From contig NZ_CP098455.1 of the NCBI RefSeq assembly GCF_023702635.1, positions 1,674,001 to 1,738,000 on the forward strand: 64,000 bases of DNA, in the 5' to 3' direction. The stretch is from Spongiibacter taiwanensis (GTDB taxonomy: Bacteria > Pseudomonadota > Gammaproteobacteria > Pseudomonadales > Spongiibacteraceae). Shown one piece after another: positions 1 to 64,000 of the stretch. The number at the start of each line of letters is the position of its first letter. Position 1 is the first letter of the stretch. A program made the translations under genes and the position numbers. Below the pieces are notes generated by a model. That model ran no database searches, had not been told where the DNA came from, and saw nothing but the letters and a program-made list of their open reading frames with translations.

Positions 1-594
1 GCAAATATCTCCGTACTCACCGGTGATGGCCGAGTGAGCGGCTTCGACACAGGCCCCGGCAATGTCTTGATGGATTGCTGGATTCAGCAACACCGAGGCC
101 AGCCTTTCGACCGTGACGGCGCATGGGCGGCCAGCGGCAACCCAATTGCTGAGCTCGAGTCTGCGTTTCTCGACAAACCTTTCTTTACGACCAGTGGCCC
201 AAAGAGCACTGGCCGGGAAGACTTCAACCCAGCCGCCCTCGACACCATTCTCCAGACCCTGCCCCGACTCAATCCCGAAGATGTTCAGCACAGCCTATTG
301 CAGGTCACAGCAAAGAGTATTGCCCTGGCAATCAAGCAACATGCCCCGGCAACCACCGAAGTGTTTGTGTGCGGCGGCGGGGCGCACAATCGGGCACTGC
401 TGGCTGCGCTACACCAACAATTGCCCAGCTGCAAAATAGCGACCACCAGCAAACTCGGCATTGATCCAGACTGGGTCGAGGCCTGCGCATTCGCCTGGCT
501 CGCCCGACAAACCCTGTTAGGCCAACCCGGAAACGTGCCAGCGGTTACCGGCGCCCGCGGCCAACGCATCTTGGGCGCAATCTACCCCGCCTGA
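1..594 (+). CDS. anmK: Anhydro-N-acetylmuramic acid kinase, C-terminal part (5' end outside window)
   Basis: This is the last 197 residues of AnmK, which phosphorylates 1,6-anhydro-MurNAc and converts it to MurNAc-6-phosphate during cytoplasmic recycling of peptidoglycan. The frame is open from the first base, so the gene starts upstream of the window. Visible family hallmarks are the GFDTGPGN stretch near the left edge, the VCGGGAHN nucleotide-binding stretch and a C-terminal DPDWVEACAFAWLA. AnmK sits beside erpA and argC in Pseudomonas, and the same genes follow here. It is convergent with the OmpW gene, with 14 bp between the two stop codons. The identification is secure; only the missing N-terminus prevents a length check. 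Confidence 0.95.
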   Translation, partial: ANISVLTGDGRVSGFDTGPGNVLMDCWIQQHRGQPFDRDGAWAASGNPIAELESAFLDKPFFTTSGPKSTGREDFNPAALDTILQTLPRLNPEDVQHSLLQVTAKSIALAIKQHAPATTEVFVCGGGAHNRALLAALHQQLPSCKIATTSKLGIDPDWVEACAFAWLARQTLLGQPGNVPAVTGARGQRILGAIYPA

Positions 595-608
595 TTACCC
601 CAGCGAAA

Positions 609-1307
609 TCAGAACAGATACCCGACCGACAGGGTGTAGACAAAGGGGTCAACCTCAATGGTGCTGGTGACTTTATTCCCGCCAGCGAAACGTATCTCTG
701 CATCGGTTTCCAGATCAATCCACCTGACTGACGCATTCACCAGCCAGTGATTATCGATATGAAAATCCACTCCCAGCTGAACGGCCACACCGAACGAGTC
801 GTCAAGTTTCAATTTGCCATCATTTAAGCCCAGTCCAGCAAAAGCAGCATCGGCCTCGGCGGTGATTTCCTCGTCAAAAAGGAAGGTGTAGTTCAGCCCA
901 ACCCCAGCATAGGGTTGTGCGCGACCGATGCGCGGAAGGTGATAAACCAGGCTCAGTGTCGGCGGGAGGTGCTTAAACTCGGCTATCGTCAGCCCCTGCA
1001 ATTCACCAGTTCCCTCCGCCTCGTGCTCGAAAGGGGTTGCGACCAGCAGCTCGACACCCCACTGCGGGGTTAGAAAATATTCAATGTTCGCGCCCAGCTG
1101 GGTGTTACTGTTTAGCCCAATCCCGGATCGTCCGCCGCTCAGGCTGATAATAGACCGATTGAGTTCAACCTCTTCACTGGACTCCCTGGGATCGGTAGTG
1201 GTTGCACCTATTCGCACCAGAATATCCCCCGCTTCAAACGCTGCAGAAGCCTGTGCTCCCAGAACCAGAGCAAGGGTCAGGGGAGTCGCGATAATAATCG
1301 TTTTCAT
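609..1307 (-). CDS. ompW: OmpW family outer-membrane protein
   Basis: The 232-residue protein begins with a Sec signal peptide (basic MK, hydrophobic core, cleavage near ASA-A) and ends in a Tyr-Leu-Phe outer-membrane insertion signal. The body has alternating beta strands and a PYAGVGLNYTFLFDE segment typical of OmpW, an eight-stranded barrel that carries small hydrophobic molecules. GAGGAAA lies upstream of the ATG. The gene is convergent with anmK. OmpW proteins are often induced by hydrophobic substrates, but nothing here ties it to a particular one. The family assignment is firm and the substrate is unknown. Confidence 0.88.
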   Translation of the reverse strand: MKTIIIATPLTLALVLGAQASAAFEAGDILVRIGATTTDPRESSEEVELNRSIISLSGGRSGIGLNSNTQLGANIEYFLTPQWGVELLVATPFEHEAEGTGELQGLTIAEFKHLPPTLSLVYHLPRIGRAQPYAGVGLNYTFLFDEEITAEADAAFAGLGLNDGKLKLDDSFGVAVQLGVDFHIDNHWLVNASVRWIDLETDAEIRFAGGNKVTSTIEVDPFVYTLSVGYLF

Positions 1308-1503
1308 AGTGTTTCCTCAGATTCGAAAATGACCTGATGCCATTTAAGCCGGGGGCGACACTCCTGAAATTGATCTGGATTAACGGATTGCAACAAAATG
1401 GAGTCAGCGGCATTTCGCAGAATCAGCGCTGCCGCATAAAATCTTGACGAGAGTTATCCACACCCGAAAGCTGACGACCACAGGAATCGCTAGAAGGGGG
1501 CAA

Positions 1504-2454
1504 TCAGTGCAGGTTGGAGCCCTTGGTCCGCGCACGCGAAACAGTATTCTCCGAGCTCACCGCAGATGACTTGCCATCAAATACCGACATATCTGCACGG
1601 TGGACCACATCCTCCAACGCCGTGTCACTCAGGCGCATTGCGGAGATTCCCACCGACACGCAGGGCTGGACGACCAACCCCTCATCCACGGCCACTGACA
1701 CCTTGTTTGCCAGCCTACAGATATCCTCAGCAACCGTACGCGCATTGGCCAGATTGGTCCGGGTCAATAGCATCACAAATTCGTCACCACCAATTCGGCC
1801 AAACAGATCGTGCTCCCGCTTGCGAGCCATACACGTTTGCGCAAAGCTTTTCAGCACACGATCGCCTACAGAATGACCGAAGTTATCGTTGATCGCCTTA
1901 AACTTATCCAGATCGAAGTAGAGCAGACTGAACCCGGTACCGTGCCGTTTTGCCCGGCTGAATTCACGCGCAGCTTCAAGAAAAAACGCACGGCGACTCA
2001 AGCTGCCCGTGAGCTCGTCGTGCTGCGCCATTTGCAGTATCTGCTTGAGACATTGGCGGCGCTCAAGGTGAACAGCCACTCTGGCTTGCAACACCGCAGA
2101 CGAGAAGGGCTTTCTCAAAAAGTCGATAGCCCCCAGACGCAGTGCTTCACACTCGAGCACCTCATCGCTATCCGCAGTAATCATAATGACCGCCACCCCC
2201 GTCCGTTCGCGAAACTGCTTTATTGCTCGCAACACTTCCAGACCGTCCATATCCGGCAGTCGATAATCCAACAGGATCAAGTCAATATCGGGTGATAACA
2301 GCTCGAGGGCTTCGCGGCCGCTGCGGGCGACTGAAATTTTCTGGCACTGACCCAGCACCGCTGAAAATGCGGTCAGAACTGTTTCGTCGTCATCGACGAT
2401 CAGCACGTGGCCGGTGCTTTCGGTGCACAGAGTGTCCATGATATGTCGCAACAT
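1504..2454 (-). CDS. Response regulator with GGDEF domain (diguanylate cyclase)
   Basis: The protein has an N-terminal receiver domain (acidic VDDDE, phospho-acceptor Asp in LLDYRLPDMDG, Lys in LRKPF) and a C-terminal GGDEF domain, so it should make cyclic di-GMP when phosphorylated. The active site is canonical (GRIGGDEF). An RxxD inhibitory site (REHD) lies five residues before it, so product inhibition is expected. A longer reading begins at 2526, but the ATG at 2454 has AAGGGG six bases upstream and begins just before the receiver domain, so I take 2454 (316 residues). No partner kinase is adjacent. An imperfectly explained palindrome lies upstream at 2569-2587. Confidence 0.92.
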   Translation of the reverse strand: MLRHIMDTLCTESTGHVLIVDDDETVLTAFSAVLGQCQKISVARSGREALELLSPDIDLILLDYRLPDMDGLEVLRAIKQFRERTGVAVIMITADSDEVLECEALRLGAIDFLRKPFSSAVLQARVAVHLERRQCLKQILQMAQHDELTGSLSRRAFFLEAAREFSRAKRHGTGFSLLYFDLDKFKAINDNFGHSVGDRVLKSFAQTCMARKREHDLFGRIGGDEFVMLLTRTNLANARTVAEDICRLANKVSVAVDEGLVVQPCVSVGISAMRLSDTALEDVVHRADMSVFDGKSSAVSSENTVSRARTKGSNLH

Positions 2455-2568
2455 GGCGAACCCCTTGGTAGACGCAAGTTTACATCGCCGACACGCTCCT
2501 TTGCCGAGCAACAAACTACGGTCCATTATTGCAAGAACGCGGCAGAGTGCAGTGAGTAATTCTACTAA

Positions 2569-2587
2569 TGACGTGATCAGTACGTCA
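2569..2587. promoter_or_regulatory. Inverted repeat TGACGT-N7-ACGTCA
   Basis: Perfect 6-bp arms separated by 7 bp lie between the erpA stop and the diguanylate cyclase start, about 115 bp upstream of the latter. The form and position suit a dimeric regulator, but no family can be named. Chance occurrence is possible. Confidence 0.3.
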
Positions 2588-2637
2588 GGAGGGAAGCGCT
2601 GCCCCGCAGTGGGGGCAGACTAGTGAGTAGCGGCAGG

Positions 2638-2991
2638 TTAAATAGAAAAAGACGAGCCACAACCGCAGGTAGTGGCGGCATTCGGGTTACTGACGACGAA
2701 CCGAGAGCCCTCAAGGCCCTCGGTGTAATCCACTTGGGCGCCCTCGAGATACTGATAACTGAGCGGGTCCACCAACACCGTTACCCCATCTTTTTCAATC
2801 AAGGTGTCGTCTTCGTCAGCCAGCTCATCAAAGGTGAAGCCGTATTGAAAGCCAGAGCAGCCACCACCAGTCACAAAGACCCGCAATTTCAGCTCGTCAT
2901 TGGCTTCCTCTTCAACCAGGCTTTTCACCTTGGCTACCGCACGTTCTGTTAACGCCAGTACGGTGGGCGTAAATTGCTCAACCGCAGACAT
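2638..2991 (-). CDS. erpA: Iron-sulfur cluster insertion protein ErpA
   Basis: This 117-residue A-type carrier delivers Fe-S clusters to apo-proteins. The three ligand cysteines are present: one in the [11 protein letters not shown] motif and two in the C-terminal CGCGSSF. The length and the N-terminal helix match ErpA better than IscA or SufA, and the position between anmK and argC is the Pseudomonas position for erpA. It is transcribed away from the diguanylate cyclase and in the same direction as argC, about 90 bp downstream of it. Confidence is high. Confidence 0.95.
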
Positions 2992-3081
2992 AATGTCACC
3001 TCTATTTCTAACGGGCCGCTGTAAGCGACGTTAGCCAAAATTATCGTATTCCTGAGCAAATTGATCAAGAATTGCCGCCGG

Positions 3082-4122
3082 TCAGGGCAGCAGCGACACA
3101 CCCTGAAGCCCTGCCGTCTCCGGCAACCCAAACATGATGTTCATATTCTGGATCGCCTGACCGGAGGCGCCTTTGACCAGATTATCAATTACCGACAACA
3201 CGACCACCGTGTTGCGCCCCTGGGGTTTGTGCACCGCGATCCGGCACATATTGGCGCCGCGCACCGTGCGGGTTTGCGGCAGGCTACCCGGCGGCATGAC
3301 GTCGACAAAGGGCGCATTGGCGTAGCGCTCTTCGAACAGGCTTTGCAGCTGCTCGACGCTGGTGTCAGGGTTGCTCACCTCGGAAAACAATGTGGCATGA
3401 ATACCCCGAACTTGGGGCAGCAAGTGCGGCGTAAAGGTCAGTGATACCGGCCCCTTCGCGGCGACCATCAGCTCCTGCTCGATCTCAGGCAAGTGACGAT
3501 GTCCGGCCACACCATAGGCCTTGAAGCTCTCGGAAAGTTCGGCAAACAAATTGTCAACCTTTGCCTGCCGGCCCGCCCCGCTGACCCCGGAGGCAGCGCT
3601 GGCGATCAACCGGCTTGGATCAACCAGTTTGCTCTCCAGCAGAGGAATGAAGCCCAACTCCACCGCAGTAGGGTAGCAGCCGGGACACGCAATCAGCTTG
3701 GCGTCGGCAATCGCAGCGGCGTTAGTCTCAGGCAGACCATATACCGCCTCGGCCAGCACGTCGGGGCACAAGTGCTCTTCGTTATACCACTTCGACCACA
3801 ACGCCGCGTCGCGAATTCGAAAGTCTGCCGACAAATCCACAACCCGGGTACCGGCAGCCAGCAGCTCTGGCACCAGGTTCATCGCCACATTATGAGGCGT
3901 CGCAAAGAACACCACATCACAGCTGGACAGGGCGGCGACATCTGGAACGGTAAAGCGCAGGTCCACATAGCCCCGCAAACTTGGAAACAACTCGTCTACC
4001 GGCACACCATCTTCCGCCCGGGAGGTGATCATTGCCACCTCGGCATCGGGGTGAGCGGCAATCAATCGCAACAATTCCGCACCGGTGTAACCGGTACCGC
4101 CAACGATTCCAACTTTCAGCAC
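3082..4122 (-). CDS. argC: N-acetyl-gamma-glutamyl-phosphate reductase
   Basis: ArgC reduces N-acetylglutamyl-phosphate to the semialdehyde with NADPH, the third step of arginine synthesis. The N-terminal [13 protein letters not shown] is the dinucleotide-binding loop, and the catalytic Cys sits in ACPGCYPT. A longer reading begins at 4236, but the family starts right before the Rossmann motif. The GTG at 4122 is preceded by GGAGGA with 7-bp spacing, so I use it (346 residues, the usual length). The ClC gene lies upstream on the same strand. Confidence 0.95.
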
Positions 4123-4153
4123 TGTACTGTCCTCCGTTCCCCACCTGAGGGTT

Positions 4154-5587
4154 TCATTTATCTCGATCCAAGACCTGGGGGCCGGTTCGCTCCAGCGCCG
4201 CCGCATCGCTACTGCTCTGACCCGCTTCCGGCTCACGGGGTTTCATCATGGCTTCCCACCCCCGCAGCAGGTCCCGGGCAAGCACATGGTAAATCGGCTC
4301 CGGCATCACCAATTTGGATACCACTGAACCCACCAATGCCCCCACCATCAAGGCCGGCAAAATATCATGATTATTGCCGGTGAGCTCCAACACAATCACA
4401 AAAGCGGTCACTGGTCGCTGCACCACACCGGCAAAGTAACTGGCCATACCCACCAAAATTAGTGCCACTGGCGACACATCGCTAAACAGCGCCCCCATGG
4501 CAGCACCCAGCTCAGCACCAGAGGCCAGGCTGGGGGAAAAAATCCCACCTGGAATGCCGCTCAGGTAGGTCAGCGCGGTCGCCGCAATTTTCCCAAAAGC
4601 AGTGTACCAACTTCCCTCGGTTTCGCCCGCCAGCAGCGACTTGGCTTCCAGATAACCACTTCCCATGGTGAGTCCACCCGAGGCGATGCCCATGGCGGCC
4701 AATATCAGGCCAATCACCAGGGCAACCCGCATCGGCGCCCTGGCGATAAGTGGCGCAATAGCTCGGTTTCCCTCAACCAGCGCAAAACTGAACAGGCCGC
4801 CCAACAACCCGCAGAATAAGCTGGTAATAATCAAATAGGGATAGTGATCAAAGCTCATGGCGCTGACATCGGGCACGCCGAAGTAACTGTAGTGCCCGGC
4901 AAACGCCAGCACCACCACCCCAGAAAGGATAATGGCCAGAATCAAGGTCCCCGAGCTGCGCGCTTCCATCGACTGCTGCAGTTCTTCTACCGCAAACACG
5001 ATCCCGGCCAACGGGGCATTAAATGCCGCCGATACCCCCGCGGCACCACCTGCCACGATCAAGCCACTCTCAACCTGCCGCCGCTTCAGCTTCGCCCAGA
5101 CACCAAACTTGTACATCAGCGCGGCGCCCACGTGGACACTGGGACCCTCGCGGCCAACCGTCGCGCCCACCAGCAACCCGAAGCAGGTTAAGAAGACCTT
5201 GAGCAGCGCAACCCGAAGCGAAAGAAAACTCTCTCTAAGCCAGTGATAGCTCTGCTTGTGAACCAAAAGTACCTGGGGAATACCGCTGCCTTTGGCAGCT
5301 TTGCCGCCACGATTCATAATTGCAACGATGGTCATCAAACCCAGCGGCGTGATCCACAAAAAATGCCACGGATAGCGCTGAAAAACCTGATGAAAAACCT
5401 CAAAGCTCTCTTCCGAAAGCCAGGCAAAACCCTGAATCACCAACCCGACCGTCAGCGCCCCCACCCAGAACACCAGGCGTGTTTTCCAATCTTCGAGGGT
5501 ACCGAGCTGGCGACGGGTGCGGCGATGACTGAGTAACCACCATAACCGCAGCCGCCGCCTCGCACGGGTGCGTACTTCTGGGCTCAT
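4154..5587 (-). CDS. ClC family chloride/proton antiporter
   Basis: This polytopic inner-membrane protein of about 477 residues carries the ClC signature loops GSGIPQ, GREGPS (with the gating glutamate) and [16 protein letters not shown] second glutamate is kept in FAVEELQQS, at the place of the internal proton-path Glu of E. coli ClcA, and PIYHVL resembles the central-tyrosine region. These suggest an H+-coupled antiporter, not a channel. There is no C-terminal CBS domain. A longer frame opens at 5734, but its first 49 residues are not ClC-like, and the ATG at 5587 begins the basic N-terminus typical of the family. Ribosome binding there is weak, so the start is only likely. Confidence 0.9.
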
Positions 5588-5759
5588 TGCTGCCAGTGTC
5601 CTGTCAAAGGAGAATTGCGGAGACGATTCAAATAACGACGAGTGGGCGGCGCCCACGAAGGCAAAGCACGCATTGTATGCTATTTTACCGCCCTGCCCCA
5701 GTGCCCCGCGGGTAGCGCCCGAACCGCTGAGCATTATTGATCACTCAAGGAAGCGCGCC

Positions 5760-6182
5760 ATGCTCTGGCTGAAAGCCTTTCACATTATTGCCGTGGTCTG
5801 CTGGTTTGCGGCACTGTTTTACTTACCGAGATTGTTTGTCTATCACGCGATGGCTGAAGACCTGACCAGCCGGGAGCGCTTCAAGGTGATGGAGCGCAAA
5901 CTATACCGTGGTATTGCCAACCCCTCTGCACTCATTACCCTGATTCTGGGAGCGTGGATGGTTGCACTGGCACCAGACTATTACCTTTCGGCCGGTTGGT
6001 TCCACGCCAAAATTGGCCTGGTCGTACTGTTGATTGCATACCATCATGTCTGCGGCCGACTGCTACGTCAGTTCGCCAACGATACCAATCGCCGCAGCCA
6101 CGTATTTTACCGCTGGTTTAATGAGGCCCCGGTGCTGGCACTGGTGGGCATTGTCATTCTCGTGGTGGTTAAACCCTTTTAA
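5760..6182 (+). CDS. hemJ: Protoporphyrinogen IX oxidase HemJ
   Basis: This 140-residue membrane protein has about four hydrophobic helices and the conserved first-helix WLKAFHIIAVVCWFA, with its histidine. HemJ oxidises protoporphyrinogen IX to protoporphyrin IX in the penultimate step of haem synthesis. AAGGA lies eight bases before the ATG. It is divergent from the ClC gene, and it neighbours argC as in Pseudomonas. With hemL and hemB about 1 kb downstream, three haem genes fall within 4 kb, although the symporter remnant separates them. Confidence 0.92.
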   Translation: MLWLKAFHIIAVVCWFAALFYLPRLFVYHAMAEDLTSRERFKVMERKLYRGIANPSALITLILGAWMVALAPDYYLSAGWFHAKIGLVVLLIAYHHVCGRLLRQFANDTNRRSHVFYRWFNEAPVLALVGIVILVVVKPF

Positions 6183-6312
6183 GCACCGGGTGGCCGACTG
6201 GCAATTCGAATGACAGCCGCCAGACGGATAAGCTTAGCCGCCATGACATGTCGAAGACGAGAGGCTGCAGCGCGCCTTACCGTAGGGCCGTCCCGCGGAG
6301 CCGGGCGCTGAA

Positions 6313-7251
6313 ATGTCACTGAGCATCCTGGAATCTGCCCTGAACGGGTTTGCAGATTTTATATGGAGCGCCCCCACGGTGGTTCTGCTGGTGGGCGGCG
6401 GTCTGTTTCTGACCTGTTACTCTCGACTAGCCTGCTTTCGCTACTTCCCTCATGCCATTAACTTCTTGCGCAGCAAGTTCGACCGGCCGCAGGACCCGGG
6501 CCATGTGTCCCACGCCCAGGCTTTATCCACCGCGCTATCGAGCACCTTGGGGCTGGGCAATATTGCCGGTGTCGCGATTACGATCAGCACCGTCGGTCCC
6601 GGCGCGGTGTTTTGGATGTGGTTAACCGCCCTGATTGTCAGCGACGCATTTTCCGGTCAGGCGGTTGTTGACGGCACCCTCGGCAGCACCATCATGATCG
6701 GCGTGCGCCGGGGCGCCTTCTCTAACGAAGCAGGGATCGGCACCGAATCCATGGCCCACGGCGCAGCTCGAACCGACTAGCCCATTCGCGAAGGCCTGGT
6801 GGCCATGCTGGGCCCAGTCATCGACACCCTGCTCATGTGCACCTGTACCGCTCTGATCATCCTCCTGACCGGCACCTGGCAGAGCACCGACGGCGTGACC
6901 GGGGTCACTCTCACCGCAAACGCCATCGCTCAGGTATTTCCCAAAACCGGCGATATTTTGTTGCTGATCATGGTGGGGCTGCTCAGCTTCAGCACCATCG
7001 TGTCATTCTGGTTCTACGGCGCCAAATGCACCGGCTTTTTATTAGGCGCCCATCGTCAGCGCTATTACACCCCCGCCTACCTGCTGTTAATCATCGCCGG
7101 AGCGACGGTCTCCCTGGAATTGGTTAACGGCCTGGTGATTGGCATGTACGGCATGATGGCGATCCCCACCATGGTTTCAACCCTGCTGCTGGCCCCGCGG
7201 GTCAATCGCGCTCGGCAGGCTTACTTCTCTGCCGACGGGGATGGCCAGTAA
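6313..7251 (+). pseudogene. Decayed sodium:alanine symporter (AGCS family)
   Basis: One frame reads through AGCS landmarks: VGTGNIAGV-like GLGNIAGVAIT, WMWLTA, SDAFSGQA, GAFSNEAG and PIREGLVAMLGP. Two defects stand out. First, WMWLTAL runs straight into VSDAFSGQA (around 6625-6645), whereas in intact family members roughly 150 residues separate these points, so there is an in-frame deletion. Second, a TAG stop at 6778-6780 interrupts ARTD/PIREGL, where the family reads through. Both parts stay in one frame (residues 1-155, then from 6781). The product would lack several transmembrane helices, so loss of function is likely. A sequencing error could explain the stop but not the deletion. Confidence 0.85.
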
Positions 7252-7298
7252 CGACCTTTGTCGGGATAATGAGCCCTCGCAAAAAGTCAGGAGTCAGC

Positions 7299-9600
<2,302 letters not shown>

Positions 9601-9673
9601 GCTTTACCCGCCCCCACTAAGTCACTATTGTCTTTTTAATACTAATATCACACCACCAAGCAAGGGGAAGACA

Positions 9674-10420
9674 ATGCACAAAAAGCTACTTGCCGCCGCG
9701 CTGCTCAGTTCGGTTGCTGCCGCCGGGGCGCAGGCCGATATTATCGGCATGACCGCTGGCGCCTATGTATGGAAACAAAGCTGGGACGGTGACGTGCGCT
9801 CCGGCCCCAATGACAGCGACGAAATTGATGTCACCCGGGACTTGGGTTACGACGATGACAGCGGCAACAGCTTCTTTGTCGCCTTGGAGCACCCCGTACC
9901 CATCCTGCCAAACGTGCGCCTGCAGCGCACCGAGATGGAAATTTCCGAGCGCAATACCCTGACGCGAGACTTCAACTTCGAAGGCGATACCTACACCGCT
10001 GGTGACGATATTTCCTCCACCACCGACCTCGGCCACACCGATGTCACCCTGTACTACGAGATTCTCGACAATTGGGTAAACTTGGACGTGGGTATGTCCA
10101 TCCGCGTATTTGATGGCGAAGTTAGACTGCAAGCCGCCGGCCGGGAAGGCACCCTGGACCTGGATGCGCCGCTGCCCATGGCCTATGCCAATGCCCGCTT
10201 TGATCTGCCCTTCACGGGCCTTTACGCCTCAGCAGTTGGCAACCTGATCTCCTACAGCGGCGATGGCGTCACCGATTTCACTGTTGGCATCGGCTATGAA
10301 GTGGGTATTGCCGCCATTGAGCTGAACTACCGTACCTTCGATGTGAGCCTGGAAGATGGCGATGAAGAAGCGGGGCTGACCATCGACGGCCTCTATCTCG
10401 GCGTGGTCATCGACATTTAA
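9674..10420 (+). CDS. Outer-membrane beta-barrel protein (TIGR04219-like)
   Basis: This 248-residue protein has a clear signal peptide (MHKKLLAAALLSSVAAAGAQA) and then amphipathic strands rich in aromatic and acidic residues. It ends in VVIDI, an outer-membrane-type terminus. The DIIGMTAGAYVWKQSWDGD start and the Asp-rich loop before FFVALEHPVPILPN resemble a conserved gammaproteobacterial outer-membrane family of unknown role. AGGGGAAG precedes the ATG. It is probably a stand-alone gene. The barrel is well supported; no function can be given. Confidence 0.8.
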   Translation: MHKKLLAAALLSSVAAAGAQADIIGMTAGAYVWKQSWDGDVRSGPNDSDEIDVTRDLGYDDDSGNSFFVALEHPVPILPNVRLQRTEMEISERNTLTRDFNFEGDTYTAGDDISSTTDLGHTDVTLYYEILDNWVNLDVGMSIRVFDGEVRLQAAGREGTLDLDAPLPMAYANARFDLPFTGLYASAVGNLISYSGDGVTDFTVGIGYEVGIAAIELNYRTFDVSLEDGDEEAGLTIDGLYLGVVIDI

Positions 10421-10536
10421 GGCCTGGCAGTTTGCTGCGGCTTGGCAATAGAGCCCGCCGCAGCCCTCTCTGGCTTTACAAGCCTTTCCCCGACCTTTTA
10501 TCCTGCCCACCCTGATCCCAGCTAGCTTCATCTGAT

Positions 10537-11199
10537 ATGACCGCTGCCTGCCGCTACCTTCTGTTCGTGATGCTGCTCTGCCTGCATGGCACCGCAAGCG
10601 CCTGCGAGTGTCTCTGGCAAGGGCCGTTCAAATCGGTTTATCCCGACGCAGACCTGGTCGTTGTTGGCGCCGTCACCGAACGCCAAGGCAATAGCCTGGA
10701 CCTAAGCGTTCTGGACATTCTCAAGGGAACAGATTACCGGGACACCCTCAGAATCTGGGGAAAGAAGGACGACCTGTGCCGCCCCGAGGTTGATGAGTTC
10801 CCGCCCGGCAGCACCTGGATTATGGCACTGACCAAAATTCGCGAGCTGCCAGAGGACGGTTTCGACCCCTTTCGCCCCAATATCAGCTTTGGCCGGGTCG
10901 AGGACTTTTACCTGCCCAGCTGCGGCGTCTATTGGCTAGAGGTCAAAGGGGGCACCGTGTCAGGCAACATTGTCGATGGCGCCCGCTGGCAATACCTCGA
11001 TAGCAAGAAATCACCCATTCTGGCATCGCTCTTTTTGCAATGGATGGATGGCGAGCTTGGCGATGCCCGGCTCAAAGAGGCCCAAAAGCCCCAGCCAAAA
11101 GCCCGCGAGCTCATGAATGACACGCGCATCTTCCTTCAACAAAAGCATCGGCAAGATGGGCCCTTAGACCTGGAAGAAATTCAGAACCTGGCGGAATAG
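10537..11199 (+). CDS. Exported protein with N-terminal Cys-X-Cys, possibly NTR/TIMP-like
   Basis: This 220-residue protein has a signal peptide ending near ASA, which places Cys-Glu-Cys at or near the mature N-terminus. Further cysteines follow (DDLCRPE, LPSCGVY). The early region (DADLVVVGAVTER, then LKGTDYRDTLRIWG, then FPPGSTWIMAL) has the beta-strand rhythm of netrin/TIMP-like (OB-fold) domains, which also begin with CxC. This is a resemblance I see by eye, not an established match. The C-terminal third is helical and charged. No good ribosome site is visible before the ATG. It is convergent with the Nudix gene, 10 bp apart. Confidence 0.6.
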   Translation: MTAACRYLLFVMLLCLHGTASACECLWQGPFKSVYPDADLVVVGAVTERQGNSLDLSVLDILKGTDYRDTLRIWGKKDDLCRPEVDEFPPGSTWIMALTKIRELPEDGFDPFRPNISFGRVEDFYLPSCGVYWLEVKGGTVSGNIVDGARWQYLDSKKSPILASLFLQWMDGELGDARLKEAQKPQPKARELMNDTRIFLQQKHRQDGPLDLEEIQNLAE

Positions 11200-11209
11200 C
11201 CCATCGTCC

Positions 11210-11881
11210 CTACGACTGAATTAACGCCATCAGCTCGTCGAGCATGCGCAGGGACATTCCCCATATGCGCTTACCCTGAAAGTCATAACAGGGTAGGTCC
11301 ATCGACACCCCCGCCCGACGAAACTGCATTGTTTGCCGATTTTCCAGGGCCTGCAAATACGTCATGGGCACCCACAACGCTTCGGCAACCTCATGATTGG
11401 TTTCTATGCCAACCGGGGTATGGAGATGAAAGACATAGGGGGTAACCACCATTGGCCGCCGCCCAGAGTGCGGCCGACTAACAATGTCTGAAAGGCGCCC
11501 GATGCAGCTGCCTGCCTTCTCCAACTGAATGCCGATTTCCTCGTGAGTTTCTCGCATTGCCGTGCGCAAGCCTGTTCGGTCACCGGGATCCATTCGCCCG
11601 CCGGGGAACGCCATATGGCCAGACCAGGGATCGCCCACACGCTCCGCGCGCTTGATCATCAATACCTGGGTCTGCCCATCCCGTTCGCGCAGCACAATAG
11701 CCACTGCCGAGCGCTTCACCCAGCGTCGCCACCACCGCCGGCGCGACCGGTATTTTCCCAGCTTTTCGATTACCGACTGCAAACCACAACCCCAACTCAC
11801 ATTCGCGCCAGTACAGCACTGACCTCTACAACAACCCCTGATCATAGCATTTGCCAATTGGGCGCGGTAACCTGAGCCCAT
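11210..11881 (-). CDS. Nudix hydrolase (CoA pyrophosphatase-like)
   Basis: This is a Nudix hydrolase with the box FPGGRMDPGD...AMRETHEEIGI, in the NudL-like spacing where the first acidic residue is Asp. Such enzymes cleave CoA or related nucleoside diphosphates. The upstream WVKRSAVAIVLRE begins the fold. The frame opens at 11902, but the ATG at 11881 has GGGAGG four bases upstream and is preferred. The roughly 60 residues before the domain are Cys- and Arg-rich and not family-like, so a start further downstream is possible. It is divergent from the globin gene, with 41 bp between starts. Confidence 0.8.
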   Translation of the reverse strand: MGSGYRAQLANAMIRGCCRGQCCTGANVSWGCGLQSVIEKLGKYRSRRRWWRRWVKRSAVAIVLRERDGQTQVLMIKRAERVGDPWSGHMAFPGGRMDPGDRTGLRTAMRETHEEIGIQLEKAGSCIGRLSDIVSRPHSGRRPMVVTPYVFHLHTPVGIETNHEVAEALWVPMTYLQALENRQTMQFRRAGVSMDLPCYDFQGKRIWGMSLRMLDELMALIQS

Positions 11882-11922
11882 AACACCTCCCTCCCCATCC
11901 ACTCCGGCGCGCGAAAATAGCG

Positions 11923-12336
11923 ATGGATATCACCGAGCGAAAACACCTCGAGCACCTGCTGAGGGACTTCTACCAACGGGTCTTAGCTGACGACATCATC
12001 GGGTTTTACTTCACCCAGGTGGTTGAGTTCGACCTGGAAAAACACCTGCCCAAAGTCTGCGATTTTTGGGAGGTGCAACTGCTCGGCAAGCTGGGCTACC
12101 AGGGGAGAACTTTTGAAACCCATTTGGCCATTCATCGGCACACTGCCATCACGCCCCACCACTTTCAGCGCTGGCTCTTTCTCTTTGAGAGCAGTGTCGA
12201 TCAATACTTTTCCGGCCCTACCGCCGAGGCCGCGAAACATCGGGCACGGGCGATCGTCAACTCAATGGCGACCGCGCTGAGCAATAAAGACACCACATTG
12301 GGTGAGCCCCAGGGGACTTATACCCCGGCCCGCTGA
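11923..12336 (+). CDS. Group 3 truncated haemoglobin
   Basis: This 137-residue protein has the trHb3 pattern: a short A helix, FYQRVLADDIIGFYF, DFWEVQLLG, then HRHTAITPHHFQRWLFLF with the haem-ligand histidine, and a C-terminal helix ending in an ARAIV stretch. Group 3 globins bind O2 or NO in the cytoplasm; their roles are poorly settled. It shares a very short divergent promoter region with the Nudix gene. The family is confident and the role is not. Confidence 0.88.
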   Translation: MDITERKHLEHLLRDFYQRVLADDIIGFYFTQVVEFDLEKHLPKVCDFWEVQLLGKLGYQGRTFETHLAIHRHTAITPHHFQRWLFLFESSVDQYFSGPTAEAAKHRARAIVNSMATALSNKDTTLGEPQGTYTPAR

Positions 12337-12342
12337 GCTGCT

Positions 12343-13503
12343 TCATCCATAGATTCGGCGCAACCTCTCTACCCCTTCCTCCAATTGCGGCATACCGGTT
12401 GTGTATGAAAACCGGACATGCTGCTGAGCCATATGGTCACCAAAGTCGATGCCCGGCGTGATAGCAATGCCGTGCTCCTCCAACAAACTCATGCACATGG
12501 CCTGGGTGGTCATGTTGAAATGATCGATACCAGCATAGAGATAAAATGCCCCGGCCGGCTTATGCGGAATCGCAAATCCCAGGTCCGTCAAGGCGGGAAA
12601 GAGGAAGTCTCGCCGACGCGCAAACTCCGCACGACGCTGATCGAGTACCACCCGGGTTTGCGGTGCAAAAGCCGCCAGCGCGGCATACTGCGCCACAGTC
12701 GGCGGGGAGATGAACAGGTTCTGAGCAATCTTCTCCAACTCAACAGCGGCCTCTGGTGGCGCAACAATCCACCCCAAACGCCAGCCCGTCATGCCGAAGT
12801 ACTTGGAAAAACTGTTAATCACAAAGGCGTCATCGCTCACTGACAACACACTCGGCGCAGCACCGTCATAGCTCAGACCGTGGTAAATCTCATCCACAAT
12901 CAAAAAGCCCTGCCGCGCCGCACACACCTCAGACAAACCGACGAGCTGTTCACGGCTTAGCACCTCACCCGTGGGATTTGCAGGGGATGCCACAATCACC
13001 CCTCGGGTGTTGACCTGCCAATGGTCGTCCGCCATCGACCCCGTCAGCTGGTAGCGCTGCTCGGGCCCCACCGGCACCAGCTGAGCCTGCGCCTCAACCA
13101 TACGAAAAAACTGGCGATTACAGGGATAGCCGGGGTCGGCCATCAACACCCCATCACCCGGCGCCGCCAATAGGCAGGCGAGCAACATTAGCGCGCCGGA
13201 AGCTCCGGCCGTCACCACAATCCGCTCAGGCGAAATATCCAGCTGGTAGTCGCTGCGGTAGTAGTCCGAAATGGCCTGCCGTAATTCGGGAATGCCCGCT
13301 GCGGGGGTGTATTTGGTCAACCCCGCTCGCATGGCCGCCACCGCGGCATCGACGATAGGCTCGGCGGTGGCAAAGTCCGGCTCCCCCGCCGCCATGTGAA
13401 CAATATCGCGCCCTGCTGCCTCAAGCTGCTTGGCTCGCGTCAATACCTCGACAACCCGAAACGGCTGAATCTCGGCAACCCGGGGGGCAAAACTCAGGGT
13501 CAC
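12343..13503 (-). CDS. PLP-dependent aminotransferase, class I/II
   Basis: This 386-residue fold-type I aminotransferase has KYTPAAGIPELRQAI, the substrate-phosphate region PGYPCNRQFF, ASPANPTGEV, the Asp in LIVDEIYHGL and the Schiff-base Lys in NSFSKYFGMTGWRLGW. It resembles the aspartate/aromatic-type enzymes that many Pseudomonas relatives carry near dksA. The start is GTG at 13503 with GGAGG upstream. It is convergent with the globin gene (6 bp). Substrate specificity cannot be read from the sequence. Confidence 0.9.
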   Translation of the reverse strand: MTLSFAPRVAEIQPFRVVEVLTRAKQLEAAGRDIVHMAAGEPDFATAEPIVDAAVAAMRAGLTKYTPAAGIPELRQAISDYYRSDYQLDISPERIVVTAGASGALMLLACLLAAPGDGVLMADPGYPCNRQFFRMVEAQAQLVPVGPEQRYQLTGSMADDHWQVNTRGVIVASPANPTGEVLSREQLVGLSEVCAARQGFLIVDEIYHGLSYDGAAPSVLSVSDDAFVINSFSKYFGMTGWRLGWIVAPPEAAVELEKIAQNLFISPPTVAQYAALAAFAPQTRVVLDQRRAEFARRRDFLFPALTDLGFAIPHKPAGAFYLYAGIDHFNMTTQAMCMSLLEEHGIAITPGIDFGDHMAQQHVRFSYTTGMPQLEEGVERLRRIYG

Positions 13504-13721
13504 AGTAGACCTCCACTAAACGAATTCGCCGAGATGATAGCAAGGCCCCAAAGGCACGCCTACCGGGCCCGACAGTAGCCGTTAAGCCGTTGGAATCGGC
13601 GTCTGCCAATTTCGTATGGCGTGGCGTGCATTTATCTGGTAGTTTTGCCCGTTTGGTGGCATAGCGCCACCGGCAAGTCCGCAGTATGCGGTTAAAAGGC
13701 TTGTATAAATGAGGGCCACCC

Positions 13722-14159
13722 ATGGCTGCAAAGCAAAAAGAAACTGAGAGCTTAAAGACCTTCACCCCCTACGTTGCGAAGAAGGGTGAAGCCTATATGA
13801 ACGAGGACCAAAAGAATCATTTTCGGCAGATTCTTTACTCGTGGAAATCCGAGCTGATGCAAGAAGTTGACCGCACGGTCAGCCACATGAAGGACGAGGC
13901 CGCCAACTTCCCAGACCCGGCGGATCGAGCGACCCAAGAAGAAGAGTTCAGCCTGGAACTTCGCACCCGGGATCGCGAGCGCAAGCTGATCAAGAAAATT
14001 GACGCCACCCTCGACCTTATCGACGAGGATGATTACGGCTTCTGCGACACTTGTGGGGTAGAAATCGGGATCAAGCGTCTAGAGGCTCGCCCGACAGCCA
14101 CTCTGTGCATCGACTGCAAAACCCTGGATGAGATCAAAGAGCGCCAGGAACGAGGTTAA
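13722..14159 (+). CDS. dksA: RNA polymerase-binding transcription factor DksA
   Basis: DksA binds the secondary channel of RNA polymerase and, with ppGpp, redirects transcription in starvation. The 145-residue protein has the coiled coil with the tip Asp-x-x-Asp-x-Ala (DPADRA) and a four-cysteine zinc finger (CDTC...CIDC). gluQ follows after a strong hairpin, as in many gammaproteobacteria. The region upstream (13504-13721) holds its promoter and a short GGTGGC/GCCACC inverted repeat, which I have not assigned. Confidence 0.97.
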
Positions 14160-14170
14160 GCCCATCCACT

Positions 14171-14198
14171 GATCGGGCGAGCGGCGCCTCGCCCGATC
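14171..14198 (+). terminator. Strong hairpin between dksA and gluQ
   Basis: An 11-bp perfect stem (GATCGGGCGAG, 14171-14181, pairs with 14188-14198) has a 6-base loop. No T run follows, so it is not a textbook intrinsic terminator. It may attenuate read-through or protect the 3' end of the dksA mRNA. Confidence 0.6.
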
Positions 14199-14218
14199 GA
14201 TGTACTTCACGGAAGGCC

Positions 14219-15109
14219 ATGCCTGCTACTGGTTCCCGTCCCACTCCGCATTACATCGGGAGATTTGCCCCCTCTCCCAGCGGCCCCCTTCATCTGGGCT
14301 CGCTCTTAGCCGCATTGGCCAGCTACCTCGACGCCGCCGCCCATCAGGGCACATGGCTACTGCGAATAGAAGACATTGACCCTCCCCGCGAAATAGCAGG
14401 CGCCAGCCAGGCAATCATTCAGAGCCTGCAGCAACACGGATTGCATTGGCAGGGCGACATCATCTGGCAGAGCAAACACAGTGAGAACTTTGATCAGGCA
14501 TTGAACCAACTGCGCCTGCAAGGCGATTTGTTTGAGTGCAGTTGCTCCCGGCGGCAACTGGCCCCCTTTCACGGCATCCATCAACTTTCCTGCATTGCGC
14601 CCCCCCAGCCGGGAAACGCCGCGCTTCGACTAAAAGTCGCAGACCGGCACATTCAGTTTGTCGACCGATTACAAGGCTCTCAAAGTGAGAATCTACGCCA
14701 GGTAGGCGGCGATCCCATCCTGAGAAGACGGGACGGACTCTACGCCTACCATCTGGCGGCGGTCGTCGATGATATGCACAGCGGCATTACCGACATCGTT
14801 CGTGGCATCGACCTTCTCGACGCAACGCCCACCCAGCTGTATTTGCAGGAACGACTCGGCGCACCTGCGCCGCGATATTTACATATCCCCGTACTGGCCG
14901 GACAGGTTGGCGAGAAACTCAGCAAACAACGGGGCGCTCCTGCCATTGATGACACCCAGCCGAGTGATAATCTGCGCCGCTGCCTCGCCTATTTGGGGCA
15001 AACACCCCCGCCTGCAGAACTGCAGCAGCCAACCGACATCCTCAACTGGGCCGCTCAGCGCTGGCAGCCGGATGCCATTCCACATCAAAAGGAAATTCTC
15101 GTTCCCTGA
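14219..15109 (+). CDS. gluQ: Glutamyl-Q tRNA(Asp) synthetase
   Basis: GluQRS is a GluRS paralogue without an anticodon-binding domain. It attaches glutamate to queuosine-34 of tRNA(Asp). The class I motifs are clear: RFAPSPSGPLHLGSL (HIGH) and EKLSKQRG (KMSKS). The SCSRR...CIA cysteines lie where the zinc site is expected. The length is 296 residues, truncated as usual for the family. GGAAGG precedes the ATG. It is the usual downstream partner of dksA. Confidence 0.95.
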   Translation: MPATGSRPTPHYIGRFAPSPSGPLHLGSLLAALASYLDAAAHQGTWLLRIEDIDPPREIAGASQAIIQSLQQHGLHWQGDIIWQSKHSENFDQALNQLRLQGDLFECSCSRRQLAPFHGIHQLSCIAPPQPGNAALRLKVADRHIQFVDRLQGSQSENLRQVGGDPILRRRDGLYAYHLAAVVDDMHSGITDIVRGIDLLDATPTQLYLQERLGAPAPRYLHIPVLAGQVGEKLSKQRGAPAIDDTQPSDNLRRCLAYLGQTPPPAELQQPTDILNWAAQRWQPDAIPHQKEILVP

Positions 15110-15270
15110 CACCGCCGCCCCCATCACCCCTCCACCTACCACGCGACTCCGCTGGCGACCATCAAGTGGCGCCAGCTAGAAAGCCTCAAACCGCGGTTTG
15201 CCTGTGGCTTTTGCAGTTTTACACTGGCTCCAGTACCATTTCCGCCTCACCAAAGTGCGACCCAGCGAGC

Positions 15271-15447
15271 ATGCAAATACAGTCATCCCTTCTTTTGCTG
15301 GTCAGTTTCGCCTTCGTTTTTGCCCCAGCCCTGGGCCAATGGCTGCAGGATGGTGGCGCAGCCTGGTACCGCTACCATCTGATCTGGCTAGTGACTATCG
15401 GCTTCGTCTACCTCAGCCAACGACAGCGGCGAAACGATGACCTTTGA
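15271..15447 (+). CDS. Small membrane protein preceding cbrA
   Basis: This is a 58-residue reading frame, MQIQSSLLLLVSFAFVFA followed by a second hydrophobic stretch HLIWLVTIGFVYL and a charged tail. It probably spans the membrane twice. It overlaps the cbrA start by 11 bp, an arrangement typical of translational coupling. A small membrane protein in this position also occurs before cbrA-like genes elsewhere, as far as I recall. The ribosome site is weak. It might assist or regulate the transporter-like part of CbrA; that is inference. Confidence 0.65.
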   Translation: MQIQSSLLLLVSFAFVFAPALGQWLQDGGAAWYRYHLIWLVTIGFVYLSQRQRRNDDL

Positions 15448-18415
15448 TATCAATGCCTTATTCCTGATTGGCGTCGGCTACCTGCTGCTGTTATTCGGCA
15501 TCGCCTACGCGGCAGAGCGCCAACTCCTGCCGGAATGGCTGAGTCGCAACCCACTGGTCTATGTCCTGTCCCTCGGGGTGTATGCCAGCAGTTTCGCCAT
15601 CTACGGCGCAGTCGGTTTTGCCCAGCACTATGGCTATGCCTTTCTCAACTACTACATTGGCATTTCAGCGGCGATGGTGCTGCTGCCAGTGCTGCTGGCG
15701 CCCCTGCACCGCATCTGCAAAACCTACCGGCTCAACTCCCTAGCCGACTTATTGAGCTTTCGCTTTCGCAGCCAGCTCGCGGGCTCGCTGGTCACGATGT
15801 TTATGGCAGCGTCTGTTCTGCCCCTGCTTGCCATCCAAATTCGTACGGTGGCCGACTCCACCGAACTGTTAGGCAACCAGGGAGACCTCTTCCTCGACCT
15901 GTTTTCCGTCCGTGAAGTGGGCGCCTTTACCTTCTGCGTCCTGATCACCATTTTCACCATTCTGTTTGGATCGCGCAGCCTGACTCACAAAGACAGTCAC
16001 CAAGGACTGGTAGTGAGTATGGCGTTCGAATCGCTGGTGAAACTGCTCGCCATGCTGATGTTGGGCGCAGCCGCCGTCTGGTCCATTTTTGGCGGCCTCA
16101 GCGAAATGCAGGACTGGTTGATCAACCACCCTTCAGCCTTGACCGACCTGAACACCAAAACCCAGGCCAACGCTCAACGGCTGATTTTGGTTATGTTCTT
16201 TGCAGCAGCGGTGTGCATGCCCCACCTGTTTCACATGCTTTTCACCGAAAACTCCCGCAGCGGCAACCTGACCACCGCAAGCTGGGCGCTCCCCCTGTTT
16301 CTGTTGCTGATGAGCCTACCAATATTGCCGATTCTGTGGGCCGGGCAAGCCGCCGGCCTTTCGGTGCCCACGGATTACTTCACCCTCGGCATCCCACTGC
16401 ATCTAGAAAATCCCCAGCTGGTTATCGCCGCCTACCTCGGTGGCGTCTCGGCGGGTAGCGGGGTCATTATTGTTGCCACACTCGCCCTGGCCTCCATGAG
16501 CCTCAACCATTTGGTGCTGCCGGTCTACCGCCCCCCTGGCCAGGAGGTCGATATTTATCGCTGGCTGCTGTGGACGCGCCAGCTGTTAATTGCCGCCATC
16601 ATTTTAGTGGCCTATCTGTTTTACAATTTGCTTCCCAGCCAGGAATCGCTGACCGAACTGCTGATGATTTCCCTCAGTGGCGGCAGTCAGTTTTTACCGG
16701 CTATCGTCGCCATTCTGTACTGGCCCTCCGCCAACCGGACCGGCTTTATCAGCGGCCTTTGCGTAGGCTTCGGTATCTGGGCCGTCGGTTTACTGCTACC
16801 CATGCTCGCCGGCGTGGAAGGGGTATTCACTCGCTACTTCAATGTGTTTGAGCTACCACCGGAGCAGCACTGGATTACCGTTGCGACCCTGTCACTGGTC
16901 TGCAACGCTCTCGTTTTTCTACTGGTCTCGAGTTTCACCGAAACCCCCGCCGAAGAACGCAGCGCCGCCGAGGCCTGTACCCTGGATGACCTTAACCGAC
17001 CCAGCCGCCAGTCGCTTAACCTTCATGACGCCCGACAAATGAAATTGCGACTACAGCAAATTCTCGGTGAAAGTGCGGCCAATCAAGAATTCGATCGCGC
17101 CCTTGAGGAGCTCAACCTGCGCGAGTCTGAAACGCGCCCCTACGCACTGCGGCGAATTCGTGACCGCATCGAAGTGAACCTGTCCGCGCTGATTGGCCCG
17201 TCCAGCGCCCGCCGGGTCATTGACCGAACCCTCCCCTATACCGAAAACCTGATGGGAGAGAGTGAGGACATCAACTATATCGAGGAGCGCCTGGAACAAT
17301 ATCAAAGCCACCTGACCGGCCTGGCCGCCGACCTCGACAGCTTGCGGCGCTACCACCGGGAGACCCTGGAAAACCTGCCGATTGGGGTGTGCGCACTGGG
17401 ACAAGACCAGGAGATACTGCTCTGGAATATGTCCATGTCCGAGATCACCCACGTTCGCGGCGGCGATATCACCGGCTCCCACCTCAGCGGCTTGCCACAC
17501 AGCTGGGCAACCCTGCTCAAAGCCTTCTTCGTCAGCGAGGACTTACACTGGAGCAAGCGCAGCCTGGAAACCGACGCCGGCATGCGCTGGCTCAACCTTC
17601 ACAAAACCGAGTCCGGAATCATGGGCCGGGACGAAAAGATCGTCGTGGTAGAGGACGTTACCGAAAACCAGTTGCTGGAAAATGAACTCGCCCACCAGGA
17701 GCGGCTGGCCTCCATCGGTCGCTTAGCTGCAGGGGTCGCCCACGAAATTGGCAACCCAGTCACGGGTATCGCCTCCCTCGCCCAGAATCTACGCTACGAT
17801 ACCGACAACCCGGAAAGCCTCGAGACCGCATCGCAAATCATCAAGCAGACCCAGCGCATTACCAGCATTGTGCGCAGTCTGGTGAACTTCGCTCACACTG
17901 GCAGGGAAGATCCCACCCAGGCTATTGAAGCCGTCAATATTCGCCACTCGGTCAGCGAAGCCATGCAGCTTCTGCAACTGGACAGCGCCGCCCACCAGAT
18001 TCACTACAACAACGATTGCGCCGACGAGGTGTGGGTAATGGGCGATGCCCAGCGCCTGCTTCAGGTCTTTGTCAACCTGCTGTCAAACGCCCGGGACGCG
18101 AGCCCCCTCGATGGCATGATTACCGTCACCGCTGCCGAAAGCACCGACTCGCAAATGGCCCACATCACCATTGCCGACCGGGGTCACGGCATCGATGACG
18201 CGCTGAAAGAGCGCATTTTCGAACCCTTTTTCACCACGAAAGAACCGGGCAAAGGCACCGGCCTGGGCCTGGCCTTGGTGTACAGCATCATTCGTGATCT
18301 GGGCGGGGAGATTACTATCGAGAGCCCGGTTGCAGATCAGGGAAATATCGGCACCCGGATTCACATCCACATGCCGTTGGCGACCCCAGGCAGCCCGGCA
18401 TCCCAGCCCAGCTGA
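15437..18415 (+). CDS. cbrA: CbrA: sodium/solute symporter-fused sensor histidine kinase
   Basis: This 992-residue protein has a long N-terminal SSS-family transporter-like domain (about a dozen helices, residues 1-500), a linker, a PAS-like segment (about 640-740) and a kinase core. The phospho-acceptor His lies in [12 protein letters not shown] (about residue 768). The N box [11 protein letters not shown] (about 880), DRGHGI and [10 protein letters not shown] mark the ATPase domain. In Pseudomonas, CbrA senses carbon/nitrogen status, can bind histidine and phosphorylates CbrB. It lies between gluQ and cbrB, as in Pseudomonas. The identity rests on architecture plus order and is strong. Confidence 0.93.
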
Positions 18416-18504
18416 CAGGGGCGGTCAATCTAGAAAATTCGTCGGGGAACGGTTATGTTGTTCGGCTCAGTGGTAACCCAAGCACGGTAGATCGGGAGAA
18501 GGGC

Positions 18505-19929
18505 ATGGCACGAATTATGATCGTCGAAGATGAGGATGTTATCCGTCTTGCATTGCGGCGATTACTGGAGCGCAATGGCTACACGGTCGACGAGGCCATC
18601 TCTGTCAAAGAAGCGCTGACCTCTGAGAGCCTGAACCACTACGACTTAATCATCAGCGACCTCCGCCTGCCCGGCGCCCAGGGCACCGAACTGATCAACA
18701 AAACCGAATCGCCGGTGTTGATCATGACCAGCTACGCCAGCCTCAAGTCCGCCGTCGACACTATGAAGATGGGCGCCATCGACTACATCGCAAAGCCCTT
18801 TGACCACGACGAGATGCTCGATACCGTCGCTCGCATCATTCAGACCAACAGCGGCACCCAGCGCCCCGCCCGCCCATCCAAAACCACTGCCAATCGCAGC
18901 GGTATGATTGGTGGCTGTCCGGCCATGCGCCGGGTATACGAGCGCATTGAGCGGGTCGCACCCACCAGCGCCACCGTGCTCATTCACGGCGAAACCGGCA
19001 CGGGTAAAGAGTTGGTTGCCCGGGCCATTCACGAGCAAAGCGACCGGGCGGGCAAGCCGATTGTCTGTGTTAACTGCGCGGCCATCCCCGAAACGCTGAT
19101 CGAGTCTGAGCTGTTTGGTTATGAGAAGGGGGCCTTTACCGGCGCTAATGCCAACCGCATCGGTCTGATCGAAGCCGCCGATGGTGGCACCCTGTTTCTG
19201 GATGAAATCGGCGAGCTGCCACTGGAGGCCCAGGCCCGCTTACTGCGCTTCATTCAAGAAGATGAGATTCGCCGTATTGGTGCGGTGGAGTCCAGCAAAG
19301 TGAATGTCAGGCTGGTTTGCGCGACTCACCGCAATCTCAAAGAAATGGCCCAGGCCGGGCGCTTTCGAGAAGACCTTTACTACCGAATCAATGTGATGAA
19401 GCTCGAGTTGCCACCGCTGCGGGAACGAGGCAAGGATATTCTGGAAATCGCCGAAACCCTGCTCCACCGGCGCTGTGAAGCGCTAGGCAAACCACCTATG
19501 CACTTCAGCCCAAAAACGATACAGGCCATCACCACCTATGTGTGGCCCGGCAACATTCGCGAGCTCGAAAATGCAGTAGAGCGCGCGGTGATTCTGTGTG
19601 ACGGCGAGGAGATCGACAACGAACTGCTCGATATTGATCTGGAGCTGGTAGACATCAACCAGATTCGGGGCCGCCAGCCCGAACCCATTAATCGCCAAAA
19701 CCGCGATACCAGCAAGAAGGAGCCCCCTCGCCAGCGGGGCCGCGCCACCGACCCCAACGAGGACTTGTCACTGGAGGATTACTTCCAACACTTCGTTCTC
19801 GAGCACCAGGACTCCATGAGCGAGACGGAACTGGCCCAAAAACTGGGAGTCAGTAGAAAGTGTCTGTGGGAGCGCCGTCAGCGTCTCGGCATCCCTCGCA
19901 AGAAATCCAGTGCACGCTCTGGCAGCTAG
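18505..19929 (+). CDS. cbrB: CbrB: NtrC-family sigma-54 activator
   Basis: CbrB has a receiver domain (phospho-Asp in IISDLRLPG), an AAA+ domain with Walker A GETGTGKE (about residue 161) and the sigma-54 contact loop GAFTGA (about 208), and a Fis-type helix-turn-helix (ETELAQKLGVSRKCLWERR). A linker rich in Arg, Glu and Pro joins the last two. The length is 474 residues. It lies 89 bp after cbrA. Its expected target, a sigma-54 promoter with upstream palindrome, starts right after its own stop codon. In Pseudomonas that target is crcZ. Confidence 0.95.
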   Translation: MARIMIVEDEDVIRLALRRLLERNGYTVDEAISVKEALTSESLNHYDLIISDLRLPGAQGTELINKTESPVLIMTSYASLKSAVDTMKMGAIDYIAKPFDHDEMLDTVARIIQTNSGTQRPARPSKTTANRSGMIGGCPAMRRVYERIERVAPTSATVLIHGETGTGKELVARAIHEQSDRAGKPIVCVNCAAIPETLIESELFGYEKGAFTGANANRIGLIEAADGGTLFLDEIGELPLEAQARLLRFIQEDEIRRIGAVESSKVNVRLVCATHRNLKEMAQAGRFREDLYYRINVMKLELPPLRERGKDILEIAETLLHRRCEALGKPPMHFSPKTIQAITTYVWPGNIRELENAVERAVILCDGEEIDNELLDIDLELVDINQIRGRQPEPINRQNRDTSKKEPPRQRGRATDPNEDLSLEDYFQHFVLEHQDSMSETELAQKLGVSRKCLWERRQRLGIPRKKSSARSGS

Positions 19930-19938
19930 CGCCAGAGC

Positions 19939-19985
19939 GTTACCTATTCCTGCCCACTGTAACGAATGCCGTTTATATCGGTAAC
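19939..19985 (+). promoter_or_regulatory. Candidate CbrB upstream activating sites
   Basis: GTTAC at 19939-19943 and GTAAC at 19959-19963 form an inverted pair 15 bp apart. A third half-site, GTAAC, lies at 19981-19985. They are 76-122 bp upstream of the -24 element, where NtrC-type activators usually bind. From memory, reported CbrB sites in Pseudomonas use a GTTAC/GTAAC palindrome; I cannot verify the exact spacing. Confidence 0.6.
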
Positions 19986-20060
19986 AAATTCACATTCAAA
20001 TCCGCTTCCAGAAATACCAAAATTTCGCTAACCACCTGAAAATAAAGAAATTTAAAAACC

Positions 20061-20075
20061 TGGCACAGCAAATGC
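20061..20075 (+). promoter_or_regulatory. Sigma-54 (-24/-12) promoter
   Basis: TGGCAC (20061-20066), five bases, then ATGC (20072-20075) match the RpoN consensus TGGCAC-N5-TTGC with a single mismatch. The -24 half is perfect and the GC of the -12 half is kept. Transcription should start near 20087, entering the A-rich small RNA. Confidence 0.75.
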
Positions 20076-20086
20076 TTTTATACGTT

Positions 20087-20197
20087 CAAAAAACAATAAG
20101 ACATGACTAATAAAAATAACAAACTGAGAAAAATAAAAATAAGAGAGCAATAAAAAGACCTGGGTGGGGAAGACAATGTTTTCCCCTTCTTCATTTC
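20087..20197 (+). ncRNA. crcZ: CrcZ-like small RNA (Hfq/Crc decoy)
   Basis: The predicted transcript of about 110 nt lies between cbrB and pcnB, the locus of CrcZ in Pseudomonas aeruginosa. It has no convincing coding frame. It holds four perfect AAN triplet tracts: four triplets at 20089-20100, five at 20109-20123, five at 20129-20143 and three at 20149-20157. AAN repeats are the target that Hfq and Crc bind, and CrcZ works by offering many of them. A sigma-54 promoter precedes it and an intrinsic terminator ends it. It is much shorter than the roughly 400-nt Pseudomonas CrcZ, so similarity searches would probably miss it. The start and end are predicted. Confidence 0.75.
20166..20197 (+). 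terminator. Intrinsic terminator of the CrcZ-like RNA
   Basis: GGGGAAGAC (20166-20174) pairs with GTTTTCCCC (20178-20186) over nine positions, one a G-U pair, with a 3-base loop. A T-rich tract, TTCTTCATTTCT, follows. Confidence 0.8.
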
Positions 20198-20290
20198 TAG
20201 GGTCTGGAAAATTGCAAAACCTTCCCGCAGCACATACCTTCACCCTATGTTAAAATCCCCGCCTTCTGAAAAAGGCAAAGCACCCTCACA

Positions 20291-21667
20291 ATGACATCAA
20301 GCTCCGTAGCCGGGCTGTGGAAAAAGCTCACCGACAAGCTACCCAAGTCTTCTAAACGCAGTGCCGTTAGAAACCATATTGTCGTGCCCCGGGATGAGCA
20401 CATCATTTCCCGACGCATTATCAGTGATAACGCACTAAAAGTGATGAACCGGCTGAACCAGGCAAATTTTGACGCCTTTCTGGTCGGCGGCGGCGTGCGG
20501 GATATTTTGCTTGGCGGCCAACCCAAAGACTTCGACATTGCAACCGATGCCACCCCGGAGCAGGTCCGGGACCTGTTCCGCAACAGCCGCATCATTGGCC
20601 GTCGCTTCAAAATTGTTCATGTTCGCTTCGGCCGGGAAGTCATTGAAGTCACCACCTTCAGAGGCAATCACACCGAGAAAGAGAGCAAGCATCAGTCTGC
20701 CCGCAGCGAATCCGGTATGCTGCTGCGCGACAATATTTACGGATCGGTTACGGAAGACGCCGAGCGCCGCGACCTGACCATCAACGCCCTTTATTACACC
20801 ACTCGGGACTTCTCCGTTCACGACTATGTCGGTGGCCTGCAGGACCTCAATGACCGCCTGATTCGCGTCATTGGCGACCCGGCAACGCGCTACCGGGAAG
20901 ATCCGGTTCGCATGCTGCGAGTCATTCGCTTTGCGGCAAAACTGGATTTTGACATTGAAGCCGAAACCGAAGCACCGATCCCCGAGTTGGCGCCGCTGCT
21001 CAAAGATATCGCCCCGGCCCGACTGTTTGATGAAGTACTGAAGCTCCTGATGTCGGGTAACGGCTTGCAAACCTATGCCCTATTGCAGCGCTACCACCTG
21101 TTTGCCCCCATGTTTCCGGCCACCCAGGCCATGCTGAACAAGCAGGTGCATGGTGCCGAAGCCTTGATCCAGCAGGGGCTTAGCAATACAGATGCCCGAA
21201 TTGCCGAAGACAAACCCGTCACCCCTGCTTATATCTACGCCGTGCTATTGTGGCCCGCGGTACACACTCTGCAGGCGGATATCATGGCCTCCGGCGTGCC
21301 CGAGATTCCCGCCCTGCACCAGGCCGCAGAGCGGGTCTTGCACAAACAGCAGCAAACCGTGGCGATTCCAAAACGCTTCTCGCTACCAATGCGCGATATC
21401 TGGGAATTACAGTTCCGCCTACAAAAGCGCAGCGGCAAACGGGCCGAACAACTCCTGGAGCACCGTTATTTCCGCGCCGGATTCGACTTCCTGCTGCTGC
21501 GCGAACAAGCAGGCGAGATTCCCACCGGCCTCGGCCAATGGTGGATTGCCTTTCAGGAGAGCCATCCCGAAACCCGCAGTGCCATGCTCAAGCCGGGACA
21601 ACCAGAAGCGCGCAAGCGCCCCCGCCGCAGACGCCGGCGCAGCAGCGCTCCCAGACCTCCCCAATGA
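20291..21667 (+). CDS. pcnB: Poly(A) polymerase I
   Basis: PcnB adds 3' poly(A) tails that mark RNA for decay. The nucleotidyltransferase core is seen in FLVGGGVRDILLGG-PKDFDIATDA, with the catalytic Asp pair, followed by the RNA-binding RYREDPVRMLRVIRFAAKL. The C-terminal tail is Arg/Lys-rich (EARKRPRRRRRR), as usual for this enzyme. The length is 458 residues. It overlaps folK by four bases (ATGA), so it heads the pcnB-folK-kinase-panB unit. A weak promoter (TAAAAT near 20251) may lie after the small RNA. Confidence 0.96.
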   Translation: MTSSSVAGLWKKLTDKLPKSSKRSAVRNHIVVPRDEHIISRRIISDNALKVMNRLNQANFDAFLVGGGVRDILLGGQPKDFDIATDATPEQVRDLFRNSRIIGRRFKIVHVRFGREVIEVTTFRGNHTEKESKHQSARSESGMLLRDNIYGSVTEDAERRDLTINALYYTTRDFSVHDYVGGLQDLNDRLIRVIGDPATRYREDPVRMLRVIRFAAKLDFDIEAETEAPIPELAPLLKDIAPARLFDEVLKLLMSGNGLQTYALLQRYHLFAPMFPATQAMLNKQVHGAEALIQQGLSNTDARIAEDKPVTPAYIYAVLLWPAVHTLQADIMASGVPEIPALHQAAERVLHKQQQTVAIPKRFSLPMRDIWELQFRLQKRSGKRAEQLLEHRYFRAGFDFLLLREQAGEIPTGLGQWWIAFQESHPETRSAMLKPGQPEARKRPRRRRRRSSAPRPPQ

Positions 21668-22140
21668 CCCCTTGCTTTATCGGTTTGGGCAGCAACCTCG
21701 ACAACCCCAAAGCCCAGATCCAAAGTGGCATCACTGCACTTGCGGCACTGCCGCAAAGTCGGCTTTTGACCCGTTCCCGCCTGTACGGCTCCACAGCCGT
21801 TGGCCCCGGCACCCAAAACGACTACATAAATGCTGCGGTAAAACTGGAAACTACGCTTGAACCACGGGAGCTGCTCACCCACCTGCAGCGCATCGAGGCC
21901 GACCATGGCCGCCGCCGAAATATCCACTGGGGGCCACGGACGCTGGATCTCGATCTGTTGATGTTTGGCGATCGGCAGGAAAACACCAGCGACCTGGTCC
22001 TGCCCCACCCCCGCATAGCTGACCGCCCCTTTGTACTGGCCCCCCTTGCCGACCTCGGCGCGACACCACCTGGCATCGAAATGGCACCAGCGTTAGACTA
22101 CCTGGCCGCAAACACCCTCTGGCTGATTTCGCCCCAATGA
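21664..22140 (+). CDS. folK: 7,8-Dihydro-6-hydroxymethylpterin pyrophosphokinase
   Basis: FolK transfers pyrophosphate from ATP to 6-hydroxymethyl-dihydropterin in folate synthesis. The 158-residue protein shows IGLGSNLDNP at the N-terminus and the signature GPRTLDLDLLMFG, then LPHPRIADRPFVLAPL. Its start overlaps the pcnB stop by four bases and its stop overlaps the next start by four, so translation is probably coupled. Confidence 0.96.
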   Translation: MTPCFIGLGSNLDNPKAQIQSGITALAALPQSRLLTRSRLYGSTAVGPGTQNDYINAAVKLETTLEPRELLTHLQRIEADHGRRRNIHWGPRTLDLDLLMFGDRQENTSDLVLPHPRIADRPFVLAPLADLGATPPGIEMAPALDYLAANTLWLISPQ

Positions 22141-22817
22141 CCAGCAGACACCTACTCAATGAGCCGATCCTGAGCGCTACATCGGCGCCGCGATTCGTCG
22201 CCATCGAGGGCCCCATCGGCGTGGGCAAAACCACCCTCGCCCACAAGCTTGCCGCCTCCCTGGATGGCGAGCTGATGCTGGAAAAAGCCGAGGAGAATCC
22301 CTTTCTGGAGCGGTTCTATGCCAACCGGGCCAACGCCGCCCTGGCAACCCAACTGTTCTTTCTGTTTCAGCGCGCCCAGCAGATCGCCGATCTGCGCCAG
22401 CGGAATCTGTTTACGCAAACCTGCGTAACCGACTTTCTGTTTCAGAAAGACCCCCTGTTCGCCGCGCTGACGCTGGACCCGAACGAACTCGACCTCTACC
22501 AGAAGGTGTACCAACAATTGTCGGTGGATTTGCCCCAACCCGACCTGGTCATCTATCTACAAGCCCCGGTCAAGGTATTGAAAGAACGGATTGCCCGCCG
22601 CGCCATCGGCTTCGAGCAGGACATCAGCCCCGGCTATCTCGAAAGGGTGAACGAAGCCTACAGCCAGTTTTTTCACGAGTACGACGGGGCACCCCTGGTC
22701 ATCATCAATGCCAGCGATATTGATTTTGCCAACAATGACGATGAGTACCGGAAGCTGCTGGATTACTTGCTCAATCTGCGCAGCGGCAGGCATTATTTCA
22801 ATCCGACTTTTTTCTGA
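22137..22817 (+). CDS. Deoxynucleoside kinase family protein
   Basis: This 226-residue P-loop kinase has Walker A EGPIGVGKTT and the acidic EKAEENPFLERFY region. It also has the catalytic FLFQRAQQIAD and TDFLF stretches, and an Arg-rich lid, LKERIARRAIGFEQ. The layout is that of the deoxyadenosine/deoxyguanosine kinase group. It overlaps folK by four bases and lies 17 bp before panB. Such a kinase between folK and panB recurs in gammaproteobacteria, but its physiological role there is unclear, and a role linked to folate or pantothenate has not been shown. Substrate preference cannot be read here. Confidence 0.85.
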   Translation: MTSRHLLNEPILSATSAPRFVAIEGPIGVGKTTLAHKLAASLDGELMLEKAEENPFLERFYANRANAALATQLFFLFQRAQQIADLRQRNLFTQTCVTDFLFQKDPLFAALTLDPNELDLYQKVYQQLSVDLPQPDLVIYLQAPVKVLKERIARRAIGFEQDISPGYLERVNEAYSQFFHEYDGAPLVIINASDIDFANNDDEYRKLLDYLLNLRSGRHYFNPTFF

Positions 22818-22834
22818 GCGACTTCGAGGCCCCT

Positions 22835-23626
22835 ATGAGTCAGGTAAGCATCCCCTCCCTGCTGAAGAAGAAGCAGGCGAAGCAAGCCTTTGCCGTCATC
22901 ACCTGTTACGACGCCGGCTTTGCCAAGCTGGTGGAGAAAGCCGGCATCGACGCCATTTTGGTGGGCGACTCCCTGGGCATGGTGGTGCAGGGCCACGAGT
23001 CCACCTTGCCCGTCAGTGTCGAGGAAATGGCCTACCACACCCGCTGTGTTGCGCGAGCCGTGCAACAACCGCTGATCATCACCGACCTGCCCTTTGGTAG
23101 TTACAACACTGAAAACGACTGCCTGCGCCATGCAACCACGCTGATGCAAGCGGGCGCCGCCATGGTGAAGCTGGAGGGCGGCAGCTGGCTGTGCGACAGC
23201 ATCGTAAAACTGAATCGCGCGGGTATCCCGGTGTGCGGGCACCTGGGGCTCACACCCCAATCCGTCAACCTGCTGGGCGGCTACCGCGTTCAGGGACGGG
23301 AAGACGACAAGGCCGAGGCCATGCTGCGAGATGCCCTGGCACTGGAGCAGGCCGGCGCCTCATTGCTGGTGCTCGAGTGCGTGCCTCAAAAACTGGCCGC
23401 CCAGATCAGCGAGACGCTGAGCATTCCCGTTATTGGCATCGGTGCCGGCAACGTCACCGATGCCCAGGTGTTAGTCCTCCATGACCTGCTCGGCGTTACC
23501 GAGAAAACCGCCAAGTTTGTACGCAACTTCGCCGACGGCGCCAGCAGCATCGAAGACGCCCTGGTTCGCTACAAAAACGCCGTAGAAGAGCGCAGCTTCC
23601 CCGCCGATGAGCACACATTCAGCTAA
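22835..23626 (+). CDS. panB: 3-Methyl-2-oxobutanoate hydroxymethyltransferase
   Basis: PanB adds a hydroxymethyl group from methylene-THF to ketoisovalerate to form ketopantoate. Family landmarks are TCYDAGFAKLVEKAGID, LVGDSLGMVVQGH, DLPFGSY, VKLEGG and GHLGLTPQ. The 263 residues match the usual size. It ends the folK-linked unit; a hairpin with a T run follows, so panC-panD may have their own promoter. Confidence 0.97.
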   Translation: MSQVSIPSLLKKKQAKQAFAVITCYDAGFAKLVEKAGIDAILVGDSLGMVVQGHESTLPVSVEEMAYHTRCVARAVQQPLIITDLPFGSYNTENDCLRHATTLMQAGAAMVKLEGGSWLCDSIVKLNRAGIPVCGHLGLTPQSVNLLGGYRVQGREDDKAEAMLRDALALEQAGASLLVLECVPQKLAAQISETLSIPVIGIGAGNVTDAQVLVLHDLLGVTEKTAKFVRNFADGASSIEDALVRYKNAVEERSFPADEHTFS

Positions 23627-23645
23627 GTTGCTGAATTGCAATGCC

Positions 23646-23692
23646 GTTACCGATAGGAACAAACACCTAGGTAACAATGCGGTAATTTTTTT
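23646..23692 (+). terminator. Possible terminator after panB
   Basis: GTTACC (23646-23651) pairs with GGTAAC (23670-23675), with a further TAGG/CCTA inside. A run of seven T (23686-23692) follows ten bases later. The gap before the T run makes it imperfect. The GTTAC/GTAAC ends also resemble the CbrB-type palindrome seen before the small RNA. Confidence 0.45.
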
Positions 23693-23740
23693 GCCGACGA
23701 GGCATTGAACCGGTATTCTGATTCCGGCATACTTGCCCGC

Positions 23741-23805
23741 CACTGGCCAGTCTGATCAGATTATGAACAATGTGGGCGTCGAAATTGCCCTCTGATCAGC
23801 CAGTG
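23741..23805. repeat. Inverted repeat with twin TGATCA palindromes before panC
   Basis: CACTGGC...TCTGATCAGA (23741-23760) is mirrored by TCTGATCAGCCAGTG (23791-23805), with five extra bases in the left arm. Each arm carries a CTGATCAG palindrome. It may be an operator pair or a leader hairpin for panC; no protein can be named. Confidence 0.45.
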
Positions 23806-23899
23806 TTTTGGTCGCCAGCCCGCGGTGTGCGCGGACTGACTTCACAGCAAACTGCCTTCGCAAAACTTGGCGAAGTATGAGATTGGGAAGTTAGGTGGT

Positions 23900-24784
23900 A
23901 TGAAAACGTACAGCACAGCCGCGTCACTCCGCGCCGCCCTGCTCGCTGCAAAGCGGGCCGGCAAAAGCGTTGCTTTCGTGCCTACCATGGGCAACCTTCA
24001 CGACGGTCACCTTCAGCTGGTCCGGCGCGCGCGCCAACTTGCCGACGTGGTTGTCGTCAGCATCTTTGTTAACCCGCTGCAGTTTGGTGCCAATGAAGAC
24101 CTGAGCACCTATCCCCGCACGATCGCCGCAGATAAAGAGAAGCTGTTTGCCGAAGGCACCCAGTTCCTGTTTCTGCCGACGGTGGAAGAAATTTACCCCG
24201 AGGGCATGGCCGTCCACACTAAAGTGGCTGTTCCAGCACTTTCCGAAACCCATTGTGGTGCCAGCCGTCCCGGCCATTTTGACGGCGTATCAACGATAGT
24301 GAGCAAGCTGTTCAACATCGTCCAGCCCGAGTATGCAGTATTTGGCCAAAAAGACTTCCAGCAGCTCAGCATCATCCGCAAGATGGTCAGCGACCTGTGC
24401 ATGCCCATCACCATCGTGGGGGTTGCCACAGCCAGAGCGGACGATGGCCTCGCGCTGAGCTCTCGCAACGGCTACCTAAATGACCGCCAGCGCAACCAGG
24501 CACCGGCTCTGCACAAGATCTTGCGGGAGTGCCGGGACGCCATCGCCTGCGGCTATGATAGCTACAGCGATCTGGAGCTTCACGCCCAGGCCAAATTGCG
24601 GGCGCGCGGCTTCGAACCCGACTACTTTTCTATTTGCGACGCCCGCACCCTGCGGGAAATAACTCTCGACACCGAAGAGATCGTTATTCTCGCCGCAGCA
24701 AAATTGGGGGGCACGCGTCTCATCGACAATGTCACCCTGAATGTAAACCCCAGCTCCGATTGGGGAATGCTGGCCGCTAACTGA
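23900..24784 (+). CDS. panC: Pantothenate synthetase
   Basis: PanC joins pantoate and beta-alanine using ATP. Motifs are VPTMGNLHDGHLQLV (HIGH-like), SIFVNPLQF, RPGHFDGV and FGQKDFQQL, then LSSRNGYL (KMSKS-like). An upstream in-frame ATG at 23867 exists, but the one at 23900 has AGGTGG before it and begins at the family's usual MKTY position (294 residues). panD follows after 35 bp. Confidence 0.96.
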   Translation: MKTYSTAASLRAALLAAKRAGKSVAFVPTMGNLHDGHLQLVRRARQLADVVVVSIFVNPLQFGANEDLSTYPRTIAADKEKLFAEGTQFLFLPTVEEIYPEGMAVHTKVAVPALSETHCGASRPGHFDGVSTIVSKLFNIVQPEYAVFGQKDFQQLSIIRKMVSDLCMPITIVGVATARADDGLALSSRNGYLNDRQRNQAPALHKILRECRDAIACGYDSYSDLELHAQAKLRARGFEPDYFSICDARTLREITLDTEEIVILAAAKLGGTRLIDNVTLNVNPSSDWGMLAAN

Positions 24785-24819
24785 TTTATGGCCAGCAAGT
24801 GATATAAAGGAACAGCGTT

Positions 24820-25200
24820 ATGCAGTCTGTCATGCTGAAAGCGAAGCTTCACAAAGCCCGAGTCACCCACGCCGTGTTGGACTACGAAGGCTCGTGTGCG
24901 ATCGATGGCAAATTACTCGACATGTCGGGAATCCGCGAGTTCGAGCAAATCCAAATTTACAACGTCACCAATGGCGAGCGTTTCACCACCTACGCTATTC
25001 GCGGCGAAGACCACAGCGGCATTATTTCTATCAATGGTGCTGCCGCGCATAAGGCCAACGTGGATGACACCATTATTATCTGCGCCTATGCCAGCTACAC
25101 CGAGGCGGAATTGATCAACTTCAAGCCACGCCTGATTTATATGAATCCCGACAACACCGTCAGTCACTCAAGCAACGCCATTCCGGTCCAAGTGGCCTAA
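24820..25200 (+). CDS. panD: Aspartate 1-decarboxylase
   Basis: PanD makes beta-alanine from aspartate with a pyruvoyl cofactor formed by self-cleavage. The cleavage site Gly24-Ser25 lies in YEGSCAID. The 126-residue length, the [18 protein letters not shown] start and the NGAAAH stretch are typical. It is the last gene of the pan group, with an intrinsic terminator right after it. Confidence 0.97.
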
Positions 25201-25217
25201 GCGTTCTGGTACTGCCG

Positions 25218-25239
25218 AAACCCCGCTGCGGCGGGGTTT
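25218..25239 (+). terminator. Intrinsic terminator after panD
   Basis: AAACCCCGC (25218-25226) pairs with GCGGGGTTT (25231-25239) around a TGCG tetraloop, and a T-rich tract follows. Confidence 0.9.
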
Positions 25240-25418
25240 TGTGTTTTTGTCCGGCCCATTTCCGGCCGCCATATCGTTTGCCTTTCCTCTCAGACTTTGG
25301 TCTATAAGCCCTTCTATCCCCTCTGCTGACTCGCTATGCTGGCATCATCCCGGTGGTTGCCAAGGGCGGCCATCGCCAGAAATCTCCCGCAACGATAACA
25401 ATTTGGAGAGCCCAAGCT

Positions 25419-27356
25419 ATGAGCGAAGTACACATTCACCCAGTCTTTGCCGACTTTGCCGCCCAGGCCCATATCAACGCCGATGACTATGCCCGCCTGT
25501 ATCAGCAATCCATTGAGCAACCCGACGCGTTCTGGAGCGAGCAGGCTAAGCAATTTCTGAGCTGGGACCAGCCGTGGAATACCGTCTGCGACTACGACTT
25601 TACCAAGGGCGAAGCGAGCTGGTTTGATGGTGCCTCCCTGAACGTAGCCTACAACTGCATTGACCGGCACCTGGAAACACGGGCCGACCAGACTGCGATT
25701 ATCTGGGAGGGCGACAACCCCGACGACAGCAGTCACATCAGCTACCGGGAGCTACACGACGCCGTTTGCCGCCTGTCCAATGTGCTCAAATCCCAGGGAG
25801 TGAGCCAAGGCGACCGGGTGTGTATCTATATGCCAATGATCCCCGAAGCCGCCTATGCCATGCTTGCTTGCGCCCGCATTGGCGCCATTCACTCGGTGGT
25901 GTTCGGCGGCTTTTCGCCGGAGGCACTAAAAGACCGCATTCAAAATGCCGAGTGCAAAATGCTGATCACCGCCGACGAAGGCGTCCGAGGCGGCAAGACC
26001 ATTCCACTAAAAGCCAATGCAGACAAGGCCCTGGCCGAATGCCCCAGTATCACCAGTTGCCTAGTCGTAAAACGCACCGGCGGCGCGGTAAATTGGGATA
26101 ACAAACGCGACATTTGGTATCACGACGCCTGCGCCGAAGCGAGCCCGGATTGCCCGCCCACGCCGATGCCCAGCGAGGCCCCGCTGTTTATCCTCTACAC
26201 CTCCGGCTCAACCGGAAAGCCGAAGGGGGTAATGCACACCAGCGGCGGGTATTTACTCCAGGCCGCCATGACCCACAAGTATGTGTTCGACTACAAAGAT
26301 AGCGAGGTCTTCTGGTGCACTGCCGATGTGGGCTGGGTCACGGGTCACAGTTATATTGTGTACGGCCCCCTCGCCAATGGCGCCACCACCTTATTATTCG
26401 AAGGTGTGCCGACCTACCCCGATGCTTCCCGCTGCTGGCAAGTGGTTGATAAACATCAGGTAAACACCTTTTACACCGCACCCACCGCGATTCGCGCCTT
26501 GATGGGCGCTGGCGACGAGTTTGTCACCGGCAGCAAGCGAGACAGTCTGCGCCTGCTGGGCAGCGTGGGGGAGCCGATCAACCCAGAAGCCTGGGAGTGG
26601 TATTTCCGGGTGGTGGGCGATAGCCGCTGCCCCATTGTTGATACCTGGTGGCAAACTGAAACCGGCGCCCATATGCTCACGCCCCTTCCGGGCGCAACAC
26701 CGATGAAGGCCGGCGCGGCAACCAAGCCCTTCTTTGGCGTGGAACCCGCCCTGCTGGATACCGACGGCAAAGAGATTGACGGCCCGGGCGAGGGGCTGCT
26801 GGTTATCAAACGCTCCTGGCCGAGCCAGATTCGCAGCGTTTACGGTGACCATCAGCGCATGATCGACACCTATTTCAGCGCCTACAAAGGCTACTACTTC
26901 ACCGGTGACGGCGCCCGCCGGGATGCCGATGGCGACTACTGGATTACTGGTCGGGTCGATGACGTGCTCAACATTTCCGGTCACCGCATGGGCACCGCCG
27001 AAGTAGAGAGCGCCCTGGTCTTGCACGACAAAGTCGCCGAGGCCGCGGTGGTCGGCTACCCCCACGATGTGAAGGGCCAGGGCATTTACGCCTACGTCAC
27101 CCTGATGCACGATGCCCAGGGGGATGACGCACTGATTAAAGAGCTCACCGCATTGTGCGTGAAGGAAATTGGCCCCATCGCCAAGCCCGATTTGATCCAA
27201 TGGGCGCCGGGACTACCCAAAACCCGGTCGGGGAAAATCATGCGCCGCATTCTGCGCAAAATCGCGGCCAATGAGCTGGACAGCCTCGGTGACACCTCCA
27301 CACTGGCTGATCCATCGGTTGTCGAGGATCTGATTGAGCGGCGGCATAACCGCTAG
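25419..27356 (+). CDS. acs: Acetyl-CoA synthetase
   Basis: Acs activates acetate to acetyl-CoA through an acetyl-adenylate. The 645-residue protein has the adenylation signature [15 protein letters not shown], the motif DTWWQTETG, and the C-terminal [11 protein letters not shown] with the acetylatable lysine (about residue 605). The ATG at 25419 has TTGGAG upstream and fits the family start. The leader just 5' of this site reads AACAAT, a short match to an Hfq/Crc site. acs follows the pan genes, as in Pseudomonas. Its stop codon lies in the first unit of a 7-bp tandem repeat. Confidence 0.97.
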
Positions 27357-27577
27357 ACGCTAGACGCTGGACGCTGGACGCTGGACGCTGGACGCTGGAC
27401 GCTGGACGCTGGACGCTGGACGCTGGACGCTGGACGCTGGACGCTGGACGCTGGACGCTGGACGCTGGACGCTGGACGCTGGACGCTGGACGCTGGACGC
27501 TGGACGCTGGACGCTGGACGCTGGACGCTGGACGCTGGACGCTGGACGCTGGACGCTGGACGCTGGACGCTGGACGC
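27354..27577. repeat. 7-bp tandem repeat, 32 copies, unit TGGACGC
   Basis: Two TAGACGC units (27354-27367) are followed by 30 perfect TGGACGC units (27368-27577), 224 bp in all. The array then breaks after TGG. The acs stop TAG is the first three bases of the first unit. The array lies between the 3' ends of acs and the convergent glucosylglycerate operon. Because 7 is not a multiple of 3, the repeat is open in several frames, and the heptapeptide frames it creates are not genes. The near-perfect copies suggest recent expansion by slippage. Confidence 0.97.
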
Positions 27578-27652
27578 TGGAAAAGCATGATTTGGCGCCT
27601 GCGCACGTCAAGCCTTTAGCGCACTTTTTTATTTCAACGCCAATCTCTATTC

Positions 27653-27684
27653 ATCGTCACCCCGGCCTCCGAGCCGGGGCCCAG
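27653..27684. repeat. REP-like palindromic element
   Basis: ATCGTCACCCCGGC, a short loop, then GCCGGGGCCCAG. The ATCGTC head, the GC-rich stem and the CCAG tail match the elements at 33483-33568. It is a single copy between convergent genes. The rest of 27578-27857 shows no gene. Confidence 0.65.
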
Positions 27685-27857
27685 CTGCTCCCATGTTTAA
27701 ACCCCGCTAGATTCCGGATCGCAAAAAGACGCGTCCGGGCTGGAATCCTCCAGAGGCACCGCGTCAGACGCCAGACTCACTCCGCTCTTCAAAGCCCCTG
27801 CCCCCCTGAACCGTTCCAAAGCCAAAACGCTAAGATCAGTGGCCAGCCCGACACCGC

Positions 27858-29612
27858 TCAGTTGCTGCGCGCCTCTAGCCAGCAATAGGCGTAGGCCGGC
27901 AACCGCAGGTAACCCTCGTCACCAACAACGTCGGCGCCGGTAAACAGATCTCGCCAGTGTTGTCCCTCTTCCAGGTTAAGCTCCGCCATTGGAATGCGCT
28001 GCACTTCACCGGTGACGTTATAGAGCGCCAGCACAATTTGTGGCGCCCGCTCATCCCGGCTGCGCGTTTCACGCCGAATGCCAAACACGCTATCACCGAG
28101 GTGCAATGGATACTGGGAGGCATTGGGGTGAAAGGCGGGCTGCTTAGACCGGAGGGCGATTAGCTGCTTTAACTCGGCGAAAATTCGCCGGTGGTGAGTG
28201 TCTGAATTCAGCTTTTCTTCCAGCGAATCCAGCTGCCACTGATGGCGATTGATGGAACGGTTGTGACTGGTATGCAGCACTTTATTCTCATCGTTTTCCG
28301 TTGCCAGCAGGCTGTGAATATAAAATGCTGGCAGCCCCTGGATTGCCAGCATCAGCGCATGAGCGCACAGAAAGCGCGCCTCCTGAAAGCCGTCCTCGCC
28401 CCCGCTCATACTGCGGCGCATAGCATCAAACAGACTGATATTGATTTCGTAGGGGCGGTTTTCACCACTGCCCAGTGCCCGCCAGGAAATGCGGCCACCG
28501 CTCTGCTGCATCAGCGCAACCAGCGCGGCAAGCTCTTCGTCACTGAGCAAACCCTCCGCCGGGCGCAAACCAATGCCATCGTGGGAGGCAATAAAATTAA
28601 AATACGTGGTGCCATCCTGAGCCGCCGGCATGCCCATCATCCAAGACTTGAGCGCCCGGCAACTGCCACTAACCAGTGTATTAAGCAGCAGCGGCGGCAA
28701 CGAGAAGTTATAAACCAGATGGGCTTCGTTCGCGTTGCCGAAGTAGGCGAGGTTTTCTCTTAGCGGAATGTTGGTCTCAGTAATAAGAATGGCGTCGGGC
28801 GCGGCATGCTCGATCACTGTGCGCAACAGCCGCACCGCCTCATGGGTTTCATCCAAATTCAGGCAGGTCGTGCCGGGCACCTTCCACAAAAAGGCCACTG
28901 CATCCAGGCGAAAGATCTTCACCCCCTGATCAAGGTAATGACGCACGATGCGGATAAATTCCAGCAGCACCTGGGGGTTCTGAAAATTAACGTCCACCTG
29001 ATCGTGACTGAACGTGCACCAGACATGACGTTTACCGTCCAGGGTCTGCACTTCGGCCAACAGTGGACTGGTGCGGGGGCGCACAACCGCAGAATAATCC
29101 AGCGAGGGGTCGGCCTCCACAAAGTAATCAATGCCGGGCGATTTTCGCTGTTTAAAGTTTTCAAACCACTGGCTACGGCTGGAGCAATGATTGATCACCA
29201 AATCCGCCATCAAATCAAAATCCCGGGCAATGGCACTGATATCCTGCCACTCACCCAGCGACGGATTCACCTCCACGTAGTTGATCACCGAAAAGCCGTC
29301 ATCGGAGCTGTAAGGGTAAAAGGGCAGAATGTGTACGCCGCTGATCAAGCCCTTCAACTCCTTGCGCAAAAAATCGTGCAAAGTGTGTAGCGGCCACTCC
29401 CCTTCACGCAGGATCGAGTCGCCATAACTGATGACCATGACGCTGCTTTCATCCCACAGATTACGATGGGATTCGGGCCGAAAGCAGCGCTGATCAAGGT
29501 ACATCAGGGCGATGATCTCTTCGGCCAACTGGGCCTGATCCCACTCGGGATACATCACCTGCAAATGGGTCAGCAGTCGCTGGCGCAGATGAGCTTGGGG
29601 GGTACTATCCAT
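27858..29612 (-). CDS. GH13_18 phosphorylase, probably glucosylglycerate phosphorylase
   Basis: This is a 584-residue alpha-amylase-superfamily enzyme of the sucrose phosphorylase subfamily. The catalytic residues are the Asp in FRLDAVAF (about 237), the Glu in LITETNIP (about 279) and the Asp in SHDGIG (about 345). The subfamily splits sucrose, sucrose-6-phosphate or glucosylglycerate with phosphate, releasing glucose-1-phosphate. Directly upstream is a glucosyl-3-phosphoglycerate synthase, so glucosylglycerate is the likely substrate; this is inferred from context. The frame opens with TTG at 29618, but the ATG at 29612 has GAGGA upstream. It is last in a four-gene operon. Confidence 0.85.
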   Translation of the reverse strand: MDSTPQAHLRQRLLTHLQVMYPEWDQAQLAEEIIALMYLDQRCFRPESHRNLWDESSVMVISYGDSILREGEWPLHTLHDFLRKELKGLISGVHILPFYPYSSDDGFSVINYVEVNPSLGEWQDISAIARDFDLMADLVINHCSSRSQWFENFKQRKSPGIDYFVEADPSLDYSAVVRPRTSPLLAEVQTLDGKRHVWCTFSHDQVDVNFQNPQVLLEFIRIVRHYLDQGVKIFRLDAVAFLWKVPGTTCLNLDETHEAVRLLRTVIEHAAPDAILITETNIPLRENLAYFGNANEAHLVYNFSLPPLLLNTLVSGSCRALKSWMMGMPAAQDGTTYFNFIASHDGIGLRPAEGLLSDEELAALVALMQQSGGRISWRALGSGENRPYEINISLFDAMRRSMSGGEDGFQEARFLCAHALMLAIQGLPAFYIHSLLATENDENKVLHTSHNRSINRHQWQLDSLEEKLNSDTHHRRIFAELKQLIALRSKQPAFHPNASQYPLHLGDSVFGIRRETRSRDERAPQIVLALYNVTGEVQRIPMAELNLEEGQHWRDLFTGADVVGDEGYLRLPAYAYCWLEARSN

Positions 29613-29634
29613 CAGCAATCCTCAGCTTGGGGCT

Positions 29635-30855
29635 TTAGGAAAACGCTTTCTGGTCCGCCTCCACGGCCTCCAGCAAGTCTTTGAGCAGCGTCGGCTCCGC
29701 ACTGAACACCCTGCTCCAGCTGGGAATAAAAGGCGTTTCCATCGGGTTCTCCAAAAAGGTCGTGCCCGCCTTCACAATATTCTGGGCAAACAACTCCACG
29801 GCCTGTTCTTCTCGATGCAAATCCAATTCCAGGCCGTTCACAATGGCGTCGTTGCGATAGCTCTCCACAAAGTCCAGAGCCACCCGAAAGTAGGTGGCCT
29901 TGATGGAACGGAAGGTTTCACTGGTAAACACCACGCCGTTAGTTGCCAATTTACGAAATATCGCCTTGGCGATATCGATAGACATTTTTGACAAGCCACC
30001 GCTGTCATCATCCGCCGACAGCGATTGATGCTTGTGATCGTAGGCATCGGCAATATCCACCTGACAGATTCGGTTAGTGGAATAATTGCGATACATCTCC
30101 GACAGCACCCCGATTTCCAAACCCCAGTCACTGGGGATACGCAAATCGGTGAGCACGTCCTTGCGCATGGAGAATTCACCCGAAAGCGGGTAGCGGTAGC
30201 TGTCCAAATACTCCAGGTATTCCAGGTCGCCAAACACTTTCTTTAGCGAGCGAATCAGCGGGGTCACCAGCAAGCGGCTAACCCGGCCGTTGATCTTGCC
30301 GTCGGCCACGCGGGCATAGTAGCCCTTACAAAATTCGTAACTGAAAGCCGGGTGGGCAACGGGGTAAAACAGGTTAGCCAACAGGCGCCGGTCATAGGTG
30401 AGAATATCGCAATCGTGGAGGGCCACTGCCTCAGCCCGGTTTGAACTGAGCACATAGCCCAGACAATACCAGACGTTGCGGCCCTTGCCGGGCTCCATCG
30501 GTGCCAGCCCGCGGCTTTGCAGGCGCTCATCCAGGGCGCGCAGGCGCGGACCATCATTCCACAACACCCGGTGCCGCTGGGGCAGACGTTTGAAAAAGTC
30601 CAGGGCATAGCGGTACTGGGCCTCATCGGCCTGATCGAGGCCAATAATGATTTCGTCGAGGTAGTTCACCTTGGCAATTTCGTCGATGATGGCGGCCAGC
30701 GCCGGCCCCTCCAGCTCGGAGAACAGCGACGGCAACACCAGGGCCATGGGCCGACGCGTGGCAAAACGCTCCAGGTCTGCCTCCAAAGCCTCAATGGGCC
30801 TGTCGACCAGGTTGTGCAGTGTGGTGATCACACCGTTCTGATAAAAATCACCCAT
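29635..30855 (-). CDS. gpgS: Glucosyl-3-phosphoglycerate synthase (GT81)
   Basis: This 406-residue GT-A glycosyltransferase should join glucose from an NDP-sugar to 3-phosphoglycerate, forming glucosyl-3-phosphoglycerate. The donor/metal motif is HDCDIL (Asp148, Asp150), preceded by PGKGRNVW and followed by YPLSGEFSMR. The long C-terminal helical part fits the GT81 family. AGGATT lies upstream of the ATG. It is 54 bp after the phosphatase and 22 bp before the phosphorylase start. The neighbours confirm the pathway. Confidence 0.88.
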   Translation of the reverse strand: MGDFYQNGVITTLHNLVDRPIEALEADLERFATRRPMALVLPSLFSELEGPALAAIIDEIAKVNYLDEIIIGLDQADEAQYRYALDFFKRLPQRHRVLWNDGPRLRALDERLQSRGLAPMEPGKGRNVWYCLGYVLSSNRAEAVALHDCDILTYDRRLLANLFYPVAHPAFSYEFCKGYYARVADGKINGRVSRLLVTPLIRSLKKVFGDLEYLEYLDSYRYPLSGEFSMRKDVLTDLRIPSDWGLEIGVLSEMYRNYSTNRICQVDIADAYDHKHQSLSADDDSGGLSKMSIDIAKAIFRKLATNGVVFTSETFRSIKATYFRVALDFVESYRNDAIVNGLELDLHREEQAVELFAQNIVKAGTTFLENPMETPFIPSWSRVFSAEPTLLKDLLEAVEADQKAFS

Positions 30856-30909
30856 ATCGAATCCTTTATTCGTCTTATCCTTTTGATCAAGCGCGGCGCA
30901 GCGTGTCGA

Positions 30910-31710
30910 TCAAGCCCCAAGCAAGGCCTTAATCTGGGTGTTCCAAGCCACCGGGCCAATCTCGTCGGTGTAAATCAGCTGCCCCTTCGGGGCGGGTATA
31001 TCAGGTGCAGTATGGTGTCTAGATTTGATTACTACACCAATATCTGCAGCCGCCAGCATGGCCACATCGTTTCCGCTGTCGCCAAGGGCGATGACCCGGG
31101 GCGCCTGCTCCGGAAACATCGCCCGTGCCAACCAGGTCATTGCCCGGCCTTTGTCGGTATCACCCATCACATGGATAAAGCGACCACCGCGCAGCGCGCG
31201 CAAGCCCGCCTTGTTAAGAATAGTCAGAAACTGTTGCAAACGTTCGTCGCTGTCTTGCCAACTGATCGGCTCGGAAAAATCTCGCTGTAACGCCAGCTCC
31301 GCCTGGGCGACGCTCAGCCCGGCAATGTCTGCCAGGGCGGGCGCGTCCAAGTCGAAGAACCCATAAAAGGTAAAGCGATATTTCTCCCGCCATTGCTCTA
31401 ACAGGTTAACAATGACGTGACGAGGCGTCGTAAAGCGGCGGCAAGGCAGGCCGTGGAGCTCTTCCGTGGCACCGGGAAAATCGCCCAGCACCGCCGCACC
31501 ATTTTCAACAATAAAGGGGTAGTCGTTTCCAAGCGCTTTGCCCAGTGACTGCAGCTCCGCGCAGGTTTTGCTGGTATTCATTATCCACGGCACCCCTCGC
31601 GTGTTGAGCAAGGCGAGTGCCTCGCCAGCGGCGGCGAATGAATAATTGTCGTGATCAAGCAAGGTGCCGTCTAAATCCGTGAAAACCATATCCGGGCGAA
31701 TCTCAGTCAT
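30910..31710 (-). CDS. Glucosyl/mannosyl-3-phosphoglycerate phosphatase (HAD-IIB)
   Basis: This 266-residue HAD-superfamily phosphatase has the nucleophile motif FTDLDGTLLD, a Thr-Ser motif MNTSKT, FIVENGAA and the C-terminal ALGDSGNDVAML. The layout is that of mannosyl-3-phosphoglycerate phosphatases. Next to gpgS, its job should be to remove phosphate from glucosyl-3-phosphoglycerate to give glucosylglycerate. It overlaps the upstream kinase gene by 8 bp. Confidence 0.87.
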   Translation of the reverse strand: MTEIRPDMVFTDLDGTLLDHDNYSFAAAGEALALLNTRGVPWIMNTSKTCAELQSLGKALGNDYPFIVENGAAVLGDFPGATEELHGLPCRRFTTPRHVIVNLLEQWREKYRFTFYGFFDLDAPALADIAGLSVAQAELALQRDFSEPISWQDSDERLQQFLTILNKAGLRALRGGRFIHVMGDTDKGRAMTWLARAMFPEQAPRVIALGDSGNDVAMLAAADIGVVIKSRHHTAPDIPAPKGQLIYTDEIGPVAWNTQIKALLGA

Positions 31711-32614
31711 CTTGCAAACCTCTCCGATACTGCACTGACAGGACCTCCCGGTCCGACCCCAGACGCATCACACAATCGGCACGGTCAGGCAGCTCTGCCA
31801 GACAATGTTCGGTGAGACGCTGATAAAACTGTATAAAGCGAAGCACCTGAGCCGGTGTCATCACCCCTGCCCCTTCGGCGCCTCTGCGGGCAATCATCTT
31901 CTCTTCCTGTTGGGTTCGCCAGCCCGCCACACAGTCAAAGTCCGGTGCAGCCAACATCAATAGATAATCCAGCTCGGCGAACAATTGCTGATAGGGCCCC
32001 GATAACTGCGCATTCACCGCCTCGCGCCAGACTCCCTCAGCATCCTCCTCTGCCTCAAGCTGATTTATCGGCACAGACAAGGCAGAAGCACCCTGTGGCG
32101 TGGCGCCAACACACCACCCCTCCAGCACAATGAGATCAATCGGCCCGGTCACGACCGGCCAGCTACCAGGAGGCGCTCGGTCATCGAGGGCTTTATCAAA
32201 GCGCGGCAGCGCAACATCACTACCGCCAACCGCTTTTAAATTGGCAATAACTGACAAGGCTAAGGGAATATCGTGGGTGCCGGGCACGCCACGCGTGGCA
32301 AACAAGGGATGTACTGACCCGGCAAGGTCTTGCCGCTGGTCGCGGGTGAGATAGCAGTCATCAAGGGACAGTTGGGCAACCCGCAAACCGCAGTGCCCCT
32401 CGAGGTACCATTTGATCAGCGCGGCCAACGTGGATTTGCCGCAGCCCTGGGCGCCGTGAACACCCAGCACCTTGAGCCGTCCACCCTCGACCGCGCCACG
32501 CACGTCATCGAGGAAGGGCAGCCAAACGGTTTCCGCCTGACTCGCATAGCCTGGTGGCAACACTTCCTGTGCCAGAAAATCAGCGAGATCGACAGGGCGG
32601 GCAGGCAATGACAA
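31703..32614 (-). CDS. Glycerate kinase-like P-loop protein (GLYK family)
   Basis: This 303-residue protein has Walker A GVHGAQGCGKSTL and the LSLDDCYLTR stretch, then LPRFDKALDDR and IVLEGWCVG. This is the pattern of plant-type D-glycerate 3-kinase (GLYK) and its bacterial relatives. It would rephosphorylate the glycerate released by the phosphorylase to 3-phosphoglycerate, closing the cycle. The frame begins at a TTG (32614) with GAGGGG upstream, so the start is less certain. It is first in the operon. The region 32615-32759 holds no gene. Confidence 0.82.
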   Translation of the reverse strand: MSLPARPVDLADFLAQEVLPPGYASQAETVWLPFLDDVRGAVEGGRLKVLGVHGAQGCGKSTLAALIKWYLEGHCGLRVAQLSLDDCYLTRDQRQDLAGSVHPLFATRGVPGTHDIPLALSVIANLKAVGGSDVALPRFDKALDDRAPPGSWPVVTGPIDLIVLEGWCVGATPQGASALSVPINQLEAEEDAEGVWREAVNAQLSGPYQQLFAELDYLLMLAAPDFDCVAGWRTQQEEKMIARRGAEGAGVMTPAQVLRFIQFYQRLTEHCLAELPDRADCVMRLGSDREVLSVQYRRGLQDD

Positions 32615-32759
32615 ACGCAGAATCCCCTCTTAATCAGTCGTTCCAATACCATCGAGTACGACGCGGTAAAGAGTAATAAGCAGGTTTCTTGCCAGAAAGG
32701 GGGTCAGTACCCGACCCCGGAGGTAATGCAGAGGGCGAGGCGACCAGCGCCTCGTCATC

Positions 32760-33224
32760 TTAGTGGACGTGACCGTGGGAAATTTCTTCCTCAGTGGCCT
32801 CGCGAACACCTTCAATGCTCACGTCAAAGTGCAGCACTTGACCCGCCAGAGGGTGGTTGGCATCCACGGTGACCAGCTCGTCGCTGACCTCTTTCACCAC
32901 CACCATTTGCACTTGACCACCCGCGCCCTGGGCCTGGAACTGCATACCCACTTCAATCTGATCTACACCTTGAAAGGCTGCACGGGGAACCGCTTGCACC
33001 AATTCGGGGTTCAACTCGCCGTAACCGTCAGCGGGCTGCACCGTGACTTTCATCGCATCACCGGCGACTTTCCCTTCCAGCTCGCGCTCCAACCCTGGGA
33101 TGATACCGCTGTGGCCGTGGAGGTAGGCCAGAGGCTCCTTGCCCTTGGACGAATCCAGTTCGTTGCCTTCGTCGTCGGTCAGTGTGTAGTGAAATGCCAC
33201 AACACAGTTGTTTGCAATGTTCAT
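32760..33224 (-). CDS. FKBP-type peptidyl-prolyl isomerase, SlyD-like
   Basis: This 154-residue protein has the SlyD layout: an N-terminal FKBP half (VAFHYTLTDDEGNELDSS, LAYLHGHSGIIPGLERELEG), an IF insertion domain (about residues 70-125) and a return strand, DANHPLAGQVLHFDV. SlyD proteins are cytoplasmic folding catalysts and chaperones, and some supply nickel. The tail here is short (SHGHVH) and lacks the long His/Cys metal-binding region of E. coli SlyD, so a nickel role is less likely. GGAGG precedes the ATG. Confidence 0.92.
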   Translation of the reverse strand: MNIANNCVVAFHYTLTDDEGNELDSSKGKEPLAYLHGHSGIIPGLERELEGKVAGDAMKVTVQPADGYGELNPELVQAVPRAAFQGVDQIEVGMQFQAQGAGGQVQMVVVKEVSDELVTVDANHPLAGQVLHFDVSIEGVREATEEEISHGHVH

Positions 33225-33355
33225 GGGGGCCTCCCGTTAAAATGAACGCAACAGAATGCCAGCTTTGGCTGGCGAGGTCACCCCTGCGCGGGGAATTTAC
33301 CGATATAGATGAGCTCACACCTGGATGGCACTTAACTTTAGACAAATGTCGCCCA

Positions 33356-33390
33356 GATTGTCATTCCCGCCAAGGCGCACTGCTGTCCAG
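33356..33390. repeat. Degenerate REP-like element
   Basis: ATTGTCATTCCCGCC...GTCCAG keeps the head and tail of the nearby REP pair, but its stem is eroded. It lies in the 409-bp gap after the SlyD-like gene, which has no supported gene. Confidence 0.4.
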
Positions 33391-33482
33391 AATAAATTGA
33401 ACCACGGCTTGCAAGGACGTTACATCGTGGGCAGAAACAACATCTGCCGGGGGGCGAGACTGGATTTACCAAAGCCTCAAAT

Positions 33483-33568
33483 ATCGTCGTACCCGCGAAC
33501 GCGGGTATCCAGTGTATTGCTAACGTGGCTGAGTCTATGGATGCCCGCGTTCGCGAGCATGACGATCT
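33483..33568. repeat. Inverted pair of REP elements (BIME-like)
   Basis: The left unit (33483-33514) reads ATCGTCGTACCCGCGAACGC and continues to ATCCA. The right unit (33535-33568) is its reverse complement with about five changes. Each unit has its own CGCGAACGCG stem. Together they form the head-to-tail inverted pair typical of bacterial interspersed mosaic elements. They lie between the slyD-like and LysR genes. Confidence 0.8.
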
Positions 33569-33633
33569 AAAAATGATTCCGGGCAGGAGTAGGCCTACGC
33601 GGAGGTAACAGGCTTAAGTATGTGCCATTCGGC

Positions 33634-34587
33634 TCACACCTGGCCTTGGGCGATGATTTCCTGACCCAAATCGACAATGCGGCGGCGCAGCCAGATATGC
33701 CCGGGGTCGTGCTGGAGCAGCGGGCTCCAAGCCAGTTTTAGCTCAATGGGAATAATCATAAATGGGGGCTTGCGAATCACCAGATGGGTGTCGTCCTCGT
33801 AGAGGCGCGCCATCTGGCTGGGCAGGGTAGCAATCAGATCGCGATGGCGGGCGAGCAGCGCGGCCACTTGATAGTGGCGGGTAAACACCCGAATCTGGCG
33901 CTCGTGACCAAATTCGGCAAGAGCTTCGTCCACCCAGCCCAGACGCTGGCTGTCCCGCTGGCTCATCCCGCGGCCGACCCCCATTCCCGTTTTGCTCACC
34001 CAGATATGGGGCGCAGCCAGGAAGGCGTCCATATCAAAGTGGCGAGCAGCGGGGTTATCGGCGCTCATCAGGCAGGAAAAATTATCTCGCCACACTGTGG
34101 CCTGATGAAAGGACTGGGGCAGCCGGTCAAAGCGGTTTAAGGCCATGTCGATCTTGCCCTGTTCCAGATCCTGAAAGGTCACATCACTGGGGGTCAGAAT
34201 ATCCAGCGTAATGTTGGGCGCTTCGTCTCGAAGCTTGAACAGCAACTGGGTTAACAAGGTCGACTCGGCATAATCGCTGGCCATAATGCGAAAAACCCGC
34301 GCGCTCTCCGATACCTCAAAGGCCGATACCGGCAACACCGCCTGCTCTACCGAGGCGAGAATATTGCGCACCTGGGGCTGCAGTTCCAGCGCCCGCTCTG
34401 TCGGGGTCATGCCCTCGCTGGTGCGCACCAGCAGCGGATCGTCGAACAGGTCTCGCAGGCGACGAAGGCCATTACTCAGCGCAGGCTGGGTAATGCCCAA
34501 CTGTTCCGAGGCCCGGGTGACGTTCTTTTCCCGCAGCAACACGTCCAGGTAAACCAGCAAATTTAGATCGATCCGGGATAGATTCAT
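33634..34587 (-). CDS. LysR family transcriptional regulator
   Basis: This 317-residue protein has an N-terminal winged helix (RIDLNLLVYLDVLLREKNVTRASEQLGITQPALSNGLRRLR) in its canonical form, followed by a two-lobed substrate domain beginning near RIMASDYAE. It resembles the NodD/LinR-like branch. It lies downstream of glcB on the same strand, with glcB's terminator between. A link to glyoxylate genes is possible but not shown. The frame's ATG at 34587 is the family start. Confidence 0.9.
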   Translation of the reverse strand: MNLSRIDLNLLVYLDVLLREKNVTRASEQLGITQPALSNGLRRLRDLFDDPLLVRTSEGMTPTERALELQPQVRNILASVEQAVLPVSAFEVSESARVFRIMASDYAESTLLTQLLFKLRDEAPNITLDILTPSDVTFQDLEQGKIDMALNRFDRLPQSFHQATVWRDNFSCLMSADNPAARHFDMDAFLAAPHIWVSKTGMGVGRGMSQRDSQRLGWVDEALAEFGHERQIRVFTRHYQVAALLARHRDLIATLPSQMARLYEDDTHLVIRKPPFMIIPIELKLAWSPLLQHDPGHIWLRRRIVDLGQEIIAQGQV

Positions 34588-34696
34588 GACGCAAATATTC
34601 TGACCAGGCGCAATAAGATTGGCTGATTATGGGCAAGTCTTGTCGCTACTTCCATAGCCCACGCCTCAGCAAGACCACGGCCAGCACGCGGCAGAC

Positions 34697-34724
34697 AAAA
34701 AAAGGCCCGGAACCAGCCCGGGCC
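34697..34724 (-). terminator. Intrinsic terminator of glcB
   Basis: Read on the minus strand, GGCCCGG and CCGGGCC form a GC stem followed by seven T (plus-strand A run 34697-34703). It sits about 40 bp beyond the glcB stop. Confidence 0.88.
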
Positions 34725-34766
34725 AAACTCACTGACAGGAAATCGAAATTGGCTATTTAAAACAAC

Positions 34767-36935
34767 TTAGGCCTGCCGCGCCTTGAACTCACGACGGCGG
34801 GCATGCAGCACCGGCTCGGTATACCCGTTGGGCTGCTCACAGCCCTTGATCACCAGATCAATGGCTGCCTGGAAGGCCACATTGTCATCAAAGTTGGGCG
34901 CCATGTTCTGATACAGCGGGTCACCGGCATTCTGACGGTCCACCACCGCAGCCATGCGTTTGAGGGTTTCCATCACCTGCTCTTCTGAGCAGATGCCGTG
35001 GCGAAGCCAGTTGGCAATGTGCTGGCTGGAAATACGCAGGGTCGCCCGGTCTTCCATCAGGCCCACATCGTTAATGTCCGGCACTTTGGAACAGCCAACA
35101 CCCTGGTCGATCCAGCGCACCACATAACCGAGGATGCCCTGAGCGTTGTTATCCAGCTCGTTTTGAATCTCGTCGGCAGACCAGTTGGTTTCAGCAGCGA
35201 CGGGGATGGTCAGAATATCGTCCAGTGCGGCGCGCTGACGCTGGCCGATCTGCTCTTGCAGGCTCAGCACGTTTACATCGTGGTAGTGCATCACATGCAA
35301 GGTGGCCGCGGTCGGTGACGGTACCCAGGCGCAGTTGGCGCCGGCTTTGGGGTGGCCAATTTTGGCTTCCATCATCGCCGCCATTTCATCGGGCATGGCC
35401 CACATGCCTTTGCCGATCTGAGCGCGGCCGCTCAGGCCACAGGCCAGGCCAATGTCCACGTTCCAATCTTCATAGGCTTTGATCCAGGCCTGCTGTTTCA
35501 TGTCGGCCTTGCGCACAAAAGCACCGGCCTCCATGGAGGTATGAATCTCATCACCGGTCCGGTCAAGGAAGCCGGTATTAATGAAGATCACCCGCTCGCT
35601 AGCTGCTGCAATACAGGCCTTGAGGTTAACCGTGGTGCGGCGCTCTTCGTCCATAATGCCGATTTTGAGGGTATTGCGGGCCAGCCCCAGGGCGTCTTCC
35701 ACCCGGCCAAACAGCTTGGCGGCAAAGGCGACCTCTTCCGGGCCGTGCATTTTCGGCTTAACGATATAAACGCTGCCGGTGCGGGAGTTGCGCAGGCTGC
35801 CGGTTTGCTTCAGGTCATGGATGGAAGCCAACACCGTAACCATGGCATCCATGATGCCTTCGGGAATCTCGTTGCCCTCGGCATCCAGAATCGCCGGGTT
35901 GGTCATCAGGTGGCCAACATTGCGCACCAGCAACAGGCTGCGGCCGTGGAGCACTTTCTCGCCGCCATCGGGCGCAGTGAAGGTCCGGTCTGCCACCATT
36001 TTACGGGTGATGGTCTTGCCACCTTTTTGCAGCTCTTCCTGCAGGTCGCCCTTCATCAGGCCCAGCCAGTTGCGATAGACCAGCGCCTTGTCTTCGGCAT
36101 CGACGGCGGCGACGGAGTCTTCGCAATCCTGAATGGTGGTCAGAGCCGACTCCAGCGCCACATCTTTAACACCGGCTGCATCGCTTTGGCCGGTGGGGTG
36201 GCTGGCATCAATCTGAATATCAATGTGCAAACCGTTGTTGACCAACAGCACATTGGTGGGCGCGGCGGCGTCGCCACAGTAACCCGCGAACTGGGCCGGG
36301 TCTTTCAGGCCAGACTGGGCATCGCCCAGCTTGGCGACTACCGCACCGCCTTCAACAGCGTAGGCCGTTACATCGGCGTGGCTGCCACTGGCCAGTGGCG
36401 CGTGCTTGTCCAGAAAGGCCTTGGCATAGGCAATCACCTTGGCGCCGCGCACCGGATTGTAGGCGCCCGCTTTCTCAGCACCGCCTTCTTCAGAAATCAC
36501 ATCGGTGCCATACAGCGCGTCATACAGGCTACCCCAGCGGGCATTGGCCGCGTTCAAGGCGTAACGGGCGTTCATTACCGGCACCACCAGCTGGGGGCCA
36601 GCCAGACGGGCAATCTCGTCGTCTACATTTTCGGTGGTGATGCTGAAATCGCCAGGCTCGGGCAACAGGTAGCCAATATCTTGCAAGAAGGCCTTGTAAG
36701 CCGCCGCGTCAAAGCGCGTATTGTCGCGGTGCCAGGCATCAATCTGGGCTTGAATCTGGTCCCGTTTCGCCAGCAGGGCTTTGTTCTCCGGGGCCAGTTC
36801 AGCCAGGATGTCGGCCAACGCCGCCCAAAATGCATCCGCTTCTATACCGGTACCGGGAATGATGTCCTCATTGACCAGGCGATAGAGCACATCGGCAATT
36901 TGCAAACCACTGTGTTGAACGCGTTGGGTGGACAT
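34767..36935 (-). CDS. glcB: Malate synthase G
   Basis: GlcB condenses glyoxylate with acetyl-CoA to malate in the glyoxylate shunt. The 722-residue length is the G isoform. Landmarks are the GLMKGDLQ region, [25 protein letters not shown] with catalytic Arg, and [20 protein letters not shown]. The frame begins at GTG 36941, but the ATG two codons later at 36935 has AAGGAG five bases upstream. It is divergent from aceA across a 360-bp region, so the two shunt enzymes can share control. Confidence 0.97.
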
Positions 36936-37295
36936 AAACACTCCTTGAGATGTGAGAAGCCGCCGCGAGGCATCACTGCCATCATAGACGACACAGATTT
37001 TGGTGCAGCGGAAACGATTTTACAGAAGCGACCATGCTAAAGAGGCAGCAATAATTCTACAAATTTATCCAGATTATTATTGTTATTCATACTGCGAATA
37101 AAAAATGGCCTTTTCAGCCCCTAAAATTCTCTTTGCTGACAGCGAGTTAACAATCCCATTCAGCCGAGCCGCCTCATCGAAAACATTCCCCAATAAAATA
37201 ACGAGAATAAAATCTATAAATTAGAAAAATTTGTAGCGCACCCGTAGAATCGACCCCGTTAATCCACCCACCTCGCAACATTACAGGGACCTACT
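36936..37295. promoter_or_regulatory. Divergent glcB-aceA intergenic region
   Basis: This 360-bp stretch contains both promoters. Its middle (about 37050-37235) is clearly more AT-rich than the flanks, with several short A/T runs (near 37075 and 37200-37230). I could not choose -35/-10 boxes with confidence, and no strong palindrome stands out. I see no gene. Confidence 0.6.
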
Positions 37296-38894
37296 ATGTC
37301 ATCTCTCGACGCAGACATCCAAGCCGTTGCCTCACTCAAAGAGCAGGCAGGCAGCAGCTGGGACGCTATCAACCCCGAATACGTTGCTCGCATGCGCGCG
37401 CAAAACAAATTCAAGACTGGCCTGGACATCGCCAAGTACACCGCCAACATCATGCGCGCTGACATGGCCGCCTTCGATAAAGACAAAACCAAGTACACCC
37501 AATCTCTGGGTTGCTGGCACGGCTTTATCGGCCAACAGAAGCTGATCTCCATCAAGAAGCACTTCGGTGGCAGCACTGAGCGCCGCTACCTCTACCTGTC
37601 TGGCTGGATGGTTGCCGCGCTGCGCTCTGACTTCGGCCCCCTGCCCGACCAGTCCATGCACGAAAAAACCGCCGTTGCTGACCTGGTGCGTGAGCTGTAC
37701 ACCTTCCTGCGTCAAGCCGATGCCCGTGAACTGGGCGGTCTGTTCCGCGCCCTGGACAAGGCTCGCGAAGCGGGTGATGCCGCTGAAGAAGCGAAAATCC
37801 AAGACCAGATCGACAACCACCAGACTCACGTTGTGCCCATCGTAGCCGACATCGACGCCGGTTTCGGTAACGCTGAAGCCACTTACCTGATGGCCAAGCA
37901 AATGATCGAAGCGGGCGCCTGCTGTCTGCAGATCGAAAACCAGGTTGCTGACGAGAAGCAGTGTGGTCACCAGGACGGTAAAGTGACCGTTCCCCACGCT
38001 GATTTCCACGCCAAACTGCGCGCCCTGCGCTACGCCTTCCTGGAACTGGGTGTGGACAACGGCCTGATCGTTGCCCGTACCGACTCTGAAGGTGCTGGCC
38101 TGACCAAAGAAATCGCGGTGGTTAAAGAGCCCGGCGACCAGGGTGACGTGTACAACTCCTTCCTGGACGTTGAAGAAATCGACGTGGCCGATATGAACGA
38201 AGGCGACGTGGTGATCAACCGTGGCGGCAAGCTGGTTCGTCCCAAGCGTCTGCCTTCTGGTCTGTACCAGTTCCGCGAAGGCACTGGCCACGAGCGTTGC
38301 GTATTTGACTGTATCGAAGCCCTGAATGCCGGTGCTGACCTGCTGTGGATCGAGACTGCGGTACCGACTGTTCACGAAATCAAAGGCATGATGGACGACA
38401 TTCGCAAGGTTCACCCCGATGCGAAGCTGGTTTACAACAACTCGCCTTCCTTCAACTGGACCCTGAACTTCCGTCAGCAAGCCTACGATGCGTGGGTTGA
38501 AGCCGGCAAAGACGTGTCTGCCTACGACCGCGACAACCTGATGTCTGCCGAGTACGACGACTCCGAACTGGCCGCCGAAGCGGATGCCCGCATCAAGACT
38601 TTCCAGGCGGACACTTCTCGCGAAGCAAACGTATTCCACCACCTGATCACTCTGCCGACTTACCACACTGCGGCCCTGTCTACCGACAACCTGGCCAAAG
38701 AGTACTTCGGTGAGCAAGGCATGCTGGGTTACGTGGCCGGCGTACAGCGCAAAGAAATCCGTCAGGGTATTGCCTGTGTTAAGCACCAGAACATGTCAGG
38801 TTCTGACATCGGTGACGACCACAAAGAGTACTACGCTGGCGAGAACGCTCTGAAAGCCGGTGGCGCCAAAAACACCTCTAACCAGTTCAGCTGA
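37296..38894 (+). CDS. aceA: Isocitrate lyase
   Basis: AceA splits isocitrate into succinate and glyoxylate. At 532 residues it belongs to the longer Pseudomonas-type group. The active site reads DEKQCGHQDGKVTVPH, where E. coli has KKCGH. DIDAGFGNAEATY and VARTDSEGAGL are also visible. Its codons look more uniform (many CTG, GGT, CGT) than in nearby genes, as in a highly expressed gene. Three hairpins follow the stop. Confidence 0.97.
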   Translation: MSSLDADIQAVASLKEQAGSSWDAINPEYVARMRAQNKFKTGLDIAKYTANIMRADMAAFDKDKTKYTQSLGCWHGFIGQQKLISIKKHFGGSTERRYLYLSGWMVAALRSDFGPLPDQSMHEKTAVADLVRELYTFLRQADARELGGLFRALDKAREAGDAAEEAKIQDQIDNHQTHVVPIVADIDAGFGNAEATYLMAKQMIEAGACCLQIENQVADEKQCGHQDGKVTVPHADFHAKLRALRYAFLELGVDNGLIVARTDSEGAGLTKEIAVVKEPGDQGDVYNSFLDVEEIDVADMNEGDVVINRGGKLVRPKRLPSGLYQFREGTGHERCVFDCIEALNAGADLLWIETAVPTVHEIKGMMDDIRKVHPDAKLVYNNSPSFNWTLNFRQQAYDAWVEAGKDVSAYDRDNLMSAEYDDSELAAEADARIKTFQADTSREANVFHHLITLPTYHTAALSTDNLAKEYFGEQGMLGYVAGVQRKEIRQGIACVKHQNMSGSDIGDDHKEYYAGENALKAGGAKNTSNQFS

Positions 38895-38907
38895 TTAGAG
38901 CGTGTTT

Positions 38908-38972
38908 AACGCCCCAGTCGTGACCATGTCACTACGGGGCGTTGCCCAGTCAGCAACACACTGCCACTGGGC
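38908..38972 (+). terminator. Two tandem hairpins after aceA
   Basis: AACGCCCC (38908-38915) pairs with GGGGCGTT (38936-38943). Immediately after, GCCCAGT (38944-38950) pairs with ACTGGGC (38966-38972). Neither has a T run. They probably protect the 3' end of the mRNA ahead of the true terminator. Confidence 0.6.
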
Positions 38973-38985
38973 AAAAGATTAAAAG

Positions 38986-39018
38986 AAGGCGGCTCCAAAT
39001 ATGGAAGCCGCCTTTTTT
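38986..39018 (+). terminator. Intrinsic terminator of aceA
   Basis: AAGGCGGCT (38986-38994) pairs with AGCCGCCTT (39006-39014), and a run of six T (39013-39018) follows. Confidence 0.9.
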
Positions 39019-39082
39019 ACGCGCGCCATTTGTGCGCTAGACTTTGCTGCTATTGCAAACTGACTTAACGAAATGAGCTCTC

Positions 39083-39646
39083 ATGGCCGACACCCCCACT
39101 TTTCTTAACGATGCCGACACGCGACTTACCGATCAGGGTTTTGTCACCAACAATATCTGGTATCACGGCACCTCCTCGGCGTTACTGGCGTCGATAATGC
39201 AGCAGGGGCTGAAGCGCTCAGGCGACGAGGCACTCAACGCTGCAGCCAAAAAAACCATGGCGACCATTGGTAACGATTACACCGAGTCTATAGAGCCCGT
39301 GTTTCTGACCCCAAGCAAAGCACTTGCCTTTTATTGGGCCCAACAAACCGTACGCAAGCGCGGTGTACGCATTGAAGGCGACGAGCAACCCATCGTATTA
39401 GAAGTGGCCTTGCCCGAGGCGCTCAACACACAGGTAAAACCCGATGTCGGCGCAGCCAGCCTGCTGATCATTGATGAGGGCGAACATTATCTGGCCCATC
39501 TGGCCGGCATGTATGAGGCCAATGGTCTGGCCGCCCCGGAGATCAACCTGATGAAGGCCGACCGCCAGGAATACCTTCAGAAGTTGGGCATGGCTTATTT
39601 TGATGCCGACATCGCCCCGGAGTATGTCAGACTGATTGAGGGCTGA
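39083..39646 (+). CDS. Conserved protein with ADP-ribosyltransferase-like motifs
   Basis: This 187-residue protein has no signal peptide or membrane segment. The N-terminal half reads IWYHGTSSALLASIMQQGLKR, then about 50 residues later PVFLTPSKALAFYWAQ, then QPIVLEVALPEA. An HGT(S) strand followed by an I..QGL helix and a (V)FLT..A..Y motif is the pattern of the ART/KptA (H-Y-E clade) fold. That is my reading of motifs only. A third catalytic residue is not obvious. It could be a transferase, an RNA 2'-phosphotransferase relative or an inactive member. It lies between the aceA terminator and rraA. No antitoxin-like gene is adjacent. Confidence 0.6.
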   Translation: MADTPTFLNDADTRLTDQGFVTNNIWYHGTSSALLASIMQQGLKRSGDEALNAAAKKTMATIGNDYTESIEPVFLTPSKALAFYWAQQTVRKRGVRIEGDEQPIVLEVALPEALNTQVKPDVGAASLLIIDEGEHYLAHLAGMYEANGLAAPEINLMKADRQEYLQKLGMAYFDADIAPEYVRLIEG

Positions 39647-39731
39647 CACCCGCCCAGGCCGGCCAACCGTACAGCCATGCTGGCCAATTTTTTGCTCAAT
39701 CCATCGACCAACCCCACGCCAAGGAGCCACC

Positions 39732-40211
39732 ATGCCTATTTCCACACCCGATCTCTGCGACGAACACGGCGACGCCGTTCAGGTTATCGAGCTGCAATTT
39801 ACGCACTACGGCGCCATCCACCAATTTGGCGGCAAGGTCGAAACCATCAAATGTTTTGAAGACAACTCCCTAGTTGCCGAACAGGTCAAACAGCCGGGTG
39901 AGGGCCGCGTACTGGTGGTTGATGGCGGCGGCTCACCCCGGCGCTCCCTGCTGGGCGACAACCTCGCCTCCGCGGCAGTCAAAAACGGCTGGGCCGGTAT
40001 CGTGATTTTTGGCTACCTGCGCGATGTAGAAGAGATTGCCCCCATGAACCTGGGCGTACTGGCACTGGGCAGCGTGCCCCGCAAAACCGACAAACGCAAT
40101 GAAGGGCAGCTTGGCGTAACCGTGAAATTTGGTGGCATCGACATTAGCGCCGGCAACTACCTCTACGCCGACGAAACCGGTGTCATCGTTGCCAGCAAGG
40201 CACTGATTTAA
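39732..40211 (+). CDS. rraA: RraA family protein (regulator of ribonuclease E or aldolase)
   Basis: This 159-residue protein has the RraA pattern: STPDLCDEHGDAVQV, FGGKVETIKCFEDNS, GRVLVVDGGGSPRRSLLGDN, then GWAGIVIFGYLRDVEEI. RraA of E. coli inhibits RNase E; related proteins are oxaloacetate decarboxylases or aldolases. The length and close match to the E. coli type favour the first. AAGGAG lies upstream of the ATG at 39732. The frame opens earlier, but without a ribosome site. Confidence 0.9.
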   Translation: MPISTPDLCDEHGDAVQVIELQFTHYGAIHQFGGKVETIKCFEDNSLVAEQVKQPGEGRVLVVDGGGSPRRSLLGDNLASAAVKNGWAGIVIFGYLRDVEEIAPMNLGVLALGSVPRKTDKRNEGQLGVTVKFGGIDISAGNYLYADETGVIVASKALI

Positions 40212-40339
40212 GGTCTGTACAGGCAACGGCGGTGCGCAAGACTGCCGATTGCCTTTTCACCGCCCCTGACAAACAATAACTGCCTTCAACATCCGCGTGG
40301 ACACTTCCGGCCGCGCGGGCCATAACAAGGACCGCCACC

Positions 40340-42076
40340 GTGACCGCCGTTACCCGCCGCCTGGCTATGGCCATACTCAATGGCTTTGATGCCTTCTTCG
40401 CCGAGTACAAGAACATCACTCTCGGCGCCCAGGCCCGCTTTGAGGCCGCCGATTGGCACGCCTGCCAGAAAGCCATGCGCGACCGGCTGGACCTGTGGAA
40501 ACAGAAGCGCGCCATCGTGGCTGACGCGGCCTACACCATTACCGGTGGCAGCGTGGAAGACCGGGAAAACTGGACCATTGCCAAGGAAGAGTACGCGGAG
40601 CTGATCCAGAACCACGACAACTACGAGATCGCCCAGTCCTTTTTCAACTCCATCTACTGCCACGTATTTCATCACGAAAAAATTCGCGATCAGCATACCT
40701 TTGCCATGACGCCGTCGGGCCACAGCGGCCCCATGTCGAGCCAGTCCATTCTCAACATCTACCGCTTTGATGGTGATAACGCCGCCGACATCTTGCGCAA
40801 ACTGTTGCTCAGCTGTGAATTCAATATTCCCTGGGAAAACCTCGAGCGCGATATCGGCTTTATCGTCGACGTGGTCAATCGGGATCTGATACCCCGCATC
40901 CCCAAGAACAGCGGCGAGATCTGGGTAGAAACCCTGGAGTCCTTGTTCTTTCGCAATAAGGCCGCCTACCTCGTTGGCAGGGTGGTCAGCGGCAAGTTCA
41001 GCCTTCCCTTTGTTCTGCCGATTCTCCACACCGAGGAAACCCAAGCAATTTACGTCGACACCCTGCTCTACGACCCCGACGACATTTCCATTCTGTTCAG
41101 CTTTAGCCGCAGCTACTTTATGGTCGACGCGTCAATTCCCTCCGAGTACGTGGCCTTCCTACGCAGGCTGATGCCACACAAAGAAGTATTCGAGCTTTAT
41201 AACGCTCTTGGCATGCCGAAACATGGTAAGACCGAGTTCTTCCGCTTTGCCGTTGAAGACACACTGAAAAGCAGCGACCCCTACATTATCGCCCCCGGCA
41301 TCAAGGGGATGGTCATGCTGGTATTTACCCGACCGGAGTTTGATTACGTTTATAAAGTGATCAAGGATCGCTTCACGCCGCCCAAGGAAATGACCCGGGA
41401 TCACGTCAAGAAGTGCTACAGCCTGGTAAAACGCTGGGACCGTGGTGGGCGTATGGCCGATACCCAGGAGTTCAATAACCTGGCCTTTGATCGGCGCCGT
41501 TTCTCCGATGAGTTGATGGAAGAGCTTTACAAAGAAGTGCCGTCGCTAATCGAGGAAAACGGCAATGTGCTGGTGCTCAAGCATGTCTACATTGAGCGCA
41601 AGATGGTGCCACTGAACCTCTACCTCAAGGACTGCAGTGAAGACCAGCTGTACAGCGTCATGGATGAGTATGGCAAAGCCATCAAACAGCTGGCTGCCGG
41701 TAATCTTTTCCCGGGTGACATGCTGCTGAAAAACTTCGGGGTCACCCGACATGGCCGGGTGGTATTTTACGATTACGACGAAATCTGCCCCCTCACCGAC
41801 TGCAACTTCCGCCGTCTGCCCGAACCGCAAACCGAGGAGCAGGCCATGGCAACCCATCCCTGGTATGAAGTGAAACCCGAGGATGTTTTCCCCGAGGAGT
41901 TCCGCCTGTTTTTTTCGGGTAATCAGGCCGCCAAAAAAGTATTCGACCAGCTTCACAGCGACCTGTACGACCCAGATTACTGGCGGGAATTGCAGCAAAA
42001 AATCCGTGCCGGCTATGTGGCCGACGTATTCCCCTATCGCAAACGCCAGCGCTTTCAACAGCGGGGCCTGCTCTAA
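40340..42076 (+). CDS. aceK: Isocitrate dehydrogenase kinase/phosphatase
   Basis: AceK reversibly phosphorylates isocitrate dehydrogenase and so sends isocitrate into the glyoxylate shunt. At 578 residues it has the family's regulatory N-terminal half and a kinase core: an ATP-binding region near GIKGMVMLVFT (about 315-325), LKHVYIERKMVPLNLYL and the catalytic FGVTRHGRVVFYDYDEI. The start is GTG at 40340 with AAGGA upstream. It lies 1.4 kb after aceA on the same strand, with the ART-like and rraA genes between. Confidence 0.96.
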   Translation: MTAVTRRLAMAILNGFDAFFAEYKNITLGAQARFEAADWHACQKAMRDRLDLWKQKRAIVADAAYTITGGSVEDRENWTIAKEEYAELIQNHDNYEIAQSFFNSIYCHVFHHEKIRDQHTFAMTPSGHSGPMSSQSILNIYRFDGDNAADILRKLLLSCEFNIPWENLERDIGFIVDVVNRDLIPRIPKNSGEIWVETLESLFFRNKAAYLVGRVVSGKFSLPFVLPILHTEETQAIYVDTLLYDPDDISILFSFSRSYFMVDASIPSEYVAFLRRLMPHKEVFELYNALGMPKHGKTEFFRFAVEDTLKSSDPYIIAPGIKGMVMLVFTRPEFDYVYKVIKDRFTPPKEMTRDHVKKCYSLVKRWDRGGRMADTQEFNNLAFDRRRFSDELMEELYKEVPSLIEENGNVLVLKHVYIERKMVPLNLYLKDCSEDQLYSVMDEYGKAIKQLAAGNLFPGDMLLKNFGVTRHGRVVFYDYDEICPLTDCNFRRLPEPQTEEQAMATHPWYEVKPEDVFPEEFRLFFSGNQAAKKVFDQLHSDLYDPDYWRELQQKIRAGYVADVFPYRKRQRFQQRGLL

Positions 42077-42227
42077 ACAGGCCTGCGCCTGGTGGCGCCA
42101 ACGCGGATGGCGGCTTGAACTGGCGGCCACCAAACAGCAGAATCAATGACTGTGACACAAATACAATAATGCCTGGCCGCTGGCCCAATTAAAACTCGCC
42201 GCCGGCCCAATCTAAAAAGGCCACCGT

Positions 42228-43448
42228 ATGAATCAAAAAGTCATTGTCATCGGCGGCGGACCCGCCGGCCTGATGTGCGCGCTCGGCCTTGCCCAGGCCG
42301 GTGTCGACGTCACCGTACTGGAAAAAACCGAATCCATTTCCTACACCCCCCGAGCCATTGCCTACGCCTGGCCCATTTTTAGCGGCCTGGAATACTTCGG
42401 CGTACTTGATGACATGCTCGCCGCGGGCAACCTCGTTGATCGGCGTGGCTGGCGAATATTTTCCACTGGCGAAACGGTGGTTCACGACCATAGCAGTGTT
42501 GCCGAGCTGACCTCCCGCCCCTTTAGCTTGACCCTCGGCCAGGATCTCATTGGCGAAATTCTGTTTAAGCATCTGCAGCGTTTTGCCAACGCCAAGATTC
42601 AATGGGGCCGGGAGTTCATCGGCCTCAATCAGTCGCCAGAGGGAGTAAGCGTGGCGGTCAACGGCCCCGATGGCAGCGAAACCTATCAGGCCGACTGGGT
42701 GGTCGGCTGCGATGGCGGCCGCAGCGCGGTGCGCAAATCCCTCGACCTGCCCTTTCAAGGGTTTACTTGGCCCCAGCGCTTTGTTGCCACCGACATTCAC
42801 TATGACTTTGCTGCCCATGGCTGGGAGTCGGGGTATTTAATCGATCCGGTCTATGGCGCCGTGGTTTACCACCTCGGTCGAGATGATTTGTGGCGCGTCA
42901 CCTACGCCGAGGATCGCACGCTCCCGGAAGAGACCGCCGCCGAGCGGATTCCCGACTTTATTCGCACCATCTTGCCCGGTGACAAATCCTTTGAGCTGGT
43001 GCTGCACTCCGCCTACAACATGCACCAGCGCACGGCACCCACCTACCGCCAAAACCGCGTGCTGTTGCTGGGCGATGCTGCCCACATCACCAACCCCACC
43101 AGTGGCTTTGGCCTGATGGGCGCCCTGTACGACGCCTTTACGCTGATCGAGCCCTTGGCTGCCGTGACCCGGGGCGAGGTCAGTGACGACATTCTTGACC
43201 GCTACTCCCAGGCACGACGGCAGGTTTACCTGGAGCTGATTTCGCCCGTGTCAGCAGAGAGTAAACGGCTGGTATTCGACTGCCACGATCCAGAACGACT
43301 GCGCTGGGATTTTCAGCTTCTGCAAGAACGGCAGCAAAATCCGGCGGCCATGCGCCGCTTTATGTCGGTCCCCGCCGGGCTCGAAACCCCATGCTTGCTC
43401 ACCGGCAAAACCCTGGCAGAAAAGCTTCGGGATAAAGGCACCGCCTGA
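42228..43448 (+). CDS. FAD-dependent aromatic-type monooxygenase
   Basis: This 406-residue protein of the PHBH/MhpA-like group has VIGGGPAGLMCALGLA (Rossmann), CDGGRSAVRKSL (the DG motif) and VLLLGDAAHITNPTSGFG (the GD motif). These hydroxylate phenolic or quinone-like substrates with NAD(P)H and O2. No ring-cleavage or transport gene is adjacent, so the substrate is open. AAAGG precedes the ATG. A bidirectional terminator follows. Confidence 0.85.
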   Translation: MNQKVIVIGGGPAGLMCALGLAQAGVDVTVLEKTESISYTPRAIAYAWPIFSGLEYFGVLDDMLAAGNLVDRRGWRIFSTGETVVHDHSSVAELTSRPFSLTLGQDLIGEILFKHLQRFANAKIQWGREFIGLNQSPEGVSVAVNGPDGSETYQADWVVGCDGGRSAVRKSLDLPFQGFTWPQRFVATDIHYDFAAHGWESGYLIDPVYGAVVYHLGRDDLWRVTYAEDRTLPEETAAERIPDFIRTILPGDKSFELVLHSAYNMHQRTAPTYRQNRVLLLGDAAHITNPTSGFGLMGALYDAFTLIEPLAAVTRGEVSDDILDRYSQARRQVYLELISPVSAESKRLVFDCHDPERLRWDFQLLQERQQNPAAMRRFMSVPAGLETPCLLTGKTLAEKLRDKGTA

Positions 43449-43480
43449 TAAATCGTCGCTGCGCTTTCAGAAGGCCAAAA

Positions 43481-43507
43481 AAAACCGACCGCGATGCGGT
43501 CGGTTTT
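43481..43507. terminator. Bidirectional intrinsic terminator
   Basis: AAAACCGACCGC (43481-43492) pairs with GCGGTCGGTTTT (43496-43507) around a 3-base loop. There is an A run before and a T run after, so it serves both convergent genes. Confidence 0.92.
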
Positions 43508-43528
43508 TTACTAACGGCACCTGGAAAT

Positions 43529-44137
43529 TTAGAAATCCAGACGGGCGCTGACCCCAATCAGATCTCGATCCAGATCGCCGACAAAACTGCGGCTGATGTT
43601 GGCAGCAATGGAAAACTGGGGAATCAAATACACCCGCAAACCTGCGCCGATTTCGGCACCCGAATCGTCTTCACTACCCACTTCCTGTTGGGCCACACCG
43701 ATCATCAAATTACCCTCAATGTTGTTGGTCAACCAGGTGCGGCTGGTTGCCGAGCCCGTGAGGGTATCCACATCAACACCGTCCAATGCAGGGTTGCGAC
43801 TGTCGGTTTCACCGAAGCTGTAGTCCAAGGCAAACAGCACATCAGTGGTGGGAGAAATCTTCACCGGGTGCCCCACACCAATGCTATAGGTGTCCAACTC
43901 CAGATTGCGGCCGTAATCCAGATTGCCGATTGAGCCGCGCAGCAGGAACTGCTGCTGGGGATCCAGCGCCACCGAACCACCGAGGTAGGTGTAATCGGCA
44001 TCCTTGTCGCCGTCGTCTTCCACATCGGCGATTCCCCCCTCTACATAAGTGTAATTGAAGGGTTTAGCCATCGCGGCACCACTGAGAACAGCTGTGCTCA
44101 GACCGAGCGCCCAAACGAGTTTTGACGATGTTTTCAT
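43529..44137 (-). CDS. Outer-membrane beta-barrel protein, unknown family
   Basis: This 202-residue protein has a signal peptide (MKTSSKLVWALGLSTAVLSGAAMA) and about eight predicted strands with acidic turns. It ends in ARLDF, a typical barrel terminus. Acidic DVEDDGDKDADY and repeating YLGGSVAL/LLRGSIG strand patterns are visible. The ATG at 44137 has GAGAGG upstream; a codon at 44152 opens the frame, but no ribosome site supports it. I do not recognise a named family. Confidence 0.75.
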   Translation of the reverse strand: MKTSSKLVWALGLSTAVLSGAAMAKPFNYTYVEGGIADVEDDGDKDADYTYLGGSVALDPQQQFLLRGSIGNLDYGRNLELDTYSIGVGHPVKISPTTDVLFALDYSFGETDSRNPALDGVDVDTLTGSATSRTWLTNNIEGNLMIGVAQQEVGSEDDSGAEIGAGLRVYLIPQFSIAANISRSFVGDLDRDLIGVSARLDF

Positions 44138-44337
44138 AGGAAACCTCTCCATAGCGAATGTTGTGTTTCTGGGGGCTTCGACGCCCGACGCTGATGGAGA
44201 GTTCTGGATAGGAATCGGGATTGTGAATTTTGAACACTTAACGGGAGGGTTTAGTTTTTATTGTTGGGATTTCGGCACGCTCTCAGTAAAGGTAAAAGAC
44301 CCAACAGACAACACCCCGAGCGCGAAGGGCTCGCCCA

Positions 44338-44775
44338 TCAAACCTCCAATAAAAAAGTCACCGGTCCATCGTTCAGCAACGAAATCTGCATATCGGCGCC
44401 AAATACCCCCGCCGCCACGTTGGTGTGTTTCTCGCGGGCAAACGCCACCCCATAATCAAACAGAGGCTCAGCCTGAGCCGGCGGCGCCGCAGTCGAAAAC
44501 CCCGGTCGCAGTCCCTTGCGCGTATCAGCCGCCAGGGTGAACTGGGAGACTAATAACAAGCCGCCAGCAATGTCAGTGAGAGAGCAATTCATCTTGCCGT
44601 CCTCGTCGGCAAACACCCGGTACGCCAGTATCCGGGTAATCAACTTCTCCATGGCGGTCTGGTCGTCGCCTTTCTCTACCCCCAGAAATACCAACAAACC
44701 CTGATCGATTTGGCCGACGACATTCTGGTCCACTTCCACACGGGCATACCGCACCCGTTGCAACAACGCTTTCAC
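44338..44775 (-). CDS. dtd: D-aminoacyl-tRNA deacylase
   Basis: Dtd frees tRNA from mischarged D-amino acids and glycine. The 145-residue protein has the two signature motifs SQFTLAADTRKGLRPGF and NDGPVTF, as well as the first-strand LLQRVRYARVEVD. The start is GTG at 44775 with AGGAG upstream. It sits 49 bp after pip on the same strand, a pairing also found in Pseudomonas. Confidence 0.96.
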   Translation of the reverse strand: MKALLQRVRYARVEVDQNVVGQIDQGLLVFLGVEKGDDQTAMEKLITRILAYRVFADEDGKMNCSLTDIAGGLLLVSQFTLAADTRKGLRPGFSTAAPPAQAEPLFDYGVAFAREKHTNVAAGVFGADMQISLLNDGPVTFLLEV

Positions 44776-44824
44776 ATTAACTCCTTTGAGGTTGACGGGG
44801 TTCTGGGTATTCCTGCGCGGCCAT

Positions 44825-45787
44825 TCAAATGACGTCCTCTAACATATCGGCGATTTCATCAGTGGCTTTTACCAGGGCGTCAGCCACACTGGGCTCGAAA
44901 GCTGAGTGCCCTGCGTCTCTGACAATATGCAACTCCGATGCGGGCCAGCGGTGGTGGAGCTCAATTGCATTCTCCAGCGGGCAAATCATGTCGTAGCGTC
45001 CATGAACAATTATCCCGGGAATATGGCCAATCGCATCCATTCCTTCTAGCAGCTGGTTTTCACCGAGAAAAGCTTGATGCATGAAATAGTGGGTTTCGAT
45101 ATGGGACATGGAGACGGCAGCGTGAGGGTCGGTCATCACCTGTTCAATATCGAGGTTGGGGCGCAGTGTGCTGCAGCGCGCCTCCCATTGGCTCCAGGCT
45201 TTGGCCGCGGCCATGCGCGCCACTTCGTTATCGCCATGCAGGGTGCGGTGATAGGCCGCTGTCCAGCTCTCACCCTCCCGGCGGACCACCCCTTCGGCAA
45301 AATCCTGCCAGTAATCGGGGAAGATGCGGCTGGCGCCCCCCTCAGTGTAAAACCAGTCCAGCTCGTGGGGCCGGCACAGAAAAATGCCGCGTAAGATCAT
45401 CGCCGCCACCCGCTCCGGATGGGCCTGGGCATAGGCCAGTGCCAGGGTGGAGCCCCAGGACCCGCCAAACACGACCCAGCGCTCAATACCCAGGTGTTTT
45501 CGAATGGTCTCCATGTCGTCGACCAGGGCCTGGGTTGTGTTGTTTTCCAGGCAGGCGTGGGGTTCGGAGTGGCCGCTGCCCCGTTGATCAAACAGCACAA
45601 TGCGGTAGCGCTGGGGGTCAAAGAAGCTTCGTGCTTTGGGGTTCAGGCCCGCGCCGGGACCGCCGTGAAGAAACACCACGGGAATGCCATCGGGGCTTCC
45701 TGCCTGTTCCAGGTACAGCGCATGGGGCGCCTGCACCGCCAGACGCTCGGTTTGGTAGGGCTTGATGTCGGGGTAGAGAGCTTGCAC
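44825..45787 (-). CDS. pip: Proline iminopeptidase
   Basis: This is an alpha/beta hydrolase of 320 residues that removes N-terminal proline from peptides. The nucleophile Ser lies in VFGGSWGSTLAL. The Asp in HGRYDMICP and the His in RDAGHSAFEP complete the triad, and HGGPGAGLNP is the oxyanion loop. The start is GTG at 45787 with AAGGAG before it. It is upstream of dtd. Confidence 0.95.
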   Translation of the reverse strand: MQALYPDIKPYQTERLAVQAPHALYLEQAGSPDGIPVVFLHGGPGAGLNPKARSFFDPQRYRIVLFDQRGSGHSEPHACLENNTTQALVDDMETIRKHLGIERWVVFGGSWGSTLALAYAQAHPERVAAMILRGIFLCRPHELDWFYTEGGASRIFPDYWQDFAEGVVRREGESWTAAYHRTLHGDNEVARMAAAKAWSQWEARCSTLRPNLDIEQVMTDPHAAVSMSHIETHYFMHQAFLGENQLLEGMDAIGHIPGIIVHGRYDMICPLENAIELHHRWPASELHIVRDAGHSAFEPSVADALVKATDEIADMLEDVI

Positions 45788-45832
45788 GTCACCATCTCCT
45801 TGCTCACTCGGCCTTTACACATGCTGGGCCAT

Positions 45833-45866
45833 AAAAAAGGCACTACCGGAAACCGGCAGTGCCTTT
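45833..45866 (-). terminator. Intrinsic terminator of typA
   Basis: AAAGGCACT and AGTGCCTTT pair, with an inner CCGG/CCGG. Read on the minus strand, a run of six T follows (plus-strand 45833-45838). It ends the typA transcript. Confidence 0.88.
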
Positions 45867-45918
45867 GAGTGTAGCGCAGGGCAGAAACAGCGTCCCAGCG
45901 CTTAAAGCGGTCCGTCGA

Positions 45919-47727
45919 TTATTTGCCGGCTCGCTTGCGCTCATTTTCGGTGAGCAGTTTTTTGCGCAGACGAATGCTTTTGGGTGTTACTTCTACCAGC
46001 TCGTCGTCTTCAATAAATTCCAACGCTTGTTCCAGGGTGTGGCGCACGGGCGGGGTCAATGTCAGCGCATCGTCGGTGCCGGAGGCGCGCACGTTGGTCA
46101 GCTGCTTGGCCTTGGTCGGGTTAACCACCAGGTCATTGGAGCGGGAGTGCAGGCCCACGATTTGGCCTTCATAGATCTCTTCAGCATGACCCAGGAACAG
46201 CCGGCCACGGTCTTGCAGGTTGAACAGACCGTAAGCGAGGGTTTTACCTTTCACCATCGACACCAGTACACCGTTCTGGCGACCGGCCATTTCACCGCCT
46301 TTCACCTCACCGTAGTGGTCAAAGACCGTGGTCATGATGCCGCTACCGGATGTCAGGGTAAGGAACTGGCCCCGGAAGCCAATCAGGCCGCGGGCGGGTG
46401 CCATAAACTCGAGTTTCACCCGGCCTTTGCCGTCGGGTTCCATGTTGGTCAGCTCTGCCTTGCGCAGACCGAGTTCTTCCATCACCGAACCCTGATGCTG
46501 CTCTTCGACATCGATAACCACCTGTTCGTAGGGCTCCATCTTGACGCCGTCGACGACCTTCTGCACTACCTCAGGCCGGGACACCCCCATCTCAAAGCCT
46601 TCCCGGCGCATGGTTTCGATCAATACCGACAAATGCAGCTCACCACGACCCGAGACCTTGAACTTGTCGGGCGATTCGCCGGGCTCAACGCGCAGTGCCA
46701 CGTTGTGAATCAGCTCTTGATCCAGGCGCTCACGGATATTGCGGGAGGTGACAAATTTGCCTTCCAGGCCAGCGAAGGGTGAGTCGTTCACCTGGAAGGT
46801 CATGCTCACGGTCGGCTCATCGACAGTCAGCGGCGGCAATGCTTCGGGCTTCTCCGGATTACACAAGGTGTCGGAAATATTCAGACCTTCGATACCGGTG
46901 ATACACACGATGTCGCCAGCCTGGGCCTTTTCGACTTCCACCCGCTCTAGACCGTGGTAACCCATCACGGTCAACACCCGGCCTTTGCGCTGCTTGCCAT
47001 CGGCGCCTACCACCACAACCTGCTCGTTGGGGCGCATTTTGCCGCGGGTAATCCGACCAACGCCGATAACACCAACATAGCTGTTGTAATCCAGCGCTGA
47101 AATTTGCATTTGCAGCGGACCATCGACATCCACCTCAGGTACCGGCACCTTGTCGACAATCATCTGGAACAGGGGAGTCATGTCGTCGGCCAGTTCGTCG
47201 GCCTCCAGGCCGGCAACGCCATTCAGAGCAGAGGCGTAGATAATCGGAAAGTCGAGCTGTTCATCGGTCCCACCAAGACGGTCAAACAGGTCAAAGACCT
47301 GATCGATAACCCAGTCCGGGCGCGCGCCGGGGCGGTCCACTTTGTTCACCACCAGAATCGGCTTGAGGCCGCGCTCAAAGGCCTTTTGCGTCACGAAACG
47401 AGTTTGCGGCATGGGGCCGTCCACCGCGTCGACCAGCAGCAATACACTGTCGACCATCGACAGCACCCGCTCTACTTCGCCACCAAAGTCGGCGTGCCCG
47501 GGGGTGTCCACAATGTTGATTCGGTAGTCATTCCAGCGGATGGCCGTGTTCTTGGCTAGGATGGTAATGCCCCGCTCTTTCTCCTGGTCGTTGGAGTCCA
47601 TGATGCGCTCGGCACCCTCATTGCGACGGTCAAGGGTGCCCGACTGGCTCAGCAGCTTGTCCACCAGGGTGGTTTTGCCGTGGTCAACGTGGGCGATAAT
47701 GGCGATATTACGCAGATCATTAATCAT
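45919..47727 (-). CDS. typA: Ribosome-associated GTPase TypA/BipA
   Basis: TypA is an EF-G-like translational GTPase active in stress and ribosome assembly. The 602-residue protein has G1 [10 protein letters not shown]2 with the switch EKERGITI, G3 DTPGHADFG, and G4 NKVDRPGA. The later EF-G-type domains include [21 protein letters not shown]. The ATG at 47727 lacks a clear ribosome site but matches the family start. Confidence 0.97.
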
Positions 47728-47941
47728 GGGGAAAGAACATCGTAGGAGAAATTTGGGCGCGCAGTATACACCAGCACTGATGACAGGTCTTGCAAAATGG
47801 GTGCCTATCGTTGCACTCTTCAGCCTCCCGTATTACGACTCTCGCTAACGCCTTGCCTCGCCGCGGCGGGATTTACTGCGACCCACACGATTGCGCCCCG
47901 GTCGTTGCCAACCCAGCCTTAGTCAATCAAGAGATTCAGAG

Positions 47942-49387
47942 ATGCCAGCAAGGACTGCCTCGTCAACGCACCGCCCCCGAACAACCGACTGGCGGCGCTA
48001 CCATCGCCAAGTGATCTGTGCTGCCGGATTGCTGCTGGGATTGTCGTCGACCAGCAGTCAAGCGGTGGAGGTCGCACGAATGGAGGGTTTTGGCCCCGTT
48101 GCCCGAGGATTTGCCGGCGCGGGAGTTGCCCACGCCACTGGCGCCGCGGCAATGATGCTCAATCCGGCCGAATTGATGAGTAACCCGCTCGGGCACGAGT
48201 TCATGGGGCAGAACTCGGAAATCCACGTCAACCTCGATATCCACAACCGCAATACCCATGAATCTGTCCGCAATTCCCACCTGGGCGACAACCGTGGCCC
48301 CTACGATCTACCCGAACTGGCCTACAGCTATCGCGCTGAGCACTGGGCTTTTGGCACCGGGATCTTCGCTGCCGCCGGATTTGGCAGCGAGTTTCGCGAC
48401 CGCTCGTTCCTGTCTCGCACCAGCACGGGCAATGTCGATACCGGGCTACCCGCCAGCACCCGGTTAATCGCCCTCAAAATCCCCTTTGCGCTGGCTTGGC
48501 AGCCTCACCCGCGGCTTAAAGTGGGCGCTGCGTTAGATGTTGTAAGACTCGGCGCTAATCTCGCCAACCTGTTCGATATTCAGCAAGTGCGGATGCTGCA
48601 GGCCCAGCACCGCGTGAGTGGTGGGCTCAGCGCGTTAACGGCTCTCCCCAACGTCGCAGGCGTACATATGGATTTTGTGCAGAACAGCCCGGTGCAATCC
48701 AAACTTCAGGCTTGGGGGATTGGCGGCCGGATTGGTGCTTCCTGGCAATTGAGTGAAAACACTATTTTAGCGGCCGCCTATGATGCCCCTACGCGGGTCG
48801 GGGATCTAAAAGGCAACGGCCAGCTGACCGCCGTGGACTTGCTCGGCAACCAAATTCCCCTGCAAGGCCGGGGCCGCATACGGAACTTTCAGCTTCCAGA
48901 AGCTGCGGTGATCGGTATTTCCCATCGTCTGTCGCCCTCAATCTCCGTGGTGGTCGATCTGCGCCGCACGTTGTGGAAGCACATGCTCGACGATGTCGAT
49001 TTTGACTTTCAGGCCGAAGGCGGCCTCTTTGACGGCCAGCGACTCAATGTATCGCTGCCGCTGGGCTTCAATCATCTGACCACCATTTCAGCCGGCCTCG
49101 CCTGGGCTCCCAATGACACCTGGACATTACGCATGGGCGCCTCCCGAGCACTGCAAGAGCTGGTGAAACCTGATCGTTTCAATCCCGGCTTCGCTACCAT
49201 TTCCGGCAATCACGTGGTGGCCAATGCCAGCTACCGATGGCGGGACGCCCACGAGTTTACGGCAGGTGCAACCTATGCCTGGGCCGACCCGGTGAAGAAC
49301 CCGGGCAACAATACCGGCAGCATTCCCGCCATCCAAGGTGACAATGCTCAAATTACGCCCGCCTTGTCCTATCGCCGCCAATTCTAA
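47942..49387 (+). CDS. FadL/OmpP1-type outer-membrane transporter
   Basis: FadL-type porins bring long-chain fatty acids and other hydrophobic molecules across the outer membrane. After a hydrophobic signal (about residues 25-43, cut near SQA) the mature protein starts with VEVARMEGFGPVARGFAGAGVAH. A MMLNPAEL hatch-like motif follows, and the protein ends in YRRQF. The ATG at 47942 (481 residues) is one option; a codon at 47891 opens the frame. The basic region before the signal is unusually long, so the start is uncertain. A role in feeding the catabolic region downstream is possible. Confidence 0.85.
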   Translation: MPARTASSTHRPRTTDWRRYHRQVICAAGLLLGLSSTSSQAVEVARMEGFGPVARGFAGAGVAHATGAAAMMLNPAELMSNPLGHEFMGQNSEIHVNLDIHNRNTHESVRNSHLGDNRGPYDLPELAYSYRAEHWAFGTGIFAAAGFGSEFRDRSFLSRTSTGNVDTGLPASTRLIALKIPFALAWQPHPRLKVGAALDVVRLGANLANLFDIQQVRMLQAQHRVSGGLSALTALPNVAGVHMDFVQNSPVQSKLQAWGIGGRIGASWQLSENTILAAAYDAPTRVGDLKGNGQLTAVDLLGNQIPLQGRGRIRNFQLPEAAVIGISHRLSPSISVVVDLRRTLWKHMLDDVDFDFQAEGGLFDGQRLNVSLPLGFNHLTTISAGLAWAPNDTWTLRMGASRALQELVKPDRFNPGFATISGNHVVANASYRWRDAHEFTAGATYAWADPVKNPGNNTGSIPAIQGDNAQITPALSYRRQF

Positions 49388-49502
49388 ACAGCGCAGCCGA
49401 GCAAAAGAGGGCCCGCCAGTACCGACACGGATAAATTCCCCAGCCCAACCGGCCTCTCATTTGCTTACACCTTGTCGAGATAATCCGTGGGCGTCAGCGA
49501 AA

Positions 49503-49715
49503 CCAAGGAGGCTCTGCACAACCCGGTGATACCTCAGGCTTTGCCGGAGGGCGGGCCTTTGGGGCGCACTGGACGGCGCTGCATCGCCGAAACGTCGGAC
49601 CGCCGAGTGTCGGACCACACCAAGGACAACCAGCCTTGATCTTCGCGCAGCTCCTTGCCAGTACGCCCCAAAGACGCCGCTGAGGCATTACCGGGTTGTG
49701 CAGGGCCTCCCTAGG
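49503..49715. mobile_element. MITE-like inverted-repeat element, copy 1
   Basis: The element is 213 bp. Left arm (49503-49538) begins CCAAGGAGGCTCTGCACAAC. Right arm (49680-49715) is its reverse complement with about five mismatches. The interior has no gene; a minus-strand frame across it is spurious. It is homologous over most of its length to the element at 56601-56785, which lies in the opposite orientation. No transposase is present, so it must be moved in trans, if at all. The target duplication is not clear. It lies after the FadL-type gene and before the TonB receptor's terminator. Confidence 0.8.
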
Positions 49716-49802
49716 CCTGGGCTGGAGCGTTGCTCCAAATGACAAAAGGTAGTGAGATTTTCCGCAACAAAGAGCGTCGTTCTAAATTTCCAGTATGGAA
49801 AG

Positions 49803-49832
49803 AAAAAAATCCCAGAGCCGTGGCCGACTCTG
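49803..49832 (-). terminator. Intrinsic terminator of the TonB receptor gene
   Basis: On the minus strand CAGAG and CTCTG form a stem with an inner CG/CG after one mismatch. A run of seven T then follows (plus-strand A run 49803-49809). Confidence 0.75.
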
Positions 49833-49900
49833 AGAAAGGGCGTGGTGATCAGCGCTGCCGCTTACATTAGCGTCGATTTCACCAAGATTCTTACCAGTGC

Positions 49901-52327
49901 TTAGAGCTCAATTTTGATTTTGGCGCCGTAGAGTTTGGGCGCGCCGTAATTTGCTTGAACACCATAGTCATTTTCCATTACCTGAACAGCGTAAAGCTCG
50001 TCTTTAGCATTGCTGACATAACCTGTAACCGTGATCCCCATTGGTTCGTATATCCATGAAAGGCGTCCGCCCCACAGCTCGTACTGAGGCTGCATCACGT
50101 TGGGATTTTCTGCAGAGGTGAGGAAAAACTCGCTTTTGAAGGCGTAATCTAGTCCTATTTCAATGTCACCGAACTCGCCAAAGGTGAGGTACTGGTTTAT
50201 CGCCACGTTGGAGCTAAATCGCGGAGTACGCGCAATGCGATTTCCGGAAAAGTCGCGACCTGGCATTTGGGTCAAGCTACCTGGTCCATAAAATAGGCCA
50301 GTATCCTCATCAAATGCCGAGCCGTCTTTGTAGTCGGTATAGCGTGCATCGATATATGACACGCCACTGTTGATTGCCAAGCCCGGATTAAGCTCGGGCA
50401 TAGGCTGCCAAAGCGCCTCCAGCTCGGCACCCTCAGTTTCAGACTCCCCCGCATTGAAGAATCGAACCACGCCACCAGAGGTCAGGGAAACCACAGAGGA
50501 AATAGGGTTCTTCGTCACCGACTTGAAAATCGCGCCGTTAAGGCGCAGCGTGTCATCAAACAAGTCGGATTTAAAACCAAACTCCAAAGCGGTCGTTGTC
50601 GACTTTTCCACCGCGTCAGGTGCAGAGAAGAAGTTTAAGATATTGTAGGTTTGGGACTTAAACGCGCGAGACAAAGAAGTAAATAGCTGTATATTTTCAG
50701 TTGCGAACCATTGCAGTGCAAACCGAGGCGCAAGAGAGTTATCGCTCAAATCAGGGACCGCAAAATCGGCCACATGGATATTGCGGCTTCGATCGTCGCT
50801 TCGGTAATACTTTAACGCCTCTCCCTCAAAGCCACCCAACGTAGGATCAACAACGTCTAAATAGTTACGCACCAAGCCGCGCGTCTCTTCTTGATAACGC
50901 AAACCGGCAGTGGCGATCAGGCTCTCTGTAATATTGTAATCGCCCTGCGCGTATACCGAATCTGACTCAATGGTGATATTCCCGCCTGACTCCAGCGTGA
51001 CTCGGGTGTCGACGATTGGACCCACGATACTACGCACCGACTCAGGCAGTGCCGCCACCACGCTGCCCACGGCTGTAGCGCCAGAAACATTGAAGAAGAT
51101 ACGATCAAATCCACCGCCGCCCTCGAGATGATAGTATCCAGCCACCCACTTCAGCTTGTCAGAGAACCACGTTTGGTCGTTCGAGCTCACTTGTAGCTCG
51201 TAGGTCTCCTGCCAGGTGGGTTCGTCATAGGTATGAAAACTGGTGCGCTCCTGCTCAGTGCCATCGTAATCGGTGTGCGCACCGAGGTCATTCATCACAT
51301 TTGAATCTTGGTCAGAATAAACAAACTTGACGTCTACTGGGCCTGCATTCCACTGCGCGATAAAGCCAAATAAATCACTCTCGCTGGATACATAGGCGTT
51401 CACATTGTTGTGGGAAATCCGGTCGGGTTCATCAGGTGTCGCGCCCAGGGCCAAACCGCCCGGACGTATGTTTTCGTTGCGAAGAGATTCTGCAATCACT
51501 TGCTCAGACTGCTGATAAATTGCAGTCAAGGTAATGTCATCGCCCAGGAAGTAGCGCATTTTCACCCGCACACTTTCAGAATAATCATCCAGCGGATCTT
51601 TTTCATGAAAATCGACATACGATCGCGAACCGTTAACCTCGTTGTAGCCATAGGGTCCGCGCTCGTCGTGATAATACGCAACAGAGGCGGCGAAATCCTC
51701 GGTTAATGCTGCATCACCGTAAGCAATCACATGCTGCGCATCGTAATTGCCCTGGTTATACGTCAACTGAGCAGTGTAGCCCTCGGTCGGCAACGACTTG
51801 GAAATAATACTAATAGCACCACCAGTAGCGGCTCGGCCATACAGCGTTCCTTGGGGCCCCTTCAAAACCTCTATCCGTTCGACAGGTCCAATTGCATCCT
51901 GCTTTCCATGTGCGCTGGCAATATTGATACTATCGACGTAGGTCGCAATACTAGGTTCTGCATTGGGCAGAAAAGCCTCGCTGCCTACACCTCGCAAATA
52001 AATCAAGGTGTACCCATATTGCTCGGTGAAAGTAAGCCCTGGTGTTATTTTCTGCAGATCCGCGGTGTCTTCAATACCAAATGCTTCGAGCTTCTCACTC
52101 CCAATCGCGGCCATCGTGATCGGCACGTCTTGTGAGTTTTCCTCACGCTTCTGGGCCGTAACGACAACTTCTTCAAGAAGTCGATTTGACTTTTTCTTAG
52201 ACGACGCGACATCTTGCGCATTAACAATCGAAGCAATCAAAGACAGGGAACAACACAGTGCTGCCATACTGGCAGGCCGGGAAACTTGTGCCGCCAATGG
52301 ATTAATCTTAAATTCTGCTATCTTCAC
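49901..52327 (-). CDS. TonB-dependent outer-membrane receptor
   Basis: This 808-residue receptor has a signal peptide, then a TonB box region (EEVVVTAQKREEN) and a plug domain (PITMAAIGSEKLEAFGIEDTADLQKITPGL; RGVGSEAF; ERIEVLKGPQGTLYGRAATGGAISIISK). A 22-strand barrel ends in AKIKIEL. It belongs to the large group of receptors that hydrocarbon- and steroid-using marine bacteria carry, not obviously to siderophore receptors. The start is GTG at 52327. An AAUAAUAAU motif lies 21 bases upstream in the leader. It follows the SDR gene with its own control region (52328-52467). Confidence 0.92.
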   Translation of the reverse strand: MKIAEFKINPLAAQVSRPASMAALCCSLSLIASIVNAQDVASSKKKSNRLLEEVVVTAQKREENSQDVPITMAAIGSEKLEAFGIEDTADLQKITPGLTFTEQYGYTLIYLRGVGSEAFLPNAEPSIATYVDSINIASAHGKQDAIGPVERIEVLKGPQGTLYGRAATGGAISIISKSLPTEGYTAQLTYNQGNYDAQHVIAYGDAALTEDFAASVAYYHDERGPYGYNEVNGSRSYVDFHEKDPLDDYSESVRVKMRYFLGDDITLTAIYQQSEQVIAESLRNENIRPGGLALGATPDEPDRISHNNVNAYVSSESDLFGFIAQWNAGPVDVKFVYSDQDSNVMNDLGAHTDYDGTEQERTSFHTYDEPTWQETYELQVSSNDQTWFSDKLKWVAGYYHLEGGGGFDRIFFNVSGATAVGSVVAALPESVRSIVGPIVDTRVTLESGGNITIESDSVYAQGDYNITESLIATAGLRYQEETRGLVRNYLDVVDPTLGGFEGEALKYYRSDDRSRNIHVADFAVPDLSDNSLAPRFALQWFATENIQLFTSLSRAFKSQTYNILNFFSAPDAVEKSTTTALEFGFKSDLFDDTLRLNGAIFKSVTKNPISSVVSLTSGGVVRFFNAGESETEGAELEALWQPMPELNPGLAINSGVSYIDARYTDYKDGSAFDEDTGLFYGPGSLTQMPGRDFSGNRIARTPRFSSNVAINQYLTFGEFGDIEIGLDYAFKSEFFLTSAENPNVMQPQYELWGGRLSWIYEPMGITVTGYVSNAKDELYAVQVMENDYGVQANYGAPKLYGAKIKIEL

Positions 52328-52347
52328 AGTGACCTACCCCACAAAAA

Positions 52348-52356
52348 ATTATTATT
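52348..52356 (-). promoter_or_regulatory. A-rich Hfq/Crc-type motif in the TonB receptor leader
   Basis: On the minus strand this reads AAUAAUAAU, 21-29 bases before the GTG start. Three in-register AAN triplets match the motif that Hfq and Crc hold in Pseudomonas. Confidence 0.5.
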
Positions 52357-52380
52357 GTGAAATTTTAGAAAATCATCCCA

Positions 52381-52407
52381 GCCAAATCCCTAACCTTAAG
52401 TTTGGCA
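52381..52407 (-). promoter_or_regulatory. Candidate operator upstream of the TonB receptor
   Basis: GCCAAA (52381-52386) and TTTGGC (52401-52406) form an inverted pair. CCTTAAGTTTGGCA (52394-52407) matches the sequence at 56506-56519 in 13 of 14 positions (CCTTAAG against CCGTAAG). Both lie 65-105 bp upstream of a minus-strand start, in the same orientation. Confidence 0.5.
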
Positions 52408-52467
52408 TTGGTGAATAGGCGTCACCCGGGTTGGGGTTTAGTCTTATACATCAGCCAGGACCTATTC

Positions 52468-53280
52468 CTACAGCGCTGTATAACCACCATCAAGAGTAAA
52501 TTCCGCACCCGTAAAATACCGGGAGGCATCACTGCAAAGAAACACCATCAGGTCAGCAATATCTTCCGCTTCAGCAAATCTACCTGCCGGGATCAGCGTA
52601 CGAAGAAAAGTCAGCGCTTCATCTTCCGATGCGACCATTCCCGCCGCCATCATCTGCGCGATGCCAGTTTGCGCCAACGCGGTATTTCCCGGGCCTGGGT
52701 GTACGGAGTTCACTCTGATGCCATCACCGGCGCGAGCAAACTCAACGGCCTGGGACTTAGTCAGCATCCGGACGGCCCCTTTAGTTGCACAATAAGCCGA
52801 CTGGGCGAAGCCAGAAACCTGGCCATAAATCGATGACACATTAATCACCGATGCGCTGCCGCCAGGGCTTTCGCTGGCCCCCTTCTTGAGCAGCGAATAT
52901 GCTGCCTGTACTGAAATCCAGATACTTTCCACGTTTACTCGATGAATCTTGCGAAACTCATCCAGCGAGGTCTGCAGATACGGTTTGGTCAGCATATAGC
53001 CGGCGTTGTTAATCAAACCATCCAGCTTGCCGAACTCGCATTCCGCCTTGCTAAGCACCTGCTCCCAATCGCGCTCGCTACTCACATCGTGGCACCCACC
53101 CACCACCTTTGCACCGAGCCGCCGACAGGTATCTAGCGTCGCGCCGAGGGCGCTAGCATCGATATCGGGCGCGACAATACTCGCACCTTCTGATGCCAGC
53201 TTTTCGGCCGCAGCCTTGCCAAAGCCTGCACCTGCGCCGGTGACCATGATGACTTTTCCGGTGACCGAATGACTGGCCAT
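52468..53280 (-). CDS. Short-chain dehydrogenase/reductase
   Basis: This classical SDR of 270 residues has the cofactor motif TGAGAGFGKAAAE, NNAG (INNAGYML), catalytic Ser in INVSSIYG, and Tyr-x3-Lys in AYCATKGA. An Asp after the second strand (APDIDAS) favours NAD(H). In this operon it would oxidise an alcohol or hydroxyacyl intermediate made by the hydroxylase. It lies 116 bp after the isomerase gene. Confidence 0.9.
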   Translation of the reverse strand: MASHSVTGKVIMVTGAGAGFGKAAAEKLASEGASIVAPDIDASALGATLDTCRRLGAKVVGGCHDVSSERDWEQVLSKAECEFGKLDGLINNAGYMLTKPYLQTSLDEFRKIHRVNVESIWISVQAAYSLLKKGASESPGGSASVINVSSIYGQVSGFAQSAYCATKGAVRMLTKSQAVEFARAGDGIRVNSVHPGPGNTALAQTGIAQMMAAGMVASEDEALTFLRTLIPAGRFAEAEDIADLMVFLCSDASRYFTGAEFTLDGGYTAL

Positions 53281-53396
53281 TGTTACCCCCTGTTAGTATT
53301 TGTCTGATTATTCTTGTTAGTCTGGGCAGTGTGGTAGCGGGCTCCACAATACATAAGCCGCCTCCGGCCAGCTCGATTTACTGTGGAGACCCGAGG

Positions 53397-54194
53397 CTAG
53401 CGCGCCAGAAAAGCTGGCGCCCTGCGCGCTAAGAAGGCCGACACACCCTCTCTAAAATCTGCGGTTTTCGTGGCTGCGCAAAATGCCTCACGCTCTGCTG
53501 CCAGTTGAGCGTCCAGGCTTCTATCTCGGCCGTTTCTTACTAGCTTTTTATATTGCGTGAAGGCCAGGGTTGGGCCGGCAGCAATTTTTGCCACCATATC
53601 CGCTGTCACCGATATCAGCTCCTCATCGGCGACCACTTTATTAATTAGCCCAGCCGCTTGCGCATCTTGTGCGTTCCAGTTTTCCCCCAGGTACATCAGT
53701 TCCGCCGCTTTGCGCTCGCCCAAAAGGCGGGGCAAGAAATAGCTACCACCGCAGTCGGGAGGAGCAGCAATCTGGTTATAGGCCAGCAAGAATCGCGTAC
53801 TGGCGCCAGCGACCGCCAAGTCACAGGCCGCCAACAGGCTTAGGCCGGCTCCAGCGACCGCACCGTGAACACTGGCAATCACGGGTGCTGAGTGCGTCTG
53901 AAAGGTTGCGATAACCGGTTCGAGCGCATCTAACAAGGCATGAACAACATTGTCAGCCTTTGCGAAATCGTCAGCGAATGCGGATAAATCCCCGCCGGCC
54001 ATAAAGGCGCGCCCTGCACCACTAAATTCGATACAGCGCAAATCCTGACGCTGGTTCAGCTGATCTGCTGCGAGACGAATGGCCTGAGCAGTAGCCACAT
54101 CTAGCGCGTTCAGAACGTGTGGGCGATTCACAACTAATCGCCCAACCAAGGATGCTTCATCTATTTCAACGTAAGCTAAGGCACCGTTCTTCAT
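53397..54194 (-). CDS. Enoyl-CoA hydratase/isomerase family, PaaG-like
   Basis: This 265-residue crotonase-fold protein has oxyanion loops GAGRAFMAGGDLSAF and HGAVAGAGLSLLAACDLA. The first catalytic Glu of true hydratases is absent (the region reads AYNQIAAPPDCGGS). PPDCGGSYFLPRL places an Asp where PaaG isomerases have their catalytic Asp. A double-bond isomerase role is therefore likelier than hydration. AAAAGG precedes the ATG. It is 11 bp from the reductase gene. Confidence 0.85.
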   Translation of the reverse strand: MKNGALAYVEIDEASLVGRLVVNRPHVLNALDVATAQAIRLAADQLNQRQDLRCIEFSGAGRAFMAGGDLSAFADDFAKADNVVHALLDALEPVIATFQTHSAPVIASVHGAVAGAGLSLLAACDLAVAGASTRFLLAYNQIAAPPDCGGSYFLPRLLGERKAAELMYLGENWNAQDAQAAGLINKVVADEELISVTADMVAKIAAGPTLAFTQYKKLVRNGRDRSLDAQLAAEREAFCAATKTADFREGVSAFLARRAPAFLAR

Positions 54195-54205
54195 GGTTTT
54201 TCCTT

Positions 54206-55288
54206 TTAGCCACTTGGCAAAAATTTATCAGCATGAATGCGCTCAGGATTAACTCCCAAGGCCAGTAATCTTTGTTCAACTGCGGCCACCATAGGCAAAC
54301 TGCCACAAATAAAGCTGGCCACTGAGCCGAAATCGACGCCTAAATTTTCATCGAGTGGCTGGGTTACCAGCCCCCGCGCACCGGTCCAATCCGAATTTTC
54401 GGGCTCATGGGAGAGAACTGGCAAGATGGATAAGCGTCCGGGGTGCCGCGATGCCAACGTCGTCAGCTTGTCCATGCCGAACAAGTCTGCCTGTTTCTGC
54501 ACGCCATATACCACGGTAAAGCAAGCTGTCGCAGACGTTCTAAGGCGATGTTCGACAATCGAAAGCACAGGGGCGAGCCCGGTACCACCTGCCACACACA
54601 GGCCGTCTGCATTTGGCTCATCTACCCCCATGACACCATACGGCCCGTGCAGCCACATTTTGATTCCGGTTCGATCTTTTTCGAATAGCCATTCGGAGAA
54701 GCGACCGCCGGGCAGCCGCTTAATCAAAAATCCGACTTCGGTTGCCCCCACTTTGGGGTCCAATGGGGGCGCGTCAGAGAAACTGAAACACCGGCGAGTG
54801 AAGGAGCCAGACTCAGCGAGGTATGCATACTGACCCGCCTCGTAAAAAAAAGGACTTTCTAGCGCAATGCGCAACTCAATAACATCGCCGGGCAGGCGCT
54901 TCCATAAACTCACGCGGCCAGATATCTGCTGCTCCGGAAACACATGGTGATGTCCCAACCTGACTTCGATTTCGATATCCCCGCGCACCTTACCCTGGCA
55001 CGCCAGAAAATATCCATCGAGAATCTCTTGGTTTGTAAGTGGCGACAGGGCCAAGTCCACCATGGGGCTGACCTTTCCAGCAAGTAACTTTGTCTTGCAT
55101 TGGCCGCAAACCCCAACCCGACAGCTGTGGGGATAATCGATATTCTGCTCTAGCGCCGCTTTTAGCAGCATATCATTAGGACTGATTGAGAACGCCGCAT
55201 TGTGTTCCCCAGACACTTTGATATTTATCTTCGGCCGCTCTTGAGTACGTCTGTTTTCTACAGGACCTTCCATTACACCCATCCCCAA
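54206..55288 (-). CDS. Ferredoxin-NAD(P)H reductase, electron-transfer partner of the hydroxylase (XylA/CymAb-like)
   Basis: This 360-residue protein has an N-terminal plant-type [2Fe-2S] domain with Cys56, Cys61, Cys64 and Cys97 (C-x4-C-x2-C-x32-C). A flavin reductase follows: RCFSFSD for FAD, CVAGGTGLAPVL for NAD(P)H, and CGSLPMV near the end. This fused layout is that of XylA and CymAb, the partners of XylM-type membrane hydroxylases, and is unlike the rubredoxin system of alkane AlkB. It sits 10 bp after the hydroxylase, so the two form a pair. Confidence 0.9.
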   Translation of the reverse strand: MGMGVMEGPVENRRTQERPKINIKVSGEHNAAFSISPNDMLLKAALEQNIDYPHSCRVGVCGQCKTKLLAGKVSPMVDLALSPLTNQEILDGYFLACQGKVRGDIEIEVRLGHHHVFPEQQISGRVSLWKRLPGDVIELRIALESPFFYEAGQYAYLAESGSFTRRCFSFSDAPPLDPKVGATEVGFLIKRLPGGRFSEWLFEKDRTGIKMWLHGPYGVMGVDEPNADGLCVAGGTGLAPVLSIVEHRLRTSATACFTVVYGVQKQADLFGMDKLTTLASRHPGRLSILPVLSHEPENSDWTGARGLVTQPLDENLGVDFGSVASFICGSLPMVAAVEQRLLALGVNPERIHADKFLPSG

Positions 55289-55298
55289 CTCTTCTCCC

Positions 55299-56417
55299 TC
55301 AAGCGGTCGTCATCCACGGCGCCACGGGGGAGCCGCCGTCGTTCATTTCATCCCAGCCAGCTCGCTCATTCTCGCGCGCAGCAATCTCGCGCTCTTGCGG
55401 GTTGGCATAATGCTCGTCCCAATGTTTAAGCAGCGGCTTCATCGCCATCATAAAAAGGGGGGGCACAAAAGCCATCAAGACACAGAGGATAAACGGAGGT
55501 TGCTTCGGCCCCCCCTCATCGGGCTCCAGCGCATAAAACGGCTTGTAACTGTCATCGTGATGGCCGGCGTGATTGGTAATCTCCAGCGCCAGAATTCGGG
55601 TAAATGGCGTCAGGTGATTCCACGTGTGGTGTTTTTTAAAACGCCCAGGGGTCGCCGAAACGAGGCCATAGTGGTTACAGTAGTTAAAGACTTCTAGCAT
55701 CATCCGCGGCCCTAGGATGAGCGCCAGACAGGCCAGTACGCCCCCCATCAAACCACCCACCCAAAAAAGCGTGAGGACGAACACTGAAAAATAGGTCACC
55801 TTAAATACCCAGGCATTGCGCAGGTCGAACCATTTGCGCCCGCGCTTTGTCCACATCATTTTTTCGAGGTGATAGGACTCTTTCCATTGACCGGGGAAGG
55901 TCCGCAGAAAGTGGCCGTACACGGTGTCGCCACGGCGCGCGTAGTCCGGATCAGTGGGTGTCGCGGTATGCAAATGATGGGTCACCACATGGGTAATTTC
56001 CCGCCAGGGATCAAATACCAGGCACTGCCCCACTCGACCAAGCGTTCGCAACAGATAGTTTTCTCGATGAAACAACTCATGCACTGGCGGCGCACCGATG
56101 ACAAAGCCGATCATCACCGTGCCTAAAAAAGCACCTAAAGCCTGAGTCGCATTGGCAAAATGGCCACTGCCAACCAAGTACGCATAAAAATAGATGTTCA
56201 CGAAGCAGGCCAACACAGTGACCGAAATGATCAGGTCATAAAGTACCGGAAAGCGCTTGTCACGCACATGGTGGCTGGGCTTTAGAAAGGCATCAAATGC
56301 GAGCACCCACATGAGGATGCCAAATCCCAGCCAAGCATAAGCCCCCCCTTTCAAAAGCCCCCATGCATGCAAGCCAAGAATCAGCGGCGAAAGTAAGTAT
56401 TTAGCATAGTCGAACAT
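55299..56417 (-). CDS. Membrane di-iron hydroxylase, AlkB/XylM family
   Basis: This 372-residue integral membrane protein has the eight-His di-iron motif set: HELFHR (113-118), THHLHTATPTDPD (146-158) and NHAGHHDDSYKPF (282-294), plus NYCNHYG (245-251). It has about six membrane helices. The family hydroxylates terminal methyl groups of alkanes, xylenes or p-cymene. The fused ferredoxin-reductase partner points to the XylM/CymAa side. The exact substrate is not predictable. AGGGGG precedes the ATG. It is the first gene of a likely five-gene transcript that also holds the SDR, isomerase and receptor. Confidence 0.9.
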   Translation of the reverse strand: MFDYAKYLLSPLILGLHAWGLLKGGAYAWLGFGILMWVLAFDAFLKPSHHVRDKRFPVLYDLIISVTVLACFVNIYFYAYLVGSGHFANATQALGAFLGTVMIGFVIGAPPVHELFHRENYLLRTLGRVGQCLVFDPWREITHVVTHHLHTATPTDPDYARRGDTVYGHFLRTFPGQWKESYHLEKMMWTKRGRKWFDLRNAWVFKVTYFSVFVLTLFWVGGLMGGVLACLALILGPRMMLEVFNYCNHYGLVSATPGRFKKHHTWNHLTPFTRILALEITNHAGHHDDSYKPFYALEPDEGGPKQPPFILCVLMAFVPPLFMMAMKPLLKHWDEHYANPQEREIAARENERAGWDEMNDGGSPVAPWMTTA

Positions 56418-56505
56418 AGCAAGCCCCCTGGCAATTTAGACGGCGGGTAATCCCTGAGTTTGCGGATACGAACAGAATGCCGAAAGGAGGCTAACTTCAC
56501 CCCAT

Positions 56506-56519
56506 CCGTAAGTTTGGCA
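56506..56519 (-). promoter_or_regulatory. Candidate operator upstream of the hydroxylase operon
   Basis: CCGTAAGTTTGGCA at 56506-56519 (minus strand TGCCAAACTTACGG) lies about 90-100 bp before the hydroxylase start. It repeats the motif at 52394-52407 before the TonB receptor. The AlkS-like regulator is the natural candidate to bind it. The gap 56418-56600 otherwise shows no gene. Confidence 0.5.
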
Positions 56520-56600
56520 ATTCCTAAAAAACGCCGATGCAAGACACGAATTGGCAGTAGATCGACGACCAGAAGGCCTCTTGCTTTTATCTAGGGCCTA

Positions 56601-56785
56601 TTAAGGAGCCCCCGCACGACCTGGTAATGCCTCAACGGAGTCCTTGGGGCGTTCTGGCACGTGATGCGGCACTCCGACGACACTGCGCGAGGGCCAAGGC
56701 AGGTTGTTGGTGAGAGCGGCAACGGCGTCCAGAGCACGTCAAGGCAAAGCCTGGGGTTTCACCAGGTTATGCAGAGATTCCTTAA
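56601..56785. mobile_element. MITE-like inverted-repeat element, copy 2
   Basis: The element is 185 bp. Its ends are perfect TTAAGGA (56601-56607) and TCCTTAA (56779-56785). The inner arms (CCTGGTAATGCCTCA, and GGTTTCACCAGG on the right) match copy 1 at 49503-49715 in reverse orientation, over most of the length. It has no coding capacity. Its right end overlaps the stop codon of the AlkS-like gene. Confidence 0.8.
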
Positions 56786-59475
56786 TTGGAGATGAGATTC
56801 AGGGCCCGCGCTTTAGCAATTGCAGAAGCACGATTGGCTACGTTGAGTTTGCTGTACAGGTTGTACAAGTGCCATTTCACGGTGGCAACTGACACAAAAA
56901 GTCGGTCGGCAAGCTGTTGATTGCTCAGCCCAGCATCGATCAGTTGCAATAGTTCAAGCTCCCGCGGCGTTGGCGTTTCAAGCAGCTTCATTTCACCGTC
57001 GAGGCCGTCAATCTGCTCCAATACCGACGAGTTAGCAATCGGCAAGCCCTTGCACAGCTCGGCAAAGAACTCTTTTTCTTCCGCAGAGGCAAACCCCCAG
57101 TTCTTTGCTTTGCTTTCGTTTACCAGCCCGGCAATCAAGTCTGAGCGCTCGCGAAACGGCCGAAAGTAGCGTCGCTTCGCTGCGAAGGTCACCGCCCTCA
57201 CTAAGTATTTGGCTCCGTTCTCGGGATGGGCGCTGCGCAGCGCCGACGTCATTTGCAACAAGGTTAGCTCCACTAAATGCCCATAGCGACCTTGTTCTTT
57301 GGCGTGCTCCACCATTCTCGCGATTCGTGCATCCGCTTGAGCCAATCGTCCCTGAACAACTTCAAGATCAGACTGAGTCTGATCAAGCAAGAAGCGAGTG
57401 AGCGGAAACCGATTCTCGCGAGCTGTCTCACTCCCCAGGCCAATTCGCTTCGCTTCGTCAATCGCGCCATCGAGGCGCCCCAGGCGGAGTAATCGCTGGA
57501 TGATGAAGCAGGACAACATCACTGAGAGACGCTGCGGGAATCCTTCGGCAATGTCGCGCAATTTGGAAATGGAAATACCGTCTCCAAGGGGACCTGCCCA
57601 CAGCTTCACCGCCGTATTCAGCGCATGTGCGACAGTATCGACCACGCCGTGAGTCTGAAGCCGCCCCATGCTCAGCCGGACAAATTCCGCCGCCTCGGCG
57701 TCTCTCCCCGTTTCCACCGCAGCCAAAGCTGCCCAGGAAGCTAGCGTACTCACTATGCCCGCGTAGTCCCCCGAGGTCTGCCGAACACGCTTCAGCGCTT
57801 CTGTCGACTTGTTATACGCATGGCCGAAATCCCCTTCGTGTATCTCAACCAGGGCCGACAGAACGGAGACCCATGCCATTCCATAGTCACTGGATGACTG
57901 GCGAATGCTGCTATGAGCGATCGCGAAATTCTTCCGCGCATTCAGGAAATCAAACTCTTGAGCAAAACTGATTCCAACCCCACATGCTACTGTGGCTACA
58001 TCAAAAGGATCATCCTCGCCGCGCTCTTCTAGCCAGACCAGGCCCTGCCTTCTAGCTTCTTCATGATGATCAGTGTAGGTCGCGCAAGTGATTCTAATAA
58101 TATCCACTCGCCGACGAATTCCGGCTAATTGGCTTCCCGTGCCCGACTCAAGCCGTCGAGACAACCGGTCGAGTTGTTTTTCGGCGTAGTCGTAACGACG
58201 ATGAAAAACCAGCGCCCACACATACCAGTAATCCGTTTCAAGGCCGGGCTCGCCGCCGGATGCCAATATGCGCTCAACCCAATTTATGTATTTACTCAAG
58301 TCCCCCTTATCCCGCACAAAATTGGCGGCAACTCGCTCAAGACAGGCCACCGCAATACGGTTGTCAGCAGCCTCCAGAGCATAGTCAATTGCCTCTACCC
58401 ACCTTCCGCGTTCTTCAAACCAGGAGGAGGCGGCCAACAAGGTTTGCCGGCAATATGGCTCACCCAGGCGCTGTCGAGCCTGGTCGATCAAGTAGCCACG
58501 AAACAGCGAATGCAGTCGATACTCATCGCGCCGCCGGCTCAAGGGGATAATAAAAAGGTTATTGCTGATCAGTTGCTGAAGAAAGCCGTCCGTGTTCTGC
58601 CCCCGGCACAGTACTTGGCATAAGGGGCCGGTGAAACTCTTTACTAGGGAAATCGTAAACAAAAACTTGCTGAATTCAGGATCGAAACTGCCAATCAATT
58701 GCTCGCTGAGCATTTGCGCCAAATCCGCGTCGGCGCCGGAAAATTCCTCCAGCATCTGTTCGGGCGCAGATGACTTCGCCAGGATAATCTGCATTAGCCG
58801 CAGAGCGGCCGGCCAACCCTCACTGACTTCAACGGCACGCTCAAGCCCTCGCTCTCCCAAAGCGTCGGCAAGTGATTGACCGAAAAGCTGCCTGGCACCG
58901 TCACGGTTTAAGCCGAGCTCTTCAAACCCATACCGCGCAACCAACCCTGCTAGCATCGCGCGACTGAAATTCACCATGGGCTCTTTTGTCGAGGCGAGCA
59001 TGAGGAAAAACTGGCTGCCAGTGCCAAACACCAAATGATTGATCAGTGCGCCCAACGTCTCGTCAATGCAGTAATCCAGGTTGTCAATGAACAACATCAC
59101 CGGACCTTCAATACGACTAAAGAACTCTATGACCCGGTCCAGCCGCTGCTCAACCGGCTCATCGCTCTTGTGCATATCCTCAGTACGAAAGTGTGAGTCG
59201 ACATCCGGGTTCATGAAATACTCAAAGCGCGCCAGAACCCTTTCACTGGTGTCATCGAAATCAGAAAGGCAAATCCAGAAGGTCGAAATTCCACGGCTTA
59301 CCGCATCATTATAGAGAGCGGTCAGCAATACCGTTTTGCCGTATCCAGTGGGCGCCACAATCTGGCTGACCTTTGAGGGCGGGAGCGGCGATTCCGTGAT
59401 TTGCTCGTATGCCCGGGTGCTGACAACCGAAAAGCCGAAATTAGGGGGCTCGTGACTATGCAAAGAATTTTTCAT
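56782..59475 (-). CDS. LuxR-family ATP-dependent regulator, AlkS/MalT-like
   Basis: This 897-residue STAND-type regulator has Walker A in VAPTGYGKTVLL (41-48), Walker B VMLFIDNLDYC, a long TPR-like central part, and a C-terminal LuxR helix-turn-helix (PTPRELELLQLIDAGLSNQQ, then SVATVKWHLYNLYSKL). Size and layout match AlkS, the activator of alkane genes in Pseudomonas. It lies upstream of, and on the same strand as, the hydroxylase operon and is its likely activator. The stop TAA and last Asn codon lie at the edge of the MITE-like element, so the natural C-terminus may have been altered. AAUAAUAAU sits just before its ribosome site. Confidence 0.88.
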   Translation of the reverse strand: MKNSLHSHEPPNFGFSVVSTRAYEQITESPLPPSKVSQIVAPTGYGKTVLLTALYNDAVSRGISTFWICLSDFDDTSERVLARFEYFMNPDVDSHFRTEDMHKSDEPVEQRLDRVIEFFSRIEGPVMLFIDNLDYCIDETLGALINHLVFGTGSQFFLMLASTKEPMVNFSRAMLAGLVARYGFEELGLNRDGARQLFGQSLADALGERGLERAVEVSEGWPAALRLMQIILAKSSAPEQMLEEFSGADADLAQMLSEQLIGSFDPEFSKFLFTISLVKSFTGPLCQVLCRGQNTDGFLQQLISNNLFIIPLSRRRDEYRLHSLFRGYLIDQARQRLGEPYCRQTLLAASSWFEERGRWVEAIDYALEAADNRIAVACLERVAANFVRDKGDLSKYINWVERILASGGEPGLETDYWYVWALVFHRRYDYAEKQLDRLSRRLESGTGSQLAGIRRRVDIIRITCATYTDHHEEARRQGLVWLEERGEDDPFDVATVACGVGISFAQEFDFLNARKNFAIAHSSIRQSSSDYGMAWVSVLSALVEIHEGDFGHAYNKSTEALKRVRQTSGDYAGIVSTLASWAALAAVETGRDAEAAEFVRLSMGRLQTHGVVDTVAHALNTAVKLWAGPLGDGISISKLRDIAEGFPQRLSVMLSCFIIQRLLRLGRLDGAIDEAKRIGLGSETARENRFPLTRFLLDQTQSDLEVVQGRLAQADARIARMVEHAKEQGRYGHLVELTLLQMTSALRSAHPENGAKYLVRAVTFAAKRRYFRPFRERSDLIAGLVNESKAKNWGFASAEEKEFFAELCKGLPIANSSVLEQIDGLDGEMKLLETPTPRELELLQLIDAGLSNQQLADRLFVSVATVKWHLYNLYSKLNVANRASAIAKARALNLISN

Positions 59476-59481
59476 CGCTCA

Positions 59482-59490
59482 ATTATTATT
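59482..59490 (-). promoter_or_regulatory. A-rich Hfq/Crc-type motif at the AlkS-like start
   Basis: On the minus strand AAUAAUAAU ends six bases before the ATG at 59475, so it overlaps the ribosome-binding region. An AAUAAUAA-type motif at the translation start of alkS is a known Crc target in Pseudomonas putida. Confidence 0.6.
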
Positions 59491-59569
59491 CTCTTTCATT
59501 CCTTCTGACTACTGACGCATTCAGCGCGAGGGATGAGCTCCCAGCGTTGAATATCAAGATAGCGGGCTA

Positions 59570-59953
59570 TCAACTAGCCGGGAAAGCAACGGGAAATAAT
59601 AAAGCTAACCCCAGCACAGCTACCGCCCCATGCGCTATGGCGGCGAGCACAGAAAACTTTCGACGAAACAATACGCGGAAGAAAATCAGGCCGCCAAACA
59701 GACCGACAGTGAATGCTACCAGGGACCACCAAACGCGGCCATCCAAGCCATCAGATTCAGACTGCAGCAGGTTAAGCACAAAAAATATACCCACCCCAGC
59801 GAGTCCGACCATACCGTGCGCCGTCCCTAACCATCCCGGCAACCTGAGCTTGGCGCTGCGTAGGATGGCAAGCGCGACGCCGGCTGCAGAAATGCAGGAA
59901 AAATAAATGAAAACAAAGGAATAAACTGTCATAACGGCCCCGAGACTAAACAT
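59570..59953 (-). CDS. Small four-helix membrane protein
   Basis: This protein of up to 127 residues has four hydrophobic segments: VYSFVFIYFSCISAAGVALAI, GMVGLAGVGIFFVLNLL, WWSLVAFTVGLFGGLIFF and AIAHGAVAVLGLALLF. Two starts are possible, 59953 (MFSLGA) and 59932 (MTVYSF); neither has a strong ribosome site. I do not recognise the family. It is upstream of the AlkS-like gene and divergent from the exported protein at 60204. The shared gap carries a strong palindrome. Confidence 0.6.
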   Translation of the reverse strand: MFSLGAVMTVYSFVFIYFSCISAAGVALAILRSAKLRLPGWLGTAHGMVGLAGVGIFFVLNLLQSESDGLDGRVWWSLVAFTVGLFGGLIFFRVLFRRKFSVLAAIAHGAVAVLGLALLFPVAFPAS

Positions 59954-60080
59954 TTTCTTGCCATACTAACCGTCTTGCTCCAAGCATACCCTAACCATAG
60001 GTATGGCCTACAGAGCGATTGGCTAGCCAGTACGCACGATCACCACACCGGCCACATCGCTCGCACCTGAGCCGCGCTCC

Positions 60081-60111
60081 GGCACCAACGACCAAACTTT
60101 GGTTTGGTGCC
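60081..60111. promoter_or_regulatory. Nested palindrome between 59953 and 60204
   Basis: GGCACCAA (60081-60088) pairs with TTGGTGCC (60104-60111), enclosing a perfect 13-bp palindrome ACCAAA-C-TTTGGT (60091-60103). CCAAACTT is shared with the candidate operators of the TonB receptor and hydroxylase genes. It lies about 95 bp before the 60204 start. The flanking gap 59954-60203 shows no other gene. Confidence 0.55.
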
Positions 60112-60203
60112 GTCGATATCGCAATCGCTTACTGTGTCAGCACCATGGATACTGCGAGGCTGATCCGCGCGGTGTCACTCAATAAAGCAGTCAGGATAAT
60201 AAA

Positions 60204-60770
60204 ATGAATACGCCGACCAAGCGCCTCCTTTCGTCTATAACACTTTCCATTGCCGCGAGCGCCAATGCTCAGATTCCTGTTGTTGGCGATCTGCTGAATG
60301 GCGCAAGCCTGGACAGCGCTATTGTTGGCGCACTGCCTCTAGATCAGCTTACTGACAGCGCCCATCTGTTGCGCACGCTCAACCCTAATGAGTTGAGCGG
60401 GAGTTTGGATGGCCTCCTTTTTGCTGCGACAATCGTCTCGCCAGCTTTTCAGGATATCCCCAAGCTGGTACCGACCTCGCTAGACATTAGTTTGGCTCAG
60501 GGGTTTGTCCCCGTGCTAGAGGTCTTATTCACCAGGCCAGCCAACCTACCCAATTACCTCCTCGGCGGCGGCACGCTGGTTTCTCCTGGCTTGGCCTATG
60601 TTCCGGCGGCCCCGATCCTATCTGCACCACTGAAAATCGATGGGACTGGAGATGCCTTTAGTGGCCAGCTACCTGATGACCAAATTCGGCCGGATGTGGT
60701 TCTGAGTCTAATTTTGGGCCAGTTGTCAGCGGGCTCCGCCTTGCTTCCACCCCTCGCATTGCCTCTTTGA
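60204..60770 (+). CDS. Exported protein of unknown function
   Basis: This 188-residue protein has an N-terminal signal-like segment, RLLSSITLSIAASANAQ. The mature part is unusually rich in Leu, Ala and Pro and low in charge, with pieces such as LVSPGLAYVPAAPILSAPLKI, and it ends in LLPPLALPL. No Cys is present. It resembles no family I know. Because it stands among hydrocarbon-type genes and near the shared motif, it might help handle a hydrophobic substrate; that is speculation. The leader reads GGATAATAAA before the ATG. Confidence 0.6.
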   Translation: MNTPTKRLLSSITLSIAASANAQIPVVGDLLNGASLDSAIVGALPLDQLTDSAHLLRTLNPNELSGSLDGLLFAATIVSPAFQDIPKLVPTSLDISLAQGFVPVLEVLFTRPANLPNYLLGGGTLVSPGLAYVPAAPILSAPLKIDGTGDAFSGQLPDDQIRPDVVLSLILGQLSAGSALLPPLALPL

Positions 60771-60930
60771 GGTACAGTGCCGAAATCCACCGCTTGGGGC
60801 GCTTCGCGCCCCCTTTTAGCTCTAGCCCCAATACCCAACTCCGATCCCAATTTGCGCCCACACTTTTCGGCACTATCATTTACTTAAAGTACCCACTCCA
60901 GAGCGCAGCCACCCATATCCCCGGAACGGC

Positions 60931-62079
60931 CTACGCCAACAACTTCCTGGCGATAATCATTCGTTGAATCTCACTAGTGCCCTCATAGATACTCGTGATG
61001 CGAACATCCCTGGCAAAGCGCTCCAGGGGGTACTCCCGATTGTATCCATGGCCACCCAGGATCTGCTGACCAGAGTAACAGGCACGATTTGCTGCTTCGG
61101 TGGCAAACAGTTTTGCCATGGACGCCTGAGACGCGAAATCCAGGTTGGCCTCTTTCAGGTATGCCGCCTGCATTAGCAACAAGCGGGCCGCCTCTAGTTC
61201 AGTAAAACCATCAGCCAACATCCACTGAATGGCTTGGAAGTTCGCAATGGGCTGGCCAAACTGCTCACGCTCCCTGGCGTAGTCGCGGGCATATTCCATC
61301 GCCGCCATGCCGACACCCAGCGCCAGCGACCCAATGCCTATTCGGCCTCCCGCCAATTCCCCCAGCGCTACCTGATAACCTCGGTTGAGTTCGCCCATCA
61401 ACGCCGAAGCGGGAATGCGGCAGTCATCAAAGTAGACCGGATTCGTTGCCGACCCCTTCTGCCCCATTTTGTCTTCCGCTGGACCAACAACAAGTCCGGG
61501 TGTTTGCCGCTCCACCAGAAAACACGAAATACCCTTTCCCCGCGGCGCATTCTTGTCGGTGACGGCCCACACAACAAACACACCGGCGAATTCGCCGCTG
61601 GTAATATAAGCTTTGGCGCCATTGAGCACCCACTCACTGCCATTCCAAGCGGCACTGGTTCGCATTGCAGAAGGGTCGGAGCCCGCACCGGGCTCTGTCA
61701 AACAAAAGCCCGCCGCCGGATATTCGCCACTACAAATCTTTGGCAAGTAAAAGGCCTTTTGCTCAGCGGAGGCGACTGACTGAATGACCTCCGCCACCAT
61801 GTTGGTTACCGAAACCGTCACGGCAGTTGATGCACACGCCTTGGCCAATTCGGTAATGGCTAAACTAAAGGCAATGCTTCCTGCCCCCGAGCCTCCGAGT
61901 TCAGGGTCAATGTTCAAACCCATAAAACCGAGCTCCGCGAGAGCCTTTAGATTTTTGAAGAAGATGTCTTGGCCGACACCCTGATCTAACGCCACCGCAT
62001 TGTTCGCCAGCTCTCCGCAAGCAAAATCCCGAGCAGCACGCTGAATTAACTGTTGCTCGTCACTGAGTTGAAACGGCAT
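60931..62079 (-). CDS. Acyl-CoA dehydrogenase
   Basis: This 382-residue flavoprotein has FCLTEPGAGSD, WVLNGAKAYITSG, the FAD-binding REQFGQPIANFQAIQWMLAD and the catalytic Glu in ITSIYEGTSEIQRM. It removes two hydrogens from acyl-CoA at the alpha-beta position. A frame extends to 62148, but the ATG at 62079 has AAGGAG upstream. It lies 99 bp after the racemase-like gene on the same strand, probably in one transcript. Confidence 0.93.
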   Translation of the reverse strand: MPFQLSDEQQLIQRAARDFACGELANNAVALDQGVGQDIFFKNLKALAELGFMGLNIDPELGGSGAGSIAFSLAITELAKACASTAVTVSVTNMVAEVIQSVASAEQKAFYLPKICSGEYPAAGFCLTEPGAGSDPSAMRTSAAWNGSEWVLNGAKAYITSGEFAGVFVVWAVTDKNAPRGKGISCFLVERQTPGLVVGPAEDKMGQKGSATNPVYFDDCRIPASALMGELNRGYQVALGELAGGRIGIGSLALGVGMAAMEYARDYAREREQFGQPIANFQAIQWMLADGFTELEAARLLLMQAAYLKEANLDFASQASMAKLFATEAANRACYSGQQILGGHGYNREYPLERFARDVRITSIYEGTSEIQRMIIARKLLA

Positions 62080-62178
62080 AACACTCTCCTTTGCTTCCTT
62101 TTTGTCTCTTTTTTGCCACCGAACGCCGGACAGCGGTCGGCCGTGCATCCTGTTGACGTCCCCCCAGCGCAGACCAGA

Positions 62179-63318
62179 TCAAACAAGAACGCCTGTTGCG
62201 ATCAAATTATTAATGTCATCCTCGTTGTAGCCGAGCTCAGCAAGCACCGCGATGTTGTCTTCACCGGCGAAATGCGGAGGGGCCGGGCGGGCAGGGGCGC
62301 TGCGGCTAAACTTCGGTGCGGGCGAGGGCTGGAGCACCCCCTGCTCCTCGTAGAAACTCTGGCGATGTCGGTTATGGGGATGGTTAAGCACTTCGCGCAT
62401 AGACAGCACAGGGGCAAAGCAAACATCCGTTGTTTCAAGCAGTTCACACCACTCGTCTCTCGAACGAGTCAGAACGATCTCTCCAACTTTCTGCTTAAGG
62501 GCTGGCCACCGCTCGCGATTATGCTGGTCATCAAACTCCGCGCTCGATAGGCCGAGCTTGTCCCGTAGCAGCGCATAAAACTGGGGCTCAAGGGCAGCAA
62601 TCGTGATGAACTTGCCATCGGCTGTTTCGTAGCTATCGTAAAAGTAGGCCGCACCATCGAGCAGATTGACGCCCCGCTCATCCTGCCAGCGGCCCTCTGC
62701 CATCCAGGCGTACATCATGTGCATCAAATTGGCAGATCCCTCCACCATCGAAACATCAATTACCTGCCCCTTGCCAGAACGGCTCGTCTCGTAGACGGCG
62801 CACAGAATCCCAAAGGCCAGAAACATGCCTCCGCCACCAAAGTCACCCACTAAATTGAGCGGTGGACGCGGCGGCCTATCTGGATGCCCCATGCCATGCA
62901 GCGCCCCTGACAGGGCAATATAGTTCAGATCATGACCTGCAGCCTGCGCCAACGGACCATCTTGCCCCCAGCCGGTCATCCGGCCGTATATCAGTTTGGG
63001 ATTCGCCGTCAGACACTGCTCGGGGCCGATGCCAAGACGCTCGGCAACCCCTGGTCGAAACCCCTCGATGAGTACATCGGCGGATTCGCACAGGCGAAGC
63101 ACCAAGGCCACCCCCGCCTCTGACTTCAAATTCACGGCGATGCTGCGCTTTCCCCGCTCACTTATCGCATGAGGGCGAGCCATTTTGGCGGACTTGCGGG
63201 TGATAGAAATCACCTCTGCGCCCATGTCGGCCAGCATCATTCCACAAAAAGGCGCCGGCCCCAGACCTTCGATCTCAATCACTTTCAAGCCCCGAAGCGG
63301 GCCCTGTTGGCTCGTCAT
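62179..63318 (-). CDS. CoA-transferase family III, alpha-methylacyl-CoA racemase-like
   Basis: This 379-residue protein of the CaiB/AMACR family has VIEIEGLGPAPFCGMMLADMGAEV, GHDLNYIALSG (His and Asp) and NLVGDFGGGGM (Asp). These are the residues used for alpha-proton exchange in 2-methylacyl-CoA racemases. An AMACR is needed when 2-methyl branched acyl chains, such as those from isoprenoids or sterol side chains, enter beta-oxidation. True CoA transfer cannot be excluded. The frame opens at 63444; the ATG at 63318 with GAGAGAG upstream is preferred. Confidence 0.87.
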   Translation of the reverse strand: MTSQQGPLRGLKVIEIEGLGPAPFCGMMLADMGAEVISITRKSAKMARPHAISERGKRSIAVNLKSEAGVALVLRLCESADVLIEGFRPGVAERLGIGPEQCLTANPKLIYGRMTGWGQDGPLAQAAGHDLNYIALSGALHGMGHPDRPPRPPLNLVGDFGGGGMFLAFGILCAVYETSRSGKGQVIDVSMVEGSANLMHMMYAWMAEGRWQDERGVNLLDGAAYFYDSYETADGKFITIAALEPQFYALLRDKLGLSSAEFDDQHNRERWPALKQKVGEIVLTRSRDEWCELLETTDVCFAPVLSMREVLNHPHNRHRQSFYEEQGVLQPSPAPKFSRSAPARPAPPHFAGEDNIAVLAELGYNEDDINNLIATGVLV

Positions 63319-63821
63319 AATTCTCTCTCTTTTTGCGTCAGTGACTCGGTCACCATAGCGGTCCATGCGGCAAATAAGGTCACACTCATAGCGCCCGCGT
63401 GGACACTCCCGAAGGGCCGCAGCACAAGGGATTTCGGACTGCATGGCAGCCCTTCGTACTCGCTAATGATCGGCAAAAATTCGGTCCGGCAGGCATGACC
63501 TGCATCCTTGGCCTTCAGACTCTGTTGACCGATGCATACCCGCACCAACAGCCAAAAACAGAATCGTTGCGCGGCAGCTCAGTACAATTCTGAGGGCCGC
63601 CGCGGCAGGCGGCCATGATGTGGAAAGCCGGAGAACTTGATATTTTGTTATAACCCCCTTTGCTGTCAGCACCTACCCCTTACCCGGACAGTGATTCTGA
63701 CAAGGGCTGCGCAGTCACCCTGCGGGTTTTATCAGCAGGCCCTAACTAAAGTCGGGTTTTTGTCAATCTGCCGCTCCTTACACTGGAGCCTACCAAAGAG
63801 CTTTACCCAGGATCGAAAATC
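63319..63821. other. Divergent gap between the racemase-like gene and the acyl-CoA dehydrogenase
   Basis: This 503-bp stretch must hold two promoters. It contains a GGCCGCC/GGCGGCC hairpin (63595-63614). A short upstream extension of the racemase frame also covers part of it. No supported gene is seen. Confidence 0.6.
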
Positions 63822-64000
63822 ATGAAGCGTCATGCAGACACCCTTTTCAACGATATCTTCACCCCAGAAGAGACCCTTAAGATCCGCAAAGAAGTGCGCG
63901 AGTTTGCAGAGGACGTGATCCGCCCCGTCGCCCACCGGCTCAATACCACACCAGAGTCCAAGAACACCTTCGCGCGCAGGGAATTTGACGCCATGGCTGC
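63822..64000 (+). CDS. Acyl-CoA dehydrogenase, N-terminal part (3' end outside window)
   Basis: The first 59 residues begin MKRHADTLFNDIFTPEE and then EVREFAEDVIRPVAHRLN. This matches the N-terminal helix of acyl-CoA dehydrogenases, where the pattern (L)R..VR.F.(E)..(I)(R)P is typical. AGGA lies upstream of the ATG. It is divergent from the racemase-dehydrogenase pair, so the region probably continues as a beta-oxidation cluster. The catalytic part is not in view. Confidence 0.75.
   Translation, partial: MKRHADTLFNDIFTPEETLKIRKEVREFAEDVIRPVAHRLNTTPESKNTFARREFDAMA

Follow-up and report, generated by a model that had tools for sequence, protein, structure and literature searches.

The window, by which we mean the whole stretch of 64000 nucleotides that was analysed, is part of the single-contig 3.71 Mb genome of Spongiibacter taiwanensis. 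It carries on the forward (+) strand cbrA (15437–18415), cbrB (18505–19929), a gap of 361 bp and pcnB (20291–21667), an order which matches that of the Pseudomonas loci, and the predicted RNA gene described here lies in the gap, directly 3′ of cbrB and before pcnB. The cbrA product is a sensor kinase of 992 residues with a long N-terminal region and with HisKA and HATPase_c domains (Pfam), in which a Pfam transporter domain was sought with no match at 1e-3; by tblastn it displays 47–49% identity with cbrA from 12 named loci of Pseudomonas, Stutzerimonas and Serpens. CbrB, an NtrC-type sigma-54 activator of 474 residues (Response_reg and Sigma54_activat domains, Pfam), shows 61–63% identity with its counterparts from the same 12 loci, and its C-terminal sequence SRKCLWERRQRLGIPR is identical in three of them, the three compared there. 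Within the Spongiibacteraceae, the best segment of CbrB has 79% identity with the protein from Spongiibacter thalassae and 81% with that from ‘Neomelitea salexigens’, which NCBI places under Spongiibacter marinus. The pcnB product was assigned as poly(A) polymerase I on the basis of TIGR01942 (524 bits, cut-off 306) and PolyA_pol domains (Pfam). According to the parts of a 2022 review that were available to us, CbrAB is unique to the Pseudomonadaceae and the cbrA–cbrB–crcZ order is described for the genera Pseudomonas and Azotobacter only (PMC8871633); as regards the restriction of CbrAB to that family, the predicted gene products described here and below indicate otherwise.

All features of the gap discussed below lie on the + strand. 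Three predicted CbrB subsites are found at its upstream end, namely F1 (GTTAC, 19939–19943), R1 (GTAAC, 19959–19963, 20 bp from F1 with N15 between the two) and R2 (GTAACa, 19981–19985, 22 bp from R1). In the available part of a study of P. putida, CbrB subsites are defined as TGTTAC in forward and GTAACA in reverse orientation with centres 20–25 bp apart, and an F1–R1–R2 set is described at crcZ, where R2 reads GTAACg (PMC6296734). The 20 and 22 bp steps of the window fall within this range as far as sequence goes, and its F1 (cGTTAC) and R1 (GTAACg) are each one letter off the P. putida subsites. The preliminary description had listed the last GTAAC as an additional half-site; it is indeed present, and fits R2, the third subsite of an F1–R1–R2 set. 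R2 lies 80 bp from a predicted sigma-54 promoter, TGGCACAGCAAATGC (20061–20075), which reads TGGCAC-N5-ATGC with the GG-N10-GC spacing and has ATGC in its −12 block where TTGC is expected (A for T). Across both strands of the 64 kb, a GTTAC–GTAAC–GTAAC triple with steps of 18–26 bp occurs once, and TGGCAY-N6-TGC sites occur twice (20061 and 35843). Genome-wide, the combination GTAAC-N60–88-TGGCAY-N6-TGC gave five matches and the reversed-pattern control none; AAN tracts of at least four triplets were sought on the matching strand at the other four sites, and none was found.

We placed the start of the predicted RNA at 20087, i.e. 12 bases past the C of the promoter GC, which we take to be the appropriate convention, and its end was set from the terminator, giving a CrcZ-like transcript of approximately 110 nt (20087–20197). 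Tract 1 (20089–20100, four AAN triplets) begins at +3 of this RNA and is followed by tract 2 (20109–20123, five triplets), tract 3 (20129–20146, five AAN triplets to 20143 or six ARN triplets to 20146) and the short tract 4 (20149–20157, three triplets). By the AAN definition no tract reaches six triplets, and by the ARN definition tract 3 alone does so. Downstream lie a conserved 3′ module, AGACCTGGGTGGGG (20156–20169), recognized in two alignments described below (A1 and A2), and a predicted intrinsic terminator with a 9 bp hairpin (20166–20186) followed by the tail TTCTTCATTTC. Covariation in the hairpin is weak, with a two-sided change in one of ten pairs. The sites, the promoter, the four tracts (4, 5, 5 and 3 triplets) and the hairpin had all been proposed in the preliminary description, and each was confirmed in the sequence. 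Six tracts of at least four triplets are present altogether on both strands of the 64 kb, which hold a single cluster of three such tracts within 60 bp. Tract 3 together with the next triplet equals the 6ARN Hfq ligand of the amiE leader, a target of Hfq/Crc, at 15 of 18 bases (ligand sequence from the accessible part of PMC6422490); unlike amiE, which is a repressed mRNA, the window RNA is predicted to be free-standing.

As the gap is A-rich, it might be read as chance AT-rich intergenic sequence, and indeed the terminator by itself is not unusual (two overlapping sites against 1.2 expected; folding z of −1.26), so that its support rests on conservation. In 20000 dinucleotide shuffles of the gap, however, the promoter arose 28 times, the three tracts 63 times and the subsite triple never, and neither the promoter with three downstream tracts nor the full set was obtained even once (0 of 20000 each). 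These controls, together with conservation across families, refute a chance origin, to which we attach practically no weight.

The cbrB–pcnB gaps were aligned across relatives, a check which the preliminary description had put forward, and the architecture was found to be kept, with tracts conserved at a period of 3. Alignment A1 contains 21 sequences (own genome, 17 of the same genus and three of the same family), all of which keep three tracts of at least four triplets; loss of the AAN tracts in close relatives, named beforehand as evidence that would speak against the RNA, was thus not seen. In the three long tracts, invariant columns numbered 13 of 14 at position 1, 12 of 14 at position 2 and two of 14 at position 3, and mean column entropies were 0.04, 0.06 and 0.98 bits respectively. 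To check that this triplet pattern did not simply reflect a surplus of A, we also considered only those columns with A in the window, where the five position-3 columns (0.65–1.55 bits) all exceeded the 28 position-1 and position-2 columns (0.59 bits or less); the exact rank probability of this excess variation is 4e-6, a value which ignores the kinship of the sequences. The distal face of Hfq, in the account given in the consulted part of PMC6422490, offers an A site, an R site and a free N site for each triplet. With positions 1 and 2 nearly fixed and position 3 variable, the triplet-wise conservation is what would be expected of bases selected by an Hfq distal face that reads (ARN)n.

Alternatively, the A-rich stretch could belong to pcnB as its 5′ leader, in which case the CbrB/sigma-54 promoter would control poly(A) polymerase and the tracts would serve as an Hfq translational operator. 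The gene is directly next to the stretch, and the terminator has a poor T tail. Against this, a terminator-like hairpin is present in all 21 A1 sequences, the tracts stop 133 nt before the pcnB start with no further tract of at least three triplets in the window's gap, and the predicted RNA stays at 107–112 nt in the 21 sequences while the gap ranges from 353 to 555 bp. In addition, crcZ at this position in Pseudomonas is a transcription unit separate from cbrAB, as stated in the part of PMC8871633 consulted. We regard control of pcnB through such a leader as highly improbable. Even less credible is a short protein-coding mRNA: a 16-residue ORF is open in the window from an ATG at 20103, and in two relatives an ATG at a similar position opens frames of 15 residues (L017) and seven residues (L019), but 18 of the 20 other A1 sequences lack an ATG within their first 75 nt, the runs of lysine, asparagine and isoleucine are dictated by the AAN tracts, and no Shine–Dalgarno-like sequence was seen before the ATG. 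This reading was rejected, the ORF being present but unconserved.

Two features go beyond the preliminary description, namely the conserved 3′ module and the occurrence of tandem copies in relatives. The module, RGACCTGGRTGGGG, runs into the terminator and has a mean column entropy of 0.04 bits in the 21 A1 sequences, which were not picked for it. Alignment A2 comprises 22 RNAs whose rows were picked for carrying CCTGGRTGGGG, and the variants among them were AGACC (17 rows), GGACC (three) and AGGCC (two). The module could be the seed of a classical base-pairing sRNA, shown here as AGACCTGG, with the AAN tracts merely recruiting Hfq; it is conserved to the same degree as the A positions of the tracts, and the predicted consensus stem does not include its AGACCT part. 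However, three to four consecutive tracts would probably exceed what recruitment needs, and the module pattern had no match in the Pseudomonas gaps, save for a looser CTGGGGG at the terminator in four of them. We consider a base-pairing RNA of this kind to be unlikely, and a decoy for Hfq to be the better reading of the tracts.

A covariance model (R1) built on the 22 A2 RNAs gave one match in the own genome, at 110 bits, the window being among its training sequences; no second copy was found there at E ≤ 1 among the 150 of 440 first-look candidates that were scored. Across the order, R1 matched at least 50 of 390 genomes at E ≤ 1e-4, belonging to 12 families by the tool's numbering, a count which is a lower bound under strict filters and includes the training genomes. 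In the Pseudomonas loci R1 produced weak matches alone (E of 0.016 and worse).

Of 57 genomes, the own genome included, 54 gave a CbrB match at E ≤ 1e-100. We gathered 91 CbrB-like loci (30 from these matches, 37 of the 80 in the list that supplied the named loci, and 24 added to them) and retained the 75 with pcnB downstream in the stretch examined (the window's own among them), leaving out the other 16; the named loci are a sample among the matches listed rather than a census, and as two pairs of gaps are identical (L008/L072 and L015/L036) the 75 gaps represent 73 distinct sequences. A gap was scored as positive for the RNA if it held at least two GTTAC/GTAAC half-sites 40–160 bp before a GG-N10-GC promoter, followed by at least two AAN tracts of four or more triplets. 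By this rule 68 of the 75 gaps passed (66 of 73 distinct sequences), compared with 0/37 regions downstream of distant NtrC-family genes (37 of 43 loci having enough DNA to score), 0/76 pcnB coding stretches and 0/7500 shuffled gaps. The 68 positive gaps contain 73 promoters; R2 lies 78–82 bp away at 64 of these, and the offset of the first tract falls within a 5 bp range at 65. Those Pseudomonadaceae loci with an RNA that Rfam assigns to CrcZ show the same spacings from R2 to promoter and from promoter to tract. Synteny, spacing and conservation across the 68 of 75 gaps thus agree with the original proposal that the order and spacing of the parts suit a CrcZ-type RNA. Named loci outside the Pseudomonadaceae which passed include Spongiibacter thalassae, Dasania, Pseudohaliea rubra, two Gilvimarinus and three Marinobacter, among others, as well as seven loci of Halomonas (assigned to the Halomonadaceae by look-up), Litchfieldella and Onishia (which we take to belong to the same family). 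The genes and sites of the full circuit are recognizable, by sequence, in Spongiibacteraceae, Halieaceae, Cellvibrionaceae, Marinobacteraceae and Halomonadaceae, in keeping with the suggestion already made that the system extends beyond Pseudomonas.

Seven gaps failed (L039, L043, L067, L117, L123, L130 and L133). Evident but weaker versions could be seen by eye in L039, L043, L117, L123 and L130, and in the 177 bp gap of L133 nothing of the RNA architecture was found besides half-sites. L067, from Alcanivorax limicola, has tracts and a terminator, with no recognizable sigma-54 promoter in a genome that has RpoN, and is perhaps a decoy with another promoter. Loss of RpoN as the reason for the missing promoters in L067, G037 and G026 was ruled out, RpoN being present in all seven genomes tested. 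Wherever sequence could bear on it, the earlier interpretation of the locus is supported, the exceptions being these failing gaps and the genomes lacking a recognizable Crc that are described below.

Tandem arrangements were observed in several relatives. In Dasania (L037:5587–6178) the unit is doubled, with two promoters, two tract sets and two modules, and L026, L120 and L129 likewise carry two complete CbrB–promoter–AAN units in the cbrB–pcnB gap. L039 and L040 possess a second tract-plus-module unit without a recognized promoter.

Given its position, we compared the predicted RNA with CrcZ. The Rfam CrcZ model (RF01675) scored the window RNA at 8.4 bits (E of 4.9), far from the gathering cut-off of 95, and this bears out for Rfam the expectation that a similarity search would miss the RNA. 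As a control on 17 loci, the model gave 272–328 bits for the four from Pseudomonadaceae and no CrcZ match for the 13 others, and we therefore rejected Rfam as a detector, as it is blind to the short form. CrcZ of PAO1 is 407 nt long with six A-rich stretches, according to the part of PMC4063720 available. The 12 named Pseudomonadaceae gaps contain four to six tracts of at least four triplets each, and where the terminator rule fired the predicted RNAs were 366–372 nt in six Pseudomonas gaps and 387–513 nt in nine gaps of Marinobacter and Halomonadaceae; the RNA of the window and its A1 relatives does not reach the length near 400 nt of the Pseudomonas form. Like CrcZ of Pseudomonas and Azotobacter (RF01675), it lies between cbrB and pcnB, with F–R–R subsites, a sigma-54 promoter approximately 80 bp past R2 and serial AAN tracts whose start lies almost equally far from the promoter in all cases but a few. 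It differs in its length of approximately 110 nt, in having three to four tracts and its own 3′ module, and in going unrecognized by the CrcZ model. By position and predicted design it is the CrcZ of its lineage; because it does not satisfy the Rfam definition and is shorter than usual, we file it as a minimal CrcZ-like variant at the CrcZ locus and not as a member of RF01675.

CrcY and CrcX are extra copies in the same cell, dispersed elsewhere in the genome, unlike the single R1 match of the own genome and the tandem units which some relatives hold in the cbrB–pcnB gap. These two RNAs of P. putida and P. syringae antagonize Crc/Hfq, as described in the part of PMC8871633 seen, and by its sequence design the window RNA appears to be of a similar kind. 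Among the matches listed in a search of the open-licence literature by titles and abstract openings, we found no paper on CrcZ outside the Pseudomonadaceae. In a marine metatranscriptome, cbrA and cbrB transcripts were present in mesopelagic communities, their source organism not being named in the part consulted (PMC5073097).

The partner proteins that such an RNA would need are encoded in the own genome. There is one gene for RpoN (239 bits) and one for Hfq, whose best PDB match is Hfq of P. aeruginosa (residues 1–78, E of 4e-41) and which keeps the distal-face residues Tyr25, Gln33, Gln52 and Lys56. For a Crc-type protein of 261 residues (L003:1459–2244), the best match among solved structures is P. 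aeruginosa Crc (4jg3, E of 7e-61), with ExoIII chains next (Neisseria-type ExoIII, E of 5e-54 and worse). The protein is flanked by ORFs which on inspection resemble pyrE and rph, the order also being that of Pseudomonas. At the two catalytic sites of ExoIII, for which the ExoIII-type relative L001 reads CLQE and CGDFN, it reads CLQN and CGNWN. Its designation as a putative Crc follows from the best match and the degenerate site. NCBIfam would call it exodeoxyribonuclease III (TIGR00633 above cut-off), and Crc outside Pseudomonas may therefore often be misannotated.

We also surveyed Crc in 36 order-level relatives (G021–G056), reading the best match of each and both matches for G046. Both sites were degenerate in 21 genomes, three had half-degenerate or cut relatives, eight had exonuclease-type relatives only (in one of these, G042, the Crc relative is half unread), and in four no match was found at E ≤ 1e-20. 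G037 lacks both the RNA and a degenerate-site Crc, neither CbrB (E ≤ 1e-100) nor Crc (E ≤ 1e-20) was matched in G038 and G043, and in G055 CbrB is absent and a degenerate Crc relative present. In G036 (L131), G041 (L137), G044 (L134) and possibly G042, all positive for the RNA, exonuclease-type Crc relatives alone were found, so that in these genomes Hfq may suffice, or Crc may have kept the exonuclease-type residues. Crc as an obligatory partner everywhere is hence unsupported, with three, perhaps four, RNA-positive genomes having no recognizable Crc.

On the target side, an (AAN)5-type pattern gave 35 matches in the own genome, of which 30 were read as loci representing 25 places (some overlap); as the pattern is the same when reversed, a reversed-pattern control is uninformative. 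In L235 (a TonB-dependent-receptor-like ORF) and L226 (a 395-residue ORF) an AAN tract lies just before the Shine–Dalgarno sequence and start, making both candidate Hfq/Crc targets by sequence, and in L242 a tract lies just inside an ORF of 108 residues. Two plus one start-region tracts among 30 loci are a weak signal and too few for a claim. Within the window, an (AAN)5-type tract on the − strand (37074–37087) is located approximately 130–140 nt upstream of a malate synthase G-like ORF (34767–36941) and is a possible Hfq site in the leader of that gene. At L215–L218 (near 646.7 and 680.0 kb of the own genome), the strong sigma-54-like sites TGGCACAGCGTTTGC and TGGCACAGCGATTGC are immediately preceded by AAN tracts.

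Sequence architecture, conservation pattern, synteny and the genes for the partner proteins were observed directly, and from this design and the Pseudomonas precedent we infer that the RNA is transcribed in a manner dependent on CbrB and RpoN, binds Hfq/Crc and relieves repression. The gap very probably encodes a small non-coding RNA, activated by CbrB from a sigma-54 promoter, which is predicted to act as a decoy for Hfq/Crc and to relieve carbon catabolite repression. When preferred carbon is short, CbrA would phosphorylate CbrB, which would bind the F1–R1–R2 set and activate transcription from the promoter at 20061–20075. The resulting RNA of approximately 110 nt would present four AAN/ARN tracts, the last of them short; each of the three long ones could occupy the distal face of one Hfq hexamer, and Crc would probably join Hfq on the RNA. 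By titrating Hfq (and Crc) off the A-rich translation start regions of catabolic mRNAs, the RNA would relieve catabolite repression.

More speculatively, Hfq decoys driven by CbrB, with three Hfq beads and the fixed 3′ module, might form a minimal class of their own that marks Spongiibacteraceae, Halieaceae and their neighbours. The module would then have a second function which Pseudomonas CrcZ lacks (as a base-pairing seed, a protein site or a means of controlled turnover), and some lineages would use Hfq alone without Crc; we hold this possibility only tentatively and think it somewhat doubtful as a whole. If the RNA works as designed, it would offer a natural minimal decoy of approximately 110 nt for testing tract number and the role of Crc, and Hfq-based catabolite control would probably be an old trait of a large, mostly marine bacterial group.
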